64,000 bases of DNA from Pohlia nutans (Eukaryota > Streptophyta > Bryopsida > Bryales > Mniaceae). Under the pieces are notes generated by a model. It did not search any database and had not been told where the DNA came from. It saw only the letters and a list, made by a program, of their open reading frames with translations. The stretch spans positions 36,874,372 to 36,938,371 of the forward strand of contig CM040089.1 in NCBI GenBank assembly GCA_022496805.1, given 5' to 3'. Both the position numbers and the translations under genes were made by a program. Numbering within the stretch: position 1 is the stretch's first letter; every line of letters starts with the position of its first letter. Below, in pieces: positions 1 through 64,000 of the stretch.

Positions 1-173
1 AAGATATAAAATCTGGTCCTATCTGAATTATATTTTTCACAACATGATTGATCGAATTTGTCATTTTAAAACTATGAATCCTCAGTCTTTTAAGGATTAA
101 AGTTTCTTGTTGGTAGCAAATGCCAATTATACAACAAAGTATCTACTATTCCCACGGGACTTATAGGGGTTAA
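1..173. mobile_element. Truncated TTAA MITE (family A) abutting a family E fragment
   Basis: Bases 1-100 are the right part of a family A MITE, cut by the window edge, matching the complete copies near 30.9, 32.4, 38.7 and 44.6 kb. Bases 101-173 match, in reverse complement, the left third of the family E element at 58677-58909. The two pieces meet at a TTAA (97-100), and the E fragment ends in GGGGTTAA. No coding potential is seen. Confidence 0.6.
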
Positions 174-459
174 GGGTGAGCTTCCATGTGAACTTGGGCC
201 CGTGGAGTAAGCTAAAGGACAAAAAATGAGGTCCCAGCTTCCACCCATGCTTGCTAAGTGTAGAAAAGCGGACTTTGCATTTCATCTATGTACATCACTA
301 TGCCATTGGTGGGCTACGTGATTGGTTTTTTTTTTGGATAGTGTCTAATTTTATCTATTGGATTGCTCTATCAAGGTGTGCATGGAAGTACTTTGCAGTT
401 TGATGCTCAGTGGAGAGCAAGATTTCAGGACCAGGCCGAATCTGCATAGAAAGAAGACC

Positions 460-699
460 TAACTCCTAAAAGACCAAGTAGTCCAAATTGGGCCTTAAAC
501 TGTTTTTAGCATTTTTGAGAAAGTCCTTGGACTTAGACTTCTTTAGTTCAAAGTTATTTGTGTTTTGACCAACACATACATTGTTCTTCACAAATTTTGG
601 TGATATAAAACCTGATCCTATTTAATTATTATTTTTCACAATATGATTGATTGAATTTGTCATTTCAAAAACCATAAATCCTTGGTCTTTAAGAGTTAA
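460..699. mobile_element. TTAA-flanked MITE, family A (~240 bp)
   Basis: This is a diverged copy of the ~240-bp family A, beginning near TAACTCCTAAAAGACCAAG and ending CTTGGTCTTTAAGAGTTAA. The two ends are inverted repeats of each other. The interior matches the copies in the introns of the genes at 27-45 kb. Its right-hand TTAA (696-699) lies at the left edge of a family B element. Confidence 0.7.
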
Positions 700-1275
700 T
701 CGCTAACTACCCAACTGTCTATTTTTTGGATGATGTAATGATCTCATCTATGTTTTCTCATCCGTCATGCACTTTTTGCAAAGAAAATAAATACTACAAA
801 ATTCTAAGGCAAGATAGCTTCATGCATGTGTGATCCGACCGGAAAGGGGACGACTTGTGAAATTTTTATGCCTCATTTCATGTTGCAGTGATTCACCAAG
901 AATTTCAAAGTTTTTAGTCTAAATGTTCTTTTGCAAAAATAAACTCATAAAATTAAACAACCAAAAAATCTCCAAAAATCACTACACTTAGAGTATTACA
1001 TTTCAACCTGGCATCACAACAAATTTCATCCACAGATTGTCAATATCTTATTCGTAATTGAATTACAAAATAATTTTGAATTTCAAGTTTCAAAATTTAT
1101 ACCAAGACATTGGTGATAGAAATTTCAGATCTAATCGTATGGATAGAATCTAAAATTTATAATGTACAACTTTTATTTATACATCAAGTTCAAAATATCC
1201 CTTTTAGTTGCATCTTATAATGCGTTTTTGCAAAACTGCCGAATTTGGAGAGGGGTGAGGATGTAGAGGGGTTAA
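696..1275. mobile_element. TTAA-flanked MITE, family B (~580 bp)
   Basis: The internal sequence matches the elements at 12822-13397, 54230-54689 and 54721-55205, in either orientation. The right end is GAGGGGTTAA with TTAA at 1272-1275; the left end is degenerate. No open frame is present, so it is non-autonomous. Confidence 0.65.
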
Positions 1276-1622
1276 CTTCAAAAATTTACCCGAAATTTGA
1301 AGAAAAATATATATAATTTTTTTTGTAAGAAGTCGGTGTCATTATAAAAAATTAAAAGTATAGATTGACATCTTAAATAAATTTTATGAGTAATAAATTC
1401 TTTCCGCTCTTCAACTTCAACCAAATAAAAGAAAGTTTTTATTTATTCATGATTTTTGTTAACCACAAATGCATATGATCTCTTCCCAATGCACTATCCA
1501 ATTAGATTCAAATTTAGTCAATGTAGCATTCACTCATGTGAATAAATTTATACAATTGGATCGTAATAAAAGCACGTATACAACGGGAGGAGGTAATAAA
1601 ACACTCTAGGCTCCAAAGGATT

Positions 1623-1915
1623 GAGCATCTCCATCACCACTCTAGATAGCTCTTTGGCTTTGGAAAAATGGATGTGCATGGGTTGGTGAACGAGTGTGAT
1701 ACGAGATAATATAACCGGGGTTAGGGCCCTCAATAGCACTCAAGCTAGTGTATCTTCTTTTCTTGATTGCACAATTCATGCGTGGTGATTTGTGAGTGGC
1801 TTACTTAATATTTTCAAAGTCCAATTGAGTGATGTTGGTGGGAAACTACATGGTATGTTTTGTAATTTTTAAATGACCTTTAGAGTGCAATTAAGTGTTG
1901 TTGGTGGAGATGCTC
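1623..1915. mobile_element. MITE with GAGCATCTCCA terminal inverted repeats
   Basis: The left end GAGCATCTCCATCACC pairs with the right end GGTGGAGATGCTC. The element is about 290 bp and non-coding. One end of a related copy is present at 12364-12470, sharing the adjacent AGCTCT-rich and ATGTGCATGGGTTG segments. It is distinct from the TTAA families. Confidence 0.6.
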
Positions 1916-2065
1916 TTAACCCTTGATGGACCAATGATTCATTGTTTAAAATGAAAAGGCTTTGTCCCAATGACTCTTTGTCCGGTGGGCACTGGGTCAT
2001 TGACATTACGAACGGACATTTTATTCACGTCGGCCTTGAAGGAGGACCGGAGTTTCTATCTATCT

Positions 2066-2640
2066 TTAACCCCTAAACGTCACAACGTTCAGATAGTGGA
2101 CGACTAACAAATTCAAACCCTTCTCACGTTCTCATCAATGCTTGGATGAAATTCATCCATTTTTTGGAGATTCTTCATCAAGTTGTTGTCCTATCTAACG
2201 GTTGGGTTTAGTCATACTTGATTACATATTTTTCTAAAATTACAAATGTAGAAGTATGTCATGTCGTTGACCAAGCCAAAATTGCATTGACTGTAGTTCA
2301 AAAGTGGCCTTGCAAAAATGAGGTCATAGATTGAAGAAACACAAAAATTTCAAAGAATCACCACGTTTAAGAATATCTCATTTCAAATTCATTCCTACAA
2401 ATTTTACTCAAAAAATATTAAAATTTTGTTTGTAATTGAATTTAGAAGGAATTTTTAATTTTAACTTTCAATTTTTATAATGAAATATTGGTGATAGTAT
2501 TAGTGAATCGAACCGTACAGATGGAATCTAAAATTCAAAATCTAGAACTTTCATTTGTATACCAATTCCAAAATATTCTTCTAAATAGTAGTTTATGATG
2601 ATTTTTGTATAAATAGGAATCAAATGGAAGCTAAATTTGT
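2066..2640. mobile_element. TTAA MITE, family C, right end lost
   Basis: It begins with TTAACCCCTAAACGTC at 2066. Its interior matches the last third of the complete family C element at 59276-59746. The right end is too degraded to place, so the end coordinate is approximate. Bases 1276-1622 and 1916-2065 hold nothing I can name. Confidence 0.5.
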
Positions 2641-3060
2641 GTTACTGAAATTAGTGAAGAACATTGCAAGTACCAGTATTGGTTAATAAAAACAGTAATT
2701 TGAATAAAAGGAAGCCCACATAAGACCTACTGCAGGTTGGTAGCACCTTAGGCATATCAATGTCCAATGATTAATAAAAGTTGGAAAAAATTGTTGGGCA
2801 AAAAAAAGTGTTTATGCCATGTTAGATTTAAGTTTTTAAAGTATTTTTAAATAAATAAATACTTAGTTTTAATTATTATTATTATTATTTTAACAAAAAG
2901 TTAAATTTGTGGAATACTAACTTGAAGCCTCCTAGAGGGCTTAGATTTCTTGTAATGAGTTTTAGCAATTAATTTTTGCCCAAGATGCTACCAACCTACA
3001 GTAATAAAAACTACTCAAAAAAATATGATGCCCAATTTGGGCTTTTGGTCCTTTACGGGT

Positions 3061-3592
3061 TAGCCCTTTGACCTGCCAATGTCCATTTTTTGAACCATGA
3101 ATGATTTCTAAAGCTTCTCTTCACTACACACATTCAATGACATTTTTTATTCATCTAAAGATCTCTTGGTTCTTGTGCAAGTTGACTACCATTTTTTTGG
3201 TATGGATCTTCAAAATAAGATGTTATGATTTTTTTTTAAATAACAAAATTGGTTTATGTCAATTTTCATTCTTAGTTCAAAAATTGAGATCTTGAAAAGT
3301 GATTTTCCAAAATTAGTAAAATAAAATAATGAAAATTAGACCACCTCATAGTGCATATTATTCCAAATTTAGTAAAAAAAATTAATTAATTATTTTAAAA
3401 TTTGGGATTAATAAATTAATCTCAAAAGAAAACCTTGAAAAATTAATTTAAAAAAAATAAAATATATGATAAATCCAACATTTACAACTTTTCTTTGTAT
3501 ATCAACTTTTTTTTTTTTTTTTTTTTCTTTTTTCATCAATCATTTTATAGCACATCTTTGAAATGGGTGCATCATCTAGACCTCAAAGGGTG
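3061..3592. mobile_element. TTAA MITE, family D, preceded by a family A fragment
   Basis: The interior matches, in the same or opposite orientation, the elements at 50879-51368 and 61423-61970, including the CTTGTGCAAGTTGACTACC segment. Bases 3027-3063 are the terminal piece of a family A copy fused to its left end. A poly-T run sits near 3508-3530. Bases 3593-3950 are AT-rich with no feature I can support. Confidence 0.55.
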
Positions 3593-4035
3593 AAACATAC
3601 CATAGTACCATAGCAGGTTTGCCAAAAAATAAATCCCAAAAAAAAAACAAAAAAAGTTGGAAATTATGAGGACAAAATAACGAAAATAGAATAAATTATT
3701 TTAAGCTATATTTTGCTATTTCTAAGTTATTTTGAACTATTTTGGGCCACTTGTAATCATTTTTTTTTCTCAAAAACGAATATCAAGAAATTCATTTTTT
3801 GAGGAGCAAACCTTATTTTTCAAAAAGAATTAAATATTTGTTCACAGGGTGGCGATCCTGCTATGGTACTACTGTAGAATTTAGTTTTAGAGCACCACAG
3901 AGTATACCATATATCTGACATACGATGTCACCATAGAGTATATCGTATGTGTGAAATCAATTGCTGTTGGCAAGGGTTTAGGGTTTAAGATTTGCATTCC
4001 GGGCTGTTGGTCCCCATTCTTGTGGCGCAGGAATC

Positions 4036-6761
4036 ATGGCGTCCTCGGGGCTCATGCGGATTGCGCTCCACAGACAGCTCCTGTCGTGCTTTGCCACTGC
4101 CAGTCGGGGATTGCAGGCCGTTCGAATTTCACCCCAGAAGAAGAAGAACAACCCGTGGAATTGTCGAAGAAGCCCGAGCTTTCGTGTCCATTGCACCAGC
4201 GTTGCTGCTTCTTCGGTGGGGGAGCTCAGTAGCAAGCAGTCTGGGCAAGTGGCCGTGTTCGTGGATATCCTCCTCGAATGGAATCAGGTAAACCTTAAGC
4301 GAGTGCGTGTGTGTGTGTGTGTGTGTGGCTGATTTTTTTGGAAAATTATCGTGCCATTGTCGTGTTCTACGCAAATTTTCGAATGTGTCGGTGTCGTTAT
4401 GAACAAGGCTTTGAGTTGATTTCGAGACGAGCATGTGATTATCAAAAGTAGCTCTAAACACTGCTGAATGTGGTAAAAGTTCAAATTCTAACACTGGCAG
4501 TTCACATTTTTTGTTGGATAATTATCGGCCATTGTAGTTTTCTCCGTAGGTTAGGAATTTTTTGACCGTGTCGGTGTCGTCAGGAAGAAGGCATTGAGAC
4601 GACCATGTGACTATCAAAAGTAGCTCAAGTTTCTCAAACCACTGCTGAATGTTCAAATTCCAACACTGGGAACTCATTTTTTTGGAGCCATGAAATTTTT
4701 TGGTAGAAAATTTACTAGATTTAACGACCTTTGGGACCACAAGATTTGAGTGACCATGATCAATATTTTTATTTCCTTGTGGATGCAGAATTTGGTGTGT
4801 GTAGACATCTTTAGCTTAGGGGCTTTTTAGGTTAGGACACCGATTGGTTCTTTTTCTAGGCAATTGACCTAAAATGCGACTACTGCAGAAAATGAACCTC
4901 ACAGCTGTGACAGAGCGAGGAGCTATGATGGACCGGCACATCGCTGACTCTCTGTCACTATTGCCAGCGATTGAGGGAGCGTATGCTGCACATTGCAATT
5001 CCGGAGGGGAGTCTGTGAAGGTCATTGACATCGGCAGTGGAGCAGGCCTTCCTGGCATTGTATTGGCAATAGCTAGACCAGGTGATCTGCTCATCCCTGA
5101 GTACCAAAATCACTGACTTTATGTTTAAGATTTGAAAACACGTTTAACCCCTCAATGGAAAATCTAAAAATATAATATTTACTGTGGAAGTCAATAGTAA
5201 ATTTCAAAACATATGATTTCTTCTTTCTATTGGTTCGATATGTTTTCTTCTTAAATTATTTGTTTAAACTTCCATAGATCATGGAAGCGACCATTTTTGG
5301 CCATGTGGATATTTAGGGGTTAAAATATTTTCAACTGTTGGATTTGCACGCTCTAGGTTTTTGTGGTTTAGAGGATTTCATTTTCCATTATTTTTACCTT
5401 TTCGGGGATTAATTTGTGATTGAACAAGTCTGGGCTTGATAATCAAATTGGTCGCTCAAATTAAAAAATTGTGATTGTTCTAGGTCCGGGGTCATGTGCT
5501 CATCGTCATTGTTTGTGCAGTTGAAATCAAGTCCAGCATTTTCTCTGCATGGGCAATGACTCGTGCATTTGGATGGCATACATCTTACGATGGCTGAAAA
5601 CATACTATGCAGCCTGGCAGTTGACTCTTCTGGAGTCGCTCCAGAAGAGGTGTGACTTTCTGGAGCATGTTGCTGAAGCGGCCGGATTGACAAATGTCAA
5701 AGTTGTCAGGAACCGTGCAGAGGTAGAATTATACGGGACCAACTCCATCTTCAGGTTTTCTTTCTTTGTGCTGCAAATAACTAAGTCTACGAGTTCAGCA
5801 ATCTCTTCATTACTTGTTTTAAATACATGATCTCTCTGATGGCTGCAGGACGCAGGCAAAGATATTGCTCATCGAGAAACCTATGATATTGCGGTAGCCA
5901 GAGCTGTTGCAGAAATGAGAGTTTTGGGTCAGTTCCAAATTCCTCTTTGTGGCTTCTTCTAAAATGCCGAGTAATTGTTCTGGACCTGGCTAAAGGTTTT
6001 CTAATGGCTATGCAAGGTTATTGTTTTCTGACAGTTTGTGTTGCATGCAATGTGCTGTAAAACCTCGTTCCTCACAGCGGAGCTTTGCCTTCCTCTTGTA
6101 CGAGTCGGTGGTATCTTAGTTGCTGCAAAAGGCCCCAACCCTGAGGTATTTGCCCGAAGACTTTGTTATAGATTCTATAAACCCCAGGTTACGCTTGTTC
6201 TAGTTACCTAACACTTATACTTTTGCTGTTGATTTTGACCAGGCAAGCGCCGTTGTTACTCTCACAACTTTGTATAGAGAACAAGCGGCTAGTCGCGTAG
6301 TCTGTCTTAGTATTTACTTTTACGGTTTGTTTATACTGTTCATCCATGTAACTCCTTCAAATCATAGCGTTTTTGTAGTCTCTACCCTGGTGGGGCAGAG
6401 ACAACAAATACTTATGCTGGTGGTGAATCTGACCAGGAAGAGGTTGAAGCTGCCAAAACCGCTGTAAACTTGCTTGGAGGCTCTATTGTGACATTGTCCA
6501 AAGGTACTGTCTCCATTACATCTTGAACGCAATGACTCTTGCACTTCATAGAAATCCCTTTATATATTGCTGCAGGTCTCAATTTGGTGGGACTCTATTG
6601 TAGTTTGATATCCACTGATCCTTGTACTGTTGTGATTTGTGAATGCAGTTGATTCACAAGGCCCTCTTGGACAACGGACTGCGGTAGTATGCCTGAAGGA
6701 TAGGCCAACACCAGCTAAATATCCCCGGAGAGCAGGAATGCCAAACAAGCGTCCCCTTTAG
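4036..6761 (+). CDS. RsmG/GidB-type 16S rRNA (guanine-N7) methyltransferase, organelle-targeted
   Basis: Seven exons, joined 4036-4287, 4889-5081, 5613-5722, 5849-5927, 6078-6145, 6437-6503 and 6649-6761, keep one frame across GT-AG introns and give about 293 aa. Residues 1-60 are rich in Arg and Ser and look like an organelle targeting sequence. The RsmG core follows: LLEWNQKMNLTAV at the exon 1/2 junction, RHIADSL, the SAM-binding loop VIDIGSGAGLPG (~129-140), KRCDFL, AVARAVAE and a late AAKGP. In bacteria this family makes m7G527 in 16S rRNA, so the likely target is chloroplast or mitochondrial small-subunit rRNA. The start is the first in-frame Met giving a plausible presequence. Intron 1 holds a GT microsatellite and a ~173-bp tandem duplication. 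Family identity is very secure; the compartment is inferred. Confidence 0.93.
4303..4680. repeat. GT microsatellite and ~173-bp tandem duplication in RsmG intron 1
   Basis: A (GT)n run at about 4305-4327 is followed by two imperfect head-to-tail copies (about 4334-4507 and 4510-4680). They share TGTCGGTGTCGT, TATCAAAAGTAGCTC and CACTGCTGAATG in the same order. Confidence 0.75.
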
Positions 6762-7134
6762 TTTAGTTCTGGGGTGTCCAGCCAATGCTATTGTACAATA
6801 TGGCTACAAATTAATGACAGGAACTGCATCCTGGAATTGCACCCTTCCAAATTTTCTTTAATGCTGTCTGTCAATCGCCAGACGATGAATTAGCGGTTCA
6901 AATCCGCTTCTTTTAAAAATGTGCTGTAATTTCAGCTGAATCAAATAGGGATGCCCATGCCATGCTATTATACAATATGGCTACAAAGTAACGAGGGTAA
7001 CTGATTGTCGTTCCAAATTTTCCTGCTTGCTGTCTGTCAATCATCAGACAATGAATTAATGGTTTCACTACAGTTGACTTCAAATCTAGTTCTAAAAGGA
7101 ATGTGCTCAAATGCTCATGTGAGTGGGAAAGAAT

Positions 7135-8271
7135 TCAAGTGTAGTACCAGAGGTTGCCATCAGAGGGCGGTGAATGCTCAATGGAGTCCACCATGTTTGC
7201 AAGATCAGCGTGAAGCATGAGCTCCGGGAAGCGGTGGGCCTCATCGAGAGGCTCCAGGCATCCAAACTCAGCGTTGACCCAGTCTTCCACGACGTTAACC
7301 CTGCCATATGGTTCGGCGTTGACCCCAGCATTTGCCTCGACGTTAACCATGCCATTTGGTTCGGCGTTGACCCCAGTATTTGCCTCGACGTTAACCCTGC
7401 CATATGGTTCGGCGTTGACCCCAGCATTTGCCTCGACGTTAACCATGCCATTTGGTTCGGCGTTGACCCCAGCATTTGCCTCGACGTTGACCATGCCATT
7501 TGGTTCGGCGTTGACCCCAGCATTTGCCTCGACATTGACCATGCCATTTGGTTCGGCGTTGACCCTAGCATTTGCCTCGACGTCGACCTTAGCGTTTTCC
7601 TCGACGTTGGCCCTGACATTTGAGTTGGCGTTGACCCTGGCAATTGGCGGGATTGCGCAAATGGAGCTCTCGTGGGTGACGATCTCTGACTGTAGGGATG
7701 GCAGTGGTGGAGATGGTGAGCGTTTCGTGGTCTCGGGTGCGGCAGTTTGGCAGGCAGCTGCGGCCGCAGCGGCCACGGCTTGCACGTCGCGTGGCGTGGT
7801 GCAGCGCGGGAGGTCGGAGGGCGCGGCGTTGGGGAAGTTGAGCGTTGCGGAGGCGCCGCGCAGGCAGATGGTCGCGGCGTCGTACGCCTTGGCCGCCATC
7901 TCCGCAGTGGGGAACGATCCCAGCCAGATGCGCGTGCGTTTGTTGGGCTCCCGAATCTCCGACACCCACTTCCCCCACGACCTCATGCGCACTCCCTTGT
8001 ACGTAGTCGGTGGCCGTGTCGCGGAGTCGTCCTCGCAAATTGTCACAGGTGAGCTAGAGGACGGCGACTTCCTCTTCTTCTTCTTCGATCGCAACTTCAA
8101 AAAGCTCCTGGCTCCTCGCTTGGCATCGCGAGGTTGGGCACCCTCCACCATCCCTGTCTCCTCTGAATTCCCAACCAGCTCAATCTCCTCACGCTCAAAA
8201 TTTCGCTTCCTCTTCGCTCCTTGAGTGATCGAACGCACACAATTCCGCTTCAAACACCCTGACCTCTTCAA
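7135..8271 (-). CDS. AP2/ERF transcription factor, DREB type, with C-terminal 16-aa repeats
   Basis: A single-exon ORF of 378 aa. A basic Lys/Arg cluster at 61-68 is a likely nuclear localisation signal. One AP2 domain spans about 91-147, with [19 protein letters not shown] and [18 protein letters not shown]; the Val after GKW and the IREP segment suit the DREB branch (A-4/A-5-like). An Ala run lies at 166-173. Residues 238-332 hold five full copies and one partial copy of a 16-residue repeat (consensus [16 protein letters not shown]), preceded by weaker 8-residue relatives. The C-terminus NLWYYT resembles the LWSY-type ending of some DREB proteins. DREB proteins bind DRE/GCC-type promoter elements and often act in cold, drought or salt responses. 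The exact subgroup and the role of the repeats are unknown. Confidence 0.92.
7276..7560 (-). repeat. Coding minisatellite, 48-bp period, in the ERF gene
   Basis: Near-identical 48-bp units encode the 16-aa repeat. Unit differences are mostly single bases, such as CCATTT versus CCATAT, which changes Asn-Gly-Met to Tyr-Gly-Arg. Because the period is a multiple of three, the opposite strand also stays open over this stretch; those frames are shadows. Confidence 0.9.
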
Positions 8272-8355
8272 TAATCTGACTGCTTAAGGTCCCAAAACGA
8301 TATAGTTTGAATGTGTGCTACAATCAATGCAATCAATCACAAGTATGTTCAACAT

Positions 8356-8664
8356 ATTCATGTTAAAGAGCTCAGTGTACCAACTCCAAGCTATTCCATT
8401 GTACACTCTTGCACTCAGCCCAGAGTTCCTCTAAAGTATGAGATCCTCCGTCCAAGCATGAAATTCATTCCTTGTCAACAATCTACGTGAGTGTGATCAG
8501 TGGCTTATTCATGTTCAAGAGCTGAGTGCACATACTCCAAGCTATTCCATTGTACACTCTTGCACTGAAAGAGCTCAACCCAGAGTCCCTCTAAAGTATG
8601 AGATCCTCCGTCCAAGCATGAAATTCTTTCCTTGTCAACAACCTACTTGAGTTTGATCAGCGGC
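8356..8664. repeat. 151-bp direct tandem duplication in the ERF promoter
   Basis: Two copies start at 8356 and 8507 and share TCCAAGCTATTCCATTGTAC and TATGAGATCCTCCGTCC. The pair lies about 85-390 bp upstream of the ERF start codon, so promoter elements in it are doubled. Confidence 0.85.
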
Positions 8665-8766
8665 CTTCAAAGTTAGTGATTGAGCTTAGCAGACCACCTG
8701 CGGGTTGTGTTGGATTGAGAGAGCTGGGCGGGGATTTATTGACAGTTTTACGGAGTCACCTGGGAG

Positions 8767-8917
8767 CGCCACGTGTCTTACGAGCGTGTGGGGTCGCTCC
8801 AATCACGTGTGTTGGTTTGGGCTTGTGCGATATGAGCTGGACGTTGGGTGGTCCAGGTAAGAAATGGTATGGGTCCCCACGCCATCTGGATATTAGCAGC
8901 TGCGAGGCAATTACGTG
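8767..8917. promoter_or_regulatory. Cluster of ACGTG-core (ABRE/G-box-like) motifs upstream of the ERF gene
   Basis: GCCACGTGTC lies at about 8768-8777, TCACGTGT at about 8803-8810 and TTACGTGT at about 8910-8917, some 500-650 bp upstream of the ERF start. ACGTG cores are bound by bZIP/bHLH factors and act in ABA or light responses. The function here is inferred from motif and clustering only. Confidence 0.4.
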
Positions 8918-8936
8918 TTGTGGGAAGTCAATATGA

Positions 8937-9975
8937 GCACTCGGAGAGTGGGATTGTGGAGCTTCAACACAGCCGAGCTCTTGCTGTCAGTGCATGACCA
9001 ATTCTCAGATAAACCCTAGTTAACATGAAATCACATGATGCTCTGTCTTTGCCACATGAGCAAGTTCCTGGTCATTGCTTACCACATTCTTGCCAAAAGC
9101 CATGTTTTGTTCATGTGCAAGTCATGTTTCTCTCTTCATTTTCAAACCATTCAATTTCTCGAGAAGAAATATTCTTTATGTGGGATTTGAAGAATCACCT
9201 TCAATTCAAGGTTTGACTTTGTGAATGGGGCCTCCAAGATAACATTCAGTAACCTTCACTGGCTCTGCCTTGCTCTTGACGAGAATGTGCAACATCTCTT
9301 GAAGAGAATCTGCATTATCATCCAAGAACAATTAGTAGCTACCCATGTTTTTTCACAGATGGAGGTTTTGGAAAACTAGAAGAGAAGGTAACCATGCATG
9401 GTCTTTGCTGACACATCCCCACATGTCCCTCACTTTAAAAGAGAGCAACATTATAAGTAATAATACTTTAAACCCAAGAATGTTATGGTGCATGGCTAAC
9501 CAATAGAAAATGGGCAACCTGAATAAAAAAATTCCTTGAACACTACGCCACTTCTTTTGTCCCGCCATTGACAATGGTTTATGACCTTGCTTCCTTCCCC
9601 ACCCTCCCCACTCTCTGAAAAATGAAAAATAAAGGGCTGCACTTAATGCACTATATGGATAAAAATGAAAAATAAAGGGCTGCACTTAATGCACTATATG
9701 GATAGAAATCACATGATGCACAACAAATCACATGATGGATAAAAGGCAGAGTGGCTAAATGTTATGAAATTCCTCATGGAGAAGGGACCCTCCCAAATGT
9801 TTTAGAAGATTGTGTCACTACTGGACGCTCAAATCTGATATTATGTAAATATGAATTTCTAAATGTGTTATTCTGTGTCATACACTTTAGAACAGTGTAT
9901 GAACAATAATGATTAAAATATGTAAGTGGGACATAAACCTATCACTTCATCAAGAAAGTAAAATGATCAAAAAAG
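8937..9975. other. Intergenic; short tandem repeat near 9.65 kb
   Basis: No gene is supported. At about 9618-9705 a 45-bp unit (GGGCTGCACTTAATGCACTA) occurs twice in tandem. A 110-aa open frame on the minus strand (9353-9685) overlaps this repeat and shows no recognisable domain. Confidence 0.5.
9969..9975 (-). terminator. Pol III oligo-T terminator after the tRNA pair
   Basis: Six consecutive T residues on the minus strand begin two bases after the tRNA-Met 3' end. No T run separates the two tRNAs, so this is probably the terminator for both. Confidence 0.6.
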
Positions 9976-10061
9976 TGGGGTGAGAGAGGCTCGAACTCTC
10001 GACCTCAGGATTTCTCGTTTAGCTATGAGACCTACGCGCTAGTCAAATGCGCCACCACCCC
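9976..10061 (-). tRNA. tRNA-Met (CAU), elongator, with 12-nt intron
   Basis: Read on the minus strand, the acceptor stem is GGGGTGG/TCACCCC, the D arm GCGC...GCGC and the T arm GAGAGTTCGAGCCTCTC. The anticodon CAT is at 10025-10027. A 12-nt intron follows position 37, where plant elongator tRNA-Met genes carry one. The stretch CTTTTTT just downstream on the minus strand suits a Pol III terminator. Its 5' end is only 3 nt from the 3' end of the tRNA-Val. Confidence 0.93.
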
Positions 10062-10064
10062 AGA

Positions 10065-10137
10065 TAGTCCCTGCGGGTTTCGAACCCGCAACCTTTCGCG
10101 TGTAAAGCGAACGTGATAACCACTACACTAAAGGACC
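10065..10137 (-). tRNA. tRNA-Val (UAC)
   Basis: Read on the minus strand it folds as a 73-nt cloverleaf: acceptor GGTCCTT/AGGGACT with G-U pairs, B box GGTTCGAAACC, anticodon loop TTTACAC with anticodon TAC, and discriminator A. There is no intron. It lies directly upstream of the tRNA-Met in the same orientation with a 3-nt spacer. Confidence 0.92.
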
Positions 10138-10292
10138 AGAACGGAAATCTAGCAGCTTCCTGGAAAGATGCCAGTTGATGCTCAACGTCTTCGGATTTAG
10201 AAATTTATTAAGTTAAAAATCCAACAGATTTAATAAATATAGACAGTATTCTTGGATTTTTCGTTTCATTTCAAATTTTCTCGTGACAAAAG

Positions 10293-10549
10293 TTCGTTGA
10301 TCTAAGGGTTCACAAGCTAAATTCAGCTAACCGTTAGCATAAATCTAAATTCCGTTGATCTAAGGGTTCACAAGCTCAAATGTGTCGGGCAATTCAAAGG
10401 GACCAGACCTGGCTGTTGGCTATTCCAGTGACCTCGTTCTGCAAACCTACCCTGCGTCACTGCCTATGAGAACGTCCTCGTTTTAACTGAATCTGATTTC
10501 AAGTTCTGGTTCGCCTGGTTCATCGTCCATCGCCTGGTTCATCGTCCAT
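10293..10549. repeat. Short direct repeats near the tRNA pair
   Basis: CGTTGATCTAAGGGTTCACA occurs at about 10293 and again at about 10352. A second pair, CGCCTGGTTCATCGTCCAT, is in tandem at about 10511-10549. No larger structure is recognised. Confidence 0.6.
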
Positions 10550-10705
10550 CCCCAAGACCAGGTTAATTGCGTCAACCTTGTTCCTGCTATGATACATTAT
10601 CCGCGCTAACCTAAATCAATCCTTGCTACTGACAGAGGACGAAGATTCAGTGCTTTGAAATTTGCACAAATGGATGACTACTTGCATTGCAACAAAAAGC
10701 AGCCA

Positions 10706-12072
10706 TTATACCTCAGGAATTTCGGCTCCAGGTTGCTGGAGAAGCCAGCCTGAGTCTTCAAGGAGACACCAGAGGGTGTTAAAGGCTTTCTTGTACGGCC
10801 CTTGCAGCTCCTCGTTCTGTGGGTAAACCTGCCGATGCACCACACGAGTCGTTTAGATAAAGTCAGGAGAACTCGCCACGGAACTTTTGCAAAGAGGTCA
10901 CAATAGGGCCTTCACATCATGTTGGTTTAAAGTAAATATTATGGCCAGAATGGATGCCAATTTTGAAGGTGACCTAGTGGGCACTTATGGACTAATAGGG
11001 CAACAAACTTTAACGAATCCACACTTTACTGGAAAAAACAGTTCCTTCTCATTTTCATCTGCCTTTGTTAGAAAATTGATTCATGGCTATTCTAAGTACC
11101 ACTGTGACGTCAGATCACTCATTCTGGCCATATTAGGAATTCCTACCTTCGCGGACGGACTAGAATGGAGAAACATCAGAGCATGTTTGGCAGATCAAGT
11201 GGATTGTACATTGCTCGTACCTCATGATCAAGCATGCCTCTGAGGATTAGCATGAAGCGCGCTGCTTCCACCTGACCATCTTGCACTAGGAACTCCCCTA
11301 AGAAATCCACCTTATCTTTGAAGGTTTCCAACATTTTGTCATCCTCTGCCAACATAACCTTCACTGCCTCTGTCACTGTCTACAAGCAGCGCCATATTAA
11401 AATGTCAGAAAGGGAGATCACTATGGTGTCGAACTGAACCATGCAATAAAGTACACGGAACATTCCTCACAGTTTAAAAAGTCTATAAGAATTCCGTGAT
11501 TGAGGTTCCATAAAACTCAACAGGTCAGAAATGATAACTCTAAAGAAAATGAGTATCTGAATTTGAGATGTAACCGCAAGATCCCCTGCTCGGTGGCATG
11601 TCACTCAGTCATAGGAAAAGCTAATTAGCTAAATTATAAACCCTAATCCCACTCTAATTGCATTGACACCAACTGTATCCAAGGTGTCGCATGCTACTTC
11701 TGGAAAAGTAGAGAAAGAGAAACCCGATTAAATATCTCGATACTAAGCTAGAATTTTATTTTTTAAATATCCACAACCGAGATTGTCAGGGCTTTTGCTT
11801 ACCTCGTTGAGACCCGCGCGGAGGTCTTCGTCATCAAGCACTTCCGCGTCCGTCTGGGTGGTGCTGCTGGACTTCCGCCGCGCTCCGCACGGCCACGACG
11901 ACAGCCTCTGCGGGGGACATGCACAGAGCAGGCGACTAATGGAGGCACTCTGGACTCTCAAAGGAGCGCCCGCGTGTTGGCATGGAAGCAGAGAGCTGCC
12001 ACGAGCGGCGTTCGGAATCCTGGAAGTGAAGGATAGCGAGAGCGCAGAGAGGGAGCTGCACAATGCGGCCAT
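10706..12072 (-). CDS. Conserved-looking small plastid protein of unknown function
   Basis: Three exons on the minus strand, 12072-11803, 11379-11221 and 10828-10706, join in phase 0 at GT-AG introns to give 183 aa. Residues 1-68 are rich in Ser, Ala and Arg with few acids, typical of a chloroplast transit peptide. The mature part is acidic and helical (DEDLRAGLNETVTEAVKVMLAEDDKMLETFKD split over exons 1-2, then a VYPQNEELQG...LWCLLEDSGWLL end). I do not recognise the family and see no catalytic motif. The in-frame, phase-0 junctions and the change in composition after the presequence support a real gene. The small tail and stop in exon 3 could be wrong if further exons exist. Confidence 0.7.
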
Positions 12073-12109
12073 CGTTGAATGTGCTCAGCCTGCGAATTGC
12101 AAGCTCTAG

Positions 12110-12821
12110 CGTGTTATTACCCTTATCCACATGAACTCTGTTGAAGGAAAGGGCGACAACGGATCGTCTTGCAGCAAGTGATTGAGGATGGCGAGATGCT
12201 AATGGAAACTGAGCTCTGAAGTGGAATTTGGAGAGCATCAAATGCTTGGGGATTGCGGTTTGCAACACAATCCGGCGTCGGCGAGTGTACATGGCTCGTT
12301 ACGGATACAGTATCGGTACCCATACTATACTTCGTTATAAAGAGCCTTCATCTGAGTCCTAAGAGCATCTCCACCAGTACTCTGAATAGCTCTCTGGCTG
12401 AATAGCTCTCTGGCTCTGGAAAAATAGATGTGCATGGGTTGATCAACAATTTATTTGAAGGGCAACATGGAGAGCATCTCCCTGGGACACGGGCAACTGA
12501 CCCTTCCTACAACCGAAACAGAGGCCTTTGAATTTGCACTCCCCCACCCACACATGCCCTCACAAGATGATGAATTACTTAGAAGTAACCACATATGGAG
12601 TGGGAGCTAAAATTATATATTACATCATTATCCAAACAAAGATTCATCTAAACTTAATTTCTCCGCGGAGTTAACAAGGCTCTCTATATTTTCCATTTTT
12701 TCCAAGCCCTCTCTAAAGGAACCCAAAAACAGTACCTGTTGTTCATCCCTTTGTTCGTGTGTCGTGGCCTTGCCAGTGTCTTGGTGGAGAAGCTTTGCAT
12801 ACAATAACGGAGTTCAGGGCC
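12110..12821. other. Intergenic, with partial MITE relic
   Basis: Bases 12364-12470 match one end of the GAGCATCTCCA MITE at 1623-1915, including a local duplication of AATAGCTCTCTGGCT. The rest is unremarkable. Open frames here on the minus strand overlap the probable 5' UTR of the plastid-protein gene and are not supported. Confidence 0.4.
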
Positions 12822-13397
12822 TGAACCCCTAAATGCCTAGAGCCCTCTCCAAATTCGGCAGTTTTGCAAGATGCATTATAAAATGCAACTTAGAGGGATA
12901 TTTTGAACTTGATATATGAATGAAAGTTGTACATTTTGAATTTTAGATTCTATCCATACGGTTAGATCTATGATTGCTATTACCAATAATTTTGTATAAA
13001 ATTTGAAACGTGAAATTCAAAATTATTTTGTAATTCAATTACGAATAAGATATTGACAATCTACGGATGAAATTTGTTGTGATTGGTTGAAATGTAATAC
13101 TCTAAGTGTAGTGATTTTTGGAGATTTTTTGGTTGTTTAATTTTATGAGTTGACTTTTTTTGGAGCATTTTAACACTGAAATCTTCAAAATTTTGGGTGA
13201 ATCACTACAACATGAAATGAGGCATAAAATTTTCACAAATCATCCCCTTTCTAATCAGATCACATATGCATGAAGTTAACTTCCTGTAGAATCTACAGTA
13301 AAAATTCCACACTGCTAAAAGTGCATGACAGATGAGAAATTATGGATGAAATCTGTACATCGTCCAAAAAATGAACGCTTAGGCAGTTAGGGGTTAA
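12822..13397. mobile_element. TTAA MITE, family B (~576 bp)
   Basis: It begins AACCCCTAAATGCC and ends TTAGGGGTTAA (TTAA 13394-13397). The interior is the reverse complement of the copy at 696-1275, including the shared TATCCATACGGTTAGATCT-like segment. It is non-coding. Bases 13398-13900 carry a degraded family C-like stretch, and 13900-14490 is AT-rich without recognisable features. Confidence 0.75.
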
Positions 13398-14714
13398 AAC
13401 GACTGAAGTTAGTGTATTTAATCAGATGGGTTTTATTTTCAAATGTTTTTTTTGAAAATTATAAGTATAATTCATAAGTTTCATTGTAAAAATTGAGTTT
13501 GATAACTAAATTCTTTGAAACGTGTGACGAGATGTAATTGAAAGACTCCTTGTAAAAATGAGTTCATAGATCTATGCAACATTGAATTTTTAAAAACTCT
13601 TCATAGTAAGAATGTCACATCTCAAATCCATTCTAACAAATCAAACTCAAAAATTGCCAATACTTTGTTTGTAACCAAATTTAGATAAAAAAAATTTGAA
13701 TTTGAATTTTTCAATTTCATATAAAAATATTGGGTATAGAAAACAAATATGTAACCGTACAAATATAATACACAATTCAAAATCTACAACATTTTTTTAT
13801 GTTTCAAGTTCAAATTATTATTCTAAGTTGTATTTATAATGAATCTTCATATGAAGAGATGGGTAGGATTCTTTAAAGCTCAATTTCTAAAACGCTAACT
13901 CCTTGTGAGGACATATATATCCCATCCATCTCCTCAAACCTTATTTTGATTCATTTGGAGGATTCTATGAAACTTTATATAACATCAGTGCAATTGTTTT
14001 TGAACTTCATCCAATTTCCTTCTTAGATTGTCTCTAAGAAGTACTTTATATGAAAAATTAGGAGCTCAACTCGGGCTTAACTACCCTAAAAAATGCACTT
14101 GTAAAGTATTAGAACTAGAACAAAGTTGACTTTACATATATGTACAACTCTAAACGTCACTATATATTTAATTCAATTGATAAAAAATCAAAATGATGAT
14201 GTGTGTCTACAAATTTTTACTATATACAATAAATTCTAGATTTTAATTAAAGACTTTTAACAAGAAATTTAGTGGACTTTTTATACTATACTAATGCTCT
14301 CCCTATTTTAATTTATCATACCAAGATTTGTATCAACTTAAAACAAATGATTTTTTTATTTATAAGTTTTTAAAAGTTAAATGCTTATAAATTGATTTGA
14401 CAAAGATCGGGACAAAGATCTATGATGTTTTTTCAGATTCTATTGAAAAAATAATTTCAAATAATCATAATTAAGATTTTCTTTTACAATTAACACCCAT
14501 TTCATTAAAAGTGCACAATAGCATGTGCACTTTTAATTTTGGTCAAAATTTGCTTTTGGTTCATTGGAATACCTAAAAATACTAGTGAAAATGATTCGCA
14601 AGTTTTTTTATAAGTTTTATTTTATTTTATTTTATTTTTTACATTGAATTGATGCTACCATTTCCAATACAACAAATACTTATTCCAAATGAATTAATTA
14701 ATAAAATAAACAAA

Positions 14715-15520
14715 AGAGTTAGGCATATGCCTAACTGTCATCACTTGTAATTGTCAATTAAATTTTTGAGACGGATAGAAATATGCATAACCTTTCATAA
14801 CTTGCAACGTTACAAAATAATTACATCTCACTACTACATAAAATCTATCACCAAGTAGTCTTTTAAAATTGTGATTCAATATTTCTCAAACCTAAGCTAA
14901 ATACATCTTTTCCAAATGGAATAAAAGATGATCTATTGATAAACTCCTCAAGCAGCATTTAACCCAGCTATAACTTCAACATGAGCTTGATCATCGAGAC
15001 CTATTGCATTTGAAGTTGTTAAAGGGGCACCAAATATTTCACCTGGTCCAATTCGTACGTTTTCCTCCCTTCTACATCAATATTTGGAACTTCTTCACGT
15101 GTATTCCAACCTTCTCCATCAAACCATAGATCAAACTTTGATAAATACTTACATTCATGTGCATTGAAACCATCGCGCTAATGTTTCAAGAAAATAAACA
15201 TAAAAGGGTTAGGCATACGCCTAAGCCCCTATCACTACAATTATTTTTGAAAATTCCAAGTATTGGAGAGAGGAGTTTAGACATATGCCTAACCTTCCAT
15301 TGTTTATTTCTTTTCAAATTAATCAAAGTGATGGGGGTTAGGAGTTTGCCTAACCTCCATCACTTGCAATTTTAAATAATAATTGAAGTTATAGGAGTTA
15401 GGCATATGTTTAACCGTTCCATAACTTGGTATTTTAACAAATAATACAATTGATAGGGATTAAGCGTGTGCTTGACTCCCAACACTAGGAATTTTAAAAA
15501 ATAATCAACATGATAGGGGC
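14715..15520. repeat. Palindrome array, first block
   Basis: Degenerate units centred on GTTAGGCATATGCCTAAC occur near 14730, 15215, 15275, 15335, 15390 and 15460. They are spaced by AT-rich linkers and flanked by ATCACTT/AAGTGAT arms. The unit type is the same as in the main block at 16.65-18.35 kb. Bases 14760-15190 between units are AT-rich with no gene. Confidence 0.7.
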
Positions 15521-16440
15521 AATTCACAAAACGCGGAATTGGACGAAGGAGTATATCCTTGCGATGATGATAAAAAAGTCGGCAGGTAAATAGCTCAATT
15601 AGTAGACACTAAGATTCAACAGCGCTGAACTAGCAGCGAGGACAGATCCCTCAGTTGCACTCCTGGCTGGTCATGTGTGCACACCAAGCTTAAAATCACT
15701 GCACGCTATGCACCAACCCTAGCTAGAAACCCACCCGACTTCCAACTTGCAGTACTGTACAATACAATAGAGCCCACACTCTCCTAGCTCACGACAACAC
15801 GGTGATTCTCCCTACTTGCATGCTGTTCGATCGTTAACAATTCATTTCGAAACGTTTCGTACCGACAATCCTAGAAAACAATGGATGCCACTCTCCTCTC
15901 GATCTCTCACTTGTTCACAGCCCAGGCCATGTATCACAGTTCCTGTCACAGCCTAACGCACTTCGTTGGACCCTAGTCCCTGCCCTCGCTTCAACATGTA
16001 CCGTAGACTAGCTAAAGAATGTCATGAAACACAGTACTGCCAGGACTGACGTGCTGTGGAGGCATGGGCAGGCTCGATCTCCTCATCTTGCCATCCAGGG
16101 TTGTTGATGCACGAACATCAACTCCGTGCTGCAGCAGCTGCTTCACCTGTTGCTGACTCCGATTTCTCCTTCGTTTCTCGAGTGTGCAAGCTTGGATTGC
16201 TGGCTTGCTCGCAACGAATTTCGAAGCGATGGTTTGCGTACACTGTGACCCAGGTGATCGATGCTTTGAGCAGCTTACAGCTGCTCCCAAGCAAGCAAGC
16301 AACAAAGATCCGTGGTTGGAAACGCAAACCGTCGTGAAGGAGTGAGGAGCGGAAGTGCTTGCTGGGGTTCGGGAGCCTCCGACTGTCGTCGACACGGTCA
16401 GCAGGAACGGAGTATGCCCCTCTGGTTCTGTAGATTGTTG
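15521..16440. other. Unique, less AT-rich island between the palindrome arrays
   Basis: This segment lacks the palindromes and has near-balanced composition. Overlapping open frames exist on both strands; the longest is 127 aa on the minus strand (16012-16395) with a basic KRRRNRSQQQ patch. No domain, signal peptide or splice-supported extension is recognised. It may be a captured gene fragment or simply the original locus split by repeats. Confidence 0.3.
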
Positions 16441-16445
16441 ATGCC

Positions 16446-16640
16446 TTAACCCTTAAGTGTCCACACTACAATTACCCTGTCAAACCTCATCAATTCTTCA
16501 CATTTTAAAATATATTATATTTCTTGGCATTTTTTCATATACGGTATTTTTAAACCGATTTACCTTGATTTTTTTCATAATTATTTAAATAAAAACAAAT
16601 TTTTTGAGACTTTTTAAAATTGTTTCCAACCCTCATGTAT
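16446..16640. mobile_element. TTAA MITE, family C, left end only
   Basis: It begins TTAACCCTTAAGTGTCCACA and follows the family C element at 59276-59746 for about 190 bp, then runs into the palindrome array. Confidence 0.6.
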
Positions 16641-16962
16641 TTTATTTTGTTTGAAATTGTAAGTGTTGCCAGGGGGTTCGCAATAAACCTAACCCTCTAA
16701 TATTTTATTTTTCTATAAAATCCAAGTGTTTGGAGGTTAACATATGTATGACCCTCCCATATTATATTCTGCTATAGAATGAAATTGTTGGAGGTTAGGC
16801 ATATGCCGAACCCTTTTTTAAAAAATTCCATCTTTTAAAAGGTTAGACATATGCATAACCTCTCATCACTTGGTATTTAAAAAATTAATTAAAGTGATAG
16901 GAGTTAGGCGTGTGTTTAACCCATCACTTAGTAGTTTATATAATGATTGTAAGTCATATAGG

Positions 16963-17125
16963 TACTAGAAGAAATCTTGTTCGATGTGACATGTTTTTAA
17001 TAATTAGATGTTCATTATGACTTAATTTTTAGTGACTCAAAATTAATTTTGAGTCACAAAAGACAAGTCACAATGGACATGTAGTCATTGAAGAATGTCA
17101 CATTGAACAAGATTTATATTAGTGG
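16963..17125. mobile_element. CACTA-like MITE inside the palindrome array, copy 1
   Basis: The ~163-bp element is almost wholly self-complementary. ACTAGAAGAAATCTTGTTC at the left pairs with GAACAAGATTTATATTAGTG at the right, and the centre has GTGACTCAAAATTAATTTTG. The ends read CACTA when oriented outside-in. Confidence 0.65.
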
Positions 17126-18164
17126 GGGGTTAAACATATGCCTAACCCCCATCACTTAGTAGTTTACATAATAATTGCAAGTGATCGGGGGTTTTAGGCA
17201 TATGCTTAACCCCCATCACTTGCAATTTTAATAATTAATTGAAGTGATAGGAGTTAAGCCTATGCCTAGCTCTTACCACTTGGTATTCTAGAAAATAATT
17301 GCAAGTGGGGAGTTTAGGCATACGCGTAAGTCCTCATCACTGGGTATTTTAAAAATTAATTAAAGTGATGGAAGGTTAGGCATATGCCCACCTCCATCAC
17401 TTAATATTTTACATAATAATTGAAAGTGATGGCGGGCTACTTTCAATTATTATGACTTGTAATTTTTAAAATTAATTAAAGTGATAGGGGTTAAACATAC
17501 GCTTAACCCTCATTACTTAGTATTTTAACAAATGATTCAAGTGATATGGGTTAAACATATGCATAACCCCCATCACTTGATATTTTAACAAATAATTCAA
17601 GTGATAGGGGGTTAGGCGTATGCCTAACTCTGGCATATTTTATTTTGCTATATAATGGAAGTGTTGGTGGATTAGGCGTATGGCTAACCCTCTGGCATTT
17701 TATTTTGTTGGAATTTTTAAGTGTTGGAAGATTAGGCTTATGCCTAACCCTTTAATTATTCTATTTTGTTGGAAATTATAAGTGTTGGGAACCACGCATG
17801 TGCCTTACCCTGAGACATTTTATTTTGTTGAAAATTGTAAGTGTTTGGGGGGTTAGGCATATGCCTAACCCTTTGATATTTTATTTTCCTATGACATCCA
17901 AGTATTTCAAGGTTAGCATATGTATACCTCAGCTCCGATATTATGTTTTGCTATTAGATGCAGTTTTGGGGGATTAGGCATACGTCTAACCCCCTAAATC
18001 ACTATAATAATTATTTTTAATTCCAGGTGTTGGAGTGTTGGATATATGCATAACCTATTAACCTCCCATGACTTGGTATTTCAAAAATTAGTTAAAGTGA
18101 TAGAAGTTGAGCGTATGTTTAACCCCATCACTTAGTAGTTTACACAATAATTGCAAGTGATGGA

Positions 18165-18329
18165 CCCTAGTAGAAATCTTGTTCAATGTGATAGGTCTTT
18201 TATAACTAAATATCTGTTCCAATGACTTGTCTTTAGTGACTCAAAATCAATTTTGAATCACTACAGACAAGTCACAACAAACATTTAGTCATTAATGAAT
18301 GTCACATTAGACAAAATTTGTACTAGTGG
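18165..18329. mobile_element. CACTA-like MITE inside the palindrome array, copy 2
   Basis: A second copy of the 16963-17125 element at nearly the same length. It has CTAGTAGAAATCTTGTTCAA at the left, an inverted TGTACTAGTG end at the right, and the same GTGACTCAAAATCAATTTTG centre. Confidence 0.65.
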
Positions 18330-18611
18330 AGGATTAGGCATATAGTATATACATGAAAACATATAAAATCTACAAACACTCCAAAAGCATAAACTTAAAC
18401 TCTGAAAAATCTAAAAACATAATTTGAAAAAACTTAAATAATTGCATGGAGGTCAAACTTTGCCAATGGTTTAATTTAAGAATTACATTATTTTTCGGCA
18501 TATATTTCCATAGCATATTTATGCTTTTCTCATTCATACACTGTTCTATCCAAAAATTTACAATGTGCAATTTTAGAGGGGCATGTGCACTTTTAACGAA
18601 ATGGGTGTTAA

Positions 18612-18938
18612 AACATTTGTTTCGTTAAAAGTGCACATATCCATGTGCACTACTTTTTAGTGGTATGTGCACTACATTTTTTTTTATTAAAAAGGGGAAG
18701 GGGGTGGGAACAAACCCACCCCCCTTTAAAATTCGAGCTGCATTTTTTTTAATTTTAAGGAGGGGGGTGGGAACATACCCACCCCCCTCTAAAATTCGCA
18801 TTACCATTTTTTTTTATGTAACGTACATTCAATTTTGGCACTTTATAGGTAAAATATGACTATAATTTTTTCAAACGTAGAATATTTCAGCATGTGCACT
18901 TTTCATATGGCACGTGCACTTTTAATGAAACAAATGTT
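18612..18938. mobile_element. Terminal-inverted-repeat element with internal C/G-run repeats
   Basis: AACATTTGTTTCGTTAAAAG at the left mirrors CTTTTAATGAAACAAATGTT at the right. Between them two ~60-bp direct repeats each contain GGGGGTGGGAAC and CCCACCCCCCT, which can form a G/C-rich hairpin. The subterminal GTGCAC motifs match those at 14.5 kb and 18.58 kb. Non-coding. Confidence 0.6.
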
Positions 18939-18939
18939 A

Positions 18940-20700
18940 TTTCTACTTACAAAAAGTTGTAGAAGTGGTACATATTATAGAAATTTTTAGTTTTGTTCAA
19001 AACCCTCAAAGATTTGGGAGTTAGACAATGCCTTGAGGGTTTGTTTCGAGGTTTGTTCTTTTTAGGGCAACTTTGAAGTATTTCCGTTTCTAGAAATGGA
19101 GTTAAAGACTAAAATGACAAAAAATAAATCATAAAATGCTTAAAATAAACATACAATCATAAAACAAAACTTCTAATAACTTCTAATATCACAGCTGGAT
19201 TTGGAGTGTTTGTGTGATGTACGCCTTTGGTTCTTTCACTAGTAGGAGTTGTAGCTTAGTCTGCATGGCGTTGTTTTAGATTGACATTGGGTTAATCCCA
19301 TGCTCTATAAGCATGGACCTATCATCATGTTCATCAAGCATTAATAGGCTCATCTAGTACCAATAGGACTTTGGAAGATATCACTCAAGATATCATTCAA
19401 GATAGTGAACATAAGTCATTCAACAACTAGAACCCCATAGCCGGAGAACTCAAGGGAGCTCTAGATTTATTCCACCTTCTTCACACTTACCTTTTTTTTT
19501 TTTTTTTTTTTCCCAAAAAAAATGAAAAAAATAATAATTATAAAAGGTTATAAACATGAAAGGTTATAATTGATTCTAAACGGAATTGGCCGATTATAAA
19601 GGGTTATAAAATAGAAATAATTTAAAAATAAAAGATTATGGTTATGATTAATTCCCAAAACGGAATTGTCTGATCCACTCATAGAATTCTTTTCACCCAA
19701 CACTCTAGATAAATCTAGAGAATAAAGAAATGTCATCCAAAGGCCAAGTTTTCATGTATAACATTTTATAACACCTTCTATTACAGTATGGAAAACAATG
19801 ACAATGCTCCACTATGATTCTTTAAGAGTCCCAACTATTATCTCTTCGTTCCATCATAAACAAACCTTATGATTATAGATTGAACTTTAGCTAATAGATG
19901 ATGTTCATGAAAGGATCATCCACTCACACCAATCCACTGACATGCATTGACATAGTAAAAGGTGGAGTGCTACAAGTGCTCAAGAATGTTATGTGTCAGT
20001 GCTAATAACGGTTGTCCATTGGGATCTGATGGTTCAATTTAAAAACTTTGACTTAGGGAATTTTCCACGCATGCATCTGCCAATGCTTTCTATGCTTCCT
20101 TTCGGATTGACATGAAATGTTGGCCCACATTGAGAACGTTCATTCATCTCTTTGCCTTGTGTCACTTTGACATGGAACTCTCCACGCGTCACATTTGTAG
20201 GCTCATACCAATGACCTTCCGATCTGCATTTCAGGTTTGGCTCATCGGAGAGCAAAACCTCCCAATTCTGAATGTGGCACAAATGGAAAGGATCGGAACG
20301 TCTAGTTTCGGAAGGTGCAGATGCTCAATGGAAAACCGCCCTCACTGATGAATTTGTGCTAATTTGTGGCTGAGGCAAAATTCAATCCATTGAGGATGAT
20401 TGTTCACCGTTCTTCGCATTTACGTACTACTGTTTCACATCTCTGGCAATGATTGAACACTAAGAAAAATCCACCAATTTGTGCGTAACTGCTCAATGAA
20501 GGTTGACTTACTACTCATTAGAGTTGACGTCCTCAATTAGGTGAAAACATTATGTGAACCAACGATTGTTTAATTGACTTTCAACTCAGCAAGATTCATT
20601 TGGAGCTGCATCGACCCACTTTTCACAACTACCATAATCAATCAAGTAGCTAACAATCAATGAAACTTCTCACAATTTCTGACTTGAGCAAAACCAGAGG
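18940..20700. other. Intergenic, AT-rich, no supported gene
   Basis: It contains a poly-T run near 19493-19512 and a short GGTTATAA repeat cluster around 19545-19610. Small overlapping open frames at 20034-20348 lie on both strands and lack any recognisable domain; they may be the 5' flank of the lipid transfer protein gene. Confidence 0.4.
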
Positions 20701-20722
20701 CAATCTTCTGGATTCACAGTGC

Positions 20723-20728
20723 TATAAA
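20723..20728 (+). promoter_or_regulatory. TATA box candidate for the lipid transfer protein gene
   Basis: TATAAA lies 97 bp upstream of the start codon in a GCTATAAAGC context, a suitable distance for a short 5' UTR. Confidence 0.5.
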
Positions 20729-20825
20729 GCGTCCACCATCTTCCCTCAACTTCCATCTGCATCAGCCTCTAGATCCTTCTCCGAAGTTCATTAGTTTCAG
20801 TCCATTGCAGCAACGGAGCGTCAAA

Positions 20826-21619
20826 ATGAAACTCCAGGCGGCGGCTGCGCTGTGCGTGGTGCTGCTGGTGGCGTCGGAGATGGTGGTGACGACGACGTGG
20901 GCCGCGGGGTGCGATATCATGCAGCTGGCGCCGTGCATCGCCGCAAGCAAGGACGCCAAGGTGACGCCGTCCAAGCAGTGCTGCAGCAACGTGGCCAGCA
21001 TGGGCAAGGGGCTTGCAGGAGCGCAGTGCTTGTGCTCTCTGCTCAGCCACCCGCTGGCCAAGGCGCAGGGCGTGGTTCTGCGCATCGCCCTTGCCATCCC
21101 CCACAAGTGCCACATTCCTGTCCCCCCAGGCTTCGTTTGCCAGGGTACGTACGTAGTCCTCCACATCATGGACATGTACATTCTACTCCATTTGTGCAAT
21201 CTAATCATGGGTTAACTATGATCTAGTAAATCATAATGCCAGAAACCACATTTCGAATCCAAAGACCACAATATTGCTGAAGTTAGAGACCATGTTACAG
21301 CCAAAGACCGCGTTGCCAAAGCCGAAGATCGCGTTGCCATGACCGAAGATTGTAGTGCTATAACCAATGACCATGACTTTCGACAAACATGGTCTTCGGC
21401 TTCGGCAATGTGGCCTTCATCTTCGGCTGTGCAGGGTCTCTAGCTTCGGGAATATTGTGGTCTTTGGATTCGGCAATCTAGTGAACGTAACAAATTGTAT
21501 TCCATAGTGAACCCCATTGGGAGGCTACGACAGGGGTCATTGATGAACATGAAGTTGACGTTGCTGATCACCCTTGTATGTCTGGACGGTCTGCAGGAAT
21601 CCGCGTCCCTGGAAGCTAA
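20826..21619 (+). CDS. Non-specific lipid transfer protein, eight-cysteine, secreted
   Basis: Two exons, 20826-21144 and 21597-21619, encode 113 aa ending in CQGIRVPGS. Residues 1-27 form a hydrophobic signal peptide with probable cleavage at AAG/CD. The mature protein carries the eight-cysteine motif C29-x7-C37-x14-C52 C53-x14-C68-x-C70-x24-C95-x9-C105. Four disulfides in this fold form a helical barrel that binds lipids, and such proteins act in cuticle building or signalling. No GPI-anchor tail is seen. The intron near the 3' end of the coding region is a common nsLTP position and here contains a ~220-bp hairpin. Family is certain; the subtype (DIR1-like or other) is open. Confidence 0.93.
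21254..21472. mobile_element. Hairpin (foldback) element in the LTP intron
   Basis: CGAATCCAAAGACCACAATA at 21254 pairs with TATTGTGGTCTTTGGATTCG near the right end (about 21453-21472). The arms are filled with diverged GCCGAAGA/TCTTCGGC units. The whole 219 bp can fold back, with a loop around 21370. Confidence 0.8.
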
Positions 21620-21719
21620 GCGATTTGATCATGGCTACAACGTACCGGGTACTCCTTTTGATGTTGTAAGCGTTGCTGTTGTAGGTGGAGTAACGGAATC
21701 AGACACTTTGTCTGCAGGA

Positions 21720-23780
21720 TTGTAGAATCCGAGTTTGGATTTGAACCATATCCGAAGTCATATTAATAAAAAAATTCAATGCTCGGTTGAAATTCAGAAA
21801 TTTCCTGATTGTGTTGGGAGAATAATGCTTTTTGTTTTGTGATATTTGTTGGTTGTTTGAGTATTGATTTTCTTCAATCTAGGCATCTTCCATTCCACAT
21901 TGCACTCTGCTGTAAACTCCAACTACTGTAGTAAGTAGCTATGATGAATGTGGTTTTGTGGAATCCTTGATCAATCATGCTCTTCGTTGAATTATGATCG
22001 ACTCAAATACTTTATCGTTCAAGCACCTAATTACCAAATGTTTTATCATTCTCTTCAAATTTCAAGGAATGAGAATTCCTGCGACAATCAGGAACTGTGG
22101 AACAAATGTAACAAACAGGGGCATTAAGGCGACTTGAGCACTTTGTATATCTAATGCCTCACAAAGAACAGTGAAGTATAATTCCAAGTAATTAACATGT
22201 ACCGGACACCTCGAAAAGTCTCTTTCTCCACTCATTACGCTCAGCTCTCTCTAATTGCACTTTGTTATTGCGCCCATCCTGAGAATCTGTCATATCTCCA
22301 TATCCTGATTACTTGATCTCACTGCTGATAGAGAAAAGCAATGACATTCAACCAAGCCAGTACTCAAAATGAACAGCAAAAAAATTAAATACCTTAAATA
22401 CTTAGATAATTACAATGTACCTTCATAAAATATCAGGAATTGAAACTCAAGAAAGCTCACAAACGATATGACTCACGGAATGAAAAAAATGAGATGCATC
22501 TGCCAATAGGCCTACTCGGTAGGGCTAACCATGAATCTTCAAATGGTGACACTCAGCTCCATCTCCATAAGAAATGGTATATTGCAAGAAACAAAGGCGT
22601 GTACATAAACAATGGTACTTTCATGTATAATTACCTCATATCGTTGCACCCTACTGTGATGACTTAGGGTTACTCGATTCAAGAACTCTACACTGTCAGC
22701 ATTAGAAACAAAACTTACATCAACTGGTGTATTACACACCCCAAAAAGAAAGTTTTGCAGTCGTTTAGCGACTGCTACAGAATGAGGTCAAACGACCCGC
22801 AGCCAATTTTAGCTGCGGTTTTTTTTTACCAAGTTTTCTTATAGTGTTTTGTCCCTATGGTGCCTTACGGGGTGCATCATTCTGTTTTTTTACCATCATG
22901 ACCAGGTCAATGGGTGAGCATCAGGCAAGTGGAAGACATTAGAAGACAAGAAGTGAGGTCTCAAGAAGCACCCATTTCGGTGAAAATGGAAAACAAATTC
23001 CTCAGTTCACTTCAGTTCACTCATTTCGGTGGTGAATTGGCAGGGTTCCACCTTTTCAGTACCAATGACCCATACATGGAAGCCTAGCCTTAGAGTTGTG
23101 GTAAGGTGGCAACTTCTTGTTGTATACTCCATAACTTTCATAGTTTCTTATCACCATTATTTTTCTACGGCAAATCTTTGATCACTCGTGTCACACAATT
23201 TTGATATGTTGAAGTTTGGTAACATAACGTTCTTGACCCTCCCTACAGTTCACCTTGGAATCTCAAGCATCTGTCATAGGATCAAAGGAATCACAGAGAA
23301 TTTTCTCTAACTTCAACTGGTCCAAGCGAAGAGGGTTAGAGAGTTGGATTATTTTATTAGCAGTTTCTCTACAGTGTTGCTACAGTGTTAAGGGTGTGGT
23401 CCAGCAAGGTATTAAGAACCTTATGATGGTCTCATTGACTGTCTTTGAATTTATTTATATTTGATACCCAATTCAAAATAAATGGTCTCAAGTTGTGCAA
23501 GAAAATGGCCAAAAACAAACCACAATAGGGTTGGAGTAGTGGCTCTTCAAATGCTCATAACTTATAAACAATTGGAAATTAGAAGACAAACTTAAACTTT
23601 TTGGAAAGTCAAGATTAATTTCTGCAAGATTACTGGTTGTTCACTTGATTTGATGAAGAATTGAGTAAAATATTAAAGGTCAATACCTATGTTATTAAAC
23701 GAGCAGTTTGTTTCAGACGTGCTGAACACTCAACAGAAGCTATCAATGCATAAATTGTTCAGCTGACTGGTTTACACTCT
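21720..23780. other. Intergenic; short hairpins near 22.8 kb, no supported gene
   Basis: At 22741-22875 two small hairpins occur (GCAGTCG/CGACTGC and CCGCAGC/GCTGCGG, the latter followed by a T run), possibly a degraded MITE. Small open frames (for example 22440-22667 and 23255-23464) have no recognisable features. Confidence 0.4.
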
Positions 23781-23825
23781 TGTGGACCCCAATCCTGCTG
23801 CAGGAGGTGATGTTTCCTCCGACTA

Positions 23826-23945
23826 GGGCATGGAAGCTAAGCGAATGGATCATTGCTACAACCTGTGACTACATCATCAAAAAAATGGCTACAACATAAG
23901 TGAAATAAAAAAGAATTGCAGCAGTGACGTACCGGTTTTGACCAA
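23826..23945 (+). pseudogene. Relic of the LTP exon 2 and 3' UTR
   Basis: GGAAGCTAAGCGAATGGATC followed by GCTACAAC closely resembles 21611-21645, which covers the LTP stop codon and 3' UTR. A nearby GACGTACCGG matches CAACGTACCGG of the original. The copy is broken up by unrelated sequence and lacks the first exon. Confidence 0.45.
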
Positions 23946-24232
23946 TCAAGTCTTTCATCCGTTCTAGCTCTGTACTGCTCACAACATCTCCAACATCTTA
24001 CAGATCTCCTGAACCCTTCAGTGTGGGATCGATCATCATCTAGATAGATGTAGGTGGAGAAATTCCCCGTGTGGAGTAACACCCGTATGATTTGCAGAGA
24101 ATGTTGGCGATTGGAAAAGGGTTCCTAAACCCTGTCCACTACAATCGCCACCCTAAACCTAGCTAAGTGAGCTTCTGGCATACAAGTGGCGCTGAAAGAT
24201 TAGGTTTTAAAGCCGTGAGAATTTTAGAATTC

Positions 24233-24796
24233 TCAAGGTCGTGCAATATGTCGCAAATTTAGAAACCTCCATTTCGTCCACCAAGGTTGTTGCAGTTCTA
24301 ATCTCGAGATTGGGTGGATCACACTTGAAGCTCCAGATTCCAGGTCTACAGGAAGCCAATTGTGCTGCGCAAGACTTACGGGCTGTCTGGAAGGAGATTC
24401 TGTCGACTGAGCTTGCGCGCCCTTCGAGAGAAATTCTTCAACATTTATGGCGTGAGTTTGATAGTTTCTGTTGTGTTGAGTGCCCTCGCTGTCAACGACA
24501 AAGCTGGGATGTAACAACTGGAAGCCAGTTCCCGTAGAGTTTGAACGGCGCATTGACACTAATGCGGCAGCTTTCTCCTGCGCAATACCGACTCGAACTG
24601 CAGGTTTGAAAGTCCCCTCCAAATTGCTCAGAAGGAATGGATGTGTATAGACTCGCTCTTCTTCTTCTTCTTTCGCTGAGGATGAGTTCGTCACTTGTGC
24701 TCCACTGGTTCGTTCTATTACCAAGAATTCAATGCACCGGGTTAGTAAGAAATTTCCATGGTCACTATCCCTGCCAATAATAGAGCGAGAGTTCAC
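24233..24796 (-). CDS. Hypothetical ORF, 187 aa
   Basis: A single open frame in a fairly balanced-composition stretch downstream of, and on the same strand as, the RING gene. It has a Glu-rich patch (KEEEEER) near residue 42-48 but no signal peptide, membrane segment or domain I know. A shorter open frame overlaps on the other strand. It may be an exon of a larger gene or chance. Confidence 0.25.
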   Translation of the reverse strand: MNSRSIIGRDSDHGNFLLTRCIEFLVIERTSGAQVTNSSSAKEEEEERVYTHPFLLSNLEGTFKPAVRVGIAQEKAAALVSMRRSNSTGTGFQLLHPSFVVDSEGTQHNRNYQTHAINVEEFLSKGAQAQSTESPSRQPVSLAQHNWLPVDLESGASSVIHPISRLELQQPWWTKWRFLNLRHIARP

Positions 24797-24871
24797 TACT
24801 GTAGCTTATGAAACACTACTGTGTGACCTTCGTAGTCATACCAAAGTCCCGTTTCACATGTAGCTTCAACT

Positions 24872-24960
24872 TTGGTCCCATTTAAATTATTTTTTCACAA
24901 TATGATCGTTTAAATTTGTCGTTTTAAAAACAATGAATCCTTGGTCCTTTAGAGGTTAAG
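24872..24960. mobile_element. TTAA MITE, family A, right part only
   Basis: From TTTGGTCCCATTTAAATTAT to CCTTGGTCCTTTAGAGGTTA it follows the right third of the full copies, ending at about 24960. The left portion is missing. Confidence 0.6.
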
Positions 24961-25002
24961 ATATTTGTAGAATTACAATTCGGTTGACTCCAACAGCGGT
25001 GA

Positions 25003-25698
25003 TCAAATTTCCGCTTCAGAGGAAATATACACCTTACCTTGAGATAATCTTGAAATGGCGGGACGACTATCCTGCTCAAGATCGCCGCTGATCACCACCT
25101 CGACGAGGTTGGAACCTTCCGGCACAGCTTGTTCGCCATTCTCGGCATTACCTTGGTGTCCCTCTCTGCGTGGATGCGCCAGACATGCGCGACAGAGCGG
25201 GCAAGTGTTGTGTGAGCGGAACCAGGCATCAATGCAATCCGAGTGGAATGCATGAGAGCATTCGGGCAGCAACCTCAGACAGTCGTTGGCGTCGAATGCA
25301 GCCAAGCACACGGAGCAGTCCAACTCTTCCCGTATTCGCTCAGGCAAATCTTTATACTGAATGAAAGGCAGGGATGCAACAATCTCGGGGTCAAGGCCAC
25401 GCTGAGGTTTAACCGTCGAGTTGTTTCCAAGACGCGATGAACGACGACGAGGAATGTCATCGTCGTCCACCGCAGGCCGGATACACCGTTTGAGGAAGCC
25501 CGTGGCGAAACCTACAACAAAGAAGGATAGTACTATGGCCACGATTACCGCCGCATATGCAGGATTGAACTCCAAACGAGTTGGCTCCGTATAATCCGTC
25601 ATCGTGACATTCATTGAAGGATTACTCAGTGCCATCGCCGCTTGAAAAAATTCACTGCTACTTGTGTTGCCAATATTATTCTCCATCCTACTTTGCAC
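25003..25698 (-). CDS. ATL-type RING-H2 E3 ubiquitin ligase, membrane-anchored
   Basis: An intronless ORF of 231 aa. One transmembrane segment lies at about 48-68 (AYAAVIVAIVLSFFVVGFAT), followed by a basic RRRSSR stretch and the ATL GLD motif (GLDPEIVASLP, 101-111). The RING-H2 finger spans 128-169 with ligands C128, C131, C147, H149, H152, C155, C166 and C169. It also has the Pro before the seventh-eighth ligand pair and the Trp typical of E2-binding ATL fingers. The layout TM-GLD-RING and the lack of introns fit the ATL family, whose members transfer ubiquitin from E2 to targets, often in defence or stress signalling. Met5 is an alternative start. The substrate is unknown. Confidence 0.94.
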   Translation of the reverse strand: MQSRMENNIGNTSSSEFFQAAMALSNPSMNVTMTDYTEPTRLEFNPAYAAVIVAIVLSFFVVGFATGFLKRCIRPAVDDDDIPRRRSSRLGNNSTVKPQRGLDPEIVASLPFIQYKDLPERIREELDCSVCLAAFDANDCLRLLPECSHAFHSDCIDAWFRSHNTCPLCRACLAHPRREGHQGNAENGEQAVPEGSNLVEVVISGDLEQDSRPAISRLSQGKVYISSEAEI

Positions 25699-25699
25699 T

Positions 25700-27250
25700 C
25701 ATCAATCAATCCAAGCCAGCAGCCTATAGAAAAATAAATAAATCTTCACATAGTTGCTAATTACCGACCAAAACTAAACCGGAACTCGTTCGTACGCCAT
25801 AGCTTCTGTAAACGAAAACCTAACGTTTACTATTTTTCCAACAATCTCGTTCTTCACCACCCACAAACACACGAGCTCCATCAATCTCTTCCTCCCGTAA
25901 TTGTCTTAATCAAGCTACTCATACTCATCCTAAATTCTGTGTACTCATCTCCCCTACCAAGAACCGACCTGCCATAGCTACAAAGAACGTTCTCGCCTTC
26001 GATTTGAACGCTTTTTCAACACAAATCTGAGAGGCTCCAGCTCAAGAACAGAGAATGTTGAAACAAGACGCGAATCCGAAAGATTCAAAAAATGACAAGA
26101 GCCAGATTTCCACTTGAGATCATGAGCTCCACTGCAAAATGATCATCAGCTAACTTACATTTGTGATTCCTCAAAACTAAGGTAACAAAAATTCTAAGGA
26201 AACATTTTCTGACCGAGACTTCCACACAATTAAAAATCTCCTAATAAAACAAGCTCACTCTGAATCAAACGGTCGTCAGACATTCAAAGCGAGTGAAGAT
26301 TAACGCATTGATAATCCCTGGGCTGTCGAGTTGGAATTTATCATGACATGAATCTGACGTTGCAAGTTGATGGAGATGATGATGATGCGGAGAGGATATT
26401 TGGATAGTGTCTGCCGTCGTCGACTACACGTGTCGCAAGGGGAGAGCGTGGAGGAGGGCATATGGGTGGTCAGAAGTGAGTTAGAAGATGCTTCTGGAAT
26501 CTTCATTATCCGTTCTAGTGTTCTACAGTGACTGGCTCCCGGAGGTGCAAAGAGACACACACTGTACGAGCAACTACGGTAACCCACATGACTTCAAGAG
26601 TAGCATTTTTGAAACTGAAGCTCATCAGGAATGTAGGACCTCGCTAATTTTTAACGATTTTCGTGCAATATCCGATATTTCATGGGTGCCTGTATTTTTC
26701 GCACCAATTCCGCAAGGCTTTCGCACTAATTCTGCACTAAATCCGCACAGATTATACATTCACTCTTTCCTTTATTTAACAAAATGCAGAATTCGTGCGG
26801 AATTAGCGCAAAACCCATGCAAAACCCGTACGAAAAATGTACGAACCCAAGATCATTTAAAATCCTTGGGGGCCTAAATTCCCAAGGCTTGGGTGGTAAG
26901 GTTGTCCAAAGAACGGGTTTTTTTGGGTAATTCTCAGTTTTTTCCTTAGTTTTACAAAACGCTTTACAACATTTTATAACATGATTGTCTAAAGAATGTT
27001 CTTTTGTGATTCCCAAAAACAAAACATGGTAACAGAAATGAGCCATCATCATAACTTCTGTGATATATTTATTACATACCATCCATTAGCAGATGGAGAA
27101 AATAATCATCTCTTTTGGTAACTGTATTGATACAAAGTCGAACAGCCTCACAGTAAAATGCAAGTCTCATTGTTAAGTTTCCCTGCAGTGACCTACATAA
27201 CAAAAGCTTTACATACAAATCTACTGTTTTCCAAATATACAGTAATTGTA
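25700..27250. other. Intergenic, between RING gene and LEA-Rossmann gene
   Basis: This probably includes the RING gene promoter and 5' UTR. At about 26660-26850 diverged inverted segments (TTTCGCAC, GTGCGGAATT, AACCCATGC/GCATGGGT-like) suggest an old foldback element. No gene is supported. Confidence 0.4.
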
Positions 27251-27253
27251 ATC

Positions 27254-30200
27254 TTAGATACTCTCAAATTGATCCGCAATGCTTCGCTTTACTCGTCCAC
27301 TACCGCCCACCACCTGCAGATTTTACATTATGCCACTCAGATTAGTTTCTATGAAACGCTCAGAAGCCCTGAGACTACTGTAGATGATTTTCTGTCCTCC
27401 CAAACAAACAACAGAGTAACTACAAATATCAAGCAAAGTGACAACATTTCTCAAAGAATTCTTTCGAGTATAAAACCCAGAAAGTACACTCTATTGAGTA
27501 AAATAATACTCAAAAAATACGACAATAACAAGCGGGTAGACGCGTAGTCTCTGCCTTTGTATTTACCCTACATTTACTTTTACACGTTGTTTGTACTGTT
27601 CAGCCATGTAACTCCAAAAAACAAAGCGTTTCCGTAGTCTCTCCCCTGATGGGCAGAAACAACAAATATTTCTGTTTCGATTGAATAGCAGATTTAACAC
27701 TCGTCCATGGAATTAAATATTTTTTTGCAAAAAATGTAATTAGGCAAATGCCAAATTTTGGGAATATTTTCCAATGCTCCATATTCTTCTATACAAAAAG
27801 AATAGTTGTTGGAAAAAAAATTCTGGCATTTTCTTTTAGAATTATTTTATGCAGAACCTGCTATCAGGTTATGGTATTAAAACCTTCACATGTGCTTACC
27901 TCCACAGTTTTATCTGATGCAGATGGAGTCACAATGGCCGAAATGCAGACTTCGGCTACCTGCAGAAACCACATATAACAGGTCATGAGAGAAAAAACTT
28001 TGCAAATTTGATATCTAAGTTTTATTTAGGTCCCAAGAAGTTCAAGGTCATATACTTATTTAAGATACACTTCTTTTTAGTCGTGTAGTGTATCTGTCAT
28101 CATGCAAAACCAAAGCATTTCAAACAGTAAACTGTAAGCCTTAGGGTTACATGATTAAGAGATTCCTTCTAATGAAGCTTTAACTCAAAAAGTTTGAATC
28201 TTGGGCTTGAATCTTATTTCGTATTGATTCATGTTCAAAATTCTTGATGACTAAAGTCTTGAAATTTGACTAATACCTTTTAAATTAAAGGACAACTTTA
28301 TTGTTTGTACCACAAAAGAAGAATTTTAATGCCAAGGATCATGAAGTCACTATTTAATTTATCATTCCTTACCTTCTTACGACTAACAGCACCCATGAAT
28401 AGACTGTCCGCAGGCCTCAACTCAACAACACCCTGCAATCAGCCAACTTGTCAATCAAGATCTTCAAAAGTGGAGATGACTACAACTTTACCAAGAACTA
28501 GATTGTGTTAAGAAACTAAAGGAGTAATCACCCAAAGGTATACAAAAAGTTATATACTTATAAGAATTGATAGTGGTTACTATTTAATGGCTACTGGCTA
28601 CACCGATTATTGCCATTACAGTGAGTCACAGAATTAGTGTGAGATTTCCCACCAATCCTCTCAATTAGTGTGAGACTGTACACACAATCCTCACTACTCA
28701 CCGTAAGAATTCTCAATTACTGAGAGTCAGATTTACATACCCCTCTGTCACCGGTCAATCCAGCTGGCCGGACTATAGTATAGTCAAGACCTGAGCGTTG
28801 CAAAAAGAGTTCCGCTTGACGTTTCCTGAGAATGTACATAGAATGTGTAAATAGGTTAAGCGACTTTGATGATTTGTTCTTCACTCTGACTCCCTGAAAT
28901 CTACTGAAACAAAATACTCAAAAGAAAAAAAATATAACTCTGGAGATTTGTGCACTCACCAGTACAGAAGTGGAACAACTTGAAGAACTGAGTTAACGCC
29001 AATTGTTGTGATAAGAACAAACTGCAAACAACAAATACCAAGATTATAAGAAAGATTTAAGAGACCATTAATCCCTAAGTGACTAAGCTTAAATAGAAAG
29101 TCCACTTTGTTATCAATTTAACATATTTCTATTGTTGAAATTATGATTTCATCCTTACATTGGTACATTATTTTGTTGCTTTTCTTCAAGCTTTCAAAAT
29201 GATATATTTCTGGCCTATGTACATGGAAGTTGCCACTTTTGGCCATTTGGGAACTTAGGAAAATCATGTGACACTAGAATTATCTGTAAAATGAGAATAT
29301 TAAAAAATTAAAAAAATTAAAAATACAGATTGATGTCTAACCTTCTTCATGTCGCCTTGGTTCTTTGCAACAGAAATAAGATTCAACACTCCCTCGTATT
29401 CAGTCTGCAAAATTGGTTCACGTGAATGTCATGAATCAGCCTCGTACATGTCACCACATACATTCACAGATGCAACACGCAATCGTCAGATTAACCCCTA
29501 AAGTTCCATTGCGGCCATGAATCTTTGCGTACAAGATTGCTGCCATATTTCACTACATCAACATGTTTGAAACCACCATTTTACTCAAGTATACAAAAGT
29601 GTTTTGAGTACATTTTTGTATTGCAACATACAAGATGAATTATATGTGCAAATTTACAAAGGTCACACACACAGAGCCCAAAGGGACCCTTTTGGGGTTA
29701 AAAAATGCGGGGATGAAATAAATTACTCTGTATGCTTGCAGAAGGTCAAATCCTCGGGTTCCCACAGCACTAATAACCACGTTGCTGCACAAATAATAAA
29801 CTTGTCAGGATTAATCATCCTTATAGCATATTACCATTTATTGTCTGCACCCCAAGGTGAGAAAATAAGCAATGATTCAAAAACGTAGAAAGTTCTAATG
29901 CCCAATGAAAATGAGACATGTGTTAAAAGTAACAATAGCATGTTGGGGTCTTTCATTCCAAACAACAAGTTTCTTATGATTAATAGAATTATGACATGTG
30001 GTTATAGGTACATTGACATTCTAAGATTGCCAAATTTTTCAATCAGTGCAGATAATACTATGGAACCGTGAAAATTATACATTTGCAATTAGCCGCTTAT
30101 TCTTATCCAGAGGCAACTGAAAAAAAATTAACTGAGGTACTTGGATCATGTCACATACCACCCAGATATTGCTTCTTTCACGGATTCGTAGTTGTAGAGA

Positions 30201-33200
30201 TCTGCTTCAAACAACTGCAGAATACACAATGAAGACATTCAATAACAACTTCGGTTCAAAGTAACTCACTTTGCAGTTGCCTTTATTATCTACCTTATTG
30301 GGAATATCACATTAAAGTCCTCTAAAAACATCTGTATATAAGGGACTTCAATAAAGCCCCTTTTCAAAATGGGAGGGATGTGAGAAAACACAAACTTGAA
30401 AGCTCCAAAATACCATCTCAGTTCTCACCTCAGCTCCTTGCAGCTGTTTCAAGTTTCTTGCTCTGTAGACATTTCTCACCAAGGCGCGAACAGTCGCACC
30501 TTTGCCCACTAGGTCTTGAACTATCAACCTGCAAAAAGGTTTAACACAAAATGAGTGACAGCCTTCCGGAGCAACATATGAAACTAGAAAATTATTGACT
30601 AATTCAAACAATCAACTTAGAAATCTCCACACATCAATAATGTCACATCTGAAACCAATCCAACCTTATAGACAACCCTACAATAACATACTTTTTTGAC
30701 TCTAATCTCACCTTCAAAATTTTCATTAAAATCTTGAAACAGTCAATATTAGTGAAGACATTAGAGCTATCCTTTTCACTCAAAGTCTGGCAACCTGATT
30801 CCATTAAAAATCATGAAACAGTAAATTTTTCGAAAGACGTTAAAGTTCTCCATTAACCCCGAAAGGACCAAGAAGTCCAGATTGGGCCCCATGTATTTTT
30901 AAGCAGTTTTGAATAGGTCATAATTGAAATTCCTTTTGTTCAAATTTATTCAATTTTTGACCAACACATGCAATATTCTTCACTGATATACAATTTAGTT
31001 CCATCTAAATTATATTTCCACAATATAATCAATTGAATTTGTCAGTTTAAGACCATGAATCCTTGGTCCTTCAGGGGTTAACTCAAAAAAGTCAGTCTAT
31101 CAAAGCTTCCACCTAATTCCATTAGAATTCATGAAACAATCAAGTTTACTGAAGACAATAGAGTTAATTCTTGAACTCAAAAAGGTTCTAAGTCTGTCAA
31201 AACGTTCAACCTGAAAAGTTGAAAAATGTGTTTTGAGTTGAAGGAGAACTCTATTGTTACATAAGAGGGAGGTGCAATTCAAGTGAAACACACCTGCCAG
31301 TAGCACCAGCTGCGCCAGCAACAAGAACAGTCAATTCTGTGAAAGGACCGTCTGCTTCTTGCTGCGAATCATCATCTCCATCTTCTCGAACACCCTGGTA
31401 TCTTTTCACAACGCTCTTCCCAGCAGGTTTGTATTTCCCCCCCACGAGCTCTTCACCTTCGTCGTCTGGTTTCTGGCTCTCGGATTTCCTCTCAGACCTT
31501 ACAGCGTAGGATGATCGTTTACCAGGCGCCGTCATGCCAGTCGCTTCTTCGACGGCTTCTATAATCGAGTCACTCAGCTTGAAAACCTCGTTACCGATGG
31601 CTGCCGCAGCATCGATGGATGCATTCACCGCCTTCTCAATCGGCTCTTGCACCCTGTCAGCTGACTCCTGTGCTCTCCTCACTGTGGACCGCACCGCTCG
31701 TTCTGCACCCCGTTCTACTCTTCGCGCTTCTTGGCCCAGTTCCTTTGATGCTTCCCTCGCCTGAAACCTCATCACACAACAATGATCAACGAATATGCAA
31801 AGCTCGAAGACTTTGATTGATGTAAAAGCCAACTTTTCATTTGTGTTCCTTTGTTTTGACATTCAATATTGACTTCAAGAATGAGGTGGCATATACATGG
31901 CTCCTAGCTAGATGAGAGTTAGCTCTTTGAGGTGGATTGAACACTTGTTACTTCAAATGCGTCATAATAAAATGAGTTTGTTATCTAATTGCATATGCAT
32001 CATAATAAAATGAGCTTGTTATCTCATATCTAATTGTATATGATATTGCTTCAGTGCCTTCAATTGAGAATATTAGTTGAAAATATAAGGTAGTTTTCCA
32101 TTCCCATGGCTTCCCGTGAGTATGCTTCAAATAAATCTATCGCTTGAATAGATGTATAGTACTTGAAGAGGACTTCACAAAGTCAGCGACTTTTGAGAAT
32201 TCTGTAAGGAAAATTTCATATCTTGTTCGCGCAATATTCAAATAAGACTTACTTAAGTGCATTGAAATCCTCTTTAAAATGAGCACAAGGTCTACAGATT
32301 GTTTTGGTATATCTAATAATAACGAACTTGATCATCAGCTGAAAGCCATTGGAATAGAAAACGTACTTTCACCCCTAAAGGACCAAGAAGCCCAAATTGG
32401 GCTTCATGCCTTTTTTTTAGCAGTTTTGAGTAGGTCTCATGTGGACTTCCTTTCATTCAAATTTATTTAGTTTTTGACCAACACGTGCAATGTTCTTCAC
32501 TGATTCTGGTGTTATAATATTTGGTCCCATCTGAATTATATTTTTCATGATGTGAATGATCGAATTTGTCATTTTAAAACCATGAATACTTGGTCCTTTA
32601 TGAGTTAATGTGGAGTTGGTAAACAACAAGAAAAGGGAAAAAAGAATATGTTCACCCCAGAACTAACCTGCTTGGAGACAGCCTCGCCAGCCTGAGATGC
32701 AACCTTCTGGCCCTCCTTCCCCACCGACTGAAGGTCATCGGTAATTCTGCTACCGGTCTCTCGCAACCGCCGGCCGGCGACCTCAGCATTCTCTTCCACA
32801 ATGCCGGCGACGTCACGCGCGGTATCGCCCGCCTCCTCCACGCCCTGCTGTATGTTGTCCGCCGCGCGCTCCGCTTGCGCATTCACGACCTCGGCGCTTC
32901 CGCCCACGGCCGCCTCGCCAGCCTTCCGCACCTCCTCCAAGTTCTGCCCCACGCGACGCCCCGCGCGCTGCACCCTCTGCCCGCTCGCGTCCGCGGCGTC
33001 GCGCGCGTCGCCCGCCACGGCCCGCGCGGACTCCTGCCCCTCCTCTCCTATGTCGCCCAGCTCGTCCCCGACCCGCTTCCCTGACGTCTCCGCTCTGACC
33101 ACGCTTGGGTCGTCACGGGAAACCCCGGCCACGTCCGCTACCGCACCCGCTGTCTCCGCGGTCCGGTCGCCTAACGACTTTTCCTCATCATAGGACGTCT

Positions 33201-33871
33201 CCTCGTCGTCGTACTCCTCCTCAACTTCGTCCACCACGATAATCTCCTCGTACTCGTATTCTGAATCGTCGTTGATGGCCATCAGCTTCTCGTCCAGCTT
33301 CGCGTCGTCCCCCTTCTTGGACTTGCCATTGCTGTCTGCAATTGCAAACCCTAAACTCATCAACACCTGGGGCTTCACTCACATACAGTACTGGCTTTCA
33401 AAATAACCGCGTCCATTGCCATATGCCAAGTGGGTAATGATTTTCAAACATGAAAACTCATCTTCAGAGTATGAACTTATGCGCCCTTTTCTTCTTTAGG
33501 ATTTCGAAATTGAGAGAAGATTGAGAGAAGATGGGATTTCACAGTTGCCACCGCTTTCGTTCATCGCATTGCAAGCACTCAACGTTGGACATTCTGCCTA
33601 CTGTAGTAGACTGAAGCCGAGTATTGATGCTAGAACGACAGGTGATTGTCTTGAACAGACTATGAGGTTGCTTACCTCCACGACGCTTCTCCTTCTCTCT
33701 TCGCGATCCACTCGCTTGGCAAACAATTGATCGACTTCGACCGCCATAGCTCTTCCGGAGCAGACGAAAGGAAAGGGAAGGTGCATTGCTGCAGGTGCAG
33801 CTCTTGACTTGAGTGGCAATCACACTCGGACCAAGCACATTCAAATGCGCGCACGACACCGCCATCGCCAT
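27254..33871 (-). CDS. Plastid NAD(P)-binding Rossmann (atypical SDR, Tic62-like) protein with LEA-like N-terminal region
   Basis: Twelve exons on the minus strand: 33871-33676, 33335-32668, 31760-31294, 30528-30429, 30214-30159, 29784-29727, 29404-29342, 29021-28960, 28825-28741, 28432-28373, 27959-27900 and 27313-27254. All junctions are GT-AG and in frame, giving about 644 aa. Residues 1-52 look like a chloroplast transit peptide. An acidic run lies at ~84-108. From ~115 to ~380 is a long Ala/Glu/Arg-rich amphipathic helical region like LEA group 3 or apolipoprotein repeats. The Rossmann domain starts at ~431 with VLVAGAAGATGR (G437-x2-G440-x2-G443) and continues with VRALVRN, GCNVVISAVGT, FVLITTIGVNS, KRQAELFLQRSGLDYTIVRP and a short VEVVGG end. 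The SDR part resembles Tic62/NmrA-like proteins. The catalytic activity is unknown; the helical region suggests membrane or protein contact or desiccation protection. Confidence 0.87.
30853..31081. mobile_element. TTAA MITE, family A, in an intron of the LEA-Rossmann gene
   Basis: A ~229-bp copy with TTAA at both ends and inverted termini TTAACCCCGAAAGGACCAAG and CTTGGTCCTTCAGGGGTTAA. It lies wholly within the intron between exons 3 and 4. Confidence 0.85.
32368..32608. mobile_element. TTAA MITE, family A, in intron 2 of the LEA-Rossmann gene
   Basis: A ~240-bp copy with left end ACCCCTAAAGGACCAAGAAG and right end ACTTGGTCCTTTATGAGTTAA, lying in the intron between exons 2 and 3. Confidence 0.82.
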
Positions 33872-33902
33872 CTATTCGGAAACGCTGTAACAAAAAATTC
33901 CA

Positions 33903-33968
33903 AAACACACACACGAGAGATCAATCAGGAGTAAGCCCTGTTCATAAACAACACACACACACACACAT
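33903..33968. repeat. AC-dinucleotide runs in the 5' flank of the LEA-Rossmann gene
   Basis: Two short (AC)n runs at about 33903-33914 and 33949-33966 lie just upstream of the start codon, in the likely 5' UTR or promoter. Confidence 0.8.
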
Positions 33969-34197
33969 AGATGAATGCTCACAGAAAGCGCACCTCGGAA
34001 TGCAAAATTTCGCAATTTAAAGCTCGATTCAATTCGGACTTGGGTCGGAGGATTAGTCGAACAGGTTTTTGAGTGAACCCAAGTTGTCAGATTTTGGGGA
34101 CGGAAGCGATTGTACTCTCACTTATCAAGCGGCGAGGACTTTTATGGGTCACGGTTGCCGCCTGGGAGTACAAGTGGATGGGGGCCAGCGGCACCTG

Positions 34198-34228
34198 CCA
34201 CGTGGCGGGGGCGGGAATCTCCACGTGG
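34198..34228. promoter_or_regulatory. Two palindromic G-boxes, one an ABRE match
   Basis: CCACGTGG occurs at 34198-34205 and 34221-34228, 23 bp apart, about 330-360 bp upstream of the LEA-Rossmann start codon. The first reads CACGTGGC, matching the ABA-response core ACGTGGC. A CCAAT follows at about 34236. Control by bZIP or bHLH factors is inferred from motif and spacing. Confidence 0.55.
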
Positions 34229-34489
34229 AGAGCGGCCAATCGGGGAACGAGGATAGGGTAGGGCCGGTGGTAGTGAGGCCCTGAGTACCGGTAGTCCGAC
34301 AGGGACGGGCAGCGGCAAATGACTTGCGGTGTACGTATTTGTTGTGGTACCGTAGATTTGTGTGGGTAGGGCGGGGATTGATTGAAGGTGTGATCATTTC
34401 GTTCATTTCACCGTGATGCTGGCCAGGGTGATGTGGAGCTTCGGGGCGAGGGCACAACACTCCTACTGCGCTTGTACCTTAGGCACTGG

Positions 34490-35110
34490 ATATTAGTGGA
34501 TATGGTAGTCGGTTGCAAAAAATTATAACATTTTATAACAGTAGCATAATATTCAGTAGCCTTTAAGAACATAACATTCAGTAGCCTTCAAGAAGGCTGC
34601 CTTTTAGTTTCATCCACCTTTATATATGGAGTGACTAGTGATTTGTAATTGAATGGGCTATTGAATCAAATATACAATTATAGGACACTATTGAATTGTG
34701 ACTAAGTGAGTGCTTTTGCTACTGATGTGATGTGGAATATCCCACATCATTTCATTCAGGGGATGAAATGATATGAGATATTCTACATCATTCTGTTGGA
34801 GGGAAGGCAGTAGTCACAAAGGCTACTGAATGTTATAAAGGTTGCCTTTTAGTTTCATCAACCTTTTTAGACGGAGTGACCAGCTATTTGTAATTGAATG
34901 GGCTATTGATTCAAATAAATAATTACAGAACATTGTTGAATTGTAACTGAGTGAGTGCTTTCAATTATTGTTCACCATGGTTAGTTGCTCTTGCTTAATG
35001 CCACTAGCCCTTCACAGCTGTTGATGTGAAGTGGAATATTCCACATCATTCTGTTGGAGGGAAGGCAGCAGTTACAGAGGCTACTGAATGTTATGAGGGT
35101 TCCAAACAAG
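34490..35110. repeat. ~245-bp direct tandem duplication
   Basis: Two diverged copies (from about 34590 and 34835) share TGCCTTTTAGTTTCATC, TTTGTAATTGAATGGGCTAT and TGTTGGAGGGAAGGCAG. Each copy contains GTGGAATATnCCACATCA, a small palindrome. Non-coding. Confidence 0.75.
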
Positions 35111-35384
35111 TCATTTTTTTGTGGCAAAATATCACCAAATTGCACCAGAAAAAAATAATTTGGCTTTAAAATGATCAAAAACCATGAAGTTTTTTGCTAG
35201 AAAACTTCAAATTAAAAAACCATCTTGGATGAAATCGCCAGATTGTGGATGAAAATAATACAAATTTATATGTGATATTTTCCATCCAATATGTGGATGA
35301 ATGTTGAAATATAGAGCACCACTGTAAAATTTTATATCGCCACTTTGGCACTTCATGAAAAATGAAAAAAAAATGCCCCTAGCT

Positions 35385-35850
35385 CTAAACTCCCTACTGC
35401 TTGGATTGAATTTTACAAATACAGTAACTTTTCTTGGAACTATGGTGAAAGACATTTGGGAATTTAGTCTGAGGAAATTTAGTAAGAATCAAACAAGGAA
35501 AACTTACTTAAGATATGAAGAAAAGAGCATCCAAGAGTATCCACAAGCATTGGAGAGAATCTTGGAAACTGTAGTAGGGGTAAAAAGTTTAAAGCTTAAT
35601 AATGTAATGAAATATAAGTTCAGAGCAAAACTACACATAACATTATATAACAGGAGGGTTCCAAACCCTATACTGCTTGGATCAAATTTTACAGATACAA
35701 TAACCTTTCTTGGAACTATGGTAAGAGAGGACATTAGGCATTGTAGGAGGGAATTTATTAAGAATCAAACAAGGAAAACTTACTTAAGACGTGAAGAAAG
35801 AGCATCCAAGAGTATCCAAGAGCATCAGAGAAAATCTTGGAAACTTTAAT
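35385..35850. repeat. ~276-bp direct tandem duplication spanning an open frame
   Basis: The two copies share CTTTTCTTGGAACTATGGT-like, AAGAATCAAACAAGGAAAAC and GCATCCAAGAGTATCC segments. A 164-aa frame (35355-35849, + strand) reads through both copies, so the predicted peptide is itself duplicated (FTnTvTFLGTMV, KNQTRKTYLR). No known domain matches, and the surrounding sequence is AT-rich, so I do not call it a gene. Confidence 0.6.
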
Positions 35851-35859
35851 AGGGGTAGA

Positions 35860-36955
35860 AAATCTAAGTCTTAATAATGTAATGAGTCTACTGTCCATAA
35901 TATGGCATTCTAGAATATGACGATATCCTTGTAGTTGGTCGTTAGGATCAATAAAACATAATTATAAGTTCAAAGTGAAACTACAGTGTATCCTCTATAA
36001 TATGATACTATAATATGATGATATTATTGTTTCAAGCAATGCACATGTGACAAGTCATTTTTGTAATTAATCCATGTTTGCCACCTTGAAGTTAGAGCTT
36101 CTCAGACATGTCATAATAGAGAGGAACAACTGTAATTTTTTATAGTGAAAAAGAGAATTTTGAAAAATATTTGTAGAATTTGTCATTTGTTGAAAAGGAA
36201 TTTTCCAAAAAAAATAATTATTTGGCATGAGATGTTGACTTTGACGATAGTCACTGGCAATTTTAGTTTTAGTTCTCTTAATCTCTTTCTTTGGGGAAAA
36301 AGTCAAATGATGCTCCCTAAAATGTACCATGTATGAAGAGTTGGGAGTTCAATTACTCTAAAAAAATGTTAATTTTAGATTTCATGAGTGCGTACATGAA
36401 CATAAATCTGTAAATTTGAGTATGAATATGTAATTATGTAGAATACAAGCTTATTTTATTGAGTATTTTTGACAATTGAAAGAGATTTCTATGCACTTCA
36501 GTATGCATTATTTGGACATTATATGAATAAGTTATGAATTTTCAAAATATTGCCTATAGATGAACCCTAAGCTCTCATAGGCTGATTGTGTATTTTGTGT
36601 AATAAACATTTAGTTTTGAGAGTCTCTTTTGGGTCAAAATTTAGGGATCTCCTCTTTAGTAAAGACAATTATGAATGTACATACCTATTGTAACAAATGG
36701 TCTGTTATATGAGGATGTAGAGTTTAGATGTACCCAACTAAATATGTTGTACATGAATATGCCCATATTTTATATCTGAATAAATTGTACCCTATGACAC
36801 TTGTTTCACACATTTGAATTTTTTAGCAATTGAAAAAGAAATTCATTGCAAGGACCTAATACATCATTCAACTTCAAACCCTAAACCCAATACAAGTTGT
36901 CCTAACCCAATAATAATGTCTCTACTACAAAGACTACGAGTACAAAGTGTAGTTT
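35860..36955. other. Intergenic AT-rich stretch
   Basis: Nothing recognisable. Only short open frames without domains occur. Confidence 0.5.
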
Positions 36956-37060
36956 TTAACCCTTAAACATTAAGAGGATCCTTGGAAGGCAGTCTGAAGA
37001 GCATCTCCAAAAGTCTACAGTAGTTGCTTGTTAAAATGATAATATTAATAATAATATTAG

Positions 37061-37101
<41 letters not shown>

Positions 37102-37411
37102 TTCAGCCTGCTGTTGGCACTAGTCAGCAGGAGCTGGTAGCCAATGTATTTGTTCTTTTTAAAATTAAAAAATGTTTTGTCTCTCCACAATTGTTGTTCG
37201 ATCATAGCTCTCTCCTTCCCCCGATTTCTTGATTTGATTATAAATTGTTTCACAGTTTTTAATTTAGGCGTATTTGCTAAATTTACCCTCATTTTTTCAT
37301 CAGCTTTTCAAAGCACCAATCCATTTCAATTTTGATCGAGGAAATCCACCTTTTTCTCCATTATTCTCTCATAAACAAGCCCGTGGGGCTTTTCTGACGG
37401 TTAAGGGTTAA
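36956..37411. mobile_element. TTAA-flanked MITE, family F, with ATT/AAT microsatellite
   Basis: Ends are TTAACCCTTAAACATTAAGA and GACGGTTAAGGGTTAA, with TTAA at 36956-36959 and 37408-37411. An (AAT)n run occupies about 37060-37100. Non-coding. Confidence 0.55.
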
Positions 37412-37454
37412 TCTTCCCTTGCATGATGGACAGTCTCATTAAGGACAACTTGTA

Positions 37455-37575
37455 TTGATACTCTAATATCACATTCCAGTATCTGAACTCATTCCTATCA
37501 CACTCCAATATCACATTCCAGTATCTGAACTCATTCCTATCACACTCCAATATCACATTCCAATATCTGCACAGA
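37455..37575. repeat. Short tandem repeat, about 2.5 units
   Basis: The segment CACATTCCAGTATCTGAACT and CTCATTCCTATCACACTCCA recurs head to tail downstream of the MnmA stop codon, possibly in its 3' flank. Confidence 0.75.
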
Positions 37576-37875
37576 ATATTTCAAATGTCAAGTTCTGAAC
37601 TCATAGGCGTTGGTTACCAAAGGGGTGATATAAATGAGTTTTGAGTGTACATCTCAACTGAGAATCATGATACCGAGGTGAACAGATCGGGAAAATCTGT
37701 CTCCAGCCCGGATAACCATGGCCACTCAAGTGACTTGACTCCTCAGGTTCCCAGTCTGGACTTACAAGACCTTCTGGGCTTAATAAGAATAGAATTGAGA
37801 TACTGACCACCCAAACTGACAACCAAGTTGACAAACTAGCTGCTTCTTTCATTGAGCTCCAATTGCGTGCTTCGG

Positions 37876-40800
37876 TCAACTCACTGACCCTGCTGTAGAT
37901 TTCAGTTCGGTGCTTGGTTCAACACTGGGGATCTTCGCTTTACTTACCCTAAGAGAGTTGCTTATTTTTGGTCTAGAGTTTTTGTACTTCACAACATCAA
38001 AAGGTTGGTGAGCAATTTCTAAAGCTTTGGCTGACACGTTCGAGTTCTCTGCTCCGCCTAGCGTCTCAGTAATGACAGCCGATCCTAAACAAATACCATT
38101 CTGATAAAATGCAGCGTACTGTCCTGGTGCTAAACCTTGATCATCTTCATTCAAGTTTACCACTGCTGAGATACTGGGTTTACTGTTATTGTCCACTTCC
38201 AACTCCATCCTACAATCATACAACCTGGGACCATGGCGGACCTTGCATTGCAAGCTGGAAGTGTCTGCAGGAGGAGACCCTGAAAACCAATTGAATGATC
38301 CCACACGGAATGCTCGTCTGCGTTTATCCTCTGAGAAGTACTGCCGAGATATGAAAACCACATTATTCACGATGTCTTTAGCCACAACAAACCAGGGTCC
38401 ATTAGACAAGCCGAGGCCTTGACGTTGACCCATCGTGTAAAACCAGAATCCGTTGTGAAGGCCCAGAAGCTCCCCCGTCTCAGCCTCAACTAGCCGACCT
38501 GGCCTCTCACCGAGGTGTTTCGCAATGAAATCACTAAACTTGACCTGTTGCAGAACACAACACCTGAGGGCAAGGCTCCAATTGAAAAAGACATTCGTCC
38601 ATTACAAATGCGTGCTATTGTCCTCTTTAGGGCAGAACTTACTCGTCTAGAGTTTTAACCCCTAAAGGACCAAGAAGCCCAGATTGGGCTTCATGTTTTT
38701 TTAGCAGTTTTGAGTAGGTCCTATGTGGACTTCTCTTTGTTCAAATTTATCTGTTCTTTGACCAACGCATGCAATGTTCTTCACCGATTCCGATTATATA
38801 AAATTTGGTCTCATCTGAATTGTATTTTTCACAATATGATCAATTGAATTTGTCATTTCAAAACCATGAATCCTTGGTCCTTTAAGGGTTAAAGAAGTTT
38901 ATAAATGATTCTCATCCTATCAAGCTTATACATTTTACAATTATACTATGTGTAGGCGAATTCACGTACCTTGCCAAGAAAACAAATGCCTTGCGAGTCT
39001 TTACGATTTTTGTTGATCAGCCCCATAACCTCTGCAAGCTGTCGCACCTCAGTCTGTCCAATCACAAATAGTCAGAAGTGTTTCAAGTAACTGAGGCCCA
39101 TAAATTGAAAAGCAACCTCATTGTGATCACCAAAGGAAGATATAAAAAATTCCGCAAAAAAACATTGGGAGTTACACAAAAACTCAAATTGCTATATCTG
39201 ACTTCTAATACATACGACAGATACAGTTCTCTGGGTATGAAAGTTCGACTGAACTACTAACCTTGGTTAATCCACCGAGAGGGAAAATGAGGCGTGACAA
39301 CTGTTCCTGGCTCAGATGTGAGAGGAAATACGTCTGATCTTTCAACTGTTCACATATTATACACAAATGACATAAGACTAACAAGAAGCATAACAAACCC
39401 AAACGATTCACACAAACTGAGAGAGCCGTACTCATCAATATATTCAAAAGAGAAAGTGACTACAAGAAATGAATTTGACCTACCTCATCTGGACACAACA
39501 ACAATTCAGTCCTCTCTTCTTTGCCATTGTCGCTGTTGAAATTTTTTCTCACCCGTGCATAATGTCCAGATGCCACGCGGTCAAACTCTGCATCCTTGAT
39601 GTACTCCAGAAAGGCTCCTGAAATATTCAAGATATACATCATTGTGGGTGCTGATCATCACAATGAACATGAAGGACCAAAATGGTGTATAAGACTCCCA
39701 GTTGGGGGTACTTATTAGATTACTCTTTATGAAGTACAGAGAGTCCGCCCCCAACACCAGACTATATGTTCCAACCATAAAAATGATCAATCTCATGAGA
39801 TTTATCAAGAGACGTACCAAACTTAACGCATGTATTGCACAGGATATCTGGGTTTGGTGTGCGACCTGCTTGAATCTCAGATATACAATGCGACACCTGT
39901 GACGAGCAGAATGACTTACTCTCCAAAACTCATATCCAGAAAACAGAATTCATGTACCAAAATTGTTTTAAACGTTGATAAAGCTCCTGCTCGTTTACAA
40001 AGCGTTAAAAATTACTATGGCAGGATTGATTCGTAAAGTACAGAAATGCTTATTCACTAAGAAACTTACCACTAGCGTCCAGTACTCATCTGTGAAATGC
40101 ACCACACGGAGTTCCACCCCGACCTGGATTAGTAACATCACAAGATACATCAGACATGTCCATGTGACAAGTACTTCAGCAACAAGTGACAGTCCTACTC
40201 AAGAAAATAGTCTTAAGTCTACAACAAACCCTCAAGCAGGACTCGTGAGGAGATATATCATTGACGTTAAAGCAAAAATACGAGAAGAGTTGAAGTGCAG
40301 AAGAAAAGATGAAGGATTGTTCACCTCGTCACACACTGCCTGTGCATTCCTCAAATCGTCTTCCCAAGGACATTCTGACCAGAAATTCTCAAAATCCTCC
40401 TGCGAAAAACAAGATAAAATATTTTTAGGGATTTCAAAGACAAAATATCTCCCATTGCGGCTAACTTGAATACGAACATATTCTAGTTATCCATGAACAA
40501 TGTTGACATAGTTTACAATGCTTCAAAATAATCTTGATTGCTTTTAACCTAGATGGCTAAAATCAAGCAGAGCTGTGCCGAACCTGAAACCAGATTTTGA
40601 GGTAAAAAGCAGTGCAAGAATGGCCTGCAGCACACAACAAGCGCAATGCTACGCTGCTATCCACGCCCCCACTCAGCAACACTGCCACGTTCAAATTTCG
40701 ACCCACTTCACAGCATTCCAAAGCGCTTTCACTGCTCTGCCAATCAGCTGCAATTGAAGGTCCCAAATTCCCATCGACGCGCTCCTCAAGAGCATCAAGC

Positions 40801-41045
40801 GTGCGGCTACGACCAAGAGTCTCCAGCACCCGCTTGAATTTCACATCACCACTTGCATTCTCAACCTCTCCGACCTCACCGACAGAAGCTCCTGCCCGCA
40901 CAGAACGGCCTCTAACAGAAATTCCGCCATGAGATTTTGGGAGATTGAATTGATGCAATTTGAGTCTAGAGGAACAGGGAGAAGAAAGAGCAATAGAGTG
41001 GAGAATCGGTTGATGTAGCAGCGAATTTTGACACCGGTGAATCAT
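37876..41045 (-). CDS. Organellar tRNA-specific 2-thiouridylase (MnmA/TRMU family)
   Basis: Eight exons on the minus strand: 41045-40584, 40399-40325, 40123-40070, 39896-39818, 39617-39484, 39345-39262, 39053-38970 and 38544-37876. They join in frame to about 546 aa. Residues 1-~115 are an organelle presequence plus linker. The PP-loop ATPase motif LLSGGVDSS lies at 123-131. The catalytic pair is present: C217 in [11 protein letters not shown] and C320 in SQGICFLG, the cysteines that carry sulfur to U34. [18 protein letters not shown] and MGQRQGLGL complete the family signature. The protein activates U34 of tRNA for Lys, Glu and Gln by adenylation, then thiolates it. About 60 extra residues follow the usual C-terminus. 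It is head to head with LSM11, about 1.3 kb apart. Intron 7 holds a family A MITE. Confidence 0.95.
38655..38892. mobile_element. TTAA MITE, family A, in MnmA intron 7
   Basis: The best-preserved copy: TTAACCCCTAAAGGACCAAG at the left, CTTGGTCCTTTAAGGGTTAA at the right, TTAA at both ends, 238 bp. It lies within the intron at 38545-38969. Confidence 0.9.
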
Positions 41046-41066
41046 CTTGGAAAACCTAGACTAGCA

Positions 41067-41189
41067 CTAATTGTAGAGGTTATCCAGAGGTCGCACGCGA
41101 GGGTTTGGAGGTTGGAGTCCCTCAGTCCTCAAAGCTGCCAAGGCGTCAAAATCTGGCTGCAGCTCAAGCAACATTCTCAAACTCAGCAT
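41067..41189 (-). pseudogene. Inverted partial copy of LSM11 exon 1, forming an upstream ORF of MnmA
   Basis: This lies in the left arm of the inverted duplication. On the minus strand it reads a 40-aa frame from an ATG at 41189. The frame is almost identical to residues 1-38 of the LSM11 first exon (MLSLRMLLELQPDFDALAAL and on) and then stops at TAG 41067. It sits 21 bp upstream of the MnmA start codon, so if the MnmA transcript begins above it, it would act as an upstream ORF. It lacks all later LSM11 exons. Confidence 0.8.
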
Positions 41190-41308
41190 CTATCACTCAC
41201 CCTAAAAAACGGATGCAGAGCTAAACCTAAAACACGTTTCGCGATTTGTACTGATTCTCACAATGCAAAAGACACATCAGAGCCATCAGACACATCAGAC
41301 ACATCAGA

Positions 41309-41531
41309 CACATGCGGGGGAACCTTGGGGGGCCGCACAGCCGCGTTCCTCAAGCGCGGCGAGTGACGTCGCCGGCAGCTGCGTCCTTCACCCTCCGATG
41401 GACGGGGATGATCGTGCGGCTAAAGGGCGCCGATGTGGCAAGGGGGGGGGGGTGCCGATGTGGCAAGGGGGAGTCACTCGCCGCGCTTAAGGAACGCGGC
41501 TGTGCGGCCCCCCAATGTTCCCCCGCATGTG
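41309..41531. mobile_element. GC-rich element with ~59-bp terminal inverted repeats
   Basis: The left arm 41309-41368 and right arm 41473-41531 are inverted copies, with GGGGGGCCGCACAGCCGCGT in the left arm mirrored in the right. The centre has two GCCGATGTGGCAAGGGGG copies with a long G run. An ACATCAGAC microsatellite flanks the left side. Base composition is far richer in GC than the surroundings. Confidence 0.8.
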
Positions 41532-41539
41532 TGCATGGT

Positions 41540-42290
41540 CTGCCGCTCTTGCAATGATCGCCGTGGATACAATAGCTGCACCACATCATTGTAGCTGGTA
41601 AGCTCCTCATACCCCGCGTCAGGTTCTGCTTTCATCAATGGTGTCGATCGTGCTTACAGAATTCAAGAGTTGGATTTTAACTTCGTTTGTGCGATCGGGG
41701 AAATCTCGGAACACGGGAACCATTTGGAAATTCGTTTATCCCTTCACTTTCGATGTGAATGGATTTAGAGTGTGGTATTTTCCGCTGTTCTCACAATCTG
41801 GCGAAGGTTTTACTTCACCCGACCCTCGCAGGGTTTAGGGTTTAAGGTTAACTTCTGCATTCTCCGGCTTGCGGTGGTATGTGATCGCATTTGTAGATGT
41901 TTTAAGGGTTGAATCTAGAGTTGATATCGTAAGATTTCTGAAGACGGACATGAAGAAGTCCCGGAGAGCAAAAAAATGTAGTGTTAATGCGAGAAATTCA
42001 TCTCTCCCTCTTTCCCTCGCTTTCTTTTAAAGCCCTTGTTGAACTGCCCTAATTTATGAATGCACGCTCAGAGCTTGGGGCTCCGTGGCAGGTGATGGAG
42101 CTTGGGCGATGGCGAACCCCACTCCCTGCCTCGACTTCTTCTCTGTACGTTGCCTCTCTTCCTTGTTCCGGGTCAACTATGCCTGAGATTGTCTGATATC
42201 GTGGTCTCTGTATTCATTGAATGCTCTTTAAGTATTTCAATTTGGTGCATCCATCGGTTCCTCTATGTCCATGCATTATTGTTGCGTGCA
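41540..42290. other. Region between the inverted arms; likely LSM11 promoter or 5' UTR
   Basis: Balanced composition; a 66-aa frame at 41638-41838 (+) shows no known domain. No supported gene. Confidence 0.4.
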
Positions 42291-42385
42291 TGCTCTGATG
42301 TGTCTTTTGCATTGTGAGAATCAGTACAAATCGCGAAACGTGTTTTAGGTTTAGCTCTGCATCCGTTTTTTAGGTTGAGTGATAG

Positions 42386-45019
42386 ATGCTGAGTTTGAGA
42401 ATGTTGGTTGAGCTGCAGCCAGATTTTGACGCCTTGGCAGCTTTGAGGACTGAGGGACTCCAACCTCCAAACCCTCGCGTGCGACCTTTGGATAACCTCA
42501 ACAAGTGCCGTCGCATACTACCCGCAGTAAGTCTCTCTAATCTATTCTAATCCATGCAGTAATCAGACGTTAACATTGATTATGTCAAGCCAATTTTGGG
42601 AGCCATTTTCTAGTGTATTGGAAATCCAGATGGAATGTCATGAGTGTTCTGAGTTGAAAACATGAAAGAGGTCACTTTGTTTAATGTAAGAATTCACAAG
42701 CGTGAACCTGGTTCTTGAGTGGCATTTAAACATGTCAACTCTGGTAATTGCTACTCTTTCATCTGGTATCATGTTTGTGGTATTGTGACATTAACATTGG
42801 AACATCGCTGATCATTACGTGGCTACGATTGGCGAGGCTGTTTTGTAGGCGATTGGCGAAGCTGTTTTGACTACTGTTTATTTTATTTTTTTACATTGAA
42901 TCTCGGTTGTTGCAGGATGTTCCAGAGTCTCTTGCCAACGCACCAATACGAGAACCGCGCTCTCATGAATCCATTGCTGCGCAGCAACGTGCTAAGGTCT
43001 CACTGTTTCTTCTTCCTTTTTTTTCTTTGCGTTGATATACATTTAGCCCATCTGATTGATCTGTTTGTGTCCTATTGTCGTTCTCTCTACCTTGCTTCAA
43101 ATTGTATTCTACCCTGTGATTGTAGAACGCAACCTAGTTCCAGATGAAAAGCCCTAAATTCTTTGTTTTTTCCAAAAAAATTAAGGGTGTTGGTATGGTT
43201 CGTTCATAGTCAAGAATATTGAGTTTTTTACAGGCTCGCACATCATTGATATTGGAGAAAGCAGCAGAGCGAGCTCGTCAGGCAAAGATTCTTGACACTA
43301 TCGCAGGTACTAACAGCAGAACAAGACCTTTGGGAAGCAACACGACTTTTGTTCTTTTCTTTACATAAAACTCTGTAAAAACTTGGTTGTCCTTTGTCAG
43401 TCAGCTAGTATCGTCTCCAGCAACTGTAACCTCCTCTTGCAGATAAACTGAGAGAGGGACCGCTAGGTTTACTCGTGAGATGCTATGAAGAGAGAGCACG
43501 CATCCAGGTTTGGACTCGTCACACACATGGCATTCGAGGCACAATGGTGGGGTTTGTGCGAGCCTTGGACAAGCATTTTAACATGGTACTTCCATCTTCT
43601 CTGTGAAGGTAAACCCCATTAGTTTAGGTTCATGTAAGTAAGACATCCGAGAGGAGAAAAATCAAGGACACTGTCAATGGTTTTCTAGGAAGATTTTTTC
43701 CGCAAGACGTAAAATTCTTACATCTTATTTTGTCATGGTCGGTCATACAAAGTAGTCATTCTGTGAAGCTCTAAGTGAATTGGCTGGATTTTGGGCAGGT
43801 GATGCATGATGTTGATGAACAATATTCAGGTAAGAGTTTTGTCTTCGCCATATTCTGATAATACAGATGGAGTGCAGCGACGTTAGAGGATGACATAATG
43901 GTCAGATGCTTTTGGTGTCAATATGACATTCTTAGACGAGTCCTAACTTATTTTGTAGATGTTATCTTCATTCTCGTAAGGATGATGTGATAACTTCAAG
44001 TACTAAGGTTTGAGTACGATAGTTCTTATGTGTTTGTGCATGATTTGTTTTCCTAGTCTGTGGTGCGACGCACGTGCATTTGCTGAACTTTCTTTACCAT
44101 TTATGTGATCAATTACAACATAAAGATGCTGTTTCTAATTGTTGATTTTACTGAATATGGTAGGCTGACGAGAATTACATATGCCATTTATAAACCGCAC
44201 TTGTCAATATAAAACCTGCTCTGACAACCGTGACCTGATTTCAGTTCTTCGCCGTGTACCTCGGCTTGTGAACAAGCGGGGTCGTGTGAAGCTCCCGCAA
44301 CTCGAAAAGGAAACGGCTGAGAACCTCGTAGAGGATGAAGCAGGAGAAGATTGGAACGGGAATCAGAAGAAAGAACAAACTTCAGTTGGAGTTGAAAATC
44401 TCACTGAGAGGATGAAGGAACTGAAGGTGTTTTCTAAACTGGAATATCGCCGGCGACATCTCAAACAGGTTTTGAAACATGGTTGCTTTTGTTGTAGGTC
44501 AATTGCTAGCTGTAACCAGCATTTGTTCACGATAGTATGAGTTATATTGTTAACCCCTAAAGGACCAAAGATGCATGGTTATAAGATGACAAATTCAATT
44601 GATCATATTGTGAAAAAATGTAATTCAGATGGGATCAAACCTTAGATCACCGGAATCAGTGAAGAACATTGCATGTGTGGATCAAAAAAACAAATAAATT
44701 TGAATTTGAAGAGGTCTACGTAGGACCTACTCAATATTGCTAAAAAAATATACGAAGCTCAATTTAGGCTTTTTGGTCTTTTAGGGGTTAAGTTTGGTGG
44801 AAGATTGTCTTTGAATACTTATACACGTTCTGACCTGTTTTTCTACTTAGGTTTTATTATGTAAAATTGGAAGCATAGCGTTCATATGGGACATCTAATC
44901 GTACATTTCCATGCGTAGAAGCGATCCCCTCTTGACTATTTTGTTCTGCTTGTCTCCTGACAAATGTGCAGGTTTTTGTTCGTGGGGACAGCGTAGTCAT
45001 GGTCCGAAAGCTGGTGTAA
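42386..45019 (+). CDS. LSM11: LSM11-like Sm protein (U7 snRNP type)
   Basis: Seven exons, 42386-42526, 42916-42996, 43234-43306, 43443-43585, 43799-43829, 44245-44468 and 44972-45019, join in frame to 246 aa. An in-frame TAG lies directly before the start ATG. The N-terminus (QPDFDALAALRTEGLQPPNP) resembles the conserved N-terminal stretch of animal Lsm11. The Sm1 motif follows: GPLGLLVRCYEERARIQVWT, then RGTMVGFVRALDKHFNMVMHDVDEQY. A ~75-residue charged linker precedes Sm2 (QVFVRGDSVVMVRKL). A long insert between Sm1 and Sm2 marks Lsm11, which replaces SmD2 in the U7 snRNP that processes histone mRNA in animals. Whether this plant has a U7-like particle is unknown. Intron 6 holds a family A MITE. 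Confidence 0.9.
44550..44791. mobile_element. TTAA MITE, family A, in LSM11 intron 6
   Basis: TTAACCCCTAAAGGACCAAA at the left and TTTGGTCTTTTAGGGGTTAA at the right, TTAA at both ends, 242 bp. The interior is in the opposite orientation to the MnmA copy. Confidence 0.9.
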
Positions 45020-46271
45020 CGTGGCTATGCTGTAGTAGAACGTCTACCAGAGCAGCTTTTCAGCTATCTTGCTCTTATATCAAAGAAATTTATCAGCTTC
45101 ATTGTACTGGAAACTACACTATCTGTGGTATCAAGTGTGACTCATCCAACAGTGGTATGTACCCTATCAATAGGTGAAACTGTTCATGAGCATTCAATCA
45201 ATTGTTTTCTTGACATTTAGTGTAGGTAGTGTATGTGATTTGTAGTTAGTAGTTCTGGCTGTATGTTACTGCCTTGATGCATTGTGTAACCACATGGATG
45301 CTCGTTGATAGTGGTTAGGTTCCCATCCTCCATTTGCAAAGCAAATTGTGCATAGGCTTCTGTAATCAGTAGTAACGATTCATGGCCATAGCAGTTTGCC
45401 CTCTCTAGGCAAATGTGAGAGAAGGCAATAGTAATTGAAATTATTCTTTTCTGAGTAATCTTCATCGTGGACTCAAGATCTTTTTAAAACTAACATAATA
45501 ATTCATTTGTATCAAAAAGATTGAGAACCACCATAATGTAAAAACCCTCATGTGGTCCCTCACGTATTCTACAAATATTTGGTGTTGCAGGGGGTTAATA
45601 GATCAGTTTAATGGAGTTATCTTTTGAATCGTGCATGTGCATGAAATGTTGCATCATGTTAGTTTCATGTTCTAACTGTTAAAATTCTGATGACTGAAAA
45701 CTTTCCAAGTGAAGTTCAAAACTTTTTGAGCTAAGGTAGAAGCATCAGAACCTGTTAGGGACCAATTCCGATCACCTATGCAAGTATCTATTTCAACTTC
45801 ATGAGTTCCCCAATCGAATTATCACAACCATTAGTTGTAGCAGTTTGGTGGTCAATTATGAATGCCAACTGATTGGACTAGAAATGAAAGACAAGTATTG
45901 ATACCCCTACTAACATCAATAGTGATCTATGCAGATTAAGTTTGAAAATTTAGAACAAAATCATATATTGTGATAAAATTAGTTAAAAACTGGGCTTGAT
46001 TATTAAACCCAAAGTTTTATGTGCTGCAATTTTAAAAACCATCGCTCTAAATAGGTCGAAATCCTTAAACTGACAGGTATTGGTGTCTCCGCCTTAATAA
46101 AAGTATTGTACTGTACAAAGATTTTTATGCACACGGTTTCTCTCAAGCCGCTGTTTCAGAGCTTCGCATAACTGCCAGCTACCATCTCGATCGTTTCCAT
46201 ATTAATATGTGTGCACTAATTTGCAAACTAGGCCGGATTCTGCAACGCATTTCCTGCATGTTGGCATCTCC
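45020..46271. other. LSM11 3' flank and intergenic stretch
   Basis: Nothing recognisable beyond small frames without domains. The two genes on either side converge here. Confidence 0.4.
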
Positions 46272-49200
46272 CTACTGCTCCCATCTCACTCTCTTGTTCT
46301 TCCAGACCTCCACCATGCCAATTGGCAAGCTTCCGGGCCTCACGACCTCCAAGCCACCCCACTTGCTCGCCACGCCTGCACCGTAGCAAGCAAAAACCCA
46401 CCGCCAGTACGCGCTCATCTCCACCCATTTACTGCAAATTCCCCCTCCAGTGTCCGCTTCCTGGAATTTCTCTGACAGCTTGCGAAGCTCAATGACCAGG
46501 TGGGATGGCTCAGTGACACTACTTGCTAGCATATAATCCTCCGGCACAGAGAGCTGCTCGTCGTAAAACTGCTTCCAAGACTGCAGGCGCTGCTCGCGAT
46601 GCTGCACGTACTCCTCGTATGAAAGAAACGGCTCCGCTATCAACGTTTGATTCGACGTGTAGGGCTTTTTGGTGGTGCCATTCTCCCAGCGCTCCTGCAA
46701 CCTGGAGGACGATTATGGTGATTCTAGTTAGTATTGCTATTCTATGTGAGGGGATTTTCAAAACAAAATTTGATCACGAGTCATGAGAACGAGGTTGACT
46801 TTGGATGCTCTAATGCGCATTTCATGTGCACAAACATTTTAGAGGAAAACATTGATTGGAATGTTGTGATGATTGTTTGAAGAAACATAGTAAGACAGAA
46901 GAATCCATCCTCTTGATTGAATGGTAACTCAAAATTCTAATTTCTTTACATCAAATTTGAAGAATTTGTGATTCTTTACACGATATGCTCGGTGTACATT
47001 AGTTTGAACTAGAGATTTTTCATTTGAATTTAATTTGCTTGTTACGGACATGTGACATATTCAAGTGGATGTTGTATTGTTTTTTTCTTGAATGAAATGG
47101 ATTTTGATTAGATTTTGGCAGCATGTCCCAGTTCATTCTAAATTTCTAACACATCCAAGAACCGATAATTTTTTTGGAGAACCCGTCCACAAAATATAAT
47201 TTGTGAAAAATCAACACTGACCTGGAGTACTCGTCTCTCTCGTTCTGCAACGCCTCCTCGATCTGCTTGCATGGATCCTCGCACAGCCATCCTCGGATGG
47301 CGAACTGTGGGATGAAAGCAGATTTCACCTCCAATCCCCCCATGGCGATCGGCCACATGTACCAGCCGGGCGGAATGTCGCGCACACCGAACCGCTTGTG
47401 GATCATGTCCGCGAGATACTCAATTACCGAGCCCCCGTGGTCTGGGAAGAGCGCAACGTGGATGCGTTGCAATGTGGAGATGACCATGTCGACGTGCCGT
47501 TGTCCGAAGCATTGCGCAGGCGGCGAGCCGAAGTTGCTGACGAAGAACGACGCGACGTACTTGTTGTAAGCTTGAACCCACGCAAACACCGAATGCTCAC
47601 ATGCTTTGAGTTGCAGCTTGAGCTCATCGATGTGAACGTTCACTTGGTCTTGGTCGATGACGAATTGCCCGGATTTTTCGAACTTGAGAAAACCCCATTT
47701 AATCATCCCTTTGGGAAGATCTGGATGCAGTGGTTGCCCTACAGACACGGATCCCGTCTTCTCGTCGTTGAATTCTAAGCCTACAAGACGAGTGAAGGTG
47801 CTCATTTCTTGCCACGCCTTCACGCACGAAGCAGCATCCCTATGCCACAGCCAGAAATCGTCATGTATGCGGTAGAGGAATAGCCCGTCAGCTCTCTGGT
47901 TGACAGCGTAGTCCATGCAGAAAAGCAGAACTTCCCCAAAGAAATCGCCCAAGCTGTGACTCATCGGAATTCCTCGTTTCCGAACTTGGGTCGTCGCCGT
48001 TGGGCCGTCCGCGACGAACTTGAGTGGCGCCGCGAGAAACTTCTGGAAGAAGGTGAGCCAAACCTCCGGAACGCCGAAGAATTTGAGCGCGGTCATGATG
48101 GAGCTGTGAGGCAAGCTCGGGCCGAACCAGGCGAAGTCGGAACGCACGACTGTGAAGTTCTTGTGCAGCGTTGTGTTGAAGAGACATTCTGTTGTTAAGA
48201 TGTGCAGAAGCGATTGCTTGATTTCCACCGCCGTCTTCTCTCCCGGTATCTTCTCACCTTCCTCAGCGTAAGCAGCTCGCTTTACCTCGAGGCTCTCCGG
48301 CAGTTGATTCATGAAGAAAATCTGCAGCTGGGTCGCGCATCTCGCCTCATCGATTGTTCGTGGCTCGGCGAGAAAACGACGCTCGTTGAATTCTCTCGGA
48401 TTCTCCGCCAAGAAATACTCGCGCCGCTCGTTTTCGTCTCTGGAGAGAGGTTTCGTCGGGGGGCTCCACGCTTTTGATCGAAAGAAATCCTTGAAATGCC
48501 GTTTGAAATGGGTCGCCCACTTGAGTCCCAGCCAGTGCAAGAAGATCGCCTGCAGAATCTCCTCGTCCATGTAAATCCTGTACTTGCCATTGATTTGCCG
48601 CCGCATCTCAACGGGAATGGCTGTACCATCGGGGCTCCAGGACCACGAACTGAGCGATGCGAGATGCATATTGAGCACATCTGTGACCTCAGTGAGGACA
48701 GTCGCGTTCTGCGTGAACTCCTTGAGCGTCTCGCGTTTCTCATTGGATAAAAGGTCATCCACCAAGAGAGAGGAGATCGTTAATTCGAGGTCGTGCACAG
48801 TGAGCTTCGTGGCGAGCAGATTGTCACTGTAATACTCAGCCCATTTACGTATCGAGGCGAGTTCTTCCTTGGCAGCTTTCGATGAGAAAAGATCGTCAAG
48901 GTAGGCGGCTATGGCGACGGTGTCGGTTTCTTTCGCGGTGAATACAATCGACTCGAACATGGCGCGCTGCTCGTGCATCTCCTTCCTTCCCACCTTCTCG
49001 AATGTATCGATCTCACCGCCTGTGGACTTCTGAGGGTTAGCAATCCACTCGCTCAGGAGCCTTCCAAAAAGCTCGGCGTATTCGTACTTGGCCTTCTCTG
49101 TGTCGAGGTACTTGATGAAATTGGTCTCCCATTCTCGCAGAGTTGCCTCGCCAATGCTCGGGTCGTGCTCAGCCTGGACCAGAAATTTCTTGACGTTCAG

Positions 49201-49428
49201 AAGCTGATCGCTAATACTGAGGCGAGTGTTAGAGCTCACATGATCCACGCTGCGCCACGAGTTGATGCCATCCAGGAGGATTTGCACCCTTTTTCTTGAG
49301 CTGCTAGCAGTGCGTAGCGATGATAGAGTCTTCTCTCTGTGCACGTTGAAGTCGGAGAGTTGCTTGGAGATCCCCTGGAGCTTCGTAACAGTAATGGAGT
49401 TCAACGTTTCAGACAGCGATGACGACAT
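46272..49428 (-). CDS. rvt: RVT: cellular reverse transcriptase-related protein
   Basis: Two exons, 49428-47222 and 46701-46272, join in frame across a 520-bp GT-AG intron to about 878 aa. The N-terminal ~400 residues are helical with no known enzyme motif. The reverse transcriptase core follows: motif A SDFAWFG with D431, then GVPEVWLTFFQKF; motif B RGIPMSHSLGDFFGEVLLF; motif C YRIHDDFWLW with D523 and D524; then LEFNDEKTGSVSV. All three catalytic Asp are present. The DD box has His before it instead of the YxDD of retroelements, as recalled for RVT proteins of fungi and other eukaryotes. A C-terminal extension ends GGLEVVRPGSLPIGMVEVW. There is no endonuclease, RNase H, gag, LTR or poly-A tail. 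RVTs are single-copy host genes reported to prefer NTPs; their role is unsettled. MSSSL is the first in-frame Met. Confidence 0.9.
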
Positions 49429-49439
49429 GGTTGCTCTCC

Positions 49440-50878
49440 AATCGCACCCACAATCTAGTATAAGTCAAATGACAAGATGAAAACACATTCAGTTTCCAAG
49501 ATACAAAAATGACGTAGCAACTTGACTCGTACACTTGTCAAATAGGCGTACTACCAAAACCATCCCTACATAAAAGGTCAATCAAACCCGCTAATCAATC
49601 CAATGTACTTACAAATTTAACGATCAAAATAACGCCCTACAAGACCGATCAACCCAAAACTCGTGTTGCATATAGTAGGCCTGCATCCACTCGGTCGAAA
49701 CCATGATGCCTGAAGATCGGACAGAAGTAAGAGAAGTTAGCATGCTGCAATCGTACCTCACATCAATTGATTGATACACATGTATCAATATCCTCCAGAT
49801 GTCATATATATTCCGCAGCTTTCAGGTTCCGAAATCGTAAGAAGTTGCTCCACTTTCCGGGATCGAACTTGCAGAACACTCCCGCGCCGTGCGACACACT
49901 CCCACACCGTGCGACACACTACTCTTACACTAATCTTACTCCGAACTCCAGAAAAAGCTCAAGTTTTATCCAGATTGTCCACTTTTACCCTCAAATAATC
50001 AAACAAGATCCAGCCGGTGTGATCAGATTGACAAAGACAAGGGATGATTCAACTCAGTTGTGCTGAAACAGCTACAGTAACTGACTCATTCAATCAGCCT
50101 CTCCGGTGTCGAGAATTGGAACTAAGTTAAGCTTATCACAATGTGATCACCTGAGGGGATATCAGTTTTAACAGTAATAAGTTAATCTGACATCACCACG
50201 TTTCAGCCTCTCCTTATTCTGCACCAAATCCCAATATAGTGGACATCTGTATGTACATTAGATTTACATATGTCAATTGCCAGGCTTCAGTTAAGTATCG
50301 TGTATCTTGTTTGCCGGAATTGGACTGTTTCATTATCAGTTGTGGTCTCATAAGAATATTTTATTATTATTGTTGTTATTGATATTCCTGTTGCAGCAAT
50401 AATTACATTAGAATTCGATCACATCATGTTTCACGTGACATCTCCGTTCTATGACTTTTTCACTTGTGACAAAATAATTTAATGTATGAAGGCCTAAATT
50501 ACACGTGATTTGATATTAACGAGTTCATTTTGTTTTAAATGTGATAGAAAGGAAACTACACTACTTTTTGTTAATAGTGAGGGAGGGTAATATGTGAAGG
50601 TGACACTAAATTGTAAAATCAGTGAGATTTGAAGATTTCAGGCATTCAGTAAAATTTCAGTTCTCGTCGATTTCATGATTTTGCAAAATAGAGTGTGTCT
50701 TTGGAATTAGTACCATATACACTATTAGCAAAAAAGTGGGGTATTTTTAAATCAAACTTATACCAAAAGACCTGTAAAATTTTTATTGGAATTATCTTGG
50801 CATATAGTAATTGCATAGAAAAATATAATCAATTTCACTTGATTCAGAGACTTCTAAAATTGAATATAGTGTCTATCA
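49440..50878. other. RVT upstream flank and intergenic stretch
   Basis: This presumably contains the RVT promoter. At about 49878-49920 a CCGTGCGACACACTCCC segment is duplicated. A 99-aa frame (49767-50066, +) has no recognisable domain. No transposon termini were found within 1.4 kb of the RVT start. Confidence 0.4.
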
Positions 50879-51368
50879 TTAAGCCTTTCACGCTCCAGTG
50901 TCGATATAATGGTCAATGAACGGATTGTAATCCTTCTCCTGACTACATATAATGATGTTTTTCATTCATCCGATTTTTTCTTGGTTCTTGTGCAAGTTGA
51001 CTACCATTTGCACGATATGGGTCTTTAAAATAAGATATTGTGAATTTTTGTAAAATATCAAACTTGGTTTATATCTGAAAGTTTCATTTTTAGTTCAAAA
51101 ATATGATCTTAAAATGATTTTACAAAATAAGTAACATCAAATAATCATTTGGGATTTTAAATTGAATTTAAAAATAAAACCTTGGAATTTTTATTTTTAA
51201 AAAAATTAAAAAATTAAAAATGATAAATCCAACCATACAAATGTGATCTACACATTGATTTTTACAACTTTGCTTTGTATATCAACTTCATTTTTGTTAT
51301 TAATCCAACATTTTATAACACACCTTTGAATTGGTGCATCTTCTGATCTTCACGACCTTAAAGGGTTA
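50879..51368. mobile_element. TTAA MITE, family D (~490 bp)
   Basis: TTAA at 50879-50882 and 51365-51368. The left end is TTAAGCCTTTCACG and the right end CGACCTTAAAGGGTTAA. The interior matches 3061-3592 directly and 61423-61970 in inverse orientation. Confidence 0.75.
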
Positions 51369-54229
51369 AACTGACTAATTTTAAAACTGAAAGTTTTTCT
51401 AATGCAACTAAACTTGTTGTATTTAGACATTGAATTAATGCCAAAGTTATAATTGTGGTTCAAATTATTTTAGAAGATGATTTAAAATGGACACAAAAAT
51501 TGATATTAATGATGTGTACATTATCAAATTCAGTATATACTCATCGTCTAGAATTATTGTGGTAGTCAAATAAAGAATTTGTTTTGTTTACATGTATTTA
51601 CCTTTTTCATTAAGAAGAAAAAAACCATATTAAAAGGGATGTATTTCATTACACATAATTATCCCCCAACTTCATTTGCCCTCATTAGTGTGGAAGAACT
51701 TATAAATCATCAAATTTTTATTGGAGAAAAATGATTTTCTTATAGTTTAAGGATATACATATATATATATATATATATGAGAGTAATATGTAGTTAGTAA
51801 TATTTTCACAAATCAAAGATGTATATGGAAGCTTGGCTAATAAAATTATCAAGTTCCTATTAACCCTTAAAGAAATATGTTAATGTCCCTTCATATTATC
51901 TATTTTTTGTAATGCACAAGTAACATTGTATTCTTATGCAATCTCGATCGATGAAGCCAAATTCCACTTACAACCCATTTATGGTGAAATTTTGATTTTA
52001 AGTTTCTTTAGTTTCAATAATAATTAATTAAAAACTATTTCTAAAGAATTTTAAAATTTTGATTGCATAAACATACGAGGAACATCAACGTTGAGTTTTT
52101 TTTAAATGCTCTTTAAAAAGTTGCAAAGTTTATGCTCATAAACAATGGTGATACCTACCCAAAATTTGCAAAATAGATATTTTAAAAGTGTAATTAAATT
52201 TTGAAAAAAAATTGTACCATTATACATAAGGTTCTTTAGCCCTTCTATTGTTGACCTCAAAATCTTGGCCACTATTCCAAATCACTATAGCAGATTCGAG
52301 ATCATGAACAAGTCCACATCATCTTTAGCTAAAGACCGGGTGGTGAGACATTGTATTTAATGTTTTAAAAGCTTATACAATGCTATTGTTGAAAAGGGTG
52401 GATTCCACTAACTGCTAAAGAACCTTATGTACTCAAAAGCATGAAATTACATTAGTAGAATGGTGGTCTTTGGACATTAAAGAATAGTGCAAGAGCTTGA
52501 TGACCAAAGCTACTATTGGCACCAAGTTAGTGCTAAGGTTATCAAATTTAAATAAATTTGGCATGCTATTTGGACTTAAACAAATAGTTAGGGCGATCCT
52601 TTTGTTCTATTAGCATTAGAAAAAGTAGGATTTTGATAAGAATATATTTTATAAATATGCTCGAATATTTTGAGAATACGCTCAAGTATTTCAATATCAA
52701 CGCTAATTGTACGACTGGACACGTTCTCGGCTCTTTAAGCTTTGGCCATGACAACCCTGGTTAGTGCTAATAATGGCATCAATAGGATAGTGGGCACTAA
52801 ATTCTAGTATTAATAAAAATAAAATTTCAAGTCCACCTTTTTACTAGTGTTGCTTTAAAATAAAGGTTAGAGTGTTAAATTTGAATCATATGGATATGTG
52901 TGACTGGTAAATAGAGAGAAGGAAAAAAATAGTAACTTTATGAAATCCTAATGTACAAAGGATGTAAAAGCTTGGAGTAAATTTATAGCTTTTGTGGATG
53001 CTATTTGAGGATTCTACACGATGTTGATGTTTCAATTTCATTGTGCTTGCAATTGTTGCATTAACAAAGGAATACAATGAGATGGGCTTTTGAGGTTATA
53101 TGTCCTACAATAGAACTCTACAATTAGTACTGTATGATTTGCTTGCAATTAGTGACTTTAAGTAGCCTTGCAAGACACAATTTGTTGGGTATTGTTGTGT
53201 AAGATGTACCATATATTATTTATTGTTTCATAGTTTCATCCAACAAAATGGGGGTATATTAGAAATATAAATTCCACTGACAACCTAAGTCCAGATGTCG
53301 ATGCAATTCCCTGGATGCGATTCCTTGCCCAAATTATGTCATGGAGGGCGACCTCAGTCACTTCACCCCCGAAGATAATCGGGAATGATTCCCGTCGTTG
53401 GGAGTTACTCTTGTCCAAAACTTTTACAATTTAAACGTACGTATAATCCATTGTCTCAAGGTAAGAAGCATCGTGAAAGCCATAAGCATAAAAATAATTA
53501 AATCTTCTCAAACAAACCTTTAATTAGTTAGCTAAGAGTATCTTTAATAGCGGTTGTTTAAAGTGATGCACTATCTACCTTTCTAATGCCCTTTCTAAAT
53601 TGTCCCTTTGATGTGGGTCGTGGTTTGAGTGGCTTTTCTCCAATTCGATAGAGTCAAGGTCAATTCGATAGAGTCAATAGAGTCAAGGTTGTTGTGATGT
53701 GGCTCTTTGATGATAGGTTAAAATGCAGAAGACCGAGCAAGAATTATAAGAAGACCCAATCGCGAGCCTTGCCATGAGATGGAAATTTGGAGCGCCAAGG
53801 TGCCCTTTCAGCGAGCACTTCGAGCAAATGTCCCTTAGCGAGTGGCAGTTGGAGTGTGCGATTCAACAAAAGTTGCCCGCCATAGTTGTTGGGGGATGTT
53901 TTTAGTTAAAATATATGTGACATTATTCACAATCATTATTGAGATGTTGTGAAGAATTGATGGTGTGAAAGGTAAGGTAATTGTGCACGAGGACATAAGT
54001 AAACAATATAGTGTTCGAATAGCAACACTTTAATCACAACCTCTATGCTTGGACAAATATTTGGTTATGTTGATCCTTCAACCTTGAGTACAAGTGATAA
54101 GTAATGACTCATAAGTGTGCATGTATATTTGGTGTAAGTTGATCCTAGAGTACAAGCTAGTGCATTTACATTTGGTGTACGTTGATCTTTAAGTACAAAC
54201 TAGTAATAAGTGATGGTATGAGTCGATCC
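51369..54229. other. AT-rich intergenic stretch with simple repeats
   Basis: A (TA)n run lies at about 51757-51778. A short AATTCGATAGAGTCAA duplication is near 53640-53690. A degenerate ~65-bp tandem unit (GGTGTAAGTTGATCC, GAGTACAAG) runs through about 54055-54230. No gene is supported. Confidence 0.5.
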
Positions 54230-54689
54230 TTAACTCCCCAACTACTCAAGCATTCAATGATGTATAGGATCCAACACCGATTTCTCATCCGTCATGCGTT
54301 TTTTGCACTGTGGATATGTTATTATAGATTTATGGGAAGTTAGCTTTATGCATGTGTGAGCCGATTAGAAAGGGGATAATTTCAAAAAATATAAATAATG
54401 CCTCATTTCATTATAGAGTGATGTTCCACAAATTTCTAGGATCTTCAAAAGTGCTCTTGAGAAAATCAATTTATAAAATTAACCAATGAAAAAATCTCCA
54501 AAAATTACTACACTTTGATCATTACCGGTGATAGCAATCATAGATCTAATCATATGGATAGAATCTAAAATTCATAATGTAAAACATATATTCATACGCC
54601 ATGTTCAAAATGTCCCTATTAGTTGCATTTTATAATGCTTTTTTGCAATTCTCCAAATTTGGAGAGGGTTGTGGGCATTTAGGGGTTAA
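54230..54689. mobile_element. TTAA MITE, family B (~460 bp)
   Basis: TTAA at 54230-54233 and 54686-54689; the right end is GGCATTTAGGGGTTAA. Same orientation as 696-1275. Confidence 0.75.
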
Positions 54690-54720
54690 ATATTGGTACA
54701 AAGTAGAGAAATTGTCAACA

Positions 54721-55205
54721 TTAAACCACTAAACGCCCACAACCCAGTCCAGATTTGAAAAATTGCAAAGATGCATTATAATATGCAACTAAGACAATAT
54801 TTTGGACTTAATGTTTAAATAATTGTTGTACATTATGAATAAGATATTGACCATATGTGGATGAAATTTGTTGTAAAGGGTTGAAATTTAATACTCTAAG
54901 TGTAGTGATTTTTTGAGATATTTTGGTTGCTTCATTTTTTTGGAATTGGTGTTTTCGGAGCACTTTTGGACTATCAACTTTGACATTTTAATGTGGTGAA
55001 TCACTCTAAAATGAAACGAGGCATAAATATTTGAAAAATTATTCTTTTCTGATCAGTTCACACATGCATGAACTCCATGAAGCTATTTTGCTATAGAAAT
55101 TTGTAGTATTTTTTTGATCTGCAATAAGTAGCTTGATGAATGAAATCTTATTAAGATTTATCATTCACCATCCAGAATATGTGCATTTGAGCAGTTAGGG
55201 ATTAA
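54721..55205. mobile_element. TTAA MITE, family B (~485 bp), inverted relative to its neighbour
   Basis: The left end is TTAAACCACTAAACGCCCAC and the right end GCAGTTAGGGATTAA. It lies 31 bp from the 54230-54689 copy in the opposite orientation, so the pair could itself fold into a long hairpin. Confidence 0.75.
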
Positions 55206-58200
55206 ACGTCAATTAGTGCAATTTTGCTAGTGTTACCCGATTAGAAGAATGACCTACATTATTTGATTATTGTATATATTACTCATCAATTGAAAAAGCT
55301 TTAGTGACAAATGAAGTCATTTGGGGGCCAGCACAATAGAGTGTATTAGAAAAGTGAGATGCTCAAATTTGTAATTGACCTTTAATTTGCTTACAAAACC
55401 ACCTAAAAGGTCCATGATTTCAAATGACCACTCAATTTTTTGGAGGACATGTGTTCCTAATATAACAAGGCATTCGGAGAAATTGATTTGAGATCCAAAA
55501 TTATAGTCCGTATATAGATTTTGTGGCATCAAAATGTCACATAGTTCATTGCCGAGGTTGATTGTAGCTTTATTTTGTGTCTACTTAATTCTCAGTCCAA
55601 GATTCATAACCTAAGGGCATGGTTTCTAAGCAATGCACTCCGATATGGTACCAGCCATCAATTTGTTACATCGCCACTGGTATGGGATGTTTCCATTTTC
55701 AAAAGTGTACAGCTCAAAGCATTATAAATGTTTTTTTATTGAAGAACACTTTTGGTTTACTTTTCTTTTTATAATTTTGCGAGTTTCTCAAAAAAAAATC
55801 CATGAATTATGAACATTTAGTTTGCAAGTAAATTTTTTTTTTGGGTTTTGACATTTTGAAAATCTTATATATATATATATAGAGAGAGAGAAAGAATTGA
55901 AATAAAAAAACCTACCAAAAATATAAACCAACATCCTTTGAAATCTGAAAAAAGAGCACAAACTCTACACCTTCTTATATTCACTTTATCTTGCTCGCCC
56001 TCATTTTGACTTTTTGAGTTCCTCAACTATTAAAAGCAAAACCTCTAATCTATATTTATTATAGACTTTCTAGAAGCTTTGAACATTAGAATGTCTCGTT
56101 TTTTGTGTTATAATTGATTTCCGTTTTAACAATTATAACTATTGTATTTTAGATTTTGGATGGTCAATTATAATCTTTGTTATTCTTAAATAGTATCAAT
56201 TTAATCAATATAAAATTATCTACAATTCATCCCTAAAAGCAGTTACAATAATAGAAACAAGAGACGCCCATTTACTAAGGACTTCTATTAATTTCCTAGG
56301 AAAATTATTATTCATTTTATATATTGAACATACTTATACTTTGCAATAGGTCAATGATGTAATGTTTTTTATGAATATGTTGAATGATAATTGAAACTTT
56401 CCAAACATATATGTCATTGATATATACCACTTTTTATAAATGTTGCATTAGTTTTGCTTATACCATGGTCATTTTAAGTTGCAATGTTGTTGAAATTGCA
56501 GTAATGAAAACTACTATTGGTTCACTAAATAGTGCTCTCATCCCTAAGGGAATTCAATCTATAAGAAAGCTCAATACACGGTATAAGAATTACCGGCAAT
56601 CATTTTCAAATTGTTCAAAAGGGGTTATGTATAGAACTTTGATTCATTCCATTTGGATTAGTCATGTGAAAGTTATGAATTGAAGAGTCTTGTTTGAAGG
56701 TAATCATGATGATCTTACTAAAATAACAATGTATTTAGGATTTGTTCTTAAACTCAATTTTCACAATACTTCAAAAAATTGAAACAAAACAAAAGTCTAT
56801 ATAGTTTAGATTGCTTATTGTAATTCTCTTTGTTTTTTATTGACATGTTTCAATTCCAAAAGAGAACTTTTAGTGAAAATTTAGTTTTTTCTTTCATATT
56901 GTACTTGCTTCTACTTATCTATTCTACAATTTTAGAAACAAAATGAAGATGTTTTTCTATTTTATTTATTGCTCGGGGCGATCACACTCTCTTACGTTTC
57001 GTAACCATGTCCGATAATTGGGTATTTAATAAGGGGATATTTATGCACCTCTCAGTATTTTCCCTCCCTATTTTTAGATAAAAATCTACTTTGACGAATT
57101 TTTTAGCACCCTATATTTACTTGTAGTTGTTTAGAGAGGCTAATTTTTGGCACAATGTTTTTTTTATAAATCGTACAAGTACCAAATAGTGGACGGATTA
57201 CTATAGCATTGCAAAACGGAACTCCACGCTTCACCTAACCGTCTATGCTTACCCAAACTCTAAGCAAGCCTTACCCTAAAATTGCTCTACCAAAATTTGA
57301 GCAAAACCCTAATCACAAAACCAACAAAGAAGAGACGAACCATGAAAGCTAAACCATAAACCAAATACACGCGGAAAACATTGCAAAGAAAGTGACTACT
57401 CTGCAGCATCAATCTGTATAAAAAAAACTCTAGAAAATGCTCAGAAAAAGCTTGAGCTTGACGATCAAGGACTGAGTTTGTGACAAAACCAAAACCAATC
57501 ACAGGAAGCGGTTGAGGGTGGCGATGGAGGTTGTCAGGTTCTAAGCATCCAACGAAGTCCCACATGTTTAGCGCCGTTGCAAAATCCAACAGCCATGGAG
57601 GACAGCTAGAACATTCCTTCCCCCAAAAACTCCCACGACATTTCCCTCGTACTAACGAGCTTGATTCAAATTTGGACAGAAACTACATACTTCTTCATCC
57701 AAGTAGTCAAATCCATAACTATTCTACTGATCCTACTACACACTTTTAGAGGGATCCTATATCTATGACCCTATTTTTTTTCTATTGATTACTAAAATGG
57801 AAGAATTATCCACCACCCTATTTTTCATATAATCATGTAGGGGACATATTTCCAATGCTATGGTAGATATAACAAAATTATAAATTTTATCATAACAAAC
57901 TAAATTGATCTTATTTTTTATCTCACATGGTTTTCTAAAATTCCGATAGTCACCTCCCTGAGCGTTTTTGCCAATTTTTCCTATTGTAAAAGTAGCAAAA
58001 TTTCAAAATTAGGTAAAATTTTGGCAAAAATGTGTCGAGAATTAAAGGCTGACCTCAACATTTATTTACTTCATTTCACGTAGTACTTATATTGATGGTA
58101 GTGGAATTTGTTTTGCCATTTCTGACATGGCATTTTGGAATAACATTTATAACACTTGGCAAACAAACACAAAATCCTACGAGTGTAGGGCATTGTCACT

Positions 58201-58676
58201 TCAAGAAGTGGAGTTAGATGGTTGATTCATCATTTGTTTTGTTGTACTAGAAGCATGTACCATGTAAATCATGCATAAGTTTAAAATAAGTATTGTATTT
58301 CATTGGAAATTCACCATTGATGTTTTAGATCTTAACGTGCCCTTCAATTGAAATGTTGAAATATTAGAGCCTTTCATAATGAAATTCATATGAAAGCTTC
58401 AACCTTGAGCCCCGGCTTGAGCACTGGAACTATCCAAAAGAAAAGTTATATATTAAAAAATGTTGAAATTGGACATGTGTGTTAAAGGTATAAATAGTAA
58501 CCTTCGGTAGTCATTATCAACATGTGTTGTTTACTGCTCGGTAATTTTCCAAGTTACCTTTGAAAGTAAATCTGAAACGACTTTTTGACCGATGTGACTG
58601 TTACTAGTCATATCGGGTTGTACATGTATAAAAGCAATAGAGCCAAACCTCTTGGCAAGTAGTATTTTTTCCATTC
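55206..58676. other. AT-rich intergenic stretch
   Basis: A TA/GA microsatellite lies at about 55867-55893. Open frames such as 56384-56683 (+) and 57287-57589 (-) carry no domain I recognise. No gene is supported. Confidence 0.45.
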
Positions 58677-58909
58677 TTAACGCCTAAACGTCCTATAGGG
58701 ATAGTAGATACATTTTCGTATAATTGGCATTTGCTACCAACAAGAAGCTCTAAATTGAGATCTCAATAGTTCACTAGAACCACATTGATCTAAATTTCAA
58801 CTTCTTTGTTGAACTCAAACCCATTAAAGGTGTGGATTTATTCCAAATACAAGAAATATACGTGGTATTCTACTTGCCGCAAAGGCATTTTTAGACGTTT
58901 AGGGGTTAA
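58677..58909. mobile_element. TTAA MITE, family E (233 bp)
   Basis: TTAACGCCTAAACGTCCTAT at the left and TTTTTAGACGTTTAGGGGTTAA (last 20 bases shared as inverted repeat) at the right, with TTAA at both ends. A fragment lies at 101-173. Confidence 0.8.
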
Positions 58910-59275
58910 GTTCCATCGTGTTATTTTCTCCTTGTGTGTTTTGCAAGATTCTTCTTTACTTCCAATTCCATTCTAGTTTGTTGTTGCTTCATCCACAAAC
59001 AAGAATACTTCTCTCTTTGATCTTTCTTTCTCGTCTTTAGGTAATAGTTAGATCTCAAATCCACTACCGAGTAGAGCTTGGTAATCTCAGATTTACTACC
59101 GAGTAGAATTCGGAAGACCACTTTCATCTTATTTCCTCTGTAATTCTCTTTTGATATAGTTCGGTATCCCATTACCAATCCCTTGTAGAAAGAGGGCATT
59201 ACCAATGTGGCAAACTAGTCAAATGCAATATCAACCACATTGTGGTCTCTTGGGACATCTATGCATTAACCTATA

Positions 59276-59746
59276 AACATCCACACTACATTTACCCGGT
59301 CAAACTTCATCAATTTTCTCACATTTTAAAATATATTATATTTCTTTGGTATTTTTCTCATATAAGTTATTGTTAAATTGGTTTTAAACAGATTTTTTCA
59401 TAATTATTTAAAAAAAAATTATAAGATTTTTCAAAGATTTCTCTTGTCAGTCATAGTAATTTCAAAATTGCCTAAATAGTATGAATTTTTTTAGAAAGAT
59501 GTAAATAATAGTGATGAACACCAAAGTGTAGGTGGCATGCTCCTCCAGCTCATATAAAAATAAATTTGATTGAAAATCTTTTTGTGCACTGTATATTGGA
59601 ATTTTAGGGCTCAGATGGAATCAAAAATTAAACATCTACAAATTTCATTTGTATATCAATTCCAAAATATTCCTCCAAACAATACTTTATAATGGTTTTT
59701 CTCAAATTGTCAATTACAGGGACACCTTGTGACCTTTAGGGGTTAA
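59276..59746. mobile_element. TTAA MITE, family C (471 bp)
   Basis: The left end is TTAACCTATAAACATCCACA and the right end TGTGACCTTTAGGGGTTAA, with TTAA at both ends. It serves as the full-length reference for the partial copies at 2066 and 16446. Confidence 0.75.
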
Positions 59747-59754
59747 GATAGCGG

Positions 59755-60380
59755 TTTTTTGTTTTTTTTTGTTCGGGGTTTTGTTTTGATTGTTACGTTG
59801 AGATCTCCCCAACCGTACGCCATTGCGCCTCCCAGTCACATTCTTGGTGCTGTTGAAAAGCTCCCATTGAGGAGGGGTGCATGGAGTTTGTTTCGTTGGG
59901 TTTGGACCTATAGTGTGAAAGTTATGGATTTTCAATAGAATTCCGTTACCATAAATTGAATTAAATTATGGATACAACAAAAGCAAAAGCAAAAGCAAAA
60001 GTACATGAAACATAGGGAATACACAAGAACACGAGGAACACAAGAACACACGAAAATATAAGGAAGACGGGGAACATTTGGGCCAACGGCACAAGGCTAC
60101 ACTGGTTAGAGGTGAAAGAAGGTTGTTTATTTGCTCGTTTTGTTTTGTTTTGTTATGTTGAAATCCCTCCGACTGTGCGCCCTCCGACTGTGTTTTTAAT
60201 ACTGTTGGAAAGCTCTTGATAAGGAGGAGTACACCGAGTTTATTACTTTCATCATATTTGGACTACGGTATAGATGTCATGGATTTTTAATGAAATTTGG
60301 TTACCATAAATTGCATTATTCTAAAAGGCAGAAGCTCGGAGAACACGGGAAACACAAAGAACACTTGAAACATGTGGGCC
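59755..60380. repeat. ~355-bp direct tandem duplication
   Basis: Two diverged copies share TTTGTTTTG runs, GTTGAAAAGCTC/GTTGGAAAGCTC and GGTTACCATAAATTG-like ends. A (CAAAAG)n microsatellite lies in between at about 59978-60000. Non-coding. Confidence 0.6.
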
Positions 60381-60860
60381 AAGTGCACAGATCCACACTA
60401 ATATATACTGGTTGAAATTGTATTGTGTTTATCAACGGTATAAAACGATGCTGAATATTATGGCTAATTTGTGTTGAATATTTGTAACAAAGAGAGCTTC
60501 TCTTTTCCAATCCTCTCGCCAACAAATGATAACGTATATGGTATTCATCCTTCAAAGGCCAACACATCTAATTTTTTTAGTTTTGAATTAACACAACTAA
60601 GTTCAATTGAAGAATATTCAATTTTTCTATTTCAACCTTAACCATACAAATGTTCTCTAATCAACATCCCTTAAAATTCTTCTTTCAAGTTGAAACTTAA
60701 AAAAGTTTTAGGAGCCGCATCTTTTAGTACATCTAAGTTACAGTATGCCTAAAACCCTAGACATCTAGTTGGCATTCTTCCATTGACCTAAGATGAGGTC
60801 TCTTTAATCTATTTACCGTAGCGTCCTAGTAGCTTGGGCAGCTTTCTGCCTAATAATTAA

Positions 60861-61362
60861 TTAATCCCTAAATGGCAGAGGAGGTAAGGGCAAAACCTAG
60901 ATGTGTTATAAAATGGTACTTTTGCAACTTCGACGAAATTTGGTCCAAGAGAGAAAATGAGAAGCATGATAGTTTGTAATTATTCGTACAATCAAACTTT
61001 TAAAAAATGTCTTAGATACTCATTTAATGAATCAAGAAGCATTTAGCCATTTACCATTTAATATTCACCAAAATTACAAATTTTATTTCTAGAATTTGAA
61101 ATCTGGTGTGATTGGTTAAAACTAGACATTCTATTATCAAATTCAAAACAACCATTTTTTCAAAGGAGGTAACAATATGTATAACACTTGAACAATATTG
61201 AGGTCTTTGTCTTTGAAAAATTCTCCTCGGTCAAATATAACTCGGATTGGTATGATTCAAATTGGGTTTATAAGTAGATATGGTTTCTTAGTTTAATATT
61301 TTTTTCTCCATATTAAAAAGCGTAGCAACCATTAAATGGTTGTTTGGTCACTTAGGGGTTAA
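60861..61362. mobile_element. Probable TTAA MITE (~500 bp)
   Basis: TTAATCCCTAAATGGC at the left and TCACTTAGGGGTTAA at the right, with TTAA at both ends. The interior is too diverged for me to assign it to a family. Confidence 0.55.
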
Positions 61363-61422
61363 AGTTCAAAAAACAAGTTAGGCAGTACAAAAAACAATAT
61401 ATTACAATCAAGTAGTAACATA

Positions 61423-61970
61423 TTAACCCTTTAACGTCCCAATTCAACACTGTTTTCAAAGATTTGTTATAAAATGTTTGATGAAAACCAAAAATGGAGT
61501 TGATGTACAAAGTAAAGTTGTAAATGTCAATGTGAAGATCACATCTGTACGGTTGGATTTATGATATATTTCTTTAATGTATTTTAATTAATTTTGCAAG
61601 GTTTTCTCTTGAAAATCAATTAAAAATCATGAATTAATGGATTTTTTAAAAAAAATATTGTAATGAAATTGGAATAACATGCACTACGAGATGGTATGGT
61701 TTCCATTATTTGATTATACTTATTTTGGAAAATCATCTTTAAGGTTTCACTTTTTGAACTAAGAATGAAACTTGACATAAACCACTTGTGCTGTTTTTCC
61801 AAAAATCATAATAACCTATTTTGAAGATCCAAACTGTACAAAGGATAGTCAACTTGCACAAGAACCATGAGAAATTTTGGTGGATGAAAACTGTCCAATT
61901 TTGATGGAATTCGAACAGTTTGAATATGTTCAGCATCCACTATGTGGATGCAGGCACCTCAAAAGGTTAA
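61423..61970. mobile_element. TTAA MITE, family D (548 bp)
   Basis: The left end is TTAACCCTTTAACGTCCCAA and the right end ACCTCAAAAGGTTAA. The interior is inverted relative to 3061-3592 and 50879-51368. Confidence 0.75.
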
Positions 61971-62465
61971 AGTCAGTATTAAGTCCGTTGACCTTTTAGT
62001 ATTTTTTATTTATTTTGTGCAACCTAGGTCACTAATTTCCCATAAATTTAGGTGCCCACCCTATTAATTGTTCATTTTCTGAACAAGCTACTAAGAAGCT
62101 ACGGTAAATGTGAACAGGATGGACAGCTAATCACAGCCAAACTGCGCGATGATCTGCTCTAAAAGACGAGAACATTTTGCCTAGCCTCTTATTATAAAAA
62201 TTCTTAACAGAAGTCAAGTTTTACAACAACGGTGCAACCACGTGTCTAAATTCTATACGCATCCCTCAAAGGAATAACTTCTGCACCTATGCAATGTCAG
62301 ATTTTAAAATCCTTCGAAAGCAATGATATTGCTGTGGAAGTAAAGCCCTTAACCAGCTCCGAATTCGGTGTATCTATGTGCGGGATGAAGAGGTAATTAT
62401 CTAATTACGATCGTTCTGGATTACACCTTGCATGCATGCAGGAATGAATATCAAGTCTTTTAAGG

Positions 62466-62880
62466 TAGGATGTCCTAAAACCACCAACTTAAGAAATATG
62501 GCTTCAATTTTTCAAGGTTATTCATGAGAAATATTTTTCGGTAATTTGGAAGAAGAGTTCTCACGGAATGCACAAATTTTCGCAATTTAATTCTCAATAT
62601 TCAAATTGATACAAATTTTCGAAGTGAAAAGAACTTCGTCACCCAAATCAGACCTCTAGGTTTCTCCATGTCCACACCATGTGGTACTAATTTTCACTCA
62701 TAATGATACCCAAAACCACCAACTATTTCTTCGCAATGCTTGACATGCCATTGGTCTATTTGAATAGTGAAATGGGCGGTTTTGAGTCTCAACACTGGTG
62801 GTTTTGAGTCTCAACTGTGGTGGCCCCAAGAAAGGTCTACATGTCATAATTGGGAGGGTTGGTGGTTTTAGGACATCCTA
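62466..62880. mobile_element. MITE with TAGGATGTCCTAAAACCACC inverted termini
   Basis: The left end TAGGATGTCCTAAAACCACC (62466-) is mirrored by GGTGGTTTTAGGACATCCTA at 62861-62880. Internal copies of AAAACCACCAACT and GTGGTTTTGAGTCTCAAC add further inverted and direct repeats. Total 415 bp, non-coding. Confidence 0.75.
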
Positions 62881-64000
62881 CTTTACTTCCTTATTGTTGG
62901 GTTTGCCCTGCACAACTGGGAGTTTGTAAGCAAGTTCCTTGGAGCCACCAAACACATTAACCTACCATTTGCAGTAGAAATATGAGCCATGAAAGTAGCC
63001 CAATAATGAATTAATATGGTAATCCCTTAGTACAATACTTGTAAAGGTGTCGCTTCTCACTGTAAACATTGTCAAAGTTCACGGTAAACACTTGTTCTAC
63101 ATGACGAATCGCACTCGCCAAGTCTTGAGCTCTTGGGCAGTGAATGCGAAGTGGCGCCGTTTGACTTACCTACTGCGTGAAAAGCGACACCTTCTCCTTG
63201 TAGTGGAATTGAAAACTTTCATTGGACAAATTAGTGGCTTCGTGCTAAGAGTTGCAGAGTGACGTGGTAGGAACAACAAATTCCACTATTTGCGCATGAT
63301 GCTCATTCACTCATTGGCACCAAGTGCACAATAATGTTGTTTCTAAGATCTCGGTTATCAACTTGCAACACACAGTGTGTCCATTCATGCGCTGTAGCAT
63401 AAAGCAACCAACATTTAAATTTAATTAATGTCAAGGAAATTCTTAGAAATATGTATTCTATAACTAAACAAGGATTTCCTTTGTTTTCTTATAGTCAAAG
63501 CAAATTAAAGGGAAATATAAGTTGCATGCAAGTACTTGGTACACATGCATTGAATAAGTTTTGAGCAAATAGAACACTCCTCAATGAATGACGATGTCGA
63601 AGTCATATTTTTGCTTTACATCCTTTCACCTTCATTTTTTTATTACTTGAGTTCTAAAATCAAACCTAGCTAGACCTAGTATAGGGTGCTTTCTTGCAAA
63701 CAACACGTAACTACGACTTGAGCCTCTACAAAATAGAGTATGACTTGGCATGAAATGGATCACTTTCTCAAATGTTAGAAATCACAATTGGGCCTAGCCT
63801 GCTGGCCGAATAGCCGAATGATCCAATTAACTTAACAGACAAATCACCAGTATGGGGAGTGGTCTAATTGCAACACTTTCAAAACAATTTTATCCCCAAA
63901 TCGAACTTCAGTTCTGACCATTCATGATCCTTGTAAGGAATAGAAGAAAGGTCCTTTCAAAATGTCTTCAAAGGAAAGGTTGTCGATGTTGAGATTACTG
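62881..64000. other. Intergenic, no supported gene
   Basis: Only short frames without domains are present, for example 63047-63262 (+). Nothing else is recognisable. Confidence 0.45.

Follow-up and report, generated by a model that had tools for sequence, protein, structure and literature searches.

Introduction

RVT (rvt) genes, host genes related to reverse transcriptases (RTs), were reportedly described by Gladyshev and Arkhipova in 2011. RVT is one of very few RT classes that hosts keep as ordinary genes. According to PMC10680173, RVTs are under purifying selection and often horizontally transferred, their polymerization is non-templated, and stress relief requires the catalytic residues. 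A feature named loop 2a is described for RVTs in PMC5718144. In bacteria, the UG/DRT family comprises RTs whose characterized members are antiviral, and current work is resolving the chemistry of these defence enzymes, whose synthesis is protein-primed, template-free or RNA-templated. According to PMC12483538, PMC12489045 and PMC13174585, the family member DRT9 makes protein-primed poly-dA, and the Class 1 UG/DRT enzymes studied synthesize DNA without a nucleic acid template, partly with protein priming.

Here we analyze an rvt gene in a 64,000-nucleotide stretch of the moss Pohlia nutans (assembly GCA_022496805.1, contig CM040089.1, positions 36,874,372 to 36,938,371 of the forward strand), referred to below as the window. 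We consider it to be a complete, working-looking host (cellular) RT gene of the RVT class, with a probability of roughly 0.82. That value covers the whole of the best explanation, namely an RVT gene, an RVT-type mechanism by inference and a link to the Pezizomycetes by trees. The RVT class is already known, and the moss gene is a good further example of it rather than a new kind of gene.

Results

Structure of the rvt gene

The rvt gene lies on the minus strand, with its ATG at 49428, one intron and a product of 878 amino acids. A sequence-only reading of the window had proposed these coordinates to the base, and the protein length, the three aspartates D431, D523 and D524 and the His-Asp-Asp (HDD) box are likewise exactly as it claimed. 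The gene is organized as follows.

47222..49428, minus strand: exon 1, codons 1-735 and two bases of codon 736; encodes the N-terminal helical part together with the fingers, palm and thumb
46702..47221, minus strand: single predicted intron, GT-AG, 520 nt, phase 2, splitting codon 736 (Arg, AG/G)
46272..46701, minus strand: exon 2, the rest of the C-terminal extension and the stop TAG (46274-46272)

The intron borders read TCCAG/GTCAGT ... CGTCCTCCAG/GTTG, and GC content is 33% in the intron versus 69% at third codon positions. The C-terminus (...VWKNKRVRWEQ) agrees with the nearest relatives right to the stop. As the earlier reading held, the frame is open with a single intron: it contains zero stops, and the predicted phase-2 intron recurs at a roughly matching position in each of the four genomic copies described below, shifted by about three residues between two lineages of copies. 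Neutral simulation at 10, 15 and 25% amino-acid change introduced a mean of 5.0, 7.4 and 12.0 stops, respectively, and only 2, 0 and 0 runs out of 300 remained stop-free. Because of these simulated stops, and because the alignments of 117 out of 120 listed homologues span 91-100% of the query, we conclude that the rvt frame is not open by chance. About 450 bp upstream of the start, at 49876-49920, lies a GC-rich 20-bp tandem repeat in two copies.

Membership of the RVT class

Searching with the full protein returned 349 proteins at E<=1e-3 among 7,992 scored candidates, and the best 120 of the 349 were listed. The listed best matches are full-length and titled hypothetical, reverse transcriptase-like or reverse transcriptase domain-containing protein; those with named sources come from the mosses Ceratodon and Physcomitrium, from fungi and from the rotifer Philodina. 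Over 826-877 aligned residues, the window protein shares 64-74% identity with seven moss-clade proteins (three of them named), 59% with Maublancomyces gigas, 50-51% with Tuber, Choiromyces and Morchella, and 40-43% with 16 further fungi and with the rotifer Philodina roseola. No near-identical protein was found among the best 120 of the 349 matches, the nearest having 73% identity. The Philodina reverse transcriptase-like protein G3KGX1, which we take to be one of the RVTs in the 2011 description, shows about 39-42% identity.

Pfam RVT_1 scores 21.7 bits on the window protein, below the cut-off of 29.6 and with no further domain, versus 97 and 104 bits on two other RT open reading frames (ORFs) of the same genome. 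No PHROGs family matched exon 1 at E<=0.01, and NCBIfam returned a weak group II RT match alone (E 0.004-0.012, three of four proteins) together with a meaningless match for protein P0012. A profile of the bacterial group UG37 scores about 255 bits on the window protein versus about 26 on the two other RT ORFs. These profile scores and the end-to-end homology assign the gene to the RVT class. The N- and C-terminal extensions noted earlier are thus covered by the homology, and the earlier call of an RVT-type host RT, against which best hits to LINE, LTR or Penelope elements would have counted, was supported by full-length relatives that include the Philodina RVT-like protein.

Two Aspergillus proteins (P0138 and P0142; 1,346 and 1,398 amino acids) carry a precomputed cytochrome P450 domain in addition to the RVT match. 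This pairing perhaps reflects gene-model fusions of neighbours or a conserved neighbourhood.

Catalytic residues and predicted fold

Exon 1 was modelled with AF2 (pLDDT 87.3, pTM 0.81), and the model is a confident prediction of an RT fold that keeps the catalytic residues at their positions. The features used below are listed here, with invariance judged in alignments A1 (75 rows) and A3 (51 rows).

49030..49428, minus strand: N-terminal helical region, about residues 1-133 (AF2 model), outside the listed structural matches
48229..48477, minus strand: insert of about 80 residues, flanked by one helix that ends at 317 and another that starts at 400 (AF2 model, partly low confidence)
48136..48138, minus strand: Asp 431 codon, motif A VRSDFAWFG (counted from the ATG; invariant in A1 and A3)
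47857..47862, minus strand: Asp 523 and Asp 524 codons, motif C YRIHDDFW (counted from the ATG; invariant in A1 and A3)

The aspartate triad is kept in all four genomic copies, D523 and D524 standing within YRIHDDFWLW, and the window copy is intact at each of the 102 exon 1 columns with 95% identity or more across 74 relatives. Long helices are predicted at residues 3-39, 44-61, 69-88 and 94-130, and the listed structural matches to the exon 1 model start at residues 132-210. The N-terminal region of about 400 residues claimed earlier is therefore too long, as on the N-terminal side only residues 1 to about 131 lie outside all matches. The insert at about 318-400 is a candidate for the RVT loop 2a. 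Telomerase and Prp8 also appear among the structural matches, merely as general RT-fold kin, and we rejected a closer relationship to either.

Homology to UG37 and the predicted reaction

The PADLOC profile RT_UG37 (PDLC03776) reaches E=4.3e-76 on residues 11-706 of window exon 1, using about 650 of its 778 positions (8-657) and including the N-terminal helical part. It also matches the relatives from Philodina (E=1.8e-74) and Rickenella (E=1.7e-82), and reaches 25.5 and 26.7 bits on the two other RT ORFs, in the RT core only. At E<=1e-3 the profile additionally finds matches in three of 14 control genomes and 12 weak RT places in the Pohlia genome. Since it is unspecific at that threshold, the UG37 claim rests on the 255-bit score and the near full-length coverage, which indicate that RVT and UG37 share homology along the greater part of their length. 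The bacterial group to which the moss gene is thereby kin consists of mostly antiviral enzymes.

Searches for bacterial RVT/UG37 loci that could root the trees returned no relative within their scope. Two pattern scans of genome contigs matched 24 and 22 stretches and a scan of viral contigs matched 18, with no relative among any of them (by tblastn for the genome contigs), and tblastn with P0012 against plasmids and phages gave nothing at E<=1e-3. The patterns were drawn from eukaryotic sequences, so these empty scans are no proof of bacterial absence. In the literature, no RT paper on UG37 was evident by title among the matches listed, and the titles and abstract openings of the papers listed showed nothing equating RVT with UG37; we do not claim the link as new in print. 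A 2025 preprint on telomerase origin (PMC12632851) cites the 2011 RVT paper, and its sections 9 and 10 hold no RVT discussion.

Published RVTs of other hosts suggest how the moss protein would work. It would form multimers, take a protein residue or an existing end as its primer, and add nucleotides without a template by means of its three aspartates. The published RVT properties, taken with the chemistry of DRT9 and the Class 1 UG/DRT enzymes, make a template-independent, protein-primed reading the most likely one. We would therefore, with some reserve, expect the moss protein to be a multimeric, protein-primed, template-independent polymerase, a mechanism transferred from fungal and bacterial RVTs. 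By the same analogy, the gene would be induced by a block of translation or by a scarcity of amino acids and would aid survival of that stress, although we put forward both the stress role and this induction only tentatively. A different view is that the moss RVT is a templated polymerase, either an RT or an RNA-dependent RNA polymerase, which would leave its identity as an RVT unaffected. The structural matches to RTs have the fold in common with the moss protein, and the reaction is not thereby common. A templated reaction appears unlikely to us given the non-templated polymerization or terminal transferase activity shown by published RVTs.

Gene copies and selection

We searched the genome (697,796,988 bases in 332 contigs) for further copies, and the counts are lower bounds. 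There are at least four rvt loci: the window copy on contig C5 and copies on C6 (96% identical), C16 (67%) and C15 (65%). A profile search recovered the same four at E<=8.3e-72, followed by a gap down to 12 weak RT matches (7.1e-5 to 8.5e-4). Flanks are collinear within each of C5/C6 and C15/C16, giving two homeologous pairs. The moss is polyploid, and its assembly is described in PMC9247546 as 698.20 Mb in 22 chromosomes and 313 scaffolds, with a recent whole-genome duplication and synteny between adjacent chromosomes. The C6 copy is intact at 877 amino acids and the C16 copy is intact with an ATG just ahead of the aligned start. The frame of the C15 copy is shifted near codon 94 and open elsewhere, and this copy is perhaps a pseudogene of recent origin or an artefact of the assembly. 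Many near-identical copies, which the earlier reading had named as a sign against a host gene, did not turn up in this search; yet the window gene is not the sole copy, three being intact.

The two pairs have separate histories. Forcing the four copies into one clade is strongly rejected (lnL 234 lower, 25-row tree), making C5/C6 and C15/C16 old paralogues. In the same tree C5/C6 join protein P0001 near the Ceratodon copies and C16/C15 join P0014. From these placements, two rvt genes were probably present in the moss lineage before Pohlia and Ceratodon separated.

Selection was assessed by Nei-Gojobori dN/dS. For C5-C6 the whole-gene ratio is 0.283 (48 synonymous and 42 non-synonymous differences, p=7e-9), and it is 0.295 for C5-C16 (p=4e-45), 0.277 for C6-C16 and 0.447 for C16-C15; fingers and palm alone give 0.49 for C5-C6 (p=0.1). 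Neither the homeologue (0.283) nor the old paralogue (0.295) gives a value near 1. Changes private to the window protein relative to the moss clade fall in three of 138 highly conserved columns versus 21 of the 99 most variable ones. Long-term purifying selection on rvt in the moss lineage is supported, and the earlier statement that the gene is probably under selection holds to that extent (dN/dS about 0.28-0.30). It does not extend to the terminal branch of the window copy, where 7 synonymous and 12 non-synonymous private changes are too few for proof and are compatible with weakened constraint.

In a rival reading the gene is an RVT and the window copy is a redundant homeologue heading for decay, with no job of its own. 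The C15 copy, already frameshifted, provides a precedent: its private changes are 27 non-synonymous to 11 synonymous versus 14 to 18 in C16 (Fisher p=0.029), signs of relaxed constraint, and the 12 non-synonymous to 7 synonymous private changes of the window copy can be counted on the same side. Set against this, the window copy retains its frame, its predicted splice sites, its catalytic residues and every conserved exon 1 column, and the whole-gene C5-C6 ratio is low. We judge such decay improbable and prefer to see the window copy as a working-looking gene.

A separate observation concerns 48634-49428, where the synonymous divergence between C5 and C6 (locus L006) is 0.15 in codons 1-265, compared with 0.04-0.06 in the remaining codons (28 of 203 sites versus 20 of 457; p=6e-5). 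This unevenness could stem from gene conversion acting locally or from constraint on codons.

Affinity with cup fungi

A tree with fungal, rotifer and moss RVTs, as the sequence-only reading had recommended, groups the mosses with the RVTs of Pezizomycetes (cup fungi), inside Ascomycota. The moss-clade proteins and the Pezizomycetes group at 98-100 support in three trees. Within that group, a quick 58-row tree has the mosses plus P0008 adjoining the Maublancomyces group (support 82), and a 21-row tree of named rows joins the mosses to Maublancomyces (88/93). In a 35-row tree the mosses with P0008 (97/99), the Maublancomyces group and P0022/P0028 share one unresolved fork, and in a 25-row tree with the Pohlia copies added P0008 shifts to an unresolved fork. 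Ascobolus, which we take to be a cup fungus too, stands apart from the Pezizomycetes group on a long branch (35-row tree).

Placing the mosses outside Ascomycota was rejected in the 21-row tree (lnL 46.06 lower, AU p=9e-6). Holding the four named Pezizomycetes together without the mosses was marginally rejected in that tree (AU p=0.044), and the four as one clade were not rejected once the Pohlia copies were added (25-row tree, AU p=0.106). Moss RVTs may thus be nested inside the Pezizomycetes, a placement that these trees support weakly. Maublancomyces shares 56-59% identity with the seven moss-clade proteins versus 53% with Tuber and 51% with Morchella.

The grouping of the moss RVT clade with the Pezizomycetes points to an old transfer between fungus and moss. 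When the root is placed on basidiomycetes and the rotifer, which is an assumption, the Pezizomycetes stand beside the other Ascomycota as in vertical fungal descent, so that the fungus-to-moss direction is favoured. The exact branch and the direction are less sure than the grouping itself. On the trees, rvt would have come to the moss lineage from a fungus of the Pezizomycetes, or have been shared between the two, before Pohlia and Ceratodon split. Vertical inheritance from early plants with no exchange with fungi could draw on the plant-type genes around the window copy and on thin bryophyte sampling (two named moss genera). It is very improbable in view of the 98-100 support, the rejected placement outside Ascomycota and the greater nearness of Maublancomyces to mosses than to Tuber or Morchella. 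The titles and abstract openings of the papers listed showed no Pezizomycetes-moss RVT transfer, and we do not claim the transfer, which we continue to favour, as new in print.

Neighbourhood of the window copy

The rvt gene sits in a plant chromosome, as the sequence-only reading had it. Four of eight window ORFs scanned with Pfam have clear plant-type or housekeeping domains.

7135-8283, minus strand: AP2-domain ORF (Pfam)
20688-21215, plus strand: lipid-transfer protein (Pfam)
25003-25698, minus strand: RING-H2 protein (Pfam)
37876-38601, minus strand: tRNA thiouridylase-like protein, last two domains (Pfam)

Physcomitrium and Ceratodon supply the best named relatives of the RING-H2 protein, whose database match is 95% versus 73% for rvt.

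An RT fold with catalytic motifs, in a genome with other RT ORFs (the 12 weak matches), might suggest the RT of a LINE, LTR or Penelope element or a piece of one, an origin that we reject: Pfam finds no element-type endonuclease, RNase H or integrase on the protein and only the sub-threshold RVT_1, which scores far higher on the other RT ORFs; no element ends, terminal repeats or framing repeats occur within 44-52 kb; the four copies lie in collinear homeologous segments; and all four keep the predicted intron, which retrocopies would lose. The gene thus behaves as a host gene, though it is not literally single-copy (four loci in two homeologous pairs).

Repeats elsewhere in the window were recorded as follows.

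459-699, 30853-31081, 32368-32608, 38655-38892 and 44550-44791, with a partial copy at 24868-24959: MITE-like repeat of about 240 bp with terminal inverted repeats of about 20 bp (TTAACCCCTAAAGGACCAAR), which also flanks the C6, C15 and C16 loci
2065-2606: repeat of about 540 bp, also present beside the C16 rvt copy (copies 90% and 81% identical, L009 and L011)
7290-7647: in-frame 24/48-bp tandem repeat within the AP2-domain ORF

Discussion

Three intact copies at known chromosome positions in a moss genome make the role of RVT testable in a plant. Targeted gene removal is routine in mosses (Physcomitrium). Additionally, the UG37 match over most of the length ties RVT to bacterial defence RTs, so that the assays developed for those enzymes are directly applicable. 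Specialist interest lies in this UG37 link, the most interesting handle, along with the cup-fungus affinity, which would add an instance of genes exchanged between these fungi and mosses, and the testable plant host.

A bolder and rather doubtful proposal is that eukaryotic RVTs, those of mosses among them, are a branch of the bacterial UG/DRT RTs (UG37) which fungi acquired and passed to mosses, the plant enzyme being a counterpart of the immune polymerases. It includes a protein-linked, template-free nucleic acid that would serve as an alarm or brake under translation block. If it were true, translation block by viruses or microbial antibiotics would trigger an RVT response in the plant.

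Comparison with known systems places the moss gene most closely with the RVT genes. The R2 and LINE-1 RTs give the highest structural Z scores (18-26) over model residues of about 132-726, at 10-14% sequence identity in the structural match rows; unlike them, the moss protein has no endonuclease or other domain by Pfam. DRT9 (UG28; PDB 9ioa, 9nlv and 9vma), with its protein-primed poly-dA synthesis, has chains of about 480-500 amino acids, which act together with a noncoding RNA and whose alignment to the model starts only at residue 206. RT_UG37, a group within the bacterial UG/DRT RTs, matches the moss protein over most of the profile, and the moss gene differs in being nuclear and intron-bearing. 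From the published RVT genes, described as single-copy, Pohlia differs in having four loci, one of them frameshifted, which go back to an old duplication together with a duplication of the genome. With those genes it has in common end-to-end homology, an RT core with an intact aspartate triad and both N- and C-terminal extensions, as well as being a host gene with an intron, under purifying selection and with no sign of a mobile element.
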